The position numbers and the translations under genes were made by a program. The notes beneath the pieces were generated by a model that ran no database searches, had not been told where the DNA came from, and saw only the letters and a program-made list of their open reading frames with translations. From contig OY997593.1 of the NCBI GenBank assembly GCA_963921825.1, forward strand, positions 45,647,111 through 45,711,110: a DNA stretch of 64,000 nucleotides, given 5' to 3'. Shown one piece after another: positions 1 to 64,000 of the stretch; within the stretch, counting starts at the first letter, position 1; every line of letters starts with the position of its first letter. This DNA comes from Erodium maritimum. Lineage: Eukaryota; Streptophyta; Magnoliopsida; Geraniales; Geraniaceae.

Positions 1-1
1 C

Positions 2-259
2 ATCGAGTGGACTGATATCGAGGTGGCTGATGATGTCTCCTATGAGGAGCAGCCGGTTCGGATCATGGACACACGGCAGCAGATTCTGCGGGGAGGCAAG
101 ATTATCCGCTTGGTCCGAGTGCAGTGGAAACATCACGGAGCTGAGTCGACGTGGGAACGCGAGGACGAGGTTCGCGCGAAGTATCCCGGCCTGTTCGACT
201 CCCGAGGTACGTCTGTTTTAAATTTCGCGGACGAAATTTCTTTAAGGGGGGTAGACTGT
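2..259 (+). pseudogene. Ty3/gypsy polyprotein C-terminus (chromodomain tail), partial
   Basis: This is the last stretch of a gypsy pol polyprotein whose 5' part lies outside the window. The frame reads from base 2 as IEWTDIEVADDVSYEEQP and continues through RVQWKHHGAESTWERE and RAKYPGLF. The hydrophobic-Q-W-K...TWE core followed by R-x-YP-x-LF is the chromodomain-like tail found on integrases of plant chromoviruses (Tekay/Del group), where it is thought to guide integration into heterochromatin. The frame runs on past the usual stop into the polypurine tract and LTR, so the original stop has probably been lost. The same tail, with its stop, occurs at 52149-52357. What is seen is the motif; the clade is inferred. 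Confidence 0.8.
240..255 (+). other. Polypurine tract of gypsy element
   Basis: A purine run (TTTAAGGGGGG then TAGAC) lies directly before the LTR start TGTAATAACC. It would prime plus-strand synthesis. The same motif precedes the 3' LTR at 52410. Confidence 0.8.
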
Positions 260-2049
260 AATAACCACTTCTGGTCAACGTCAGTCAAACCTGCGAAAAA
301 CAGGAAAATTTAAAAATTTTAAGACAGACACTTAACTTAACTTAAATTGACCCCGAGGGCCATGCCGGACTTAAGTTGACCCCGTTATCGACTAAAATGA
401 GTTACGGGGGACTCAGGGCAACTTCCTGGTCATTTTGGGAAAGATTGATTTTTCGCTGGAAAAGTCACCCGAGCGACGTTTTGGTCCATTCGAGGACCGT
501 TTTGGACCCGAAAAGCTTAGCCGTCGTCGTAGCGGTCTTAGTTGGGCCGTTTCCTTGAAGCCCGTCCAGTTTAAAATATTTTTGGGAAAAGTGCCCGTTC
601 GGGGCCCGAAACGTCCGTTTTTCGCGAATCTGATTGGAAAATATCAACTAGATATTTTCCAAAAGGTATGGGACCCACCTTGACACTTGTCAGGTATATG
701 GTGGTGTAATTTTTGGAGGGAAAATGGGTGGATGTGGTGAGTTGGCCGAGTATAGGGTAAAGGGGAAAGGAATTGGAGTTAGTTGTTATTTGTTTTAAAA
801 ATTAGAAAGAGGAAGAGAGGTTTTAGAGAGAGAAGGAGAAGGAGAAGAAGAGAGAAGAAGGAAGGTTGGGCTAGGGTTGGTGATCGAGCCCTTGGATCGA
901 GTCAAAGCAAAGAGCAATCCCGTTCCCCTCATTCTCCTCTACGGTAATACCCGAACCGATTCTCGTTTCGATTATTTTCAAGAGCTAGGGTTTGGTTATA
1001 AAATTTGGTTTAGGGTTGTGTAGAGATTAAAGAGGTGTTGGAGACGTTTTAGAGGTGTTTGGGAGAGAAATCTCACGTTTTCCGGTGACCGGAGGCTCGG
1101 GAGGAGCTCCGGCCACCGTGGGTGGTGGCCGGCCGGCCATGTGGTGGCTGGCCGGAGGTGGCAGCAGCCACCACTTGGTGGCCGAGCCCCTCCCTCAAAC
1201 CCTAGGGTCTCGGCCAAGCCTCTTGGGTGGGGCCCACGTGCTCGGTTGCTCGGGTTTTAATGTTCGGGTGGTTTAAAACGTCCCCCGGACCACTTTATCC
1301 TTAATCGAATCGAAATTTGGAATTAAATTGGAGAAGTTGTAATTAACGGGTTTTGGGAAACTTTAAACGTTAATTAATTGACTTAGAAGTCGGAATTCAA
1401 TTCCGTCAAGTGCGTTGGGTTCCTTGAAATATTCTAAGACCGTAGAAACGAAATCGGGGACTTTTGGAGCCCCGGAAGGCATTTAACCAAAACCGGGCAG
1501 ATTCGCCATGTCGGGCGAATCTGGCCCTTACGGGTCCTTTATCGGCAATATCGAGTATTTGGGAAGTTTGGGAGTGATCGGCATTGTCGGGGTTACGTTT
1601 GGGCGTTAAGTTTATTAATTTTCGGTTTACTCGTACTAGTTTAAAAGTACTTTAAATTTGTGTTCTTTTAGATCGTGCTACGGACCGAGGCAAGGGGAAG
1701 CTCGGCGAGTGACTGAGTGTGCTTCGGGTGTTGTTGGAGCGCTTTTGGGATTGTATACGAGGTAGGGAAAAGTAGCCGGATCTCGGCCCTGATTAGGGAA
1801 AGTTAATGGTAGAATTGCATGTGACACCGGGGTGTCGTGGGTTGAGTAGATTTATTTAATTATTAGAAAAGCATGATACGGGATTGTAGCGTTTAAGAGA
1901 AAGGCATGTGACACTTAGTAGTGTCGTAGGAACAGAGAACTTAGCGATAATTGAATTACTGGAGGCATATGACCATGCCCGGAGGTTGTTTGTGAAACTA
2001 GCGATTTTTAGGACTGTTGGAGGCATCGAGTATGCCGGAGGTTGTCGTG

Positions 2050-2280
2050 CGCTTTATTTAATTGTTGAGTTTGGGTGGCCTTGAGAGCCCGTATTTAATT
2101 GTTGAGTTTGGGTGGCCTTGAGAGCCCGTATTTAATTGTTGAGTCGGGGTGGCCATGAGAGCCGTGTATTTAATTTGGTGTCTTGAGTGGCAGCGAGTGC
2201 CCGTGGGGTTGTTGAACCCGAGTCTTGACTGTTGAGGTGTCTTGAGTGGCCTTGAGTGCCTGTGTGATTGAACTTGCCTG
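2050..2280 (+). repeat. LTR minisatellite, GGTGGCC(A/T)TGAG(A/T)GCCCGT type
   Basis: Diverged tandem units of roughly 34-56 bp carry GGGTGGCCTTGAGAGCCCGT. Homologous arrays with different copy numbers occur in the other gypsy LTRs (25190-25860, 30905-31310, 46672-47025, 54040-54395). The long ORFs read through them on either strand are artefacts of a repeat without stops. Confidence 0.8.
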
Positions 2281-2309
2281 TGATTGTGATTGTGGTTACC
2301 TGGGGTGGT

Positions 2310-2549
2310 GAGTTCTAAAGGTCGACAGCCTGATCCGACTTAGTGTCGATGAATTGCGAGTTCTAAAGGTCGACAGCCTGATCCGACTTAGTGTCGATGA
2401 ATTGCGAGTTTTAAAGGTCGACAGCCTGATCCGACTTAGTGTCGAGGAATTGCGAGTTTTAAAGGTCGACAGCCTGATCCGACTTAGTGTCGAGGAATTG
2501 CGAGTTTGAAAGGTCGACAGCCTGATCCGACTTCGTGTCGAGGAATTGC
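2310..2549 (+). repeat. 48-bp tandem repeat, five units
   Basis: Five nearly identical 48-bp units begin GAGTTCTAAAGGTCGACAG at 2310, 2358, 2406, 2454 and 2502. Each holds GGTCGACAGCCTGATCCGAC and a short complementary pair (CGAC...GTCG), so each unit could fold. It lies in the downstream half of the LTR. Confidence 0.9.
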
Positions 2550-2837
2550 GATAGGTCGAACCCTGACCTGATTGAGATTGGTTACTGAGCAGCTGGTGTG
2601 CGATCCTTTGTGATCTTGTTTGGTGTTGTGTCGTTTCGTTCGAGTCCTTGAGGAGGTCGTCGATAGTTGTATTGGGTCTACACTGTTTTTATCGAGTGTC
2701 GAGTCTGTTGAGGAAGGTGACGGGTTGTGGGTCAGTTGAGTACTTGAGTTGGGGACTGTAGTCCCGGTGTTGGGTTTGGTTTTAGTGTTACTGGCTTTTT
2801 CTGCTAATTATGCCATAGTCAGTCTGTTATCCGTGGA

Positions 2838-2855
2838 GGTGAGCGAACGCTCACC
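2838..2855 (+). other. Conserved LTR hairpin GGTGAGCG-AA-CGCTCACC
   Basis: A perfect 8-bp inverted repeat with a 2-base loop is followed by a T/C-rich run ending CAG (TGCTTTTCCTACAG). It is repeated at 26511-26528, 47587-47604 and 54953-54970, and on the minus strand at 5496-5514 with a 3-base loop. Conservation across LTRs suggests an RNA-level role, but none is shown by the sequence. Confidence 0.7.
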
Positions 2856-3130
2856 CCTAGCTGCTTTTCCTACAGGTACTGATCACCGGACGGACTAGGT
2901 TAGCTCTTGAAGTTCATGGAGCTTGGAGCGGAGTCTGGTCTTTACTTTTGTTGAGTCTAGTGACGGATGTTGTACCTTGTCCACTTGTTGGGACGTTTTT
3001 GTATTGTAAATGCTATTATTTTGAGAAGTAAATGGAAATGTCAAAGCTTTTATTGAAAACAGGTTTCAAGTGTTCATGTTTTTAAAAGTTCGCGTCCCGA
3101 GTTCGGTTCGCTGAAATCGGGGCGTGACAC

Positions 3131-3224
3131 TCTGACTAAGGCACTTCCGCAGCCTAAGTTCGGGGGTCATGTTAGGACAATGGTCATTACTCAAAATGTA
3201 AATTGGTTCTAGTTCAAGTGGGAG
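3131..3224 (+). pseudogene. Ty1/copia RNase H end and polypurine tract (remnant)
   Basis: The frame reads LTKALPQPKFGGHVRTM, the usual end of copia RNase H (consensus ...NPLTKxLPxxKFxxHVxxMG). After a decayed linker comes CAAGTGGGAG (3215-3224), the typical copia polypurine tract. The upstream part of the element is cut off by the gypsy LTR ending at 3129. Compare the equivalent region of copia A at 21690-21800. Confidence 0.75.
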
Positions 3225-5204
3225 TCTATTGGGTTTTGTGCCCTAGGACAAGCAACACCGCGTACTACATCATTCGAGTTAACAATAGTTGGCAAACGTT
3301 TTATTATCATTAAGTTTTAATGTTAGTGAAACTGTGAATGGACTACTTCCTATAAAGATATTAAGGAACATTTTCCTAATAGTAGAACCCTTATGGATAA
3401 AGGAGTAATTCCATTCACTCGTCCCCAACCTAAATTGACAGTTACAACTAGTAGGACTTTTTACGAGAAGATCATGTTTTACTAATCATGCATATAGAGA
3501 TATTATTTAAAGTAACAAATGCCAAAGAGTTTGACATTGGACGACCCGTCTTGAGAATACTCCATAGAATAGAGACATGAGTATATCTCAACTACCTAAG
3601 TAGTTCTTAGTCCTTCGACCATGACATCACCATGTGATCTACATGATGTTGATTCATGCCTTGACATAACTAAACGATACTCCTAAACTGATAGCTATAA
3701 AGGTTATGCTCACATATGAATACGCACATGTGAGACATATGAGTGATGCTCATAGGGATTTGTCACTTGTACTCATACAAGTAAGATGTTAGTAAGAGCC
3801 ACGCTTATGAGTAAGAGATTTGTAAAAGAAGCATGACCATGCATGTGATTTGTCACCTAAAATCCCCACTCGCGATCAAAATAACTTGTAGACCGAATTA
3901 GAAAGGATGACGATTTTATTCTTTTGTTAAGTCATGACAATCGTCAAATGATAAGAGTAAAAGACTACTTATGGTAATAAAATTTGACAAAGAAATAGTC
4001 ATAAATTATATGACTTGGGTGGTCATGGGCCTTGCTAAAACTTACCCATGACTTGTGGATGAAGCATTTGTTTCATTTCACTACGAATCCTAAAGGGCCC
4101 CACACAAATAGAGAGACCATAACGAAGTAAACAAAATGTGTTGTCAATTAAATAAATTGGTAAGAGATTATATACTCTGATATAATGTATCCTTTTTATT
4201 TAATCCAATACTCATATTACAAGAAAAATATTTATATTTAATTATTGTAGAGTATAGAAAATAAATAAAACAAATAAAGAGAAATATAAATATGATCGAT
4301 TTCGAGTACAACCATGATGCTACAGTGCGACTCCATCGTGACCGTGTGATGCGTTGATGTAGACAAATGAGATTAGATGGCGAGGCTCGGTGGCACGGAT
4401 TGTAAATAGCGTGCTCGGCGTTGAGTAGGTTTGAAATACGGGCTTTGTGAGGCTAAATTTTGTATTTGCGTTAAACACATCACCGCGCCAAACTCGATAT
4501 CGTGCTTCTCAGTCTTCTTCTCTTCTAAGCTTTTCTAGATTTTTTGAAATCGATGGGTTTAGGTGAGACTGAAGGTTTTCTAAAATCGCAATCGACGATG
4601 TTATCACTTTATGTATTATTTAGTAGTTTCGAATCAAGGTATTGCAGAAACACAAACGTTAGGGATTTTGATTTATCAAATGTTTGGATTTGGGTTTTTT
4701 TTTGATATGCGTTGATTTTGGACACCAACATTTGAAATTCTGACCACAAGCATTTGAAATTCTGGAGAGAGTTAAAACGCCACAGCACCATGTATGATTT
4801 TAGATTCTGGGACACATAAATTTTAAATTATGGACAACATGTATGATTTCTAGATCTTGGATAGATGCATTTGAACGTATTTGAAGTTCTGGACAGTTGA
4901 TACTATCTTCAACAAAATAGAAGAGCCAACCACGCATGATATTCTCTGTATCTATGTCTTATCTCTTGTGCATTAAATGGATTCAACCACCCCACCAAAT
5001 AAGTTCTCTCTATCTCTCTCATCTGCATTTAAGGGGCTCTAGGGATATGTAAGGGGCTCATAAGGTTTCATTTCTTTCATTGTCTCCATCGCCTCCTATG
5101 TAGTATGCTACGGGATCCGATGGTTCTCCTACCTCCATGATATCCTCCTCCGGCCATCAAAATTGGAGGTATTCTTATGATTTCCATATTTCTACTGGTG
5201 GTCT
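3225..5204 (+). repeat. Probable 3' LTR of the outer copia element plus undefined sequence
   Basis: It begins directly after the polypurine tract with TCTATTGGGTTTTGTGCCCTAGGACAAG split over 3225-3252, a typical copia LTR opening although the expected TGTTGGG is mutated. The LTR end is not identifiable. The sequence is AT-rich with many short direct repeats (ATGAGTATATCTCA, TGTGAGACATATGAG). No supported gene is present; the short ORF at 4609-4815 has no recognisable motif. The downstream partner sequence after the inserted solo LTR resumes at 28915. Confidence 0.4.
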
Positions 5205-5209
5205 CCAAC

Positions 5210-6595
5210 TGTCACGCCCCGAATTCAGTATAACCGAACCCGGAACGCGAATGGTGAAGCAAGTAAAACAAAGTCCCAAATAGTTCAATAAACCGCTTTA
5301 AAAGCACCACTTTTATTAATCAAAACAATATTTTTACAACCGAGTTTTAATTTAAAAAAAAACGAAAGACACTAAAACATGAGTGTACGTCACTAGACAA
5401 CCCCGACAGCCCGGACTCTCGCTCCCATCTCTTCAAGCCTCGAGAGATCCTCCTAGTCCGCCTCGCGAACGGTACCTGTAGGAAAAGCAGCAAAAGGTGA
5501 GCGTTTCGCTCACCACCACGGAAACCAGATTGACTACGACATACCAGCAGAAATGCCGGGAATACCGGCAACAAACAATAACACAGGGGACTGCTACCCC
5601 ACATCACAAGTTAAATCCGACTGTCACACAAATCACTATCAATTCCCCCCAACCATCTAAGACCCGTGCACGTAATGGAGACCCCAAATCAGAGACCGAA
5701 CAACCATGCCATTAGTTACACCGACAAGGTAAAGCACAACCCTCACACGATCCTATGTGCATTTACTTGTAACTTTCCGCAACCAAACCAGTATTCGCTA
5801 CTCGTCCCTACCTCAGAGGCCTGCGGGAAAAGTAGTAAAAGGGATGAGCATTCCGCTCACCTCCACGGATACCCGTTCGATTATGGCATACTAGTAAAAC
5901 ATCAACAACTTACCAATATAAACAGGGCAAACAACTACCTCAAAACCTGATACCAACCGTCACAACTGCTCACGATATCAATACCTCAAATACTCGCTCA
6001 CATAAGGGAAACCTCGAATGGAGATTATATTCTCAACTAAGCAAAACACTATTGCTCACCATAACAACCCGTTCACGTAGGGGAAACCTAGTTCGTACTG
6101 CGCCGCAGCGCATCAACCCTAACCCCTCTCCGTGGTTAGACCCTCACATAGAGGCGCTATATCACCACCGTAGGTTATTGATGAGTCTCGAACCCAAGAC
6201 CTCACCCTTAAACACAGAGCTTACGACCTTTGCAAACAAACACAATCGTGAACAAAGTCACGCAATATCAACACACACAATGCACGCAAGATCACAAAGG
6301 ATCAACACACATACTGCACAGTTTCCGGTAGCAATCCGGCTGGACCTGGCCCTGCCCCACGCACTTTCCCCGACATACAGTCGGGCCAGGCGGTCGACCT
6401 CATCACGGAACCACAAGCCTCAGCACTTTACCGATCGCGCGTCGGAAGGTACGACACACCTCACGTGGACCACAGCCCTCGGCACTTTACCGATCGCGCA
6501 TTGGAAGGTACGACACACCTCTCGGGCATAACTCAAGCCTCAGCACTTTACCAATCGCGCGCCGGAAGGTACGACACACCTCATAGGGACCAGAG
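5210..6595 (-). repeat. Reverse solo gypsy LTR, first part (TSD ccaac)
   Basis: It starts TGTCACGCCCCGAATTC, the reverse complement of the GGGGCGTGACA end of the other gypsy LTRs. The 5-bp flank CCAAC (5205-5209) recurs at 28910-28914 just after the other end of the LTR, proving that 5210-6595 and 26906-28909 are one solo LTR of about 3390 bp split by copia A. It contains the reversed hairpin (5496-5514) and, at about 5700-6235, a second diverged copy of the hairpin block (GATGAGCATTCCGCTCACC). The end at 6400-6595 is a tandem array with CAGCACTTTACCGATCGCGC units. Confidence 0.9.
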
Positions 6596-8268
6596 TGTTA
6601 GTCTTAGTGCCCGTAGTTCAATCCTAAATGTCCAAATGTATATATCATCGTTAGCAATAAAATTAAAGCGGCTTTATATTACTTATGTGTTGGAGTAATA
6701 TATCGATGTGTGCTCTGATCTATGCCCACAATGCGAATAGAACCATAGATCGAGATAGATCACACTCGATGGGTCCCTAGTCAACAAAGCTTCACTAGAA
6801 GCGACTAATATGAAATATGGCTCTTTATGGCTTACGTTCTGTTAGTCATTGGAATGATATTTCGGAGTCTGATCATAGATATCATGTGAGACATGATATT
6901 GGACGACCCACCCTGAATATGTGCCATATATTAAGTCATGAACATATTCAGTGTCGTAGCTTGTCATGTATCCTTAGACCAAGGAGTCTTTGTGATCACT
7001 ATGTAGTCAACAACTGAGTTTTACCTGAGCCTAACGTTGTCCGTAACAGGGCTTCCATAACGTCCATGATTGGCTTGGGGACGGGCTACATGAGTGACAC
7101 GAAAGACGACTAAGGGATTTATCCCTCATACTGAGGTATGGGAAAGATATCGGTTCTCGGCCGCTTGATCGATAGTGACTGAAAGAACAACATGGCCATG
7201 CACATGATACTAGGTATCATATATTCAGTCGTCTCACATATCAAGGAACAGTAATTGAGAATAATAAGGATGATGACTCTATGCCTTATCTCAATCAGGA
7301 TATCAGAGTTTAAAGGATAATGACAGGGACGACGGAAAGGTTAGAATCGACAGGGTCGATTCGTTATGCAGTGTCATGCAATACTAAAGTCTCGTTAGTT
7401 TCCACTTAAATACGATCAAGTAAAATGGGATTTTACGTTGATCTATTGACATGCATAAACCTAAGGGTCACACCGGAGGATGAAACTCATTGACTCATTT
7501 ATGGAGAATGATCAAAAGGGAGTTGTCTCGGGACATGACCAAAACTGGGTTTTGGGTCATGTGCCCATAAGTGAATAGGACTTTACGGATCGAGACAAGG
7601 CTTAGATTCTTGGGATTGATCGCGTCGGATAATGTTGGACATTTCTGGTATGGAAGGCTTGGAGGCGATGAGCGAATCACGGGACCTCGTTGGAAATGGC
7701 CACGGTTCATGTTCCAAGAGGCCCATGCAACCAAGGCCCATGGAACTAATTAATCAAGTCTTGATTAATTAGTACTAAGTAAGCAAGACAAAGATTAAGG
7801 TGTTGGTGATTCACCACCTAACCCAATCTTGTCTTCCCATACTTTGTCCTATTTACACCTTACTTGTCACCATGCTTGTCCCATGCCTTTAGTTGGACAA
7901 GTATGAGGTTTGTTATGTTTAAGTCATCTTTTTTCAACATAACAAACACAAGACAAGAATAGGAAACACAACTTCTCTCCCCCTTCCCTTGCAATTTCGG
8001 GTTTGGCAAGCTCTCACCTCCATTTTTGTGTTCTTGAGTCCTCAAAGAGAAGAACTACGTGGGTTTGATTCCCATGTGGATACGTAGGCGTCTTGGAGAC
8101 TCAAGCCAATCATTCGTTACCCGGTGTTCTTGTTTTGGTAAGAACTAGTGCTGAATTTTTCTCTTGTGAATCCATTCTTTGTTAGTTGTTTCATGGTTTT
8201 AATCGTCTCTTGGTTTTCATTGATTTTCCGCTGCGAGTTGGTTCATCTCCAACCCTACCTCGAGACGC
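6596..8268 (+). repeat. 5' LTR of copia A
   Basis: It opens TGTTAGTCTTAGTGCCCGTAG and matches the two LTRs of copia B (reverse) and the 3' LTR of A at 21801. It stops at CCTACCTCGAGAC, and the next bases GCTGTGCTACC belong to the internal region. The last roughly 5 LTR bases and the primer-binding site are therefore deleted, and A itself could no longer be primed normally. The array it interrupts resumes at 26906. Flanks are CAGAG on the left and CACAA on the right, a decayed TSD. Confidence 0.9.
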
Positions 8269-9812
8269 TGTGCTACCTTCGGGATTCCCAAGACGATGTT
8301 CGAAGTTCCGGTTTTGCTTGAAAGTTTCGTTTTTGGCATGTTGTTTTGCTAAATTGTTAAATAACATGTTTTAAATTCTTGTTTATGGATTTAATGCATG
8401 TAAAATGAATTTTTGAAAATTATTTCAAATCTTGAAATTTTGAATTTTTTTTTTGATTTTTCGGGTCTCGGGAACGAGACTCTCGGGGAGCCGAAACCGA
8501 GACCGAACGGGGCTCCGTTGGACGAAGCTAAGCCAAGCATGACCATTGGATGGTTGGTATGCCAAGGCTAAACCGTTTTGTTAGTTATGAAGAGTTTGGA
8601 ACCGTCATGACAAACTCGAAGATCAAATGTTAAAAAGTTTCATTTTTGAACGGTTTCGATAAACCGAGCATCAATTTTTTTTTGAAACTTGGCAATTAAT
8701 TAAAACCGGAAAATCACATGATGTTTGATAACATTATTGTTTGATAACACGATGTGTGATGTGATGTTGGCATGGTGTACATAATAGCCCCGAGCTCGAT
8801 TTAATTATTTATCGCTTTTCACGACCTACGAGCCGTTAGAGTTAGCGTGTAATTATTCTTTCAGGGTGTGGTCGTCGAACCTTTTGATTGTAATATTTAT
8901 TTATTCCCGACCTGCGAGTCGTGTATTAAATTGTAATATTTTACTCAAGACGAAGGAAGGGCGAAAAGGTCATTTGGTGGCTTTTCGGGTGTTGGCATCG
9001 GCTTGGAGTCGATGGAGCTCAAGAAGCTAGTGTGAGTTAGTTTAGGGGGCTATTATGTGCACATTTATCGCTTTATGCATGGTTTAGTTTATGCATGACT
9101 AATTCTATGTGTTTTAGAATTGCATGCTTAACTTTATTTACCGAGCATATCACCTCACATGCAAAGATAAAATTGGTTTTAATCCTTATTTGTGAGCCCT
9201 TAGAACCGTCATTACATTAGATGTAGTTGACGAGTTCGAATGAAGAATTACATTGGATGTAATTGGAGGCATCATTACATATGGAATGTAGTTGATGTGC
9301 TTATCGCATCTAGGATGTGCCAAAATTTTTAAACACAACCGGACAAGTAAAAACGGGTCATGTCCGATACCTCCCAATTCTCAACACCTTACTACCTCCC
9401 CGTCCTATGGGTGTCGTGCGCCTTAGCGGAGCATCCATGGGAAAGCGGGGTAGTAGGTTTGGACGACATATGCGGGTGTCGTGCGCCTTAGCGGAGCACC
9501 TACATAGTGGCGGGTCATAGTTGAAAATTGGTGGACCCGACTACGATTCTCAGCTAGGGTTGAGCTAGGGTATCAGATAGGGTAAGCCGTGTACTTAAGT
9601 ACATACCCTAGCCAAAAGTCACATTGGATGTGATTGGACGCGGTCCTACCTACATAGCTCGATTGAGTGGTGAGCCGTCGTTCAGCTTGATCGAGTGAAT
9701 CAAGGATCTTGGTTTTAGATACTAAAGGTATAGAATCGATTGTTGGTGTTTAAGCTTGATCTTCATAAAATTTATTCAGTTTACTGATTGAATTTTATCT
9801 GTTGTAGATCAG
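8269..9812 (+). other. Copia A 5' leader (untranslated)
   Basis: About 1.5 kb lie between the LTR and the gag start with no supported ORF. The leader matches that of copia B (16515-18057, reverse). It includes two copies of GGTGTCGTGCGCCTTAGCGG (near 9410 and 9475) and short repeats of the type ATTACATTGGATGTAATTGG (9210-9295) that can pair with themselves. Confidence 0.7.
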
Positions 9813-10115
9813 ATGGCAAATTCAGCGAACATTAATAGTTTGTCATTAAAAACCATTCTTGACAGGGTCAAACTAAATGGGACAAACTATTTGGACTGGT
9901 ACAAAATTTTGAGGATAGTCCTCAAGTCTGAACACAAAGAATATGTCCTTGACAAGGCTGTCTCTAAGACCATATCAGAAATACATGAAGTGTCAATAAC
10001 TGCTGAGAAGAATATATCAGGGATCTGGGATCCAAGGATATTCAGATGGTCAACAAGGGAATTTGAAGTGGCAAGGGTGGGGCCCATGCGCACTTGGCAG
10101 GAAAGATTAGACACC
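9813..10115 (+). pseudogene. Copia A gag N-terminus (UBN2-type), truncated
   Basis: The ORF opens MANSANINSLSLKTILDRV and contains KLNGTNYLDWYKILRIVL, the start of copia gag (capsid; consensus KLNGxNYxxWxxxMxxxL), then ...EYVLDKAV. After about 75 residues the capsid core is missing and the sequence jumps to the linker before the zinc knuckle. The same jump is present in copia B, so it is a family trait rather than a private deletion. The frame ends TAG-free but out of register with the downstream knuckle. A functional capsid is unlikely. Confidence 0.8.
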
Positions 10116-10665
10116 TGAGAATGTCTACTTCTACTGCCAACAGCCTGGTCATTGGAACCGGGATTATAGGAAGTTCACGGTTGCTCTGAAGAAAGGCAGT
10201 GGGACTGCGCCTTCATCAAATAGCCTGGATGATCTGAAGAAGGGCAATAGGACTGCGCCTTCATCAGGAAACCTGGATGATCTAAGGAAGGGCGGTGGGA
10301 CCGTGCCTTCATCTGGTATTAACTCTATAGAGCTACATCTCTCTACTTCCAAAGATTCATGGGTATTAGATACCAGGACTGAATCTCACACATGCACTAA
10401 TATATGGTGGCTGAAAGTATGAAAGGTTTGGAAAGCACGAAGTGGACCTCAGAGTTGTGGCAACTGCTGTAGGATCCATGAGTCTTGCTTTTCCAAGTGG
10501 CCTTGTCTTAGTATTGTATAATGTATATTGCATACCTACTTTTAGTAGGAATATTATATCTGTATCCGTATTTGACAAGGAAGGATATAATGTTAATATT
10601 AGAAATGGAGTTTTCAATGTTCTATGCAATGATATGTTTTATACCAGTATTGACTTGGTTGGATG
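10116..10665 (+). pseudogene. Copia A zinc knuckle, 16-residue repeat and protease remnants
   Basis: In order: a damaged CCHC knuckle (YFYCQQPGHWNRDY, first and last Cys replaced by Tyr); three tandem units of about 16 residues, (K)KG-x-GT-x-PSS-x-LDDL (10184-10316); then the protease (WVLDT-x-TESHTCTN), in which the aspartic-protease DTG is no longer DTG. The frame shifts near 10420 and continues as DLRVVATAVGSMSL towards the integrase. These pieces normally cut and package the polyprotein; here they are broken. Confidence 0.75.
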
Positions 10666-10666
10666 A

Positions 10667-11300
10667 TTGTACATATTAGATATAGGTAACAATGCCTCAA
10701 GTTCTATATATTACGTTAATACCAAGAGGTCTAAATCCAACGATTTAAACCTAACTCTGTTATGGCACTGTCATTTGGGCCGCATAAACAAGATGCGCCT
10801 ATCAACATTTCAGAAGTGCGGGCTTTCAGGTTCATTCGAATTCCATTCGATCGATAGGTGCAGGGGTTATTTGATGGGAAAAATGACTAAAGTGCCCTTT
10901 ATCGATCGCGATGAAAGGGCGGGTGAATTATTGGGGCTGATACACTCGAATGTGTGTAGACCAATAAGTTCACTTGCCAGGAGGGGTTTTAGCTACTTTA
11001 TCACATTTACTGACGATTACAGTAAATATGGTTATGTCTATTCGGTGAGACATAAGTCTGAAGTTTTTGATAAATTCAAAGAGTTTAAGACTAAAGTAGA
11101 AAACCAGCTCGACAAAGGTATTAAGGCACTTCGATTGGATCGAGGTGGAAAATACTTGACCACAGATTATTAGATCATCTAAAAGAGAATGAGATCCTTT
11201 TGGAATGGACTCCTCCTGGGACACTGTAGTTGAAAGGTGTAGCCAAACGGAGAAATCGGACATTGTTAGACAATGGTCCATTCCATGATTAGTTGGACTA
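10667..11300 (+). pseudogene. Copia A GAG-pre-integrase and integrase core
   Basis: The frame has the GAG-pre-integrase zinc region (LLWHCHLGRINKMRLS...GYLMGKMTK) and the integrase core (LIHSNVCRPISS, FTDDYSKYGYVYSVRHK, LRLDRGGKYLTT). The first catalytic Asp of the D-D-E triad, normally in HSDVCGP, is Asn. A stop (TAG) follows at about 11171. The frame is interrupted at 11300 by copia B and resumes at 19759. Copia B carries the same Asp-to-Asn change. Confidence 0.85.
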
Positions 11301-12988
11301 TGTTGGGTCTCGAGGTAGGGTTGGAGATGAACCAACTCGCAGCGGAAAATCAAGGAAAACCAAGAGACGATTAAAACCATGAAACAACTAACAAAGAATG
11401 GATTCACAAGAGAAAAATTCAGCACTAGTTCTTACCAAAACAAGAACACCGGGTAACGAATGATTGGCTTGAGTCTCCAAGACGCCTACGTATCCACATG
11501 GGAATCAAACCCACATAGTTCTTCTCTTTGAGGACTCAAGAACACAAAAATGGAGGTGGGAGCTTGCCAAACCAGAAATTGCAAGGGAAGGGAGAGAGAA
11601 GTTGTGTTTCCTATTCTTGTCTTGTGTTTGTTATGTTGAAAAAAGATGACTTAAACATAACAAAACCCATACTTGTCCAACTAAAGGCATGGGACAAGTA
11701 TGGTGTCGAGTAAGGTGTAAATAGGAAAAAGTATGGCAAGACAAGATTGGGTTAGGTGGTGAATCACCAACACCTTAATCCTTGTCTTGCTTGCTTAGTA
11801 CTAATTAATCAAAACTTGATTAATTAGTTCCATGGGCCTTGGTTGCATGGGCCTTTCATGGGCCTCTTGGAACATGGCCCGTGGCCATTTCCAACGAGGT
11901 CCCGTGATTCGCTCATCGCCTCCAAGCCTTCCATACCGGAAATGTCCAACATTATCCGACGCGATCAATCCCAAGACTCCAAGCCTTGTCTCGATCCGTA
12001 AAGTCCTATTCACTTACGGGCACATGACCCAAAACCCAGTTTTGGTCATGTCCCGAGACAACTCCCTTTTGGCCATTCTCCATAAATGTGTCAATGAGTT
12101 TCATCCTCCGGTGTGACCCTTAGGTTTATGCATGTCAATAGATCAACGTAAAATCCCATTTTACTTGATCCTATTTAAGTGGCAACTAACGAGACTTTAG
12201 TATTGCCTGACACTGCATAACGAATCGACCCTGTCGATTCTAACCTTTCCGTCATCCCTGTCATTATCCTTTTATCTCCGATATCCTGATTGAGATAAGG
12301 CATAGAGCCGTCATCCTTATTATTCTCAATCAATGTTCCTTGATATGTGAGATGACTAAAGATATGATACCCAGTATCATGTGCATGGCCATGCTATTCT
12401 TTCAGTCACTCTCGATCAAGCGGCCGAGAACCGATTTCTTTCTCATACCTCATTATGAGGGATAAATCCCTTAGCCGTCTTTCGTGTCACTCATGTAGCC
12501 CGTCCCCAAGCCAATCCTGGCCGTTATGGAAGCCCTGTTACGGAAAACGTTAGGCTCAGGTCAAACTCAGTTGTTGACTACATAGCGATCACAAAGACTC
12601 CTTGGTCTAAGGATACATGACAAGCTACGACACTGAATATGTTCATGACTTAATCTATGGCACATATTCAGGGCGGGTCGTCCAATATCATGTCCCACAT
12701 GATATCTATGATCAGACTCCGGAATCCCATTCCAATGACTAATAGAACGTAAGCCATAAAGAGCCATCTTTCATACTAGTCGCTTCTAATGAAGCTTTAT
12801 TGACTAGGGACCCATCGAGTATGATCTATCTCGATCTATGGTTCTATTCGCATGGTGGGCATAGATCAGAGCACACATCGATATATTACTCCAACACATA
12901 AGTAATATAAAGCCGTTTTGATTTTATTGCTAACGATGATATATACATTTGGACATTTAGGATTGAACTACGGGCACTAAGACTAACA
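11301..12988 (-). repeat. 3' LTR of copia B (1688 bp)
   Basis: It reads TGTTGGGTCTCGAGGTAGGG ... CACTAAGACTAACA on the + strand, i.e. a reverse-oriented LTR. It is exactly as long as the 5' LTR at 18071-19758, and I count about 14 differences by eye (roughly 0.8%), which makes B a recent insertion. The left flank ...TTGGACTA and right flank CTGATC at 19759 rejoin the integrase sequence of copia A. The TSD is short and imperfect. Confidence 0.95.
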
Positions 12989-13001
12989 ATCTCCCACTTG
13001 C
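12989..13001 (-). other. Polypurine tract of copia B
   Basis: On the minus strand the sequence reads GGCAAGTGGGAGAT immediately before the LTR start TGTTAGTC. It is the same tract as in A at 21788-21800. Confidence 0.85.
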
Positions 13002-13039
13002 CCTAGTTCCAATCTAAACTCCAATATGTACCCATCGAC

Positions 13040-13445
13040 TTTACATGTCTAACATGTTCAGGCAGTGACACTGCCTTAGTCAAAGGGTTGGCTATGTTAT
13101 CATCTGTTGCAATATAGGTTATCTTCACTTCACCTTATTTCAGTATTTCTCTGATGAGGTGGATACGCCGCAGTACATGTTTGGATTTGTTATGCGATCT
13201 GGGCTTTTAGCTTGCGCAATGGCCCTTGTGTTGTCGCAAAATGGATTCACCGGGCTGGATGGGTTTTTAATTACATCCAACCCTGCCGTGAATTTCCAAA
13301 TCCACATAGCCTCCTTAGCTGCCTCTGCAGCATCCATGTACTTGGCCTCTGTTGTAGATTCGGCAATGGTATCTTGCTTTACGCTCTCCCAGCTAAAGCT
13401 CTGCCATTCAGCATAAACACATATCCTGACTGACTTCTAAAGTCA
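13040..13445 (-). pseudogene. Copia B RNase H
   Basis: Minus-strand frame with AEAAKEAMWIWKFTAGL, NPFCDNTRAIAQAKSP and the terminal NPLTK region. This is the copia RNase H domain that degrades RNA in the RNA:DNA hybrid. The CDN motif with its catalytic Asp is present. Upstream parts are in other frames, with stops between them. Confidence 0.8.
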
Positions 13446-14110
13446 TCTGGATTTGTCTTGGAAAACTAACGTCTACTCATCCTTCGACGACTAGTTCAAC
13501 ATCATCTTTCCCGGGTTAGACTGATGTCTACTGGTACAACATAAGGCTTACGAGACAGCCGGTCTCATACATGTCATGGCATATATGATCGATCCTGCCC
13601 CCAGGCGCATAGGATTCTTATCATCCTTTTCAGCTCATCAGGTGTCTTAGGACACTGAGTCTTGATGAGATGAATGCCATGACTAGTGGGTAAGAGTCCT
13701 TTCTTTGAATCGAGCATTAAGAACCTACTCAATGCCTTGTTCACATAGGTTCCCTAACTTAAATCCAAGACCCTCTTGGTGCGATCTCTACATATCTTAA
13801 TCCTATAGATATAAGAAGCATCGCCTATGTCCTTTATTGAAAAACACTTCCTTAACCAAACTTTAGTCTCGTGCAAGGTTGTGATGTCGTTTTCAATGAG
13901 AACCAGAAAGGTAATCTTGCTCCCACTAGCCTTCTTATAAACGCAAGATTCATCCTCGTTCTTGATTAAGCCAAATCCAATTACAACTTCATCAAAACGA
14001 AGGATCCAACTCCGAGAAGTTCGTTTCAATCCATAAATGGATTTCAACGACTTATAAATCTTTCCCGTATTCTTCGGATCGTCAAAACCTTTGGGCCGAG
14101 ACATACAAAC
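13446..14110 (-). pseudogene. Copia B reverse transcriptase, C-terminal half
   Basis: Minus-strand frame 13754-14104 reads MSRPKGFDDPKNTGKIYKSL, SIYGLKRTSRSW, then FLVLIENDITTLHETK and CFSIKDIGDASYIYRIKICR. This is RVT_2. The catalytic YVDD box is replaced by IEND, so polymerase activity should be lost. Upstream and downstream parts are frame-shifted. Confidence 0.8.
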
Positions 14111-14560
14111 GTACTAAGTCAAATTTCTATTTAGGAAAGCAGTTTTGACATCCACTTGCCATATCTCGTAATTATGATACGCAGTTATGTCAAGAAGAAT
14201 TTGGATCGATTTTGACCATAGCCACTAGTGAGAAGGTTTCCTCATAGTCAATCCATTGGATCTGCCTATAACCTTTGGCCACTAGTTGAGCTTTGTAGGT
14301 CAGAGGGTTGTTGTCCATGTCCATCTTCACCTTGAAGATCCATTTGCATCCGATGGTCCTCACACCATTGATGGGATCAACCGGTTCCCAGACTCGGTTG
14401 TCCGACATGGATTGCATTTCCTCCCTCATGGCTCCCAGCCATAACTCGGAGTCGGCCCATCCACGACTTCTTGAAAGGTGGCTGGATCATCGTGATCCAC
14501 CATGACTTCATTGTCACCTCCGGATACCATATCTTGGAGGTGGAAGATTGACCCTTTCAA
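14111..14560 (-). pseudogene. Copia B reverse transcriptase, N-terminal half
   Basis: The minus frame contains MREEMQSMSDNRVWEPVDP, GCKWIFKVKMDMD, YKAQLVAKGYRQ and DYEETFSLVAMVK, the standard opening of copia RT (consensus NxTWxLVxxP...GCKWVFKxKxxxxG...YKARLVAKGYxQxxGIDYxETF). It is separated from the next RT part by stops. Confidence 0.85.
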
Positions 14561-15096
14561 ATTGCCTTGGACCTTCCGGAATTGTAACAGGAATTGGTTC
14601 TCACTCTACGACAATCTCTGGCTCCTTTCTATTGGGTTGTCAATTGGTTTAGACAGATCTGTACCATCCTGAATTTCTTCGAGATGCACAGTCCTCCCAA
14701 TGACGTCTTTGGAAACAAAACTTCTTTTCCATAAAGACCCCACCCCAAGCGACGAACACCATGTTCTCACTGGGATTGTAGAAATAGTATCCCCTTGTTG
14801 CTTTGGGATACCACACGAAGGTGCATATCTCAGATCTTGGTTCGAGCTTAGTCGAAACCAAATGTTTCACATAAGCCTCGCAACCAGAAATCTTTAGGAA
14901 GGACAAAGCGGGCATCATCCCGTACCATTTTTAAAATGGTGTCCCTTCCACACCATTCGTCGAAGCCCGATTCACTATGATTGCGGTCGTCTCTAGAGCA
15001 AAACCCCTAAAAGAGATTGGGAGATCAGTCCAACTAATCATGGAACAGACCATTGTCTAACAATGTCCGATTTCTCCGTTTGGCTACACCTTTCAA
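14561..15096 (-). pseudogene. Copia B integrase C-terminal region
   Basis: The minus frame 14649-14918 reads LSFLKISGCEAYVKHL, CTFVWYPKATRGYYFYNP and ENMVFVAWGGVF. This is the segment after the copia integrase core (consensus LxxWGCxAYVK...FVGYPKETxGYYFYxPxxNKVFV). The join to the core at 15097 is broken by stops. Confidence 0.8.
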
Positions 15097-15885
15097 CTAC
15101 AGTGACCTAGGAGGAGTCCATTCCAAAAGGATCCCATTCTCTTTTAGATGATCTAATAACTCTGTGGTCAAGTATTTTCCACCTCGATCCAATCGAAGTG
15201 CCTTAATACCTTTGTCGAGCTGGTTTTCTACTATAGTCTTAAACTCTTTGAATTTATCAAAAGCTTTAGACTTATGTCTCACCGAATAGACATAACCATA
15301 TTTACTGTAATCATCAGTAAATGTGATAAAGTAGCTAAAACCCCTCCTGGCAAGTGAACTTATTGGTCTACACACATTCGAGTGTATCAGCCCCAATAAT
15401 TCACCCGCCCTTTCATCGCGATCGATAAAGGGAACTTTAGTCATTTTGCCCATCAAACAAACCTTGCACCTATCGATCGAATGGAATTCGAATGAACCTG
15501 AAAGCCCGCACTTCTGAAGTGCTGATAGGCGCTTCTTGTTTATGCGACCCAAATGACAGTACCATAACAGAGTTAGGTTTAAATCGTTGGATTTAGACCT
15601 CTTGGTATTAACGGAATATATAGAACTTGAGGCATTGTTACCCATATCTAATATGTACAATCCTCCAACCATGTCAGTACTGGTATAAAACATATCATTG
15701 CATAGAACATTGAAAACTCCATTTCCAATATTAACATTATATCCTTCCTTGTCAAACACGGATACAAATATAATATTCCTACTAAAAGTAGGTATGCAAT
15801 ATACATTATACAATACTAAGACAAGGCCTCTTGGCAAAGCAAGACTCATGGATCCTACAGCAGTTGCCACAACTCTGAGGTCCAT
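15097..15885 (-). pseudogene. Copia B GAG-pre-integrase and integrase core (262 codons open)
   Basis: This is the longest open pol piece. It contains LYNVYCIPTFSRNIIFVSVF, a GAG-pre-integrase zinc region (LLWYCHLGRINKKRLS...CKVCLMGKMTK) and the integrase core (LIHSNVCRPISS, FTDDYSKYGYVYSVRHKS, ALRLDRGGKYLTTELLDHL). Both zinc-site histidines of the LWHxxLGH motif are changed, and the first catalytic Asp (HSD) is Asn. The integrase is therefore predicted inactive although the frame is open. Copia A shares the Asn. Confidence 0.9.
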
Positions 15886-16230
15886 TTCGTGCTTTCCAAA
15901 TCTCTCCTACTTTCAGCCACCATATATTAGTGCATGTGTGAGATTCAGTCATGGTATCTAATACCCATGAATCTTTGGAAGTAGAGAGATGTAGCTCTAT
16001 AGAGTTAATACCGAATGAAGGCACGGTCCCACCGCCCTTCCTTAGATCATCCAGGTATCCTGATGAAGGCGCAGTCCTACTGCCCTTCTTCAGATCATCC
16101 AGGCTATTTGATGAAGGCACAGTCCCACTGCCCTTCTTCAGATCAGCCGTGAACTTCCTGTAATCCCGGTTCCAATGACCAGGCTGTTGGCAGTAGAAGC
16201 AGACATTCTCAGGTATCTCATCTTTCCTGC
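15886..16230 (-). pseudogene. Copia B zinc knuckle, 16-residue repeat and protease remnants
   Basis: The minus strand reads ENVCFYCQQPGHWNRDYRKF (CCHC knuckle with the last Cys replaced by Tyr), three tandem KKGS-x-T-x-PSS-x-LDDL units (about 16005-16140), and WVLDTMTESHTCTNIWW, a retropepsin site with DTM for DTG. It is arranged as in copia A. Confidence 0.8.
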
Positions 16231-16280
16231 CAAGTGCGCATGGGCCCAGCCCTTGCCACTTTCAATTCCCTTGTTGACCA

Positions 16281-16514
16281 TCAGAATATCCTTGGATCCC
16301 AGATCCCTGAGATATTCTTCTCAGCAGTTAATGACACTTCATGTAACTCTGATATGGTCTTAGAGACAGCCTTGTCAAGGACATATTCTTTGCGTTCAGA
16401 CTTGAGGACTATCCTCAAAATTCTGTACCAGTCCAAATAGTTTGTCCCATTTAGCTTGACCCTGTCAAGAATGGTTTTTAATGACAAACTATTAATGTTC
16501 GCTGAATTTGCCAT
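16281..16514 (-). pseudogene. Copia B gag N-terminus, truncated
   Basis: Minus-strand ORF from 16514: MANSANINSLSLKTILDRV, KLNGTNYLDWYRILRIVL, KEYVLDKAVSKTISELHEV and a stop after DPRIF. It is homologous to A's gag and shares the missing capsid core. Start chosen at the conserved MANSAN shared by both copies. Confidence 0.85.
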
Positions 16515-18057
16515 TTGATCTACAACAGATAAAATTCAATCAGTAAACTGAATAAATTTTATGAAGATCAAGCTTAAACACCAACAATCAATTCTAAACC
16601 TTTAGAATCTGAAACCAAGATCCTTGATTCACTCGATTAAGCTGAACTAATGCTCACCACTTAATCGAGCTATGTAGGTAGGACTCCATCCAATCACATC
16701 CAATGTGACTCTTGGCTAGGGTATGCACTTATGTACACGGCTTACCCTATCTGTTACCCTAGCTCAACCTCAGGCTGAGAATCGTAGTCGGGTCCACCAA
16801 TTTTCAACTATGGCCCGTCACTATGTAGGTGCTCCGCTAATGCGCACGACACCCACATATGTCGTCCAAACCTACTACCCCGCTTTCCCATGGATGCTCC
16901 GCTAATGCGCACGACACCCATAGGACGGGGAGGTAGTAAGGTGTTGATAATTGGGAGGTATCGGACATGACCCGTTTTTACTTGTCTGGTTGTGTTTAAA
17001 ACTTTGACACATCCTAGATGCGATGAGCACATCAACTACATTCCAAATGCAATGATGCCTCAAATTACATCCAATGTAATTCTTCCTTCGAACCCGTCAA
17101 CTACATCCAATGTAATGACGATTCTAAGGGCTCACACACAAGGATTAAAATTCCAATTTTATCTTTGCATGTGAGGTGATATGCTCGGTAAATAAAGTTA
17201 AGCATGCAATTCTAAAACACATAGAATTAATCATGCATAAACTAAACCAAGCATAAAGAGATAAATATGCACATAATAGCCCCCTAAAATAACTCCCACT
17301 AGCTTCTTGAGCTCCACCGACTCTAAGCCGATGCCAACACCCGAAAAGCCACCAAATGACCTTTTCGCCCTTTCTTCATCTTGAGTAAAATATTACAATT
17401 TAATACACGACTCGCAGGTCGGGAATAAATAAATATTAAAAACAAGTGGTTCGACGACCACACCTTGAAAGAATAATTACACGCTAACACTAACGGCTCG
17501 CAGGCCGTGAAAAGCGATAAATAATTAAATTGAGCTCGGGGCTATTATGTACACCATGCCAACATCACATCACACATCGTGTTATCAAACAAGCATGTTA
17601 TCAAACATCATGTGATTTTCCGGTTTTAATTAATAGCCAAGTTTCGAAATTTTTTGATGCTCGGTTTATCGAAACTGTTCAAAAATGAAACTTTTGAACA
17701 TTTGATCTTCGAATTCGTCATGACGGTTCCAAACTTGTCATAACTAACAAAACGGTTTAGCCTTGGCATATCAACCATCCAATGGTCATGCTTGGCCTAG
17801 CTCCGTCCAACGGAGCCCCGTTCGGTCCCGGTTTCGGCTCCCCGAGAGTCCCGCTCCCGAGACCCGAAAAATCAAATTTTTTTCAAAATTTCCAGATTTG
17901 AAATAATTTTCAAAAATTCATTTTACATGCATTAAATCCATAAACAAGTATTTAAAACATGTTATCAAACAATTTAGCAAAACAACATGCCAAAAACGAA
18001 ACTTTCAAGCAAAACCGAAACTTTGAACACCGTCTTGTGAATCCCGAAGGTAGCACG
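16515..18057 (-). other. Copia B 5' leader
   Basis: Non-coding leader homologous to 8269-9812. It holds the same GCTCCGCTAA(T/G)GCGCACGAC duplicate and TTACATCCAATGTAAT palindromic repeats. No supported gene. Confidence 0.75.
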
Positions 18058-18069
18058 GCTCTGATACCA
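18058..18069 (-). other. Primer-binding site of copia B (tRNA-iMet)
   Basis: On the minus strand the sequence reads TGGTATCAGAGC one base after the LTR end. It is complementary to the 3' end of initiator tRNA-Met, the usual copia primer. Confidence 0.95.
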
Positions 18070-18070
18070 C

Positions 18071-19758
18071 TGTTGGGTCTCGAGGTAGGGTTGGAGATGA
18101 ACCAACTCGCAGCGGAAAATCAAGGAAAACCAAGAGACGATTAAAACCATGAAACAACTAACAAAGAATGGATTCACAAGAGAAAAATTCAGCACTAGTT
18201 CTTACCAAAACAAGAACACCGGGTAACGAATGATTGGCTTGAGTCTCCAAGACGCCTACGTATCCACATGGGAATCAAAGCCACGTAGTTCTTCTCTTTG
18301 AGGACTCAAGAACACAAAAATGGAGGTGGGAGCTTGCCAAACCTAAAATTGCAAGGGAAGGGAGAGAGAAGTTGTGTTTCCTATTCTTGTCTTGTGTTTG
18401 TTATGTTGAAAAAAGATGACTTAAACATAACAAAACCCATACTTGTCCAACTAAAGGCATGGGACAAGTATGGTGTCGAGTAAGGTGTAAATAGGAAAAA
18501 GTATGGCAAGACAAGATTGGGTTAGGTGGTGAATCACCAACACCTTAATCCTTGTCTTGCTTGCTTAGTACTAATTAATCAAAACTTGATTAATTAGTTC
18601 CATGGGCCTTGGTTGCATGGGCCTTTCATGGGCCTCTTGGAACATGGCCCGTGGCCATTTCCAACGAGGTCCCGTGATTCGCTCATCGCCTCCAAGCCTT
18701 CCATACCGGAAATGTCCAACATTATCCGACGCGATCAATCCCAAGACTCCAAGCCTTGTCTCGATCCGTAAAGTCCTATTCACTTACGGGCACATGACCC
18801 AAAACCCAGTTTTGGTCATGTCCCGAGACAACTCCCTTTTGGCCATTCTCCATAAATGTGTCAATGAGTTTCATCCTCCTGTGTGACCCTTAGGTTTATG
18901 CATGTCAATAGATCAACGTAAAATCCCATTTTACTTGATCCTATTTAAGTGGCAACTAACGAGACTTTAGTATTGCCTGACACTGCATAACGAATCGACC
19001 CTGTCGATTCTAACCTTTTCGTCATCCCTGTCATTATCCTTTTATCTCCGATATCCTGATTGAGATAAGGCATAGAGCCGTCATCCTTATTATTCTCAAT
19101 CAATGTTCCTTGATATGTGAGATGACTAAAGATATGATACCCAGTATCATGTGCATGGCCATGCTATTCTTTCAGTCACTCTCGATCAAGCGGCCGAGAA
19201 CCGATATCTTTCTCATACCTCAGTATGAGGGATAAATCCCTTAGCCGTCTTTCGTGTCACTCATGTAGCCCGTCCCCAAGCCAATCCTGGCCGTTATGGA
19301 AGCCCTGTTACGGACAACGTTAGGCTCAGGTCAAACTCAGTTGTTGACTACATAGCGATCACAAAGACTCCTTGGTCTAAGGATACATGACAAGCTACGA
19401 CACTGAATATGTTCATGACTTAATCTATGGCACATATTCAGGGCGGGTCGTCCAATATCATGTCCCACATGATATCTATGATCAGACTCCGGAATCCCAT
19501 TCCAATGACTAATAGAACGTAAGCCATAAAGAGCCATCTTTCATACTAGTCGCTTCTAATGAAGCTTTGTTGACTAGGGACCCATCGAGTATGATCTATC
19601 TAAATCTATGGTTCTATTCGCATGGTGGGCATAGATCATAGCACACATCGATATATTACTCCAACACATAAGTAATATAAAGCCGTTTTGATTTTATTGC
19701 TAACGATGATATATACATTTGGACATTTAGGATTGAACTATGGGCACTAAGACTAACA
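18071..19758 (-). repeat. 5' LTR of copia B (1688 bp)
   Basis: Same length as the 3' LTR and nearly identical to it. Internal sequence begins after the primer-binding site to the left. To the right, copia A's interrupted pol resumes at CTGATCACCAAATC. Confidence 0.95.
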
Positions 19759-20180
19759 CTGATCACCAAATCTCTTTCAGGGGTTATGTTCTAGAGACGA
19801 CCGCATTCATAGTGAATCGGGCTTCGATGAAGGGTGTTGAAGGGACACCATTTTAAAATGGTACGGGATGATGCCCGCTTTGTCCTTCCTAAAGATTTCT
19901 GGTTGCGAGGCTTATGTGAAACATTTGGTTTCGACTAAGCTTGAACCAAGATCTAAGATATGCACCTTCGTGTGGTATCCCAAAGCAACAAGGAAATACT
20001 ACTTCTACAATCCCAGTGAGAACATGGTGTTCGTCGCTTGTGGTTGGGTCTTTATGGAAAATGAGTTTTGTTTCCAAAGACGTCATTGGGAGGACTGTGC
20101 ATCTCGAAGAAATTCAGGATGGTACAGATCTGTCTAAACCAATTGACAACCCAGTAGAAAGGAGCCAGAGATTGTCGTAG
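19759..20180 (+). pseudogene. Copia A integrase C-terminal region (resumed)
   Basis: This continues copia A after the inserted copia B. The frame at 19868-20137 reads LSFLKISGCEAYVKHLVSTK, CTFVWYPKATRKYYFYNPS and ENMVFVACGWVFME, parallel to 14649-14918 in B. The integrase core is at 10667-11300. Confidence 0.85.
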
Positions 20181-21152
20181 AGTAAGAACCAATTCCTGTT
20201 ACAATTCCGGAAGGTCCAAGGCGATTTGAAACGATCAATCTTCCACCTCCAAGATATGGTATCCAGAGGTGACAATGAAGTCATGGTGGATCACGATGAT
20301 CCAGCCACCTTTCAGGAAGTCGTGGATGGGTCCGACTCCGAGTTATGGCTGGGAGCCATGAGGGAGGAAATGCAATCCATGTCGGATAACCGAGTCTGGG
20401 AACCGGTTGATCCCATCAATGGTGTGAGGACCATCGGATGCAAATGGATCTTCAAGGTGAAGATGGACATGGACGGAAACCCTCTGACCTACAAAGCTCG
20501 ACTGGTGGCGAAAGGTTATAGGCAGATCCAATGGATTGACTATGATAAAACCTTCTCCTTATTGGCTATGGTCAAAATCGATCCAAATTATTCTTGACAT
20601 AACTGCGTATCATAATTACGAGATATGGCAAGTGGATGTCAAAACCGCTTTCCTAAATGGAAATTTGACTAGGTACATTTGTATGTCTCGGCCCAAAGGT
20701 TCTGACGATCCGAAGAATAAGGGAAAGATTTATAAGTTGTTGAAATCCATTTATGGATTGAAACGAACTTCTCGGAGTAAGAACCTTCGTTTTGATGAAG
20801 CTGTAATTGGATTTGGCTTAATCAAGAACGAGGATGAATCTTGCGTTTATAGAAGGCTAGTGGGAGCAAGATTTCCTTTCTGGTTCTCATTGAAAACTAC
20901 ACCCCAACCTTGCACGAGACTAAAGCTTGGCTGAGGAAGTGTTTCTCAATAAAGGACTTAGGCGATGCTGCTTATATCTTAGGGATTAAGATATGTAGAG
21001 ATCGCACCAAGAGGGTCTTGGTTTTAAGTCAGGGAACCTATGTGAACAAGGCATTGAGTAGGTTCTCAATGCTAGATTCAAAGAAAGGACTCTTACCCAC
21101 TAGTCATGGCATTCATCTCAACAAGACTCAGTGTCTTAAAAACACTAGATGA
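20181..21152 (+). pseudogene. Copia A reverse transcriptase (RVT_2), frame-shifted
   Basis: The first piece (20226-20597) has FQEVVDGSDSELWLGAM, GCKWIFKVKMDMDGN, YKARLVAKGYRQ and DYDKTFSLLAMVK, then a stop. A second frame has QVDVKTAFLNGNLTRYICMS and SIYGLKRTSRS. The YVDD box falls in a frame-shifted stretch near 20890 that reads ENYTP-like sequence, so the active site is lost. The third piece (20910-21152) has CFSIKDLGDAAYILGIKICR and SQGTYVNKALSRFSM. At least two frameshifts separate the pieces. Confidence 0.85.
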
Positions 21153-21308
21153 GTTGAAAAGGATGATGCGAATCCCATGCGCCTGGGGGCATGATCGATC
21201 ATATATGCCAAGACATGTACGAGATCGGATGTCTCGTAAGCCTTATGTTGTACCAGTAGACATCAGTCTAACCCGGGGGAAAGATGATGCTGAACTAGTC
21301 GTCGAAGG

Positions 21309-21740
21309 ATGAGTAGACGCTAGTTTTGCAAGACAAATCCATATGACTTTAGAAGTCAGTCAGGATAAGTGTTTTCGCTGAATGACAGAGCTTTAGCTGG
21401 GAAAGCGTAAAGAAAGATACCGTCGCTGAATCTACGACAGAGGCCAAGTACATGGATGTTGTAGAAGCAGCTAAGGAGGCTATGTGGACTTGGAAATTCA
21501 CGGCAGGGTTGGGTGTAATTAAAAACCCATCCAGCCCGGTGAATCCATTTTGCGACAACACAAGGGACATTACGCAAGCTAAAAGCCCAGATCGCATAAC
21601 AAATCCAAACATGTACTACGGCATATCCACCTCATCAGAAAAATACTGAACCGAGGTGAAGTGAAGATAACATATATTGCAACGGATGATAACATAGCCA
21701 ACCCTTTGACTAAGGCACTGTCGCTGCCTAAACATGTTAG
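21309..21740 (+). pseudogene. Copia A RNase H
   Basis: The frame reads TEAKYMDVVEAAKEAMWTW, VNPFCDNTRDITQAKSPDR, then a shifted frame with ITYIATDDNIANPLTKALSL and HVRHVKSMGTYW. This is the complete end of copia pol. The linker to the polypurine tract (21788-21800, CAAGTGGGAGAT) follows. Confidence 0.85.
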
Positions 21741-21800
21741 ACATGTAAAGTCGATGGGGACATATTGGAGTTTAGATTGGAACTAGGGCAAGTGGGAGAT

Positions 21801-23394
21801 TGTTAGTCTTAGTGCCCGTAGTTCAATCCTAAATGTCCAAATGTATATATCATCGTTAGAAATAAAATTAAAACGGCTTTATATTACTTATGTGTTGGAG
21901 TAATATATCGATGTGTGCTCTGATCTATGCCCACAATGCGAATAGAACCATAGATCGAGATAGATCACACTCGATGGGTCCCTAGTCAACAAAGCTTCAC
22001 TAGAAGCGACTAGTATGAAAGATGGCTCTTTATGGCTTACGTTCTATTAGTCATTAGTATGGGATTCTGGAGTCTGATCATAGATATCATGTGGGACATG
22101 ATATTGGACGACCCGCCCTGAATATGTGCCATAGATTAAGTCATGAACATATTCAGTGTCGTAACTTGTCATGTATCCTTAGATCAAGGAGTCTTTGTGA
22201 TCGCTATGTAGTCAAAAAACTGAGTTTGAATTGAGCCTAACGTTGTCCGTAACAGGGCTTCCATAACGGCCATGATTGGCTTGGGGATGGGCTACATGAG
22301 TGACACGAAAGACGGCTAAGGGATTTATCCCTCATACTAAGATGTGGGAAAGATATCGGTTCTCGGCCGCTTGATCGAGAGTGACTGAAAGAACAGTATG
22401 GCCATGCAAATGATACTGGGTATCATATATTCAGTCATCTCACATATCAAGGAATAGTGATTGAGAATAATAAGGATGACGGCTCTATGCCTTATCTCAA
22501 TCAGGATATCAGAGATAAAAGGATAATGACAGGGACGACGGAAAGGTTAGAATCGACAGGGGCGATTCGTTATGCAGTGTCAGGCAATACTAAAGTCTCG
22601 TTAGTTGCCACTTAAATACGATCAAGTAAAATGGGATTTTACGTTGATCTATTGACATGCATAAACCTAAGGGTCACACCGGAGGATGAAACTCATTGAC
22701 ACATTTATGGAGAATGATCAAAAGGGAGTTGTCTCGGGACATGACCAAAACTGGTTTTTGGGTCATGTGCCCGTAAGTGAATAGGACTTTACGGATCGAG
22801 ACAAGGCTTAGAGTCTTGGGATTGATCGCATCGGATAATGTTGGACATTTCTGGTATGGAAGGCTTGGAGGCGATGAGCGAATCACGGGACCTCGTTGGA
22901 AATGGCCACGGTTCATGTTCCAAGAGGCCCATGAAAGGCCCATGCAACCAAGGCCCATGGAACTAGTTAATCAAGTCTTGATTAATTAGTACTAAGTAAG
23001 CAAGACAAAGATTAAGGTGTTGGTGATTCACCACCTAACCCAATCTTGTCTTCCCATACTTTGTCCTATTTACACCTTACTTGTCACCATGCTTGTCCCA
23101 TGCCTTTAGTTGGACAAGTATGAGGTTTGTTATGTTTAAGTCATCTTTTTTCAACATAACAAACACAAGACAAGAATAGGAAACACAACTTCTCTCCCCC
23201 TTCCCTTGCAATTTCGGGTTTGGCAAGCTCCCACCTCCATTTTTGTGTTCTTGAGTCCTCAAAGAGAAGAACTATGTGGCTTTGATTCCCATGTGGATAC
23301 GTAGGCGTCTTGGAGACTCAAGCCAATCATTCTTTACCCGGTGTTCTTGTTTTGGTAAGAACTAGTGCTGAATTTTTCTCTTGTGAATCCATTC
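21801..23394 (+). repeat. 3' LTR of copia A, first part
   Basis: It opens TGTTAGTCTTAGTGCCC after the polypurine tract. It is split by a solo gypsy LTR and finishes at 26811-26905 (...CCTCAAGACCCAACA). The two parts total 1689 bp, matching the B LTRs. Confidence 0.95.
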
Positions 23395-25189
23395 TGTAAT
23401 AACCACTCTCGGTCAACGCCAGTCAAACCTGCGAAAAACAGGAAAATTTAAAATTTTTGGTCAGACACTTAATTAAACCCAAAAATTGACTCCGAGGGTC
23501 ATACCGGACGTAAGTTGACCCCGATATCGACCAAAGTGAGTTCCGGGGACTCAGGGCAACTTTCTGATCAATTTGGGAAATGTTGACTTTTCGTTGGAAA
23601 AGTCAACCGAGCGACGTTTTGGTCCATTCGAGGACCGTTTTGGATCCAAAAAGCTTATCCGTCGTCACAACGGTCTTAGTTGAGCCGTTTCCTTGTATCC
23701 CGTGAATTTTCGTAATTTCTTGGAAAATGGGTCCGTTCGGGGCCAGAGACGTCCGATTTTGGCAAATCTGACTGAAAAATATCTGTTGTAGAGTTTGGTT
23801 CCAAAATTGAAGCCCAACACTTTTAATTTGGGCCATGATCAAATCCCATCTCTTAAGTCCACAAGAATCTATTTTAGGCCCACTTATGACTTAAACCCTT
23901 TTCTCTTTTTGTCTTGTATGGGTACAAATAGTAAACATTAGGGTTTGAGTGACTTAGATAGAGAAGGAGCTTGTGTGCGACGTGTCTGGGACAGAAAGGA
24001 AAGGAATTTGGATGGCTCCTTGTCTTGGGTGGCGCGACTGAATTGTGTACGCAACAAGAGATTTGGTGCTTGGTCTTGGTAAGGTAAGATGATCTTGAGC
24101 TATAGATTGTGATGTGTACCCATATGTGTTCCTTCTTCTTTTTATGCTCGATAAAGTTTAACCTTTGGATCATTTAATGAAGCAGAAGCAAAACAAGTTG
24201 CTTTTCTTTTCTTTTCTGTTGCGTATGAGCATTAAATGATCTTTGTTGCTTATGGGATAAGAGCAACATCAAAAGGGTATATAGATTCACTGATTAATTG
24301 AGCTGGAGCAGTTAGGTCGGAGAGACAACAATGATCCGAGAAGTAAAAAGAAATTTGTTCGATTGTTGTTGATGTTTTTAGAGTAGATCGGTAACAAGGG
24401 CATCGATTTATTCTCTTGGGGATTATCGTTTTGTGTATTGAGAAATAGGGAATTAGGGTTTGTAATTTGTGAGGATTCGGAAATTTGGGTTTGAAACTTT
24501 AAACGCGGAATTAAATCGCTCGGGTATCAGAAATTGATTTCGTCGATTGCGTTGGAACCCTTGAATTATTATAAGATCGTAGAAACGAAAACGGGAATTT
24601 TCGGAACCCCGGAAGGGCGTTTTCAAAACCCGGGCAGATTCGCCATGTCGGGCGAATCGGGCTTTTCTGAGCCCATTATTGCCAATGTCGAACAATTGGG
24701 GAATTTGGGAGTGATCGACATTGTCGGGGTTACTTTTGGGCGTCAAGTTCATTAAAATTAAGTTTATGCCTGCAAGCTTAAAAGCGTTTAAAATTGTGTT
24801 CTTTTAGATCGTGCTGCAGACAGAGGAAAGGGAAAGCTAGGCGAGTGACCGAGATCACGCCGGAGCTTATTTGTGCGCTTTTGGAGAAAGCATACGAGGT
24901 AGGGAAAAGTAGTCGGATCTCAGCCCTGACTAGGGAAAGTTAACAGTAGAATTGCATGTGACACCGGGGTGTCGTGGGTTAAGTAGGTTTATCGAATATT
25001 AGAAAGGCATGATACGGGAACGTAGCGAATATTGGAAATGCATGTGACACTTAGTAGTGTCGTAGGAGCAGAGAACTTAGCGTTGTTAGAATTACTGGAG
25101 GCATATGACCATGCCCGGAGGTTGTTTGTGAACTTATCGATATTAGGACTGTTGGAGGCTTTGGTTAAGCCGGAGGTTGATTTGTTTAT

Positions 25190-25860
25190 TGTTGAGTCTT
25201 GGGTGGCCATGAGAGCCCGTGTTATTATTTGTGTTTGGGTGGCCTTGAGAGCCCGTACTATTATTGTTGAGTCTTGGGTGGCCATGAGAGCCCGTGTACT
25301 AAGGTTGGTGTCCTTGGCTGGCCTGACCGAGTTAGAGTCTTGGGGGGTTGCGAGCATTCTTTGTCTGGCTTATGAGTTAGAGTCTCGGTAAGTTGCGAGC
25401 GTGTATTATTGTTGAGTTTGGGTGGCCATGAGTGCCCGTAGGGTTGTTGAACCCGTGTCTTCACTGTTGGTGGTTTGAGTGGCCGTGAGTGCCTGTGGGG
25501 GTTGTTGAGCCCGTGAATTATTGTTGGTGTGTCTTGGGAGGCTGTGAGTGCCTGTGGGGTTGTTGAACCCGTGTCTTTATCGTTGGTGTGTCTTGGGAGG
25601 CCGTGAGTGTCGTGGGGTTGTTGAGCCCGTGAGTTACTGTTGGTGTGTCTTGGGAGGCCGTGAGTGCCTGCGGGGTTGTTGAACCCGTGTCTTTATCGTT
25701 GGTGTGTCTTGGGAGGCCGTGAGTGCCCGTGGGGTTGTTGAGCCATGAGTTACTATTGGTGTGTCTTAGGAGGCCGTGAGTGCCTGTGGGGCTGTTGAGT
25801 CCGTGTTTTATGGTTGGTGTCTTGGGTGGCCATGAGTGCCTGTGGAGTGCTGAACCTGTG
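25190..25860 (+). repeat. LTR minisatellite array in solo LTR
   Basis: About 13 tandem units first carry GGGTGGCCATGAGAGCCCGT and then a longer unit of about 57 bp (GGTGTGTCTTGGGAGGCCGT...GGGGTTGTTGAACCCGTG). It is homologous to 2050-2280. The longer unit contains GGGTTGTTGAACCC, a small hairpin. Confidence 0.85.
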
Positions 25861-25919
25861 TTGTTGCTGTTTGTTGAACTTGCTGGTGATTGTGATTGTG
25901 GTTACCTGAGTGAGAGAGG

Positions 25920-26215
25920 TTACTGAGACAGGTCGACCGCCTGGCCCGACTTTGTGTCGGGGAAGCGCGTGAGTGAGGGAAGTTGTAAGACAGGTCGACT
26001 GCCTGGACCGGCTGGGATCGGAAAGAGCGAGGGACAGAGAAGTTGTAAGACAGGTCGACTGCCTGGACCGACTGGGATCGGAAAGAGCGAGGGACAGAGA
26101 AGTTGTAACACAGGTCGACCGCCTGGACCGACTGGGATTGGAAAGGGCGAAGGACAGAGAGGTTACTGAGACAGGTCGACCGCCTGGCCCCACTGAGATC
26201 GGAAAGGGCGAGAGA
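25920..26215 (+). repeat. 60-bp tandem repeat array
   Basis: Four to five units of 60 bp carry ACAGGTCGACTGCCTGGACC and GGGATCGGAAAGAGCGAGGG; the phases at 25983, 26043 and 26103 are nearly identical. Because 60 is a multiple of three, both strands give repetitive ORFs without coding evidence. It corresponds to the 48-bp array at 2310 and the 44-bp array at 31393. Confidence 0.85.
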
Positions 26216-26810
26216 AACAGAATTGGTTACTGAGCAGCTGGTTTGCGATCCTTTGTGATCTTGTTTGGTGTGCGATCCTTTGTGATCTTGTTTGGTGTTG
26301 CGTAGTTTCTTTTGAGTCCTTGGAAGAGGTCGTGATCTTTGTGTCGGTCTACTTACATGTTTGAGTGTTGAGTCGTTCGAGGAAGGTCACCGTGGGTGTT
26401 TGTCAGTCAGAGTACTTGAGTTGGGGACAGTGATCCCCGGAGTTGAGTTTGTTGTTGGTGTTACCGACATTGTCTGCTAATTATGCCGTAGTCAGTCTGT
26501 TATCTGTGGTGGTGAGCGAACGCTCACCCCCAGCTGCTTTTCCTACAAGTACTGATCACGGGACGAACTAAGTGAGCTCTCGAAGCTTGTGGAGCTAGGA
26601 GCGGAGTCCGGGTTCAGTCTTTTGAGTCTAGTGACGGATACCTTGTACTTTTGTCCACGTGTTGGGACGTATTTTTAAGTTGTAAATATTATTTTGATTA
26701 ATTAAATGGAGATTTTAAAGTGTTTATCCAAAACAGGTTTCATTTTTTTATTGTTTTTAAAACGTTCGCGTCCCGAGTTCGGTTTACTGAAATTGGGGCA
26801 TGACACATTC

Positions 26811-26905
26811 TTTGTTAGTTGTTTCATGGTTTTAATCGTCTCTTGGTTTTCATTGATTTTCCTCTGCGAGTTGGTTCATCTCCAACCCTACCTCAAGACC
26901 CAACA
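26811..26905 (+). repeat. 3' LTR of copia A, last part
   Basis: TTTGTTAGTTG...ACCCAACA completes the copia A LTR after the solo gypsy LTR. The next base returns to the tandem array of the outer reverse LTR (ACAACCCTCGGCACTTTACC). Confidence 0.9.
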
Positions 26906-28909
26906 CACAACCCTCGGCACTTTACCGGTCGCACATCGGAAGGTACGACACACCTCTCGGGGACAGCTCAAGCCTCAACACTTTACCAATCGCGCGCCGG
27001 AAGGTACGACACACCTCACGGGGACCACACCCCTCGACACTTTACCGGTCGCGCATCGGAAGGTACGACACACCTCTCGGGCACAACTCATCAAGGTATC
27101 ACCAGAACAATCACAATCACAACCAAATATCACACAATACTCCGCAAATAGCAAAATTAACATCACGACTAACTACCACTCAACAAGTCAGTCAACAACA
27201 AACGGGTTCAATACCCCACTGGCACACATGGCCACACACAAACACAATCAGTTCACTCAACCTACGGGCACAACTAGGTGCCCACATGTGATTCCCATCG
27301 CACGATAAGTTTACTTAACCTACAGCACCACCAAGTGCCACATGCATTTCTATTGTTCGATACGTTCACTTATCCTACGACACCACCAAGTGTTACCTGC
27401 ATTTCTATTGTTCGATAAGTTCACTTATCCTACGACACCACCAAGTGTCACATGCATTTCTACTAATAACTTTCCCTAGTCAAGGCCGATATCCGGCTAC
27501 TTTTCCCTACCTCGTAAAGCGTTCCAAGTCCGATGCTCACGCTCCGGCAATGCTCACGATCACCCACTTAGCCTCCTCTTTCCACGGCCGGTGGCACGAT
27601 CTAACATGATCAAAATAACACACTTTTTAAATATGCAGGCAAAACCGAATTTAATGAATTTAACGCCCAAAAATAGCCCTGACAATGCCGATCGCTCCCA
27701 CACTTCCCAATTACTCGACAGTGTCAACAAAGGGCCCAGAAAGGCCCGATTCGCCCGGCTCGCCGAATCTTCCCGGGATCGGAAAATGCCCTTTCGGGGC
27801 TCCGAAAATTCCCATTTTCATTTCTACGATCCTAAAATAATTCGCGTGTTCCAACACATTCGACGGAATCAATTGCTGATACCCGAGCGATTTAATTCCG
27901 CGTTTAAAGTTTCTAACCCAAATTTCCGAATTCTCACAAATTAATTCCATAATTCGCTCCGGGTGTGAATTGTCGACTCGGGGATCATCCAAGACCACCC
28001 GAACACGAAAAACCTGAGGCCCGGCCAAGTGGGCCCCACACGGCCACACCGGAAAACGTTACTTTCCGCCCAAAACGTTCCTAACGAACCCCAAACCTCA
28101 ACCATTCATCTTTAAACCAATTCTAACCAAAACCCTAGAATTCAAACTTGTCAAAACGAGAAAAAGATGGGTTCTTACCGTAGGGAACGATGAGGGGATG
28201 ACGAATACGGGAGAATTGAGACGATCCGTCGGTCAGATCGTCGATAAATCCACAAAGTCCTTCTCTTTTCTCCTTCTTTTTCTTCTCTTTTCTTTCTCTC
28301 TCTTCTCTCTCCTTTTTTTCCTCTCTTGGTCGAACACTAATCCTCTTCATCCTTTTTAATTTGTTTTAAATTCACACCACACCAAAATGACAAAAAATGC
28401 CCTCAAGTCTCTCTTGTCTTTTCTTTTAAGTCAAAGGCAAACTTGTCCTTTCAATCCCCTTCCACAACTATCTTGACATGTGTCAAGTGGGTCCCACTTG
28501 TTAGAAAAATATCTTGTTAGATATTTTTCAATCAGATTCGCGAAAATCGGCCGTTTTGGACCCCTTGCGGGCCCGTTTTCCAAGATTTTACGAAACTTCG
28601 CATTCTACAAGAAAACGGCCCAATTAAGACTGCTGCAACGACGGCTTAAGCTTTTTGGATCCAAATCGAGCCTCGAACGGACAAAAACATCGCTCGGTTG
28701 ACTTTTTCGTTAATAAGTCAACTTTTCCCGAATTGGTCAAAAAGTTGCCCTGAGTAACCCAGAACTCACTTTGGTCGATATCGGGGTCAACTTAAGTCGG
28801 AAATGACCCTCGGGGTCAATTTTAGGTTCATTTAGGTGGATGTCCAAAAATTTAAATTTTTCCGTTTTTCCGCCGATTTGAACGACGTTGACCAGGAGCG
28901 GTCCTTACA
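26906..28909 (-). repeat. Reverse solo gypsy LTR, second part
   Basis: It continues the CTCGGCACTTTACC array of 6400-6595 and ends AGCGGTCCTTACA, the reverse complement of the LTR start TGTAAGGACC. It is followed by the TSD CCAAC (28910-28914). A donor-like CTACG|GTAAGAACC is present on the minus strand at 28171-28183. The pyrimidine-rich tract at 28258-28325 is the reverse of the GA-rich leader seen in the other LTRs. Confidence 0.9.
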
Positions 28910-28914
28910 CCAAC

Positions 28915-29122
28915 GATCTCTTAAATAGTAATGTTTGAGGATCACACGTGACAACCAAGGTTCTTCCCCTGGTTTGGTGTGGAAAAACCTAGCATCGGGA
29001 GACTACGTGGTGGTTATGGCCCTAGATGCCAGTATGGTTGTGACAACCAACATCCTACCTAACCTGCCAGGCAAAGACCCGTCCAATCTGTTTTCGAAGA
29101 GGTTCTCCCGGATGCCACCTAC
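28915..29122. other. Unrecognised segment between two LTRs
   Basis: It rejoins 5204 once the solo LTR is removed. The + frame from 28935 is open and reads MRITRDNQGSSPGLVWKNLA and ASMVVTTNILPNLPGKDPSN into the next LTR. I do not recognise it. It is either an undefined part of the old copia or a host fragment. Confidence 0.3.
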
Positions 29123-30904
29123 TGTAAGAACCGCTCTCGGTCAACGCCAGTCAAATCGGCGAAAAACAGGAAAATTTAATTTTTTTGGACAAACACCTAA
29201 ATGAACCCAAATTTGACCCCGAGGGTCATATCAAACTTGAGTTGACCCCGATATCGACCAAAGTGAGCTCTGGGGGACTCATGAAAACTTTCTGACCAAT
29301 TTGGGAAAGGTTGACTTTTTGCTGGAAAAGTCAACCGAGCGACGTTTTGGTCTGTTCGAGGTCCGTTTTGGATCCAAAAATCTTAGTCGTCGTCACAGCG
29401 GTCTTAGTTGAGCCATTTCCTTGTAGCCCGTGAAGTTTCGTATTTTCTTGGAAAAAGTGTCCGTTCAGGGCCTGAGACGGCCGAATTTCACGAATCTGAC
29501 TGAAAAATATCTAGAAGATATTTTCCAAAAGGGATGGGACCCACTTGCCACATGTCACCAATGTGGTGGTGTTAGGTTTATTGGACAAAACAAAAGACGA
29601 GACTTGAGTGTTAGTTTGGTAATTAAAGGATAGTTGTTTGGTTTTTGAAAAAAATACAATGATTAAAGGGGGTGTAGGTTCGGCCACACTTAGCAAAAAA
29701 GGGAGAGTTTGAAGAGAGAGAAGGAAATAGAAAGAAGAGAGAAGGAGGAGAGAAAAGAGAAGGGGGTGTTAGGGTTTGCTATTTTCCCGACTATCCAACC
29801 GATGGATCGTCTTAACGATCAAGGAATCGAGCTCCCACCGTCATTCCCTACGGTGAGTACCCTTTTTATTTTCGTTTTGCTATGTTTAAAGTTTAAGGTT
29901 TGGGTTAAAACGAGTAGAATATGGATGAGTTGAGGTGTGGGGTTCATTGGAGACGTTTTGGAGCGAAAGATGAACGTTTTCCGGTGACCGGAGGCTCGGG
30001 GGAGCTCCGGCCACCGTGTATGGTGGCTGCCGGAGTTGGGGTGGTGGCTGGCCGGAGCTAGGAATGGCCACCAACATGGTGAACCGGCCCAAAACCGGCC
30101 CAACCACCCTCGGGTCTTAAGGGCCGGGTGGGGCCCACATGCTCGGTTATCAGGTTTTCGTGTTCAGGTTGTTTAGGACGATCCCCAAGTCGTTAATCCA
30201 CACCCGGAACGAATTTTGGATTTAAATTGTAAAAGTTGTAAATGACAGGTTTAGAAACTTTAAACGCGAATTAAATTACTCGGAAGTCGGAAAGTGATTC
30301 CGTCGAGTGCTTAGGAACCCTTGAATTATTCTAAGATCGTGGAAACGAAAACGGGAATTTTCGGAGCCCCAGAAGGACGTTTTCCAATCCCGGGCAGATT
30401 CGCCGGGTCGGGCGAAACAAGTCTTTCCGGGTCCATTATCGACAATGTCGAGTAATTGAGAAGTTTGGGAGTGATCGACATTGTCGGGGTTACATTTGGG
30501 CGTCAAGTTTATTAAAATTCAGTTTATGCCTGCAAGCTTAAAAGTGTTTTAAATTGTGTTCTTATTAGATTGTGCCACCGACAGAGGAAAGGGAAAGCTA
30601 GGCGAGTGATCGTGATCACGCTGGAGCTTGGTTGTGAGCTTTTGGGGAAAGCATATGAGGTAGGTAAAAGTAGCCGGATCTCGGCCCTGACTAGGGAAAG
30701 TTAACAGTAGAAATGCATGTGACACTTGGGTCTCGTGGGTTAAGTAAGTTTATCGAACAATAGAAAGGCAGGCGACACCGGGTGGTGTCGTATGGTACGG
30801 GAACGTATCGAACAATAGCAATGCATGTGACACTTAGTAATGTCGTAGGAGCAGTGAACTTATCGATATTAGAATTAGTGGAGGCATTTGATTATGCCTG
30901 GAGG

Positions 30905-31310
30905 TTGATTGTTTAGTTTGTGTCTTGGGTGGCCATGAGTGCCCGTGGGGTTGTGAAACCCGTATTTTACTGTTGGTGCGTCTTGGGTGGCCATGAGTGC
31001 CCGTGGGGTTGTTAAAACCGTATTTTACTGTTGGTGTCTTGGGTGGCCATGAGTGCCCGTGGGGTTGTTGAACCCGTGTTTTACTGTTGGTGTCGTGGGT
31101 GGCCATGAGTTCCGTGGGGTCATTGAGCCCGTGTTTTACTGTTGGTGTCGTGGGTGGCCATGAGTGCCGTGGGGTCGTTGAGCCCGTGTTTTACTGTTGG
31201 TGTCGTGGGTGGCCATGAGTGCCGTGGGGTCGTTGAGCCCGTGTTTTACTGTTGGTGTCGTGGGGTCGTTGAGCCCGTGTTTTACTGTTGGTGTATTGGG
31301 TGGACATGAG
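30905..31310 (+). repeat. LTR minisatellite (about 56-bp units)
   Basis: About seven units carry GTGTCTTGGGTGGCCATGAG and GGGGTTGTTGAACCCGTG. Later units are shortened (GTCGTTGAGCCCGTG). Confidence 0.85.
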
Positions 31311-31392
31311 TGCATGTGGAGTGTTAAACCGGTGTTGTTGCTGTTGTTGAACCTTGCTTGTGATTGTGATTGTGGTTGCCTGAGGTTGGGGT

Positions 31393-31613
31393 GTGACAGG
31401 TCGACAGCCTGATCCGACCGCGTGTCGGGAAAAGTGCGATAGGTCGACCGCCTGATCCAACCGCCGTGTTGGGAAAAGTGCGATAGGTCGACCACCTGAT
31501 CCAACCGTCGTGTTGGGAAAAGTGCGACAGGTTGACCGCCTGATCCAACCGTTTTGTTGGGAAAAGTGCGATAGGTCGACCGCCTGATCCGACCGTCGTG
31601 TCGGGAAAAATGC
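31393..31613 (+). repeat. 44-bp tandem repeat, five units
   Basis: Units have the form GATAGGTCGACCGCCTGATC + CAACCGCCGTGTTGGGAAAA + GTGC. Paired substitutions are visible (CCGACC...GTCGGG versus CCAACC...GTTGGG), which keeps the two halves complementary. Confidence 0.85.
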
Positions 31614-31897
31614 GTGGTTACTAAGCAGCTGGAGTGCGATCCTTTGCGATCTTGTTTGGTGTGCGATCCTTTGTGATCTTGGGTGTTGCGTGATTATCTT
31701 TCGTGTCTTTGGAGGAAGTTGTAATCGTTGGGTCGGGTCTACATTACGTGTCCGAGTGTTGAGTCGGTTGAGGAAAGTAACGGTTGTGTATCAGTCGGGT
31801 TATTTGAGCTGGGGAATAGTAGTCCCCGGTGTTGGGTTGTTGTTGGTGTTACCGGCATTGTCTGCTAGTATGCCGTAGTCAGTCTGTTATCCGTGGT

Positions 31898-33554
31898 TCA
31901 GGCACATGATTCCTCCTATTACCGTTGTACTCATTCAACTCCTGTGTTCGAAGACGCTTTATGTTATTGTGTTTTGTTACGTTTGAATTTGATATCCGCT
32001 TAAATAATTACAAAATAACCATCCATGCCTCGGTTGTATTTAGGTCCAATATGGGTATGTAAATCGTGTGGTGAAATTTGTGGATATAGTGGATGCAGAT
32101 TCTGGATATGCAGATTCTGTATAAAATATAGATTTTATGTATAAAACATGTAGATTCTGGATATACAAGATGAAGATTATGGATATACATGATATAGTTT
32201 ATGGACATAAAAAGATGTATATTAGAAACTTTAGGAGATTAGATCTCCCAACTCCTCTTCGATGATAGCTCTGATCAATATTCAATCACATGCTGATAGC
32301 TCCGATCAATTTTCAATCTGTCAATATTCAAGATCATGTTACTAACTCCGATCAAACACGTGTTAAGTATCCAGGATACATTTCTTATTTTTTGATATAT
32401 AAGATACTGGTTTCTGCTAGTAACTTTAGCATAGAAGTTGATGATGTCATATACTACACGATGCTAGTATGCAAGAAACACAATAATTTGTAGGTACCAA
32501 AAAAACAACATCATAAATTTGATCCGAAAAGACTTTACATTGCCAATTAACAAATAGAACATACAACATCATAAATTTGATCCGAAAAGACTTTACATTG
32601 CCAATTAACAAATAGAACATATAATAATGTGTAACAAAATATAATCAGCAACTACAAAATAGAAGAGCCATAGTCTGTTTTAGGGACGATAACAAAAAGA
32701 ACCGAGTACACAAACGACTATTTTAAGGACGAAATAATGTACATGGTCTCTTTCGTTAGGGTGGCCACCAATTGTTTGTAGCGGCAATGAACCTCAATTT
32801 ATTTTCGCGTCCACTAGGATATGTCATGGCGTAACGCATCATCGTACATATCCCTGAAGTATATGTACCTTGTACTGGAATGTCTTCTCTTGCTCGAAAC
32901 GGAGCAAGTAACGGTTTTTGTGGTGATCATCATACATGCCCCTAATCAATGATTGTGGAATAATGATATTTTCCGATTCTGCGTTTGATAGGGAGGCCAT
33001 TGTTATTGGAGAAGTGGTTAATGTGGAGAAATAACAAATAGCAGCGGATAACACACAACACGGAACAATAATCAAAGTGCATGAAATATAAACAGAGACA
33101 ACGATATACGTGGTTCGGCAATATGCCTACATCCACGAGACAACAACGAGCTCCTTGTATTATCCGAGAAATAAACCGATAATTACAAGCCTAATTCTCT
33201 ATCTCTCAATATATGATGGCAACCAAGACAAGAATAAATATAAATAACCGTAGTCTTTGTTTTCCGGTTGACACTAGTTCTAAATGACGAGAATCTCTAA
33301 TTATAAGATAAAATAAGCATCAAACAAATTACCTTCCTTTTTGAACTTGTTTATGCCGAAAGCTTATCCATTAATTAGACCTTGCTAGCTTCTTCCCCAA
33401 CTTCATGCTAGTGTATCACACCAAGGGGCAATTAAATGCTCTTAATTGCAACAAGGACCACCCACTTGATTTGGTCATCTCTTTAACTAATAAAGATGCT
33501 ACGCCAAAACTTAAACCCAACCAAGTTTTGCTTTCCTTGATTTCCGCAGCTAAC
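31898..33554. other. AT-rich intergenic repeats
   Basis: No supported gene. 32041-32215 is a copy of the foldback arm found at 37843-38047 (AGGTCCAATATGGGTATGTA, then GATTCTGGATATACAAGA units). 32505-32620 is a 58-bp tandem duplication. 32970-33200 resembles a reverse copia LTR edge (GCAGCGGATAACACACAACA, ATACGTGGTTCGGCAATATG). The minus-strand ORF at 32839-33075 shows no family motif. Confidence 0.5.
32505..32620. repeat. 58-bp tandem duplication
   Basis: Two identical 58-bp units begin ACAACATCATAAATTTGATC (32505-32562 and 32563-32620). The absence of differences implies a recent duplication. Confidence 0.9.
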
Positions 33555-34005
33555 TGTCAGGACCTTGAATGCTAGCGGGCCGAAGAAGAAAGAGCTTGGG
33601 CCCAAGAGTCAAGGCCCACATGAAGTAATTAACACTGCTGGCCGAACGTCGTCGTTTCCCCAAGTACAAGGCATGTCTTCTTCAAGGAGCAGGTCTGGTC
33701 GGGACAAAGATGGAGTCGTGCCAAAAGGTTCAGAAGGTAGGGCTGTAATTGGATGCAGGCCTGAGGTTCACAGAGGGAACAAGATGCAGAGAAGAGGAGG
33801 GGACCATCTAGGTTAAGGTTGGTAGTATTTGTATTGTTAGGGTTTCGTTTTATGAGTTCATAGTGAAAGTTGTAAAGAGCCTTGGAGCAAGGTCAAGGGT
33901 CCAAGCTTGGGACTCATCTTTGTAACCTGATCTTAGTTTCATTTTCAATCAAAATTTACAGCAATTATAGCTTATATTTCAGTTGATTTTTATTGAATCC
34001 TGACA
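33555..34005 (+). repeat. 5' LTR of gene-carrying LTR retrotransposon (451 bp)
   Basis: It starts TGTCAGGACC and ends GAATCCTGACA, giving an 8-bp terminal inverted repeat TGTCAGGA/TCCTGACA. It is followed by one base and a tRNA-Met primer site. The first 161 bases are repeated at 37460-37620 with a single difference seen. The left flank is CTAAC. Confidence 0.95.
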
Positions 34006-34006
34006 C

Positions 34007-34019
34007 TGGTATCAGAGCC
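34007..34019 (+). other. Primer-binding site (tRNA-iMet)
   Basis: TGGTATCAGAGCC lies one base after the LTR end and is complementary to initiator tRNA-Met over 12 bases. Confidence 0.95.
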
Positions 34020-34034
34020 AACGATTCAGCGACC

Positions 34035-35600
34035 ATGGAGTTATCGGAGCTGATTTTGCAAATCTCATGGCTGGAAGAAGAGATCGAAAGTTGTGACCAA
34101 ATCTAGGAGGATTTGATTACACGTTTGGAGAAGAAGGAGGAGGAACTGGGAAGGATTCCATGGTGGCAGGAGACTCGACCTCTCAGAGCAGAGATGAATG
34201 CCATGGTCGATTGTATCAGCGAGTGGAGACAACGTGAGTATGAACTCAGGGGGGATTTGGAGGTCGAGAAGCAGCAACAAGCAAAAATGGAGGCTGTACT
34301 TAAAGCAAGGAGGGAAGCCGAACTAGAAGTAAAGAGGGAGACCGAACTCAGAACAAAAATGGAGGCTGAAATGGAAGCCAAATTGTTGGCTGAAATACAA
34401 GCAACAGTGAAAGCTGAAGCAGAAGAGAAGAAGCTACTCCAACACAAAATGGAAGGACTCATAAGCTTATTCAAAGAAGAAAATGCAACCATGGAAGTTG
34501 AGCCTAAGCCTGAACCTGATATTGTGCTTGAGGAAGCAGAGATGGCTTTCTTGATACAAGCAGAAGCAACAGAAGATGGGTATCAAATGCTTCTTATGGA
34601 TACTGGGAATGTGACTACTCACAATGTATATGAGGTATTTCTTATTCAATTCGAGTCATACCCTTTCAAGCTTGTTAAACAAATAAATGGAGTTATTATA
34701 TGGCCAACTGGTATTGGGGTTACTCTAAATCCTTATGGGTTATTCTGGTATGGGGATGTGAGGTATCACTTGAGGCAACGTGGGTATGTGTCAAGTTTCT
34801 ATTTTTCTGGGTGGTGCAATGTTGGTGCAAGTTGTAGGGGTGTTTATGCTATTCCTTGTGTAGCTTCTGGTTATAGAAAGTGGTTGACATCTAGGGAACC
34901 TGAAGAAGTTTTGAAAATAACGAGAGAGATGGTGTGTCTTGGTCAAAGAATTGTTGGATACATTTTGATTGATTTAATTAAGCTCCCTACTGGCTGTGGA
35001 AGAATGATGGTCAGGATGTTTAGTGAGCTGGGGTGGTTAGTTAGAAAAAAGAATAGGAGAGGTGATTTTGGGAACTTGATCATGAACAGAGATGTTGAAT
35101 TTTGGGCTTATAGTTTGATTAATGAACTGTTATATGGGATTGTTGGGAAGAGGCATGTTGATACTAAAAGTCTTGTGTTTGCTTGGAGTGAAGCAACAAT
35201 ATCTTTTGAGAATGCGAGGATTTTGGGTTGTCCCTCTGTTTTTGGAAAACTTCTTTATCTTTCCCTTATGAACATTGAGCGGGAGGTGCAGAACATAATG
35301 TTGCAATTTAGAGTCGCGCCTGATTTCTATTTATGTGGGTCTGAGAAGATAGAAAGGGAAGTTGGAGTGTTAGATGATGATGTAACTGTTGCCCAGGGTG
35401 TTATTATCGAGGGTGTGAAAGTTATTACACATGGCTCGAATCTTGTCCAAGTAGCTTGTGGGAATGCGATGATTTTTGGTAAATTCTCTGTTGTTGGGGT
35501 TTATGTTGGAATTGCGTTCCTTGGGCACAATACACTTAGCATGAGCAATATGGAAGCTGGTTTTGCTAGAGTTGAAGGTGGCTCTGGTTGTCAAAAATAA
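34035..35600 (+). pseudogene. First internal ORF of the gene-carrying element: coiled-coil head plus unidentified body
   Basis: The likely start ATG is 34035 (MELSELILQISWLEEEIES), with an in-frame TAG at 34104; the frame is then open from 34113 for 495 codons. Codons about 25-150 are a charged coiled coil (KMEAVLKARREAELEVKRET, KLLAEIQATVKAEAEEKKLL), as in N-termini of gag-like proteins of some plant LTR elements. The rest (VFLIQFESYPFKLVKQINGV, GRMMVRMFSELGWLVRKKNR, DDDVTVAQGVIIEGVKVITH) matches nothing I know. No zinc knuckle, protease or polymerase motif is present. It overlaps the next ORF by 13 bp in another frame. It may include further captured host sequence. Confidence 0.6.
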
Positions 35601-36110
35601 AGAAATGTGTTGTTGATCTTAACGAAGGTCATGGAAACCAAGCTGTCAGTAACAGGGAAAATGAGTTGGTGCATCTAGTGAAGGGAGGAAATGAGTTGTT
35701 CGAAATGGCTGTGGTGAAAGAGGTATTCTATGAGTTGTATGAGTGGCGGGAAATTCAGGAAAAATATGTGCAACTTGATAAAAATGTTGACGATTATGCT
35801 TTCTATGATTCAATTAAAGTCTCAATATTTATCAGAACCTTGGGCGTGAACCTTTATAAATTGGGGTGGCTGGGCAAGAAGGTTAAAGGGTATATGGATC
35901 ATTTTTCTTCCAAAGACGTGGGTACTGTTGAGCAGGTCTTTTGTGCCACATTGCAAGATCATTTTTGTGCGGCTGATGTGCTGGGTCGAGAAGGGTTATA
36001 TAAGGGGTTGAAGGTGGTTGGAAGCAGGTACTTGCATAAGAAGAATTGGAAGTTGTTGGGGAAGGACTGCTTTATGCAAACCTCTGCAAAGTTACCTTAT
36101 TTTGTGTGTA
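35588..36110 (+). pseudogene. Unidentified coding-like stretch upstream of captured PWP2
   Basis: First part of a 398-codon ORF, with VVKEVFYELYEWREIQEKYV and DSIKVSIFIRTLGVNLYKLG. Base composition and the open frame look coding, but I recognise no domain. It leads without a break into the PWP2-like part at about 36110, so it is either another captured exon set or the element's own sequence. Confidence 0.4.
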
Positions 36111-36735
36111 CTCACCTCTTAACAATACCAAAAGAGAAGCTCACTGCTGTAGTTTTTAATGAGGTTGGAAACGGGTTGACATTTGGTTGGGCAAAACTTT
36201 GCCAATTGCTTGTGTGGCAGTGGTGGCTAGTGAGGTACATACTGAAAAATTATTTTGATGTGAATCATCTCGCATCCTCGCCCGACTCACTACTCTTAGC
36301 AACTGAAGTTGATGATAGCAAATTCAAGGTTTGGACTGTATCCTTATGCTCTAGCTTTGTAACATTATATGAGCATGCTAAAATGGTCACAACTCTCCAT
36401 TACACTACTAATGGTAGTTGGCTCTTAAGTGCATCATTAGAGGGGACTAATTTTGCCTGGCAATTGTTCCGCTACAAATGGTTTAGAACAATTACTACCC
36501 ATATTTTTGGGCAAATTGTTATTCTGGCAGCAGACCCAAGTGGTGAAGGAAAATGTGCTGAAACTCTAGAGTCAATCGAGACGATTAATTGCTCGATGAA
36601 GATGGACCGTTGGTTGGATGTTCTTGGTGGCCAAGAAGGTCCTCATCATTGTCTCATGTTGTCTCTTACAGATAGAATTCTAGCTTCATCTTCTTGGGGC
36701 GAAGTTGTTCGATTATGGGAGCTGGGAAATCATGT
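36110..36735 (+). pseudogene. PWP2: Captured fragment of PWP2/UTP1 (periodic tryptophan protein 2)
   Basis: The frame reads IPKEKLTAVVFNEVGNGLTF, KLCQLLVWQWWLVRYILKNY, FDVNHLASSPDSLLLATEVD, DDSKFKVWTVSLCSSFVTLY, SLEGTNFAWQLFRYKWFRTI, ILAADPSGEGKCAETLESIE and LTDRILASSSWGEVVRLWEL. This follows plant PWP2, the WD40 scaffold of the UTP-B complex in the nucleolar small-subunit processome, from its QLLVWEWRSESYILKQ stretch to ASSSWDKTVRLWD. The piece covers about four WD repeats without introns, so it came from cDNA. Several conserved Trp and His positions are changed and the N- and C-termini are missing, so PWP2 function is not expected. Family recognition is from memory of conserved motifs. Confidence 0.75.
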
Positions 36736-37060
36736 CTTCACACTTATGATGTTACTGTGTTTGATGTTTCTACTGGTTCACTAAAGTGGAGAGTTGTTGG
36801 CTGCCATCTTGGAGGTGTTAGTTCCAATTCATTTTCAACATACAACTTATATATTTGCACTGCAGATGGGGAGATAATAGAAACTGCAGCAGGACAAATG
36901 ATGATTTTTAGTTGTTCAGATCACAACAAAATACAGACGTTTGCTGATCCACTTGGGGATGCTCGTTGCATGAGCTTTACTCAAGACGGAAAGTCCGTTG
37001 AAAGTGAGGAAGGAGATGATACTAGCATAGAAAATGAGTTGATCAGCTCCCTTAATGGTC
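36736..37060 (+). pseudogene. Captured fragment resembling UTP5/WDR43 (WD40 protein)
   Basis: Immediately after the PWP2 piece the homology changes and the frame shifts. It reads HTYDVTVFDVSTGSLKWRVV, GCHLGGVSSNSFSTYNLYIC, TADGEII, TAAGQMMIFSCSDHNKIQTF and DARCMSFTQDGKSV. These blocks follow the WD40 region of plant UTP5/WDR43 (LALDV-x-G-LKWR, CHPGGV, ATA-x-Q-x-K-x-FNCSD-x-KKIQKF, GVRC-x-x-FTEDGKY) with an internal deletion between them. UTP5 is a UTP-A (t-UTP) subunit of the same processome. The piece is intron-free. Confidence 0.6.
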
Positions 37061-37431
37061 CTCTCCTGCAAACAAGCCAACTCAAAGATAAGAAAAGGAG
37101 TAGGACCATGGGTTTGGAGACTGAAGGTCAAGTGGGTGAGTTGGTTTTGATTTGGTTCAAGAAGGAGTTTGCTGCAAAAGCTCTTGGGACAAAAGAAAAG
37201 GATACTGAAAGTGGTGGGTCTACTCAAGATTATATTCTAAGTGATGGAGCCAGTAATGGGATTAATTACTCAAGGCCAAAACGATTACAATGTGTACCGG
37301 ATATATGTATTCCAGCCAAGGATATATCTCAGGGCATAGTAGGACTTCGGAGTCGTGTGCTTTCTATTATTGAGATTGAACAAGTATTGTTTGGCCCAAC
37401 GCATTTCAAAGTGGAGTTTTTTCATACTTGA
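37061..37431 (+). pseudogene. C-terminal part of the third ORF, unidentified
   Basis: The frame of the UTP5-like piece stays open to 37431 through SSLNGPLLQTSQLKDKKRSR, LIWFKKEFAAKALGTKEKDT and DGASNGINYSRPKRLQCVPD. No domain is recognised. It ends 28 bp before the 3' LTR. The last bases read in another frame LRTSLFEGES, similar to the tail many plant gypsy polyproteins have just before the polypurine tract. Confidence 0.4.
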
Positions 37432-37445
37432 GGACAAGTCTGTTT

Positions 37446-37459
37446 GAAGGGGAGAGCAT
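37446..37459 (+). other. Polypurine tract of the gene-carrying element
   Basis: GAAGGGGAGAGCAT lies directly before the LTR start TGTCAGGACC. Confidence 0.85.
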
Positions 37460-37620
37460 TGTCAGGACCTTGAATGCTAGCGGGTCGAAGAAGAAAGAGC
37501 TTGGGCCCAAGAGTCAAGGCCCACATGAAGTAATTAACACTGCTGGCCGAACGTCGTCGTTTCCCCAAGTACAAGGCATGTCTTCTTCAAGGAGCAGGTC
37601 TGGTCGGGACAAAGATGGAG
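37460..37620 (+). repeat. 3' LTR fragment of the gene-carrying element (161 bp)
   Basis: It matches the first 161 bp of the 5' LTR with one visible difference (GGGTCG versus GGGCCG) and then stops at AAAGATGGAG, where unrelated A-rich sequence begins. The 3' LTR has therefore lost its last 290 bp. No right-hand TSD remains. Confidence 0.9.
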
Positions 37621-37842
37621 AAAAAGGAAAATTTGGACATATTATATTAGTAGAACGCGCCACTTGCCGCCTTCTGGACAAATGTCCATTTTTGGACAAA
37701 TTTATCAATTTAAACATTTCCGTTTCGTTTCAACTGCGATTTTCTTTGTTTTCGCACAAATGTTTTTGTTTTTCCAAGGGCTATCTGTCAAGATAAATAC
37801 TGAATATATTTTGAAGAACGGAAAAGCAAAGTAAAAATAGGT
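37621..37842. other. Unrecognised spacer
   Basis: AT-rich sequence with a short repeat pair (GGACAAATGTCC palindrome at 37677-37688). No gene or element is supported. Confidence 0.4.
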
Positions 37843-38800
37843 CCAATATAAGTATGTAAATTTGGGTTATGAAACTGTGGATATAGTCCATGTAGATTCT
37901 AGATATACAAGGTTTAGATACTACAAATATAGATTCTGGATAAAAAATGTAGATTCTGGGTATACAAGACATATATTTTGGATATACAAGATAGAGATTC
38001 TAGATATGCAAGATAAAGATTCTGGATATGTAAGATGTAGATTTAGGAAAAAGTTTCAACCCGAAATGGGTAATGAGCCCTCTTTGAAGACTTGAATCAT
38101 TCGTTTAGAAGCTCCAAAGATATTTTCTAATGGGTGCTCTAACTAGAAGAGAGTGATATCTTCATGCCGGTGGTCGGAACTCGCCGACACATCACCGGAA
38201 TTGGGGGTTGTGCCATCCCAAAGTTTGCTACCCCAAAAATATTGTTGTTGGAAAAAATTTCAACCAAAACTGGGTGATGAACCATTTTTGAAGCCTTAAA
38301 TCTTTCCTTTAGAAGATATAAAGATCTTGTCCAGTGGATTCTCGAGCTAGAAGAAAGTGATACCTTCACGCCTGGGTCGGAACTCGTCGAGACGTCATCG
38401 GAGTTGGGAGATCTACCCTCCCAAAGTTTGCTAATTTATATATATATTTTTTTCAGAATCTACATCTTGTATATCCAAAATCTAGAAATAGTATATCCAT
38501 AATCAACGTCTGGTATATCCAAAATCTACATTTTTTAAATCCATAATCTACATATCCAGAATATAAAACTTGTATATCAAGAATCTAAATCTTGTATGTC
38601 CAGATTCTACACCATATATCCAGAATCAAAATCTTATATATCAACAATCTAAATCTTGTATATCCAGAACCTACACCCAAAGTCTACATTTGATCTTGAA
38701 TAACAATGTGAGTACTTGTTATCATCAAAACAAACACAATGTGACATGTCCATAATCTACGCCTTCTATATCCAGAATCTACATTATGTATATCCATAAT
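37843..38800. mobile_element. Foldback-type element with (GATTCTGGATATACAA)n arms
   Basis: The left arm (37843-38047) is made of diverged units of TGTAGATTCTGGATATACAAG. The right arm (38452-38795) carries the reverse complement (CTTGTATATCCAGAATCTACA). The centre is two diverged direct copies of about 190 bp, starting AAAGTTTCAACCCGAAATGG and AAAATTTCAACCAAAACTGG; each contains AGAAG-x-GTGATA(C/T)CTTCA and TCGGAACTCG. Long arms of short repeats are the hallmark of foldback elements. A left-arm copy alone is at 32041-32215. No transposase is present. Confidence 0.65.
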
Positions 38801-39112
38801 TTAAAGTTTTAACGTTTACTTGTTAAAATGATCATAACTATTTCCACAAAACGCCAAATCACACCAAGTTAGTTGGGTTAGAAAGAAGAATCAAAGATAT
38901 TTACAATGGTGTAGGATAAGTCATTTAATACCTTATATATATAATTCTATTTTTTTCAGTTAAAACAATCGATAAAATTTGTTTTTACATGTTTTGGCAG
39001 ATTTGATGTCGGCTTACTTTTCTACTCATTACTCTTTTATGGAGTATGGAAATAGAGAACTGATTTTTGCACTACAAAGTAGACTCAAAGAAATTTTTAT
39101 AAGATCAAAGAA
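38801..39112. other. AT-rich spacer
   Basis: No gene seen. The motif TTTGATCTTGAATAA(C/G)AATG with TTATCATCAAAAC occurs at 38691, 39772 and in part at 40319, so the surrounding DNA is itself an older diverged repeat. Confidence 0.4.
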
Positions 39113-39599
39113 GGGAAAATGACACATAACCCTGGCTAACTATCACCGTTTTTCACATCACCCCCTAACTATTTTTTGTGACATTTAACTCCTTGAACTT
39201 CTATTTTTCTTCACTGTAGTCTAACAGTGTTAAATTTTGGATGGAAACAACCATGTGCAAAGCACATGATGTTTTATTTTTATTAAATGACATAACTATC
39301 CTTTCATACATACTAACTTAACCTAACTAAACTCAAATCCTTATCTCTCCCCCTCTTCCTATTTCTCATTTCCTCTCAACCGCACAAAGCTTCCAACTCC
39401 AAACTCTCACCTCCAATTATTTCCTCTGCTCTTCTCTCATCTCAACCATCTCTCTTTTGCTCTCACCCTTCTTAATATATAAGTATAAAAACACATGAAT
39501 GGAAATAAAAGTTTTTATACTTTTATTAGTGTGTTTTTATACTTAGATGGTTGATGTGAAAAACAATGATAGTTAGCCAGGGTTACGTGTCATTTTCCC
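39113..39599. mobile_element. Mutator-type MITE (487 bp, 9-bp TSD)
   Basis: Terminal inverted repeats of 48 bp begin GGGAAAATGACAC(A/G)TAACC and differ at three positions. A perfect 9-bp TSD ATCAAAGAA occurs at 39104-39112 and 39600-39608. The interior is non-coding. The TSD length and the GGG start fit a non-autonomous Mutator-like element. Confidence 0.9.
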
Positions 39600-39608
39600 A
39601 TCAAAGAA

Positions 39609-40668
39609 ATATGAATTAGATAAAGATATGAATTTTATATGATTTTTCAAACTTACTTGAAATGCAACCAAAGTTGCTATTTTGGAAAACACAAAAATCA
39701 CATGCATGAAAATTATAAGAACGTTTTAAAAATGAGTTTGGTTTAAGAAAATAAACATAAGAAAGACTTATTTGATCTTGAATAAGAATGTGAATACTTT
39801 TTATCATCAAAACACATATATATTATATTCTTGACACAAAGTTAGAACACAACACCCCACAAACTCGAAACTATGCTATCCATAAAAAAAATATTAAACA
39901 TATAGGAACCATATCTAACACATCCATAAACCAAATCCATCATCCCACATTCCACACATCCACAAAATATAATACCCACAAACCGCATCTTTCATATCCA
40001 AAGACTATATCTTCTATCACCTAAATTTACATCAAGCATATCCACAACCCACAACACACATCCCATATCCCATATCTCAAACATCCTTAATGATCCAGTT
40101 TTCCATACTTCAAAACATATTCAGCACTGTACTTGACAGAAAGATCTTTGAAAAATAAAAATATTGGCGTAAGAACGAATCCAATCGGAGTTGAAAGGAA
40201 ACGGAAATGATTAAATTAGTGAATTTGTCAAGAAAAAATATATCTCTTTTCCACACATTGACACGTGGTACATTACTATTTAAAAATCAATGTTAAAAAT
40301 CTAGTTTTTCAGGACTTATTTGATCTTGAATAAGATGTAAAGTTTACATCTTGTAAAGTTAAAAATCGGTGTTGTATATACAAGATGTAAATTTGACACC
40401 CGCTTTAGAACTCTTTTAATGAAAAAAATGTCGTACCATAATATAGATCATCTAGGTCACTCTTGCCTTGAGTCCTAAAATGGGTGTCGTACATAATATT
40501 GGTCAGATATGAGCTACACTATGTACCATGCATATTAAATAGTATAATCATCGACATGTTATAAACCAATCGATCATGCATAAAATAAATTCCAAAGTTA
40601 ATACGCAATAGCATAGTTCATCTAGGTCACTCTTACCTAAAGCATTTCCTAAAATGGGTGTTATACAT
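39609..40668. other. AT-rich intergenic region with diverged repeats
   Basis: No supported gene. 39895-40090 is a decayed run of CATATCC(A)CAAACC(A)CATC units related to the foldback arm. 40446-40505 and 40617-40675 are direct repeats (TCATCTAGGTCACTCTT, CCTAAAATGGGTG, ACATAATATT). Confidence 0.5.
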
Positions 40669-40681
40669 AATATTTTTCATA

Positions 40682-42747
40682 ATGCATATCCTAATGTGGG
40701 AAGAAAATGACATGAGCTCGGAAACGCTCTCAACTTCCTGCTGGCCGAAAGCTTTTCCCCGGTGAGTGCGATGTTGATCTCATGTCTTTCTCCTCCTTTT
40801 GTTCAACTATGTTGTCACTCTACATGGAGTACCGGTCCATATTCACCACTGCGGAGATGGATCGTCCGGCAAAGTTCGCTACGGCCAGCAGCAAGCGCGT
40901 CCATGGAGGCACTGAAAGGTCCTGTTCGACCAGCAACAAGCAGGCTCATGGTGGTGTTGAGGTGGGACGATCAACCAAGGAACGACCCAAGGAGCATCAT
41001 GTCAGCACTGTACACGGAGGCGGTGTACAGAGCACTATCGCTGCTGTTAAAGGGAAGGCCAAGTCAAAACTTCAGGCCGAGCCAATCCCGACGATGAATC
41101 AGGTCGTGCCTTTGGAGGGAGGTTCTACAGGGTTAAGCTTGGCTGCAGAGAAGCCATTGCAGGGTGGAGTCGCAGGCAGTCTGTCCAGCCCAAAATCGCG
41201 AGCTCAGGCAGGTATGACGTTGCCAGTTGTGGATGCAGCCAATGGTTGTAAGGTTTTCATTCACAACCTCCCTTACAACACCTCTTCGGTTTGGGTAAGT
41301 AACTCGTTGGGAGTGTTTGGCGAGGTTCTGTCAGTTGAGGTCCCAAAGAAACCAAATCGGTCTGATCGATTTTTTGGTTTCGCCGTATTCAAATTCAAGG
41401 AGTCAACTTTACAAGCCATTGAGGTGCTTAATGGTTTCACTCTGAACGGGTATAAGCTCTTCGTGGCGCTAGCTCGACCGGATTTGGACCAGCTTGGTCG
41501 TCCAACGTCCCCTGTTCTTCTACCTCCAAAACAGAGCATCAACGGATGCACAGTGGCTGGTTCGGTAGAGGCAGATTTTGTCCGACAAGGTTCGCCAGAC
41601 GTTGGTGGTTCAGAGGAGTGTGTAGTTGCTGCAAAATCGTTGCAGGATGAGAGGTCTCCGGCGTTGAATTCGCAGCAAATCAGATCAATCTCGTCTGGTT
41701 TGTAATGCCCACATTCTTCGGGATTGATGTTTGAATCTCCTGTTACTGAAAACGCAGATTTTACGCCCGTGATTCCCGTGCCTGCGTTTTCGAATTGTTT
41801 CCCTATTTTGGAGGAAACGCACGACGAGGCGCGGTATGATCCAAAAACGCGTGGGGAAGAAGAGGCTCCGCGTGGGTCGAAGCCTGTTGTTGGTGCGCTT
41901 GAATATGAGGGTGGGCCAAGAGTTTTGGCTGCAAGTCAGGCTATTGGGCTTGATAATAAAGGCCCAGTAAAGTTGAATGAACCCTCTTTGGCTGATACTT
42001 CTAAGCGTATTGGGTCTGGCCTGAGCCCGTCTTCTGTTGTGGGTTCGGGTCTTGTTGCTCCTGTTGGCACCCATGCGGTTCAAGGTAGCCCGCAATCGCT
42101 TGGCCAGACAGTTTTACAAGTTCAGACGCCAGTGGTGGACTCGTCACTTGAGAAGGCTGTAGATATTTCTGCAGACCACCCGTGGAAAGATATTCTCCTG
42201 AGTCCGAAAACTATCCCCATTGAGGTTCCAAGGAAACGTGGCCGTCCAAAAAAAGGACAGCCAAAAAAGTCTGCCCCTCCAGTTGTCTTTTACCAGACGA
42301 GAGCCAGAACATCGGTTGATAAGGGGGGTCAAGCGGGAAGCCTCACCATCGACATTTCTAAACAAAGTAAAGATGGGGAGTGGAGCTTTAGTAAGAGAAT
42401 TGTGAAAAGGGTTGTTGCCATGCACCCCGTTTTTTCATTCCCACAGCAGGTTGAGGTTGAGGAGGGCGTTGATTTTAGCAAGGACGACGTCACCCCGGAA
42501 TGGAGCTCAGAACACTCAACTCCTATTTCGGTCTCTAATCGATTTCTTTGCTTCAATCCGGACAGGAAGTAGGCAAGGAGGGCGGTGCTCTATTTGTTTC
42601 ACTTTTCTGTTTCAGTTTGGTTTTGGTATTGTTGTTTGCCTTTGTTTCGGTAAGGGAAAAAGGTCCTTTTAAAGATTGTTTTTCTTGCATCGTTTTACTT
42701 TTTGTAGAACGTTTTTCTAATAAAACTTTTTGCTTATAAAAAAAAAA
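40682..42747 (+). mobile_element. ORF1-only LINE derivative (L1/BNR-like), 13-bp TSD
   Basis: The element is bounded by the 13-bp TSD AATATTTTTCATA (40669-40681 and 42746-42758) and ends in a LINE-type tail (CTAATAAAACTTTTTGCTTAT then poly(A)). It contains a leader of about 100 bp, a single long frame for an RRM/AT-hook ORF1, and a 3' UTR of about 170 bp starting right after the ORF1 stop. There is no endonuclease or reverse-transcriptase ORF2. It must have been copied by enzymes from another LINE. Confidence 0.85.
40782..42572 (+). pseudogene. LINE ORF1 protein: RRM plus AT-hook (one in-frame stop)
   Basis: One frame of 597 codons is interrupted only by TAA at 41703-41705 (...ISSGL*CPHSSGLMFES), probably CAA to TAA. 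An RRM lies at residues about 157-235: RNP2 is VFIHNL and RNP1 is RFFGFAVFKF. An AT-hook-like KRGRPKKG is near residue 485, followed by VVFYQTRARTS. The end is FLCFNPDRK. RRM-containing ORF1 proteins mark a plant L1 subclade first described as BNR in Beta; they bind the element RNA. Start chosen at 40782 as the first ATG of the frame after the short leader. The second copy at 61679 shares the AT-hook to C-terminus. Confidence 0.8.
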
Positions 42748-42758
42748 TATTTTTCATA

Positions 42759-43350
42759 TGGGACTATGTTATGTACAATTCTAGTAATAAGACGATAAAG
42801 CGTAACTTTGTGGTAACCCGAGATCTCTATCTCGTTACTTTTTTTTCCATTGCTTAAAATCAATCATGCTTGTCAATAAAATTAACAGGTATGAGTATTT
42901 ATGCAATTTAGGTTCAGGCATATAATTTTAACAAAACACATTCAAACCTTTCGGTAAAGCCAAAATTTAGGTTTTAAGAAAATTAGAGTCTAATTTCGAA
43001 GATTCTTAATTTTATATTTTTAAAGTAACCAACGAATAAAATTTATTCAGTTACCAAAAGTATAGAAAATTTTGAACTATGCAGCACTTCCTTTGAATTT
43101 CACAAATTCACAGCAAAAGTGGGGTTTTTAGAAAACCCATGATCCAACTTCGAAAAAATTCAAGTTCACATTTAAAAAACATAAATATAAATAATCTTAA
43201 CACATAAATGAAAAACTTCAGCAATTTTTGACTAGTGTATCATCCTATATGAATTTCACAAATTCAACTGTTTCAACGATTGGGAAAAATTAGGTTTTTT
43301 TTATAGAAAACCTATGATATATGCATGACAATCCCACTGTTAAAATTTTA
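42759..43350. other. AT-rich spacer with a diverged direct repeat
   Basis: No gene seen. Two copies of a block of about 80 bp with GAATTTCACAAATTCA and AGAAAACC(C/T)ATGAT occur at 43094-43150 and 43250-43320. Confidence 0.45.
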
Positions 43351-43355
43351 AAAAT

Positions 43356-45043
43356 TGTCACGCCCCAAATCCGGTTTTGACCAGGCTCGAGACATGAATT
43401 AAAATAATAAATAAATAATAATGCTAAAAGGAAAATTAAACGAAATAAACCTCCGAATTTAGTTCCAAAATAAACAACTCCGATAAACATGAGTCATACG
43501 CTCAAATCCAAACAAGTAAAAACATAGTTTAGTACGAAAATAGAAAGTACGTCACTACTACAAGTAATCTCCCGGACCCTTAATGTGCTCCCGAGCCCTG
43601 AGACGTCCTTTAAGCCTACTCACCAACGAAACCTGTAAAACAGTAAAAAAAGAGGGGGGGTGAGCTTACGCTCAGTAGGAAAAAGTAGTAAAGGAAAGAG
43701 GACTCCCACTCCGTCACCAAATTTGTCGATTTGTAATACTTACTAAAAGACAACACCAATAGAGATCAAACGGAACACACTTATTCGCCAACAGAAACAA
43801 CTAATGAAACACACGAATACCGAAATATAAGATATTTAAACCACGAGAACCACTCCACACACAAGCTCAACATATCGTACCGGAAACACACATCAGCCTA
43901 GATATCTTCCCGGAACACATAGCATCGGGGTGAAACAAATACATCATACCGGAATACCCCTCGGTCCAGATGTCTTCTCGGAACACGAAGCATCGGGGTG
44001 AAACAACATACATCATACCGGAACGTACTTCGGTCTAAATGTCCTCCCGGAACACACAACATCGGGGCAATTCTCAATGTACACATACCGGACCGGCACA
44101 CACCTCGGTCGGGTATCTTCCCGTCACTCGGGGCACAAGTCACAACACACCATACCACACAAACTACAATACACTGAACTTATCATACCAACGAAGCTTA
44201 TCGTCACAACTTACCAAGGACACCGTATCGGTCTATCATTCACCCGATCATATCACGAGACATCCTTCATATCACAAAACAAACATTTATATTGCATTAA
44301 TCATAGTTCACATGGCATAATATGATTCTTAATTTAACCTAGAGCAGACTAGACAACGACATTTAAGGACGAAAACCATAATCAAACACAATCAACAAGC
44401 AATCCTAAGGCTCGACATGGCCACATATGATTATACAACACGACAATTCCCATAATTGAAAGCGGTTATTCTAGTGAATCACATCCTACATGCAAGCTAA
44501 GACTCTTCCGGTTATTATCATCCCAAATGCATACTATTAGCATTCTTTAATTAAAAGCGGGAATTTACTACTCTTCCCTACCTCAAGTGCTTTCCAAAGC
44601 TTAGTCACAATAACGCCTAGAAGTCTCCTCCTTCGAGCTCGAGAGTAAAGTATAGAAACATAAATTAATACTAGAATTAATAAACCAAACAAGGGTGGTT
44701 CAAGAGGTAAACACCCAAGTTAAAACCTTGAATGTTCGGTTAAGGATAGTCCTTCTAATTAAACGAAAACACCCAAAAAGGACACCAAAGGCCCAAAACT
44801 AGTCTGTCACAGTTCGGTTCACGGAGCCGCGAGGCTCCCCGTCACGGATGACGTCACGGACCCGTGACGTGTGCCGTCACGGTCTCCCTCACGGAGCCGT
44901 GACGTATTCCAGCACGGTTCCCATCACGGATCCGTGACGGTCCAGACCTATTTCGTCCTTCTTCTTCCTCCAGCCTCCTTTCCACGATATCAACACCAAA
45001 AACTCCATTTTTAATCACCCACAACCTCCAAAACAGTACCAAA
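43356..45043 (-). repeat. Reverse solo gypsy LTR, first part (TSD aaaat)
   Basis: It starts TGTCACGCCCCAAATCCGG and continues at 55247/55252-56061, ending GGGGCGGTTCTTACA. The perfect TSD AAAAT occurs at 43351-43355 and 56062-56066. It is diverged from the other LTRs but keeps their ends and a decayed hairpin (GGTGAGCTTACGCTCA at 43659). 43890-44130 is a tandem array with CATACCGGAA...CTCGGTC units. 44825-44945 is CACGGA(G/T)CCGTGACG-rich with many short palindromes. Confidence 0.85.
44815..44945. repeat. Palindrome-rich CACGGANCCGTGACG cluster
   Basis: Repeated CACGGATCCGTGACG and related units (TCACGGAGCCGTGACG, TCACGGACCCGTGACG) occur five to six times within 130 bp, each a short inverted repeat. 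GC content is well above the surroundings. Confidence 0.7.
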
Positions 45044-47880
45044 TGTAAGAACCACTGCCGGTTAACGCCAGTCAAATCTGCGAAAAACAGGAAAATTTAA
45101 ATTTTTTGGACACACTTAAATGAACCTAAATTTGACCCCGAGGGTCATACCGGACTTAAGTTGACCCCGATATCTACCAAAGTGAGTTCCGGGGGACTCA
45201 GGGCAATTTTCTGACCAATTTGGGAAGGGTTGACTTTTTGCTGGGAAAGTCAACCGATCGACGTTTTGATCCATTCGAGGCTCGTTTTGGATCCAAAAAG
45301 CTTAGTCGTCGTCACAACGGTCTTAGTTGAGCCGTTTCCTTGTAGCCCGTGAAGTTTCGTAATTTCTTGGAAAAAGTGCCCGTTCGGGGCCCGAGACGGC
45401 CGAATTTCGCGAATCTGACTGAAAAATATCCAGAAGATATTTTCCAAAAGGTGTGGAACCCACCTGCCACATGTCAATTATGTGATGGTGTTAGGTTTCT
45501 TGAACAAAACAAATGATGATACTTGAGGGGTAGTTTGTAAATAGTTAAAGTTTTGATTTTTTAAACAAAAACAAAAGGGGAAAGGATGAGAGGTCTCGGC
45601 CATTAACAAAAAAGAGAGGAAATTAGAGATAGAAAGTGGAGAGAGGAAAGAGAAGGAGAAAAGGGAGAAAAGAGAAGGAAAGGGTTGGAGTTTTGGGATT
45701 TCCCGACAATCCGACCGACGGATCGTCTCAACGGTTGAAGAATCGAGCTCCCGTCGTCATTTCCTACGGTGAGAACCTAACCGGTTTTCATTTTGGATTG
45801 TTTGAATTTTTGGGTTTGAGTTTAAATGGTTTGATTAAGGTTGGGTTGAGGTTTGGGGTTCGTTAGGAACGTTTTGGGGCGAAAAGAAATGTTTTCCGGT
45901 GTGGCCGTGTGGGGCCCACATTTTCGGGCCTCAGGTTTTTCGTGTTCGGGTGGTTTAGGACGTTCTCCAAGTTGGAATTAAATTGTAAAAGTTGTAAATT
46001 GACGGGTTTAGAAACTTTAAGCGCGAATTAAATTGCTCGGAAGTCTAAAATTGATTCCGTCGATTGCGTGGGAACCCTTGAATTATTCTAAGACTGTAGA
46101 AACGAAAACGGGAACTTTCGGAGCCCCGGAAGGACGTTTTCAAAACCCGGGCAGATTCGCCATGTCGGGCGAATCGGGCTTTTCCGAGTCCATTATCGAC
46201 AATATCGAGTAATTTGGAAGTTTGGGAGTGATCGACATTGTCGGGGTTACTTTTGGGCGTCAAGTTTATTAAATTACAGTTTATGTCTGCGAACTTAAAA
46301 GTATTTAAATTGTGTTCTTATTAGATCGTGCCGCAGACAGAGGAAAGGGAAAGCTAGGCGAGTGATCGAGATCACGCCGGAGCTTGTTAGTGCGCTTTTG
46401 GAGAAATCATACGAGGTAGGGAAAAGTAGCCGGATCTCGGCCCTGACGAGGGAAAGTTAACAGTAGAAATGCATGTGACACCGGGGTGTCGTGGGTTAAG
46501 TAGGTTATCGAATATTAGAAAGGCAGGCGACACCGGGTGGTGTCGTATGATACGGGAACGTATCGAACAATAGAAATGCATGTGACACTTAGTAGTGTCG
46601 TAGGAGCAGTGAACTTTCGATATTAGAATTACTGGAGGCATTGGTTATGCCCGGAGGTTGATTGTTTAATTTGTGTCTTGGGTGGCAATGAGAGCCCGTA
46701 CTTTAATGTTTGTGTCTTGGGTGGCCATGAGAGCCCATACTTTAATGTTTGTGTCTTGGGTGGCCATGAGAGCCCGTATTTTACTGCTGTGTCTTGGGTG
46801 GCCATGAGAGCCCGTGTCTTTACTGTTGGTGTCTTGGGTGGCCATGAGTGCCCGTGGGGTTGTTGAACCCGTGTCTTTACTTTTGGTGTTTGGGTGGCCT
46901 TGAGTGCCCGTGGGGTTGTTGAACCCGTGTTTTACCATTGGTGTTTTGGGTGGTCGTGAGTGCCCGTGGGGTTGTTGAGCCCGTGTCTTTACTGTTGGTG
47001 TGTCTTGGGTGGCCATGAGTGCCTGTGGAGTGTTGGACCGGTGTTGTTGCTGTTTGTTGAACTTTGGTTGTGATTGTGATTGTGGTTACCTGAGGTTGGG
47101 GGCCCGCTTCATGAAACAGGGGTCTTGTGATCGCACGCGTCTGCATGTTCATACGGGGTAGGGGGCCCGCCCGTGAGGAAAGGGGTCCTAGCCGCACGTG
47201 CGTGGTTAGGGGTGACAGGTCGACAGCCTGATCCGACTTTGTGTCGGGAAAAGTGCGACAGGTTGACCGCCTGGCCTGACAGGGATCGATAAAGGGCGTG
47301 AGGGTTACTGAGCAGTTGGAGTGCGATCCTTTGTGATCTTGTTTGGTGTGCGATCCTTAGTGATCTTGGGTGTTGCGTGGTTATCTGTCGTGTCTTTGGA
47401 GGAAGTCGTCAATCGTTGTGTCGGGTCTACATTACGGGTCCGAGTGTTGAGTCGGTTGAGAAAAGTAATAGTCGTGTGTCAGTCGGGTTACTTGAGTTTG
47501 GGGATAGTAGTCCCGATGTTTGGAATGTTGTTGGTGTTACCGGCATTGTCTGCTAAGTATGCCGTAGTCAGTCTATTATCCGTGGTGGTGAGCGAACGCT
47601 CACCCCTAGCTGCTTTTCCTATAGGTACTGGTCGCGGGACGGACTAGGTGGGCTTCCTAAGGTTGAAGAGCTAGGAGCGGGAGTCCGGGTTTACTTTTGA
47701 GTCTAGCGACGTATGCCTTGCTTTTTGTCCGCTTGTTGGGACGTGCTTTTGAGTTGTAAATAATTATTTTGATTAAGTACTTGATGGTTTTAAAGTGATT
47801 TATTTAAAAGGATTAAAAATGTTTTATTGTTTTAAACGTTCGCATTCCGAGTTCGGTTCTACTGAATTTAGGGCGTGACA
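45044..47880 (+). repeat. 5' LTR of full-length gypsy element (2837 bp)
   Basis: TGTAAGAACC ... GGGCGTGACA. It has the same length as the 3' LTR (52410-55246). The TSD CCAAA (45039-45043 and 55247-55251) is perfect. It contains the GA-rich leader (45605-45665), the donor-like CTACG|GTGAGAACC (45764-45777), minisatellites (46672-47025), the hairpin (47587-47604) and TTTTCCTATAG. LTR-LTR differences are clustered: about ten in the first 175 bp by eye, few elsewhere. Confidence 0.95.
46672..47025 (+). repeat. LTR minisatellite array in 5' LTR
   Basis: Eight or so units carry GTGTCTTGGGTGGCCATGAG, first with AGCCCGTA(C/T)TTTA ends and then with GGGGTTGTTGAACCCGTG. It is matched unit for unit by 54040-54395 in the 3' LTR, as expected if both came from one template. 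Confidence 0.85.
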
Positions 47881-47883
47881 GCT

Positions 47884-47897
47884 TGGTATCAGACGTC
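47884..47897 (+). other. Primer-binding site of gypsy element (tRNA-Met type)
   Basis: TGGTATCAGACGTC lies three bases after the LTR end. The first ten bases match the initiator tRNA-Met primer site and then diverge from AGAGC. Confidence 0.8.
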
Positions 47898-49237
47898 GAG
47901 GTTTCACACCTCGGACTGTACGTCAATTAGGTGGGGAGATTCGAGTCAGTAAAAGTTCTGTCGTGCGTTGGGTACGCAAGTCGGAAACCGTGTGTAGACC
48001 CGTAGTATCTTGTGTCTTGGTTGTTGTTGTGTGTATGTGCAGTACGGTCATTACTGGCATACTGTTTGTGTGTGCTGCGTGAAACGTTTTTAAGCTGTCG
48101 CGACTCGACTCATGGGCGCCCCTGTAGTCGAGCGTGACGGCGCTGATATCAAGTGGGTACAATGTAGTTCGGGGACGCCTGGACCGGGTTGTAACTACCT
48201 GATGTCAAGAAATGAGGTTTTATAATGAAAAGGAAAGTGTTTTAAAATTGGTTGGCCCTGTGGGCGTGTTTTTGAAATTTGTTGGCCTAGTGGGCGTGCT
48301 TTGATTTTGGTTGGCCCGGTGGGCGTGTTTTTGATTTTGGTTGGCCTTGTCGGCTTGTGTTTGAGGTTGGGTGACTTGAATTTGTCTGTGAGTCGTTGTG
48401 CGTGTGTTTGTTAAATTGGTGGTCGAGCGTGTGTGTCGCTTAAGGCTATTTTTAGGGTCCGTGATTCCTGTCTTGTTCCACCATCTTGATTGTGCAGTTT
48501 GAGTGTTGATTTTGCGTGGCGCTGTTCACGGTTGTGTTGGTGGTAGAGGTCGTAAGTTCGGTGTTAAAGGGTGAGGTCTTGGGTTCGAGACTCATCAATA
48601 ACTTGCGGTAGTGATACAGCGCCTCGATGTGAGAGTCTCACTACGGAGAGGGGTTAAGGTTGATGTGTTGCGGCGCCATACGAACTAGGTTCCCCCTATG
48701 TGGACGGGGATTCGAGGTTTCCCTCGCGTGAACGGGTGGTTTGAGGTTTCCTTCACGCGAGTGGGTTATTCGAGGTTTCCCTCGCGTGAACGGGTGGTTT
48801 GAGGTTTCCTTCACGTGAGTTGGTTATTTGAGGTTCCCTACATGATCGAGTAACTAGGGTATCGAGGTTGTGAGCAATAGGGGATTGCGGAATTAAGAAT
48901 GGGATCCCCGTTGAGGTTTCCCTACGTGATCGGGTAATTGGGGTATCGAGGTTGTGAACAATAGTGGTTTGCTGAATTGAGAACATAATCCCCATTTCGA
49001 GGTTTCCCGTACTTGAGAGAGTATTTGAGGTATTAATAGCTTGAGCAGCGTGACGTTTCAGTATCAGATTTTGAGGTAGTGGTTTGCCCTGGTTAGATTG
49101 GTAAGTTGTTAGTGCTTTACTAGTATGCCATAATCGAACGGGTGTCCGTGGAGGAGAGCCGAACGCTCATCCCCTTTACTACTTTTCCCGCAAGGGACGA
49201 GTAGCGAAAAGTTATAAGTAAATGCATAGAGGATCTT
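47898..49237 (+). other. Gypsy internal region without gag; LTR-derived filler
   Basis: Where gag should be there is no gag ORF. 48232-48360 is four units of about 31 bp with TTGGTTGGCCC(T/G)GTGGGCGTG. About 48540-49271 matches, in order, the downstream part of the reverse solo LTR (5700-6235): GAGGTCTTGGGTTCGAGACT, CTAGTATGCCATAATCGAAC, a decayed hairpin (GAGAGCCGAACGCTCATCCC) and GTGCTATACCTTGTCGGTGT. The match ends abruptly at ACTAATGG, and protease sequence starts at AGTAGTTGTCCGG. Between are repeats GAGGTTTCC(C/T)TC(G/A)CGTGA (48710-49010). Confidence 0.7.
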
Positions 49238-49271
49238 GTGAGGGTTGTGCTATACCTTGTCGGTGTGACTA

Positions 49272-49830
49272 ATGGAGTAGTTGTCCGGTCTCTTATATGG
49301 GCGTCAGTTTTATTGGATATCGGGGTGTCACACTCGTTTGCTTCGTCGAGTAGTGCTGAGTTGTTGGGGCTGAGTTTAGAGCCGTTGAGTCCACCCCTGC
49401 GTCTGAATACGCCGGTTGGGGGTGGTGTGGTGTTGACTACGGTCTGTCGTGCCTGCGGAGTTAGATAAGTGAACCGATACAGGAGGTTCGAGAGAGGACT
49501 CAAGAGCCCTGATACTGGATCGAGTCCTCACCCCGAGGATTAGGGTATGTTCAGAGTTGGTGGGCACGGCGATGGTAGAGGAGCGAGGTCTTAGAGAGAC
49601 CGCGAGGTTCGGCAGTGACCGAGCTTGTGCGTGTATCCGTGGGAAGGATACTTACAAATGACAGCCTTTGACGTGATCCCGAGAAAGGATTGGCCGACGA
49701 AGTGCCGAGCCAATATCGACTGTTGCTGGCGACGAGTGACGGTGTCAACAGGCAGCACGGAAGGTTCGTGTATTCTGGGCAGTAGGAGCAGAGTTCTCCT
49801 GTCGGCTTGTCCGCAGTAAAGGAAGTATCG
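49272..49830 (+). pseudogene. Gypsy protease and linker remnant
   Basis: The frame reads VVVRSLIWASVLLDIGVSHS + FASSSSAELLGLSLEPL, the gypsy retropepsin (consensus VLFDSGATHSFIS). The catalytic DSG is DIG: the Asp is present but the Ser is changed. It is followed by decayed linker sequence (CGACGAAGTGCCGAGCCAATATCGACTG region) with stops before RT. Confidence 0.75.
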
Positions 49831-49847
49831 GTCGTGCAGAGCCGCGA

Positions 49848-50640
49848 GTGGCGTGTGAGTTCCCCGAGGTCTTCCCTGAGGAGTTGAGCGGGTTGCCACC
49901 AGTTCGTGAGGTGGAGTTCTGGATTGACCTGGTGCCGGGAACGGCAGCGATATCGATGGCGCCTTACAGGTTCGCGCCAGCCGAGTTAACCGAGCTGAAG
50001 AGTCAACTCGAGGAACGTCGGGAGAATGGGTTTATCCGGCCGAGCACATCACCGTGGGGAGCGCAAACACTCTTCGTGAAGAAGAAGAGTGGAGAGCTTC
50101 GGATGTGCATCGACTACCGGAAGCTGAATCGTGTTACGGTGAAGAACCGATGCCCGATGCCGAGGATTTACGACTTGTTCGACCAGTTGAGAGGGTCGAC
50201 ATGCTTCTCGAAGATCGATATGCGATCTGGACATTACCAGTTGCGAGTCCGAGAGGGGGACGTCGCAAAGACTGCATTCCAGACACGCTATGGACATTAG
50301 AGTTCTTGGTGATGCCTTTTGGACTGACGAACGCACCTGCAGCATTCATGGATCTGATGAACATTATATTTCGGCCGTTCTTAGATCAATTTGTGGCGGT
50401 GTTTGTGGTCGATATCTTGATCTTCTCGCAGAACGAGGCGGCGCATGAGGAACATCCGAGGGATGTTCTGACCCTGTTGCGCACACATCAGTTATACGCC
50501 AACCTGGAGAAGTGCGAGTTTTGGCTCACTAAGGTGGGATTCCTCGGTCACGTTGTGTCCCGTGACAGTAAATTGGTCGATCCGGTGGAGATCGACGTGG
50601 TTTTGAAGTGGGCGCGGATCACGAGCGTCTTAAGATCCGC
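49848..50640 (+). pseudogene. Gypsy reverse transcriptase, frame-shifted
   Basis: The first frame (49848-50300) has [80 protein letters not shown] and [16 protein letters not shown] frameshift near 50290 leads to [20 protein letters not shown] and VFVVDILIFSQNE. The polymerase box, normally F/Y-x-DD, reads FVVD, so the first of the two catalytic Asp residues is Val. Then NLEKCEFWLTKVGFLGHVVS. This is clearly RT of the Tekay/Del-like group, now inactive. Confidence 0.9.
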
Positions 50641-50651
50641 AGCTTTGAAGG

Positions 50652-51180
50652 TTGGCAGGCTATTATCGGCGGTTCGTCCAGAACTTTACGCGTCTAGCCG
50701 CGCCTCTGACTCTTTTGACACGCAAGGGAGTCGGGTTTGTGTGGACAGAGGGTTGTGAACGTGCGTTCACAGAGCTGAAGGCTCGTTTAACTACCACCCC
50801 AGTGTGGATAGTGCCAGAGCACGGGGTCGGGTATGAGGTCTATTGTGACGCGTCCGGGGAAGGACTGGGTTGCGTGCTGACGTGGTTGGGTAGAGTCGTT
50901 GCTTGTGGCTCACGACAGTTGAAGACACACGAGCGCAACTATCCTACCCATGACTTGAAATTAGCAGTAGTAGTGTTCGCGCTGAAAGGCTGGAGGTATT
51001 ATCTGTATGGCGAGCGATTTCAGGTGTTCTCGGATCATAAGAGCCTTAAGTACATCTTTTCCCAACGAGACCTGAACATGCGCCAGCGGCGATGGATGGA
51101 ACTACTTTAGGAGTATGACTTGAGCTACTATACCATCCGGGTAAGGCGAATATGATTGCCGATGCCCTGAGTAGGAAACC
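50652..51180 (+). pseudogene. Gypsy RT connection and RNase H
   Basis: GYYRRFVQNFTRLAAPLTLL (thumb), then RNase H: VYCDASGEGLGCVLTW, RNYPTHDLKLAVVVFALKGW, YLYGERFQVFSDHKSLKYIF and RDLNMRQRRWMELL, and in another frame IADALSRKP. The usual THDLELA has Lys in place of the catalytic Glu. Two Asp positions (CDAS, SDH) remain. Confidence 0.85.
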
Positions 51181-52148
51181 GATGCCGTGTCCTGCTAGCA
51201 TCTCAGTCCGGGAGTGGAACATGATGGGAGAGATCGGCACGCTCGGATTGGAGCTAGAAGAGGTTACTGGTAGCGTGACCATGTGCTTCTCAGGCTCAGC
51301 CCACCCGGCTTGCCCGGAGGATAGAGGCACAGTCGGTGGATGTCGAGACGACAGAGATCGGGGAGAGAGTTGTCGGCGGTGTTGACGCCGAGTGCTGGGA
51401 TCGTCGTGCTAATTGGGAGTTACGACATCGTGGAGGTTTGTTCATATCACGTAACGGTGGAGGCGACGAGCTGCGAGAGTCGCACTATTCGCGTCTGACA
51501 GTGCACGTGGGTAGCACTAAGAGGAGCGCGACATCAGGCGGCATATCTAGTGGAGCGGGATGCGGAGAGCGGTTGCGGAGTTAGTATCGCGGTGCCTCAC
51601 TTGTCAGACGGTGAGAGCCGAACAACAGCGTCCCGCTGGATTATTGCAACCACTGCGGGTTGCACAGTGGAAATAGGGGCACGTCACGATGGCTTTCGTG
51701 AGCGGTTAGCCGAGTTCGCCTACAACAACAGCTTTCAGGCCAGTATCAGGATGGCACCGTTTCGGAGCGTTGTATGGTAGGCCGTGTCGGTCGCCCGTGT
51801 GCGGGGCGGAAGTGAGGAATGAGGGTTTACTGGGGCTAGAACTGGACCGAGAGACAACTGAATTGGTCGTGCCGAAGGGTGAGCGGTTGAAGACCGCGCA
51901 GAGTCGGCAGTAGCTATGCTGACAGACGGCGCCGACCTCTCGAGTCAACAGTCGGTGACCATGTATTCCTGGAGGTGATTCCGAAAGGGGGACTGGTGCG
52001 TTTCAACCGGGGCGAAGGCAGGTTAGACCCGCGGTGTATCGAGTCTTTCGAGGTCTTGAGTAAAGTGGGAGCAGTTGCATACCGACTTGCACTGCCACCG
52101 CAGCTTGGGAATATCCACGTTTCCTAGTTGCGGAAGTATATGCGGATT
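51181..52148 (+). pseudogene. Gypsy integrase remnant with core deletion
   Basis: Pieces in several frames: the H2C2 region (SHYSRLTVHVGSTKRS, and CLTCQT-like sequence at 51594-51612), then WK-x-GHVTMAF, where the first catalytic Asp of MDF is Ala. It jumps directly to RLAEFAYNNSFQASIRMAPF, the end of the core, so roughly 100 residues are missing. 51780-52130 retains shreds of the C-terminal domain. Confidence 0.7.
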
Positions 52149-52360
52149 CCTCACACGTCATTGAGTGGGCGGATGTCGAGGAAAAGGATGATGTCTCGTA
52201 TAAGGAGAAACCGGTTTGGGAAATGGATCCACGGGAGCAGGTCCTGCGCGGAAAGGTTATCCGCTTCGAACGGGTGCAGTGGCGGCACCACGAGACTGAG
52301 TCGACTCGGGAGCGCGATTACGAGGTTCGCGCGAAGTACCTCGATCTGTTCGACTCCTAA
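52149..52360 (+). pseudogene. Gypsy chromodomain-like C-terminus
   Basis: The frame reads HVIEWADVEEKDDVSYKEKP, EMDPREQVLRGKVIRFERVQ, WRHHETESTRERDYEVRAKY and LDLFDS followed by TAA. It aligns with 2-190. It is followed by TTTCGCGGACGAAATTCCTTTAAGGGGG, which ends in the polypurine tract (52394-52404). Confidence 0.8.
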
Positions 52361-52409
52361 AGTGCGTTGTTTTAAATTTCGCGGACGAAATTCCTTTAAG
52401 GGGGTAGAT

Positions 52410-55246
52410 TGTAAGAACCACTCCCGGTCAACGCCAGTCAAATCTGCGAAAAACAGGAAAATTTAAAATTTCTGGACACACTTAAATGAACCTAAATTTG
52501 ACCCCGAGGGTCATACCGGACATAAGTTGACCCCGATATCGACTAAACTGAGTTCCGGGGGACTCGGGGCAACTTTCTGACCAATTTGGGAAATGTTGAC
52601 TTTTTGCTGGGAAAGTCAACCGAGCGACGTTTTGGTCCATTCGAGGCTCGTTTTGGATCCAAAAAGATTATCCGTCGTCACAGCGGTCTTAGTTGAGCTG
52701 TTTCCTTGTAGCCCGTGAAGTTTCGTAATTTCTTGGAAAAAGTGCCCGTTCGGAGCCCGAGACGGCCGAATTTCGCGAATCTGACTGAAAAATATCTAGA
52801 TGATATTTTCCAAAAGGTGTGGGACCCACTTGCCACATGTCAATTATGTGGTGGTGTTAGGTTTCTTGAACAAAACAAATGATGAGACTTGAGGGGTAGT
52901 TTGTAAATAGTTAATGTTTTGATTTTTTAAACAAAAACAAAAGGGGAAAGGATGAGAGGTCTCGGCCATTAACAAAAAAATAGAGGAAATTAGAGATAGA
53001 AAGTGGAGAGAGGAAAGAGAAGGAGAAAAGGGAGAAAAGAGAAGGAAATGGTTGGAGTTTTGGGATTTCCCGACAATCCGACCGACGGATCGTCTCAACG
53101 GTTGAAGAATCGAGCTCCCGTCGTCATTTCCTACGGTGAGAACCTAACCGGTTTTCATTTTGGATTGTTTGAATTTTTGGGTTTGAGTTTAAATGGTTTG
53201 ATTAAGGTTGGGTTGAGGTTTGGGGTTCGTTAGGAACGTTTTGGGGCGAAAAGAAATGTTTTCCGGTGTGGCCGTGTGGGACCCACGTTTTCGGGCCTCG
53301 GGTTTTTCGTGTTCGGGTGGTTTAGGACGTTCTCCAAGTTGGAATTAAATTGTAAAAGTTGTAAATTAACGGGTTTAGAAACTTTAAACGCGAATTAAAT
53401 TGCTCGGAAGTTGGAAATTGATTCCGTCGATTGCGTTGGAACCCTTGAATTATTCTTAGACCGTAGAAACGAAAACGGGAACTTTCGGAGCCCCGGAAGG
53501 ACGTTTTCAAAACCCGGGCAGATTCGCCATGTCGGGCGAATCGGGCTTTTCCGAGTCCATTAGCGACAATGTCGAGTAATTGGGAAGTTTGGGAGTGATC
53601 GACATTGTCGGGGTTACTTTTGGGCGTCAAGTTTATTAAATTCCAGTTTATGTATGCGAACTTAAAAGTATTTAAATTGTGTTCTTATTAGATCGTGTCG
53701 CAGACAGAGGAAAGGTAAAGCTAGGCGAGTGATCGAGATCACCCCAGAGCTTGTTAGTGCGCTTTTGGAGAAAGCATACGAGGTAGGGAAAAGTAGCCGG
53801 ATCTCGGCCCTGATGAGGGAAAGTTAACAGTAGAAATGCATGTGACACCGGGGTGTCGTGGGTTAAGTAGGTTATTGAATATTAGAAAGGCAGGCGACAC
53901 CGGGTGGTGTCGTATGATACGGGAACGTATCGAACAATAGAATTGCATGTGACACTTAGTAGTCTCGTAGGAGCAGTGAACTTTCGATATTAGAATTACT
54001 GGAGGCATTGGTTATGCCCGGAGGTTGATTGTTTAATTTGAGTCTTGGGTGGCCATGAGAGCCTGTACTTTAATGTTTGTGTCTTGGGTGGCCATGAGAG
54101 CCCGTACTTTAATGTTTGTGTCTTGGGTGGCCATGAGAGCCCGTATTTTACTGCTGTGTCTTGGGTGGCCATGAGAGCCCGTGTCTTTACTGTTGGTGTC
54201 TTGGGTGGCCATGAGTGCCCGTGGGGTTGTTGAACCCGTGTCTTTACTTTTGGTGTTTGGGTGGCCTTGAGTGCCCGTGAGGTTGTTGAACCCTTGTTTT
54301 ACTGTTGGTGTTTTGGGTGGCCGTGAGTGCCCGTGGGGTTGTTGAACCCGTGTCTTTACTGTTGGTGTGTCTTGGGTGGCCATGAGTGCATGTGGAGTGT
54401 TGGACCAGTGTTGTTGCTGTTTGTTGAACTTTGGTTGTGATTGTGATTGTGGTTACCTGAGGTTGGGGGCCCGCTTCATGAAACGGGGGTCTTGTGATCG
54501 CACGCGTCTGCATGTTCAGACGGGGTAAGGGGCCTGCCCGTGAGTAAGGGGTCCTGGCCGCGCGTGCGTGGTTAGGGGTGACAGGTCGACAGCCTGATCC
54601 GACTTTGTGTCGGGAAAAGTGCGACATGTCGACCGCCTGACCTAACAGGGATCGGTAAAGGGCGTGGGGGTTACTGAGCAGTTGGAGTGCGATCCTTTGT
54701 GATCTTGTTTGGTGTGCGATCCTTAGTGATCTTGGGTGTTGCGTGGTTATCTGTCGTGTCTTTGGAGGAAGTCGTCAATCGTTGTGTCGGGTCTACATTA
54801 CGGGTCCGAGTGTTGAGTCGGTTGAGAAAAGTAACAGTCGTGTGTCAGTCGGGTTAGTTGAGTTTGGGGATAGTAGTCCCGGTGTTTGGAATGTTGTTGA
54901 TGTTACCAGCATTGTCAGCTAAGTGTGCCGTAGTCAGTTTGTTATCCGTGGTGGTGAGCGAACGCTCACCCCTTGCTGCTTTTCCTACAGGTACTGGTCG
55001 CGGGACGGACTAGGTGGGCTTCCGAAGCTTGAAGAGCTAGGAGCGGGAGTCCGGGTTTACTTTTGAGTCTAGCGACGTATGCCTTGCTTTTTGTCCGCTT
55101 GTTGGGACGTGCTTTTGAGTTGTAAATAATTATTTTGATTAAGTACTTGATGGTTTTAAAGTGATTTATTTAAAAGGATTAAAAATGTTTTATTGTTTTA
55201 AACGTTCGCGTTCCGAGTTCGGTTCTACTGAATTTGGGGCGTGACA
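52410..55246 (+). repeat. 3' LTR of full-length gypsy element (2837 bp)
   Basis: It starts TGTAAGAACCACTCCCGGTC right after GGGGGTAGAT and ends GGGGCGTGACA, followed by the TSD CCAAA. Its hairpin is at 54953-54970, minisatellite at 54040-54395 and donor-like site at 53131-53144. Confidence 0.95.
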
Positions 55247-55251
55247 CCAAA

Positions 55252-56061
55252 ACTCCAATACTTCACTGCCCTTAGTGGGTTTCATCAAAACAACAATTAC
55301 CCAAGAGATTTCCAACAAAAACAACCAAAACCCAATTGATTTCTACATAAATCAATCCCCTTCTTCTCTTAAACCATCATCTAACAACAAATACTCAAAA
55401 ACCTAATTAGTTCATGCAATTTCTAAGGAGACCCATAACTTGAAATGGATTGAAATGAGATTGTGAGAGCTTACTTACCTTTGGAATGATGAGATGATGA
55501 AGATGGTGAAGTTTTTGAGAAGATTTGGTGAAGAAAAGGCTTTAAAGGAGCTTCTTTTCTCTTGCTTCTTCTTCAAGCTTCAATGGAAGCTCTCCCTTTG
55601 CTCCTCCCTTGTAAGTTTCGGCCACACCTCAAAAAGTGAGCTGAAATGTGACCCAAAATAGGTCTTAAACCTAAGTGAGAAGTCCCTAAAATGCTCTTAT
55701 CCTCTCAAGACCAACTAGTGAGGGTCAAATGGGTCCTTTTGGCCCATTTTCTTCCCTTCCAAGCTAACATGGACAAGTGTCCATGTAGGGACCACCCCAC
55801 CTAATAAAATCCCAGCTCAATTAATTTAATTAGGCTTAGTATTTAATTAGGCTTAGTTTGATCGAAAGTTGACTTTTTTGCAAGACTCACCATTTGAAAG
55901 GAAACGACCCAACTAAGCTAACCGTAACGACGTATAAGCTTTTTGGGTCCCGGAAAGGTCCCGAATGACGCCCGAAGTCATCGGTTGACTTTTTCGGCCG
56001 GAAGTCAACTTTCGCCAGAATTTACCGGTTCGACCGGGATCGACCGGGGGCGGTTCTTACA
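55252..56061 (-). repeat. Reverse solo gypsy LTR, second part
   Basis: It continues from 45043 (...CAGTACCAAA | ACTCCAATACTT) and ends GACCGGGATCGACC...GGTTCTTACA, the reverse of the LTR start. It is followed by TSD AAAAT. The pyrimidine- and AT-rich sequence has no ORF of note. Confidence 0.85.
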
Positions 56062-56066
56062 AAAAT

Positions 56067-56640
56067 AATTATAAATCATAGTAAGACACATTACAAAGTA
56101 CTAGATCTAGTTTCTTGTTTAAACCATAACTCTTCTCCCGACATCCAAAAATCAATTATAATATTTCTAGACGCCATTGTTTTTCATTGGGAAAACTACA
56201 AATGACTACCCTTAAGTTTCCACGTTTAACTGATGGTTACCCTAAAGTTTAAAATTAACTGACACCTACCCTAGTCTTTCAACGTGTAACCAAAAGCCCC
56301 TTCCGTCCACTTTTCCGTCCATATTATGTTAACTTTTTTTGAAATACCCAAAATACCCTTAACTATTGCTCAGATTTACACCCCCTACCCATCTAACCCT
56401 AAACCTAATTTATTTTTAAATAAAAATTTATTTAACTTTTCTTAATTATAAATACATATTTTTAAAATTTTATATTTTAATTTAAAAGTATAAAATCATT
56501 AATTTATTATTATTCATTTTTAAAATTTTATTATTAATTTTTAATATAATTAATTTTTTTCTTTTTTCCTATAAAACTAATAATTTTCTTTACATTATTT
56601 TTTATAATTTCTTAAATTTATTTTGCAGAACCCAATCTCA
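56067..56640. other. AT-rich spacer with one half of a MITE-like terminus
   Basis: GGGAAAACTACAAATGACTACCC (56189-56211) followed by a C-rich, T-poor run resembles the ends of the Mutator-type MITEs at 39113 and 60503, but no matching inverted copy is seen nearby. The rest is A/T-rich, without genes. Confidence 0.4.
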
Positions 56641-57691
56641 AATTTGCAAATTGATGATCTCAATTTTGGCACCGTTTTCTCGTCTCTGAACATGTTCCAT
56701 GTTCAAATTCCGTCTGAATGAGTGGGACTTCCTTTGCGAGCACTTCGATTCCGAAGCCTTCCAGGTCTATAATAATGTTCGTGAATCAATTTTTATTTAT
56801 ATTTTTCTAATTATTCAATTATAATTAGTATGTTTGTTGTAAATATGATAGATCAAGTCGAAGCAGGCATCAGAGGCCAAGGTAAACGTGACGACCTTGC
56901 ATCGAGGCGGGTCCTGCTCGATAAAAGGCCACGCTCAGAAGATCAAGGCAAATCACCCCTCCAACCCGATGCCGCTCCTGGAAGCCTACAAGCTAGTCTT
57001 CATGTCAAATGACAGGAAGAAGGCCAACTGCGAAAAAAAGGTAAATGAAACAAACTTTTATACAAATATTGTTTCTTATATTTAATTAGGCTTTATTTTC
57101 TATGATTTGTCTAACTCTTTGTTTGTTCCTGCACAAAAAAAGATCATGGCTGCAATCCTGGAAGTTTGACGATCGGTCGGCATCTTTACCCCCGTCCCTG
57201 TTCTGGTTCAGGCTGAGGCACTAGCTGCCAAGATGAACAAAGAGAGGAAAGGCAGCCAACAACTTGGATGTGGGAAAAGAGTCGTCCTCCCAACGCGAAA
57301 GTCGATGGTAGCTTCCTCCTCAACCAACGCTACTTCCATCTAAGTCTCTCAGCAAATAGAAGATAGAGTGCATGCGGAAGTCGATGCGAGAGTGAAGGAG
57401 GAGGTGGCGAACCAACTCGCCAAAGCTCAAGAGGAGATGACGAACCGTATCAAGGAAGAGAGGGCCAGGAACCAAGAGCAGATGAGGATAGAGCGGGAGT
57501 AGATGGCAGCGAGGAACACGGAGATGGAGGCGTCCATATTAAAGCGGGTAAACGACTATATAAGCCGCTTGCCAGGAGCTATCTCAGCGGCACCACAAAC
57601 TGTACTTGAAGATGTCCCGGGTATGGACAACTCGGGCAAGGACGGTTTAGGTAAGGATGGCTCGGGTGGATCCAGATTTAGGTTAGGATGA
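56640..57691 (+). pseudogene. CACTA (En/Spm) accessory transposase remnant, Transposase_24-like
   Basis: Broken coding pieces in sequence: EWDFLCEHFDSEAFQ (56720-56765, one frame), SKQASEAKVNVTTLHRGGSC and LEAYKLVFMSN (56850-57010), then VDARVKEEVANQLAKAQEEM, TNRIKEERARNQEQMRIERE, a TAG at about 57500, and MAARNTEMEASILKRVNDYI to a stop at 57689. The R-S-K-x-x-S...HxGGS pattern and the C-terminal coiled coil are typical of the plant Ptta/En/Spm accessory protein. Two stretches between pieces look like introns (GTATG...AG around 56770-56850 and 57045-57145). Confidence 0.6.
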
Positions 57692-57834
57692 ACATTTGTA
57701 ACATATATATATTTTGGACTACTATGTGTATATATATCTACTGTTGGTATTTGGGTGCACGTTTAATTTTTTGCAGGTTTTGCATGTATGGGTGCATGTT
57801 TTATTAATTTTTTTTTTAATTATGCATTTAACTT

Positions 57835-58025
57835 CTGCGACGTCATGGTAGGTGAAGTAGAAGATAAAGTACCTCTTCGACGTCGGTTATGGCGTGGCAG
57901 ATGTATTGTGCTTTTGCGATGTTATACTTGACGTCGCAGATGTATATTACTTCTATGACGTCGTATATAGAGTCGTAGAAGTACTTTATCTTCTACGACG
58001 CCATTTATGGCGCCACGGATACTAC
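57835..58025. repeat. CACTA-like subterminal repeats
   Basis: CGACGTC-containing units in both orientations: TCTGCGACGTCATGG, CTTCGACGTCGGTTATGGCG, TGACGTCGCAGATG, CTATGACGTCGTATA, GAGTCGTAGAAGTA and TTCTACGACGCC. Dense short repeats in both orientations near the end are the typical subterminal region of CACTA elements. A clear CACTA/TAGTG terminus is not seen. Confidence 0.55.
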
Positions 58026-58489
58026 ACTACTTATGATTCAAAATCTTAAATGCAATACCTAAATTATTGGTCACGCGATTCTGTTAGTAAAAACTAATAA
58101 CAAGACATAAATTCAAAATTGAATAAACCTTCTAAATTTGAATTAGTTTACCTATATGAGATGAAAGATTAATTTACCCTTATTTATTTAATTCTTGTTA
58201 AGATATTTCTTGAATAAACCATCATTATTCTTTAATATTCATTTAAATAATTTTATTAATTCTTTCTAAAATTTTAGTAATTTCTAGAAAATAGTTTTCT
58301 TTTATTTTTTATAAAATTAAAACTAAATTCAAAATTAAATTAATGCTATTCTTCTTGATTACTTTTTATTCTTATTTTTTTCATAGATTTTTTTCACAAA
58401 ATTAAAACTATAATAAAATTAAAATCATTTTCATTAATCTTATTTAATATTATTCATAAGATTTAAACTAAAATCAAAATCATTTTACT

Positions 58490-59047
58490 AATTACTTTCA
58501 TTAGTTCATTAACCAGAACAAATAGAGCCGACGGAAACACTGCCTACTTTGCCGTTTCCTGTGGTAGAAACCACCAGCATCTTCCCCTTCCGCCACCAAC
58601 CACCACCACCATTTGCTTTGTCAACAACAACCACTAACACACAAAAAATTACAATTTCAATCCCGAACCCCTGAATTTGTCCCGTAATTTTCGAACCCCA
58701 AATCTGCAAGCAAGTGAATCTCTCTTTCAAAAGGACTAGAACTGCAATCAATGTTGAAATCGAAGCTCACCTGTAATCAAACCCTAAAATGGTGAAGCAC
58801 TCTTCCATGACCATCTCAAAATGAAGGCCTACCACTACACTCTGATTTTCTATGTGGTTCTTCTTTGATGACCAACAGATCTACAACGGTTGGCTCAAAA
58901 ACAGAGGACGACGAAGAGTAATCACATCGTCGTGAGCTCGGAGGAGACTCACGATGAAACCCTCTTTGAGTTTCGAGCTCTAGGTCGCCGTGCTAACTCC
59001 AGATCTGAGACGAACGAAGCTGGAAACAAACATAGACGAAGATCTAG
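58490..59047. other. Unrecognised gene-like island inside the inverted-repeat element
   Basis: Less AT-rich than its surroundings, with CCACCACCACCATTTGC, GAACCCCAAATCTGCAAGC and the + frame from 58890 (MAQKQRTTKSNHIVVSSEET). It looks like a 5'-UTR or exon fragment but I recognise no family. It could be a captured host fragment. Confidence 0.3.
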
Positions 59048-59062
59048 ACAACAAAGGGTATT

Positions 59063-60457
59063 TTTTTTTGATAAGCGAAAATTTATTAAACCTTTGCTTT
59101 TCTGAGTCAGGAAAACAAGGCAGGAGATCAACCTCAGAAAGGGATCGTCCCAAGACTAACACAGCTCAACAGAGCAACAAGGCAACAAGCCAGAACCAAA
59201 AACAAAAAGAAAACAGTAGGGACGCAACCCACAAATAAACCACAAAAGACAGAAAAAGTTCGAGACTACCCTCGTACCACTTCATAAGTCTTGAAAATAA
59301 CTTTATTCGCGAACCACGTCACCTAAACCTGAGCTACCACTGAACGGACCAAACGATCCCGATTCCTGCAACAGAACCATCGAGACCACTTTCGGCTCGT
59401 ACTGCTTCAAAATGAAACGACCTCGATACTTGATCATCGAGACCTCCTCCATCGGTCCCAATTACTAACAGAGCCTCATCCAACACCGGACATGAACTAC
59501 TCGGAACTTCCAATAAAACAACCGACCTCCCACAAATTAAGGAGTGCAAAATACCATTGAAACGGTCTCGATTCCTGATACAAAACAATCGAACCCTTCC
59601 AAAGAACTCACCCAATTTGCTTGAGTCGTTGAGTAACCCACGAAACGAGTTGGATGAGAACGAAACCGGTACCCTCCACCAAAATCCCTGAGCCACCAAA
59701 AAACCATCCCATACAGACCTACAACAACGGACGGTGTGCTGATGGTGGTCCAAGCCCGACCTGACTCTAACCAAACCCAGGCAAAGCAAACCCAGGCCGG
59801 CACAAAGTAGGCCAGAACAGTGAAACCGGAACAGAGCAGGCCGAAATAGTGAGGTCGTAGCAGAGCATGCCGGAACAATGAGGCCGAAACTGTAGCAACC
59901 AAAAAAAACGCCAGGCAAGCGACAGATCGCCGGCGACCCTCCCCGCCACAGGCAAAACCGCTCAGATCTCCGACTACAGAGACCCGAGCTTGCAGAGGAG
60001 ACAGCGACCCGAGCTTGCAGAGGAGTTAGCGATGCGAGCAAGCAGATTACGTCAGCGACCCGAGCACACCAACAAAATTATCGCCGACCATACTTGGCCG
60101 TCACAAATCCCAGATCTGAGCAGGGACGAGTCAAGAGCTCGAGCTCCAAAGGACTCACCAAGGATGAGCGGCCAAAAGAACAGGCACCGGAGCAACAAAA
60201 CAGTCCCGATCTGAGGGAGGAACCGGTGACGTCCCTTGGAGGCGCGGCGGCGGACGGCGACGGGAAGGAACGGAGAAAAGGAAAAAGAGGAGAAAAGGGG
60301 AAGGGGTAGAAAAAACAGAGGAGAGGGCCTTCGCCGGCAACGATGCAGGCCGCAGCCCACAACCGTCACCGGCGAGGAAAAGGAAGCAGGGGTGGCGACT
60401 TTAGGCTTGAAGAAGAAATGGTTTTGCTCTAACAGTCGTTTGTATATTGAGAGCTTT
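59063..60457 (-). mobile_element. Reverse LINE-like insertion (1395 bp, 15-bp TSD)
   Basis: The 15-bp TSD ACAACAAAGGGTATT occurs at 59048-59062 and 60458-60472. On the minus strand it ends AGCAAAGGTTTAATAAATTT, CGCTTATC and poly(A), a plant LINE tail. The 5' portion (60050-60450) is GC/CT-rich like L1 5' UTRs (GCCGGTGACGG, CTTTTCTCC runs). The minus ORF 59334-60041 (235 codons) has no RRM, endonuclease or RT motif. The copy therefore lacks both usual ORFs and must have been mobilised in trans. Confidence 0.75.
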
Positions 60458-60502
60458 ACAACAAAGGGTATTGAAAGGTCGTGCCTTGATCAATTATTAT
60501 TA

Positions 60503-61568
60503 GGGTTAACTTCAAAAAGCAACATAAAACTATACGCGTTTATCACCTACATACCCCACTTCTATTTTTATTTCAGATGACACCCCAAACTATACATTTT
60601 TTATCACAGTTTGGTTTTCTGTCAGTTAGTCTATTAGTTTTTTTTTCCAGAAATGATGAAAATACCCCTACCCTTATAAACCTTAATATCAACCATGACT
60701 TTCACAAAATTACGAAAATGCCATTACACATAAAATAAGAAAATTAAGAAATCAAAATTAATTTTTATTTATTTTCAGAAAATAAGAATAAATAATTATT
60801 TATTATTTATTTTCAGAAATAACAAAAAATATTTATTTTATTATTTATTTAAAAAAAAATAAGGAAATAAGAAAAAATATATTTCACCTAAAAAATACTT
60901 TTTTTGTCTATTTTCCACAAATTATTTTCATTTATTTTCAGAAAATAAGAAAATGAAAAAATTAATTATTTTTATTTATTTTCAGAAAATTAGAAATATT
61001 TATTTTTTTAATTTCTGAAGATAAAAAAAAATATTTTTTTATGGAAAACAAACAAAAAAAAAATTTAGGTGAAAATTTATTTTTTCTTATCTTCTGAAAA
61101 TAAATAAAAAATAATTATTTTTTTTCTTCTTATTTTCTTGTTTTCTAAAAATAAATAAATAATAATAATTATTTATTATTTCTGAAAATAAATAAAAAAT
61201 AATTATTTTTTCTCATTTTCTGAAATTAAATAAAAATAATTATTTTTTTATTATTTTCTGAAAATAAATAAAAAAAATAATTATTTTTTCTTATTTTCTG
61301 AAAATAAATAAAAATTAGTTTTGATTTCTTATTTTTCTTATTTTATGTGTAATGCATTTTCGTAATTATGTGAAAGTCATGGTTGATATTAGGGTTTATA
61401 AGGGTAGGGGTATTTTTGTCATTTCTGAAAAAACTAACAGAAAAACTGACAGAAAACCAAACGGTGATAAAAAAATGTGTAGTTTGGGGTGATATCTGAA
61501 ATAAAAATAGAAGTGGGTATGTAGGTGATAAACGTGTATAGTTTTATGCGGTTTTTTTAAGTTATCCC
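60503..61568. mobile_element. Palindromic MITE (1066 bp, 9-bp TSD)
   Basis: Arms of about 265 bp (60503-60768 and 61303-61568) are inverted copies starting GGG(T/A)TAACTT(C/A)AAAAA. They include ACATAAAACTATAC, GACAGAAAACCAAAC and TCATGGTTGATATTA. The centre is made of TTTATTTATTTTCAGAAAAT and its complement, also self-pairing. The TSD TTATTATTA occurs at 60494-60502 and 61569-61577. A 9-bp TSD fits a Mutator-like origin. No ORF. Confidence 0.85.

Positions 61569-61643
<75 letters not shown>
61569..61643. repeat. (TTA)n microsatellite, about 25 units
   Basis: An uninterrupted run of TTA begins with the right-hand copy of the MITE's TSD. The left flank has only three units. Confidence 0.95.
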
Positions 61644-61644
<1 letters not shown>

Positions 61645-61666
61645 CTTTATTATATAACTCTTTTAT

Positions 61667-62248
61667 TTTTTTAAGCGAATGGAGAAAGATCTGGACCACT
61701 CGGTTAGGGGCTCGGGTGATCCACCTTCGGAGTTTGATTTCCAAGGAAGTCCGTGGAAGGAAGCCTTGCAAAAACCGATATCGGTGGCTGTGCCAAAAAA
61801 ACGTGGTCGCCCAAAGAAGGGCCTGGAGAAGGTGATCGCACAACCAGTGGTAGTGTATCAGACGAGAGCCAGGACTTCTGCAGATAAAGGGGATAACAAG
61901 GGTCGTTTCTTGGTGAACGTAGCCAAAATTGATAGCTCGGGCAACTGGAGCTACATCACGAAGGTCGGTAGGAAAGATGTTGATCTCTACTCCTTAGCTT
62001 CCGAGGGAAAGAAGGACAGGGATCTTTTGGAACCGACTTCTGACCAAGTTCTGTCCCCTGTTCCGGTATCTAACTGGTTTACTTGTTTGAACCCGAACAG
62101 GAATTAGGCAAATGTTTTGTTCTGTTCTGGTTCTGTTTTTGCTCTGTGTAGCTGTACTGGTTAAAGGAAAAGACCTCTTCAGATCTTTTCTTTCTTTGTT
62201 CTATATTTTTTAGAACATTTGCTCAATAAATCTTTAGCTTATAAAAAA
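61667..62248 (+). mobile_element. 5'-truncated ORF1-only LINE copy
   Basis: It lies between an 11-bp TSD AACTCTTTTAT (61656-61666 and 62249-62259, partly inside poly(A)). It ends GCTCAATAAATCTTTAGCTTAT and poly(A). It matches the 3' part of the element at 40682 and, like it, passes from the ORF1 stop straight to the 3' UTR. 5' truncation is usual for LINEs. Confidence 0.8.
61679..62107 (+). pseudogene. LINE ORF1 C-terminal fragment (AT-hook), 142 codons open
   Basis: The reading frame holds PKKRGRPKKGLEK (AT-hook), VVVYQTRARTSADKGD, GNWSYITKVGRKDV and the end NWFTCLNPNRN. It parallels residues about 465-597 of the ORF at 40782 (RKRGRPKKG, VVFYQTRARTS, NRFLCFNPDRK). The RRM part is absent through truncation; the ATG at 61679 is internal to the original protein. 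Confidence 0.8.
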
Positions 62249-62500
62249 AACTCTTTTATCTATTTTTTATTCTCATATAATTATTTTTAAATTTATTTAT
62301 TATAAAACGAGGGTATAAAGGTAATTTCCCCAATTAAAATCAAAAGGTTGATATGTTTAAGGGAAAAATTATCATTTCACTCTTCATTAAATGAAACATG
62401 CGGTCACATGGCTAACAGAATAAAATATTCCGTCTATTTTTACTATCAGAATCGCGTGACCAATAATATAGGTATAACATTTGTGATTTTGAAACCACAA

Positions 62501-63021
62501 ATGGTGAATTTGGTGTAGAGGCCAATTTAGGGAACATGAATCATCCACAGAACCCGGATCCCGTTAGCATTGACATTGCGGTAGAGGTGTGGGTGCTATC
62601 CATCGGGGTCGGATTGACATATTGGGTCAAGCATTGACCATCTCCTGGCTCGATATTGGTATTCCCGCCGTTACTTGTATATAGAATCATAAATCGAAAT
62701 GGAGAAACGGGAGAGGAGGAGGAGAGCGTACCACCGAAACGACAGGGCGCTGACGAGGAGAAAAGAACCTCGACAACCATTCAATTGTAGACAAGACCAG
62801 ACACTTGTTCAGGAGAGACGCCATCAATAGTGTGGAGAACAGACGGCGAAAGAACAAGCACGATGAAACCCTAGGAAAGCTCATCCCTTTAGACGAGGAC
62901 AACTTGAGAAAATACTCCAACTGGGTCATCTTAATTGCCTCACAACATGTTTGCAGCTGGATTGATTTATAATTAAATAAAAGTCTTGAGGAATCACGGC
63001 ACAAACCTGATCAGTTGCTTG
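62501..63021. other. Unrecognised region, weakly coding-like
   Basis: A + frame around 62763-62970 reads NHSIVDKTRHLFRRDAINSV, ENRRRKNKHDETLGKLIPLD and NLRKYSNWVILIASQHV. It has stops upstream and I do not recognise it. The minus-strand ORF 62687-63004 has no motif. Confidence 0.3.
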
Positions 63022-63024
63022 TAA

Positions 63025-64000
63025 GAGCATCTGTATCAAGGGGAGCAGGAGGCAAAACCCTCTGCTGACTGAGATGAATTGTGCTCCTGCCCCTCTAAAA
63101 TTGAGAGTGTTCCACATCAAGAGGAGTAGGTATGGGGATCATACTCCTCTTGAAGTGCTGATTGGATAATTAATTATTCTTTTAATGAATTTGTTAACTT
63201 CATATTTAATTAACAAAATAATAAATAAAATATATAAAATTAATTAATAAATACATAAATTAAAAAAAATGCAAAACTAATTAATAAACTTGAAATTTCA
63301 TTAATCCCCAAATATTACGATAATACATTCATTAAAAATAATACTAAATAAAATACATAAATTTATTTTATAATAGCTTCAATTTGTCTCTGAAACTTCT
63401 CAACTTGTGCGAAATATACATACAACATTTTCGCGTGATTCACTTGTTGTTTCTCGGTCAACTCATCCGTGTCCACGCGTTGGAGCTCTTTAATTTCCTG
63501 CATATATTTATCGACTTTGGCATCTAGAGTGACGGTAAGCTTCGCTTTCTCACACCTTGTATTGTCTATCTGGGCGATGGCCACTGCTCTATCTGAGAGA
63601 GCTTTCCCCTTCCTCTTCGCGGCCTTGTTGCCAATTGGGCGTTGTTGTTCATGCGGAGTGGCAATTGTGGAACTCCTGCCAATTGGGGAACTTGGGCCTT
63701 CGGATGGTTGATCGTCTGCACCGAGATGTGTAACATTTTCATCGTCGGTGGGAAGTGAGCTAGGTGAGGTTGTGCTGTAACTGCCAGACTCGTTCAAGCA
63801 TCGTCGTACAAACCCCCAAGGCCTTCCTCTGCCTAGAACTTCTCATCGTGTTCCAACGACTGGATCCAATGGTGGAGCTTGAAAATCTTCGGCTCGTTTT
63901 TTCCTATGGTGTGAATTCGATAGAGTTCCATGACCCGCTCCCTGTACCTTTTTTCGTTCCAGCCGATACGATTTTCGACCTTCTCCTTCATCAGTAGTGT
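63025..64000 (-). mobile_element. PIF/Harbinger element fragment (one end, ORF1)
   Basis: A likely terminus GAGCATCTGTATCAAGGGGA follows TAA at 63022-63024, the usual 3-bp TSD class. After an AT-rich stretch (63180-63360) comes a minus-strand ORF of the Harbinger accessory type. The element continues beyond the window, so the other end and the DDE transposase are not seen. Confidence 0.5.
63363..63990 (-). pseudogene. PIF/Harbinger ORF1 (NAM-associated C-terminal domain), frame-shifted
   Basis: The main frame (63363-63797) reads RPIGNKAAKRKGKALSDRA, then a charged helix (LQRVDTDELTEKQQVNHAKM) to IEAIIK. The RP-x-G-x-KAAKRK-x-K motif before a coiled coil is typical of the SANT/NAM-associated accessory protein of plant PIF/Harbinger transposons, which helps the transposase bind DNA. 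The frame has no ATG near its 5' end. The preceding piece, FKLHHWIQSLEHDEKF (63800-63900), is in another frame and ends in a stop, so a frameshift separates them. Confidence 0.65.

Follow-up and report, generated by a model that had tools for sequence, protein, structure and literature searches.

An LTR element of Erodium maritimum in which spliced fragments of four or more unrelated host genes are fused

Anatomy of the element

The interval 33555-37620 of the window, by which we mean the whole 64,000-nucleotide stretch of Erodium maritimum DNA that was analysed, is an LTR element (Table 1). In the direct repeat formed by its LTRs, 33555-33715 and 37460-37620 differ by a single mismatch in 161 positions, which implies that the insertion in the window is young. 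The 5' LTR has the TG...CA ends of an LTR retrotransposon; the 3' LTR is truncated and lacks the CA end, and its remainder is absent from the window. A preliminary description of this DNA had reported a pair of LTRs, which stands as one 451-bp LTR plus a 161-bp truncated copy. The primer site and polypurine tract that it listed are both present, and the missing pol motif is borne out by scans of its three main ORFs against Pfam, which matched no pol family. By the same scans the element has no gag-pol of its own, as in non-autonomous LTR retrotransposons, and no reverse transcriptase or integrase of the Ty3/gypsy chromovirus lineage. The family core at the N-terminal end could conceivably have a gag-like role. 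The interior of the window copy contains one stop and several frame changes. A plasmid search gave no match.

Table 1. Features of the element (window coordinates)
Feature	Position	Strand	Description and evidence
5' LTR	33555..34005	+	451 bp, TGTCAGGACC...CCTGACA; direct repeat with 37460-37620, sequence reading
Primer binding site	34007..34019	+	TGGTATCAGAGCC; read from sequence, which we take to be of the initiator-Met tRNA type
Family core	34107..34772	+	K/E-rich coiled-coil-like N-terminal frame; ORF list; stop just upstream
Module	34690..35050	+	90-91% identical to L033, L034 and L035; core 72-83% to these, a mosaic boundary
First GCP3-derived piece	34950..35047	+	nearest GCP3 gene L028: blastn 75.5%, tblastn E 3.6e-7
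Plant mobile domain-like stretch	35118..35294	+	PF10536 E 0.0018, 18 bits, below the cut-off of 34.9
Second GCP3-derived piece	35663..35959	+	PDB GCP3 E 5.3e-6; blastn 73.5% to nearest GCP3 gene L027
PWP2-derived piece	36022..36753	+	PDB phmmer E 3.2e-42; parent-gene alignment
PWP2/UTP5 junction	36747..36755	+	PWP2 and UTP5 homologies meet
UTP5/WDR43-like piece	36747..37128	+	several exons; introns and internal stretches missing; parents L059, L060
RAPTOR-derived piece	about 37234..37400	+	blastn and tblastn to L058, L062
Polypurine tract	37446..37458	+	read from sequence
Truncated 3' LTR	37460..37620	+	161 bp, first part only; direct-repeat comparison

Host-gene cargo and its parents

The interior holds spliced segments of four or more unrelated host genes, among them GCP3, PWP2, a UTP5-like gene and RAPTOR, fused to one another and all in sense, as in a transducing element of the Bs1 type. 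The assigned pieces leave gaps at 35960-36021 and 37129-37233. Their parents are located elsewhere in the same genome, which rules out chance similarity. A processed pseudogene, that is, a single-gene cDNA without LTRs, does not describe this LTR-bounded mosaic of several genes either.

PWP2 has two intron-bearing parents, on C4 and C6, to which the piece is 75-78% identical. Three parental introns are missing from the element, which confirms the earlier proposal that intron-free host cDNA had been captured. Two deletions in the piece, of 78 nt and 9 nt, are in frame, and one of 19 nt shifts the frame. The PWP2 homology, previously placed at 36110-36735, was correctly recognised but extends further on both sides.

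The UTP5-like piece has its parents on C4 and C2. The name UTP5, as against another WD40-Utp12 protein, is our assumption from the Utp12 domain that lies downstream in one parent (L060) and from general knowledge; PDB searches with the piece returned Utp4 and generic matches only, and the spliced parent ranked generic WD40 proteins first. There are two GCP3 parents, both on C7. A PDB search with 34860-35078, around the first GCP3 piece, gave no match, nor did one with 34617-35597. RAPTOR lies on C3 (L058, PDB E 8.5e-22), with a similar stretch on C5. Searches of a large protein database yielded no useful relative; some returned nothing, and one gave 17 matches with WD40-type domains, the named ones being bacterial.

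The preliminary description had seen PWP2 followed by UTP5, both in sense, which the parent alignments uphold, but had overlooked RAPTOR, both GCP3 pieces and the weak plant mobile domain-like stretch. It had further taken the two cDNAs to belong to one pathway, ribosome biogenesis, and had suggested that small RNAs could be made against both host genes. One reading of this is a joint capture because of the shared pathway, with small-RNA feedback on the host genes. The adjoining position of PWP2 and the UTP5-like piece, both in sense, is what this idea has in its favour. However, GCP3 and RAPTOR lie inside the same element, relatives of the element carry unrelated housekeeping genes, and an identity of 75-78% to the PWP2 parents is low for small-RNA pairing. 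Capture linked to the pathway is rejected on the GCP3, RAPTOR and relatives' cargo, and the explanation as a whole retains only a very slight probability.

The PWP2/UTP5 junction

The PWP2/UTP5 junction is the sole capture junction that was placed to the base. The switch to UTP5/WDR43-like homology had been put at about 36736; the switch itself stands, and its position is a nearby point, given in Table 1. There the parents share a word of 9 nt (PWP2 on C4) or 8 nt (PWP2 on C6) in equal codon phase, and the element retains seven of the nine letters. A shared word of at least 8 nt occurs at random breaks with a frequency of 0.0003. The junction is thus compatible with template switching, as had been surmised.

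PWP2 adjoins UTP5 at at least three other loci (L021, L022 and L054), so the pair predates the insertion in the window. This bears on the possibility that host cDNA was picked up by accidental transduction and that its frames are open because too little time has elapsed. Such an account would agree with the youth of the insertion and with the stop and frame changes in its interior. The cargo, however, is old, differing from the nearer PWP2 parent at 140 of 693 sites, and its PWP2 with UTP5 is common to those three other loci.

A family of mosaic relatives

Statements on copies rest on LTR and protein searches of the genome. ORF1 of the element has 112 matches, which group into 59 places separated by over 8 kb, the window included. 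In the LTR search the next best match elsewhere was 87% over 270 bases, with 40 of 55 candidates scored. Family elements have common LTRs and a constrained N-terminal core, and their cargo differs and is shuffled: relatives hold pieces of RPN1, eEF1A, cullin, CDC45, E1, iPGM or Nup96. In Pfam scans of ten other family loci, six had a host domain above cut-off besides the plant mobile domain (PMD), and five had two different ones. PF10536, the PMD itself, scores 68.3 bits in L033 and 44.5 bits in L017. Multi-gene capture and module shuffling look habitual in this family.

Among six relatives inspected, two (L013 and L017) have perfect 5-bp target duplications, and L009 and L072 are without clean LTR ends. 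L072 contains a single frame of 1208 aa running from one LTR into the other. It should be noted that L041, L046, L049 and L072 were chosen for their long open frames, which therefore count for little as evidence; in the examined stretches of L041, L046 and L049, an LTR pair was not visible.

Selection on the core, the cargo and the open frame

The core is under constraint: all 19 comparisons between elements give a dN/dS of 0.29-0.57, with one element entered twice (L046, L051) and with dS in some of them close to 0.9 or higher. In contrast, dN/dS is 0.80-1.19 for the PWP2 cargo (five comparisons). For the UTP5/RAPTOR cargo it is 0.79-0.88 (three comparisons), for ORF1 residues 316-497 0.48-0.88 (four comparisons), for ORF1 residues 223-315, which include the first GCP3 piece, 0.45-0.70 (three comparisons), and for the L049/L065 cargo 0.55. 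The PWP2 cargo thus shows near-neutral amino-acid change and yet is without stops, and other cargo is more constrained.

The ratios for ORF1 residues 223-315 and for the L049/L065 cargo would suit a working fusion protein, in which the captured pieces are selected as protein. Sense ORFs of at least 80 aa, which cover 0.62-1.00 of seven interiors against 0.28-0.62 for antisense, point the same way, with L009 hardly different between strands (0.69 versus 0.62). Pfam scans of seven antisense ORFs gave no match; the finding of cargo in sense only comes mostly from scans of sense ORFs, those seven making up the antisense scans. Against a protein function, the PWP2 changes on the element branch are not focused on third codon positions (43/221, 43/226 and 27/182 sites at the three positions), the PWP2 ratios between elements are close to one, and the pieces comprise only parts of domains, from which internal stretches are deleted. 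Given the near-neutral codon pattern, a working PWP2/UTP5 fusion protein is set aside, and selection for a fusion protein in general appears improbable.

For the PWP2 cargo, polarised changes on the element branch predict 5.6 stops, and none was seen (P 0.003), a deficit that accidental transduction does not lead one to expect. Some stops do occur in relatives, as that account would have it, but taken with the age of the cargo the deficit makes it unlikely, though less so than the fusion protein. The GCP3 and RAPTOR pieces of the window, taken singly, have no significant deficit (P 0.07 and 0.24). Summed over cargo rows, which share ancestry and are not independent, about 61 stops are expected and 6 seen; outside PWP2 the expected numbers also count changes that arose on the parental branch, which makes them somewhat too large, and tblastn is biased toward open matches. 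The sum uses one parent per cargo, the nearest where two were tried, drops L053 and L056 as repeats of L022 and L021, and excludes the UTP5 cargo of L022 (12.6 expected, 1 seen) for a doubtful second alignment stretch.

Proposed mechanism

It is probable that the element belongs to a family of non-autonomous LTR retrotransposons that build long open frames out of host cDNA. The reverse transcriptase would be supplied by a partner, for which L015 is a candidate, with a Tf2-type SH3 match, a chromo match below cut-off and an LTR with 69% similarity across 378 bases. This enzyme would jump at short identical words, either from the element RNA to spliced host mRNAs, presumably co-packaged, or between element RNAs. 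Runs of exons in sense would thereby come to lie downstream of the conserved 5' core and upstream of the 3' end. The products with an open frame would be those that spread, giving rise to lineages with long mosaic reading frames. As to why the frames stay open, we favour nonsense-mediated decay, to which a 4-kb RNA would be exposed if it contained an early stop.

One tentative extension, possible but doubtful, is that the host cDNA serves as stop-free filler, selection keeping the frame open toward the 3' LTR, for example against nonsense-mediated decay, with little care for the amino acids. If so, the family would act as an ongoing generator of fusions between exons from unrelated genes. The constrained core, set against near-neutral PWP2 cargo and missing stops, offers a direct test of selection for the open frame itself.

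Relation to known systems

Pack-MULEs and gene-capturing Helitrons also assemble several host-gene fragments. These are, however, DNA transposons, whereas the LTRs, the primer site and the absent introns indicate an RNA route here. LTR elements with host-gene fragments are known from surveys of maize, rice and sorghum, where the captured fragments are usually in sense (PMC7264820). A maize survey recorded at least 189 captures and 425 elements bearing gene fragments; under its conditions it found none in which more than one standard nuclear gene was represented (PMC2774510). The multi-gene cargo of the present family differs from such single captures. Bs1 of maize is likewise an LTR element, in which three host genes (ATPase, xylan endohydrolase and beta-1,3-glucanase) have contributed segments to a chimeric gene, as a review describes (PMC13317346). 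Unlike Bs1 as described there, one copy here combines at least four host genes, at least two different ones occur in five of the ten other family loci scanned, and modules are shared and shuffled. Among the atypical domains of plant Gypsy elements, the PMD is reported to be the commonest (PMC9289625); the PMD-like stretch recalls these Ty3/gypsy elements, but here it lies in an element without pol and is one among several modules.

Captured host sequences

The window element carries host cDNA captured in sense orientation by an RNA route. Its PWP2 piece (PDB match, E 3.2e-42) has two intron-bearing parent genes in the genome, on contigs C4 and C6, and three of their introns are missing from the element, which tracks the parental exons across them. 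Relative to these parents the piece has two in-frame deletions, of 78 and 9 nt, and one of 19 nt that changes the frame. The UTP5-like piece has L059 and L060 as parents, and further downstream L060 encodes a Utp12 domain that scores 47.2 bits against a cut-off of 31.5; within the WD40–Utp12 group we take this gene to be UTP5/WDR43. The closest parents of the two GCP3 pieces differ (L027 versus L028), and we take both genes to be GCP3 from their match to the window piece. Their reading frames stay open for 757 and 790 aa, with no intron within the stretch examined. Of the loci matching the RAPTOR piece, L058 is RAPTOR (E 8.5e-22). Within the family, none of the seven antisense ORFs scanned had a Pfam match. 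Sense orientation is described as usual for transduced sequences (PMC7264820).

At the switch from PWP2 to the UTP5-like piece, the parents have a word of 9 nt (C4 PWP2) or 8 nt (C6) in common, in identical codon phase, and the window element retains 7 of its 9 letters. Runs of at least 8 occur at random breaks with a frequency of 0.0003, and the shared word fits template switching. As the two pieces also occur together in the family loci L021, L022 and L054, their fusion predates the window insertion.

Features of the window element and cargo of related loci
Feature	Position or locus	Evidence
LTR element, whole	33555–37620	
5' LTR, 451 bp	33555–34005	Direct repeat with 3' LTR
GCP3 piece	34950–35047	DNA and protein match to same genes as 35663–35959; no PDB match when searched alone
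GCP3 piece	35663–35959	PDB match to GCP3 structures, E 5.3e-6
PWP2 to UTP5-like switch	36747–36755	Word common to parents
RAPTOR piece	37234–37400	Matches L058 and L062
iPGM	L041	Pfam, above cut-off
CDC45, ThiF	L049	Pfam, above cut-off
RPN1, eEF1A	L009	Pfam, above cut-off
DUF7477, Nup96	L017	Pfam, above cut-off
AICARFT, cullin	L014	Pfam, above cut-off
E1 FCCH, cullin	L072	Pfam, above cut-off
Kinase	L046	Pfam, below cut-off
Plant mobile domain (PMD) only	L033	Pfam
PWP2	L016	Alignment; below Pfam cut-off

Element anatomy and family

A primer site follows the 5' LTR and a polypurine tract lies at the far end of the element. The 3' LTR is represented by its initial 161 bases, with one mismatch to the 5' LTR, and the remainder is absent from the window. 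No pol family was detected when the three main ORFs were scanned with Pfam. The host genome comprises 763 Mb in 40 contigs; among the 40 of 55 candidates scored there, no second near-identical LTR copy was found, the best other LTR matching at 87% over 270 bases. A repeat of 79% similarity flanks the element on either side (32041–32194 and 37838–37993), with related stretches recurring up to ~38.7 kb. The window also holds a 2.8-kb repeat (45044–47880 and 52410–55246; 96.6% identity, 7.4 kb apart) and, within 1–31 kb, many further direct and inverted repeats.

Matches to ORF1 number 112 and group into 59 places, window included, separated by more than 8 kb. LTR pairs are 91.5–98.8% identical in L009, L013, L014, L016 and L017. 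Modules are shuffled within the family. In a Pfam scan of ten family loci besides the window, with PMD left out of the count, six carried a host domain above cut-off and five carried two different ones; L013 yielded none. Further GCP3 pieces occur in L009, L014, L022, L033, L034, L035 and L072. Mosaicism extends to the window element, whose stretch 34690–35050 is 90–91% identical to L033, L034 and L035, against 72–83% for the core. L075 (G000:C8:267400-267920), with a 1,143-aa reading frame, is the apparent parent of an unnamed L041 cargo piece. Eleven core matches spaced at 2,659–2,660 bases (G000:C6:35497353-35523951) seem to form a tandem array derived from an element of the same family.

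In published work, maize Bs1 contains segments of three host genes (PMC13317346), a maize survey reports that, under the conditions it used, no LTR element carried more than one standard nuclear gene (PMC2774510), and PMD is frequent among plant Gypsy elements (PMC9289625). We found no description of a comparable cargo-shuffling LTR family in the literature searched, which mostly lies outside subscription journals.

Constraint on core and cargo

The core (ORF1 residues 1–222) is constrained, with dN/dS between elements of 0.29–0.57 (19 comparisons, in which one element enters twice and dS is sometimes high). Cargo values were 0.80–1.19 for PWP2 (five element-to-element comparisons) and 0.79–0.88 for UTP5/RAPTOR (three). 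Against a neutral reading of the cargo count ORF1 residues 223–315 (0.45–0.70, three comparisons), residues 316–497 (0.48–0.88, four comparisons) and the L049/L065 cargo (0.55). Changes assigned to the element branch of the PWP2 piece affect 43/221, 43/226 and 27/182 sites at the three codon positions.

Frames are mostly kept open. No stops were seen on the element branch of the PWP2 piece against 5.6 expected (P 0.003), nor in the UTP5 (3.4, P 0.03), GCP3 (2.5, P 0.07) and RAPTOR (1.4, P 0.24) pieces of the window. Relatives likewise have fewer stops than expected, with exceptions in L022 (PWP2, 3 seen versus 5.9 expected; GCP3, 1 versus 1.7), L021 (UTP5, 1 versus 3.0) and L031 (PWP2, 1 versus 3.0). 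Base composition alone is insufficient to account for the deficit, because the remaining frames across the interior of the window element contain 9–42 stops per stretch. L072, chosen because of its frame, is open for 1208 aa from one LTR into the other, despite LTRs only 94.5% identical.

Proposed mechanism

We infer that a chromo-type Ty3/gypsy element would act as partner, presumably with co-packaging, and that open frames may be kept through escape from nonsense-mediated decay. L015 is a possible partner and a candidate only; its LTR is partly similar to the family LTR.

The Ty3/gypsy-like element at L015 (459–4493) is degenerate; it shows a Tf2-type SH3 match and a chromo match below cut-off.
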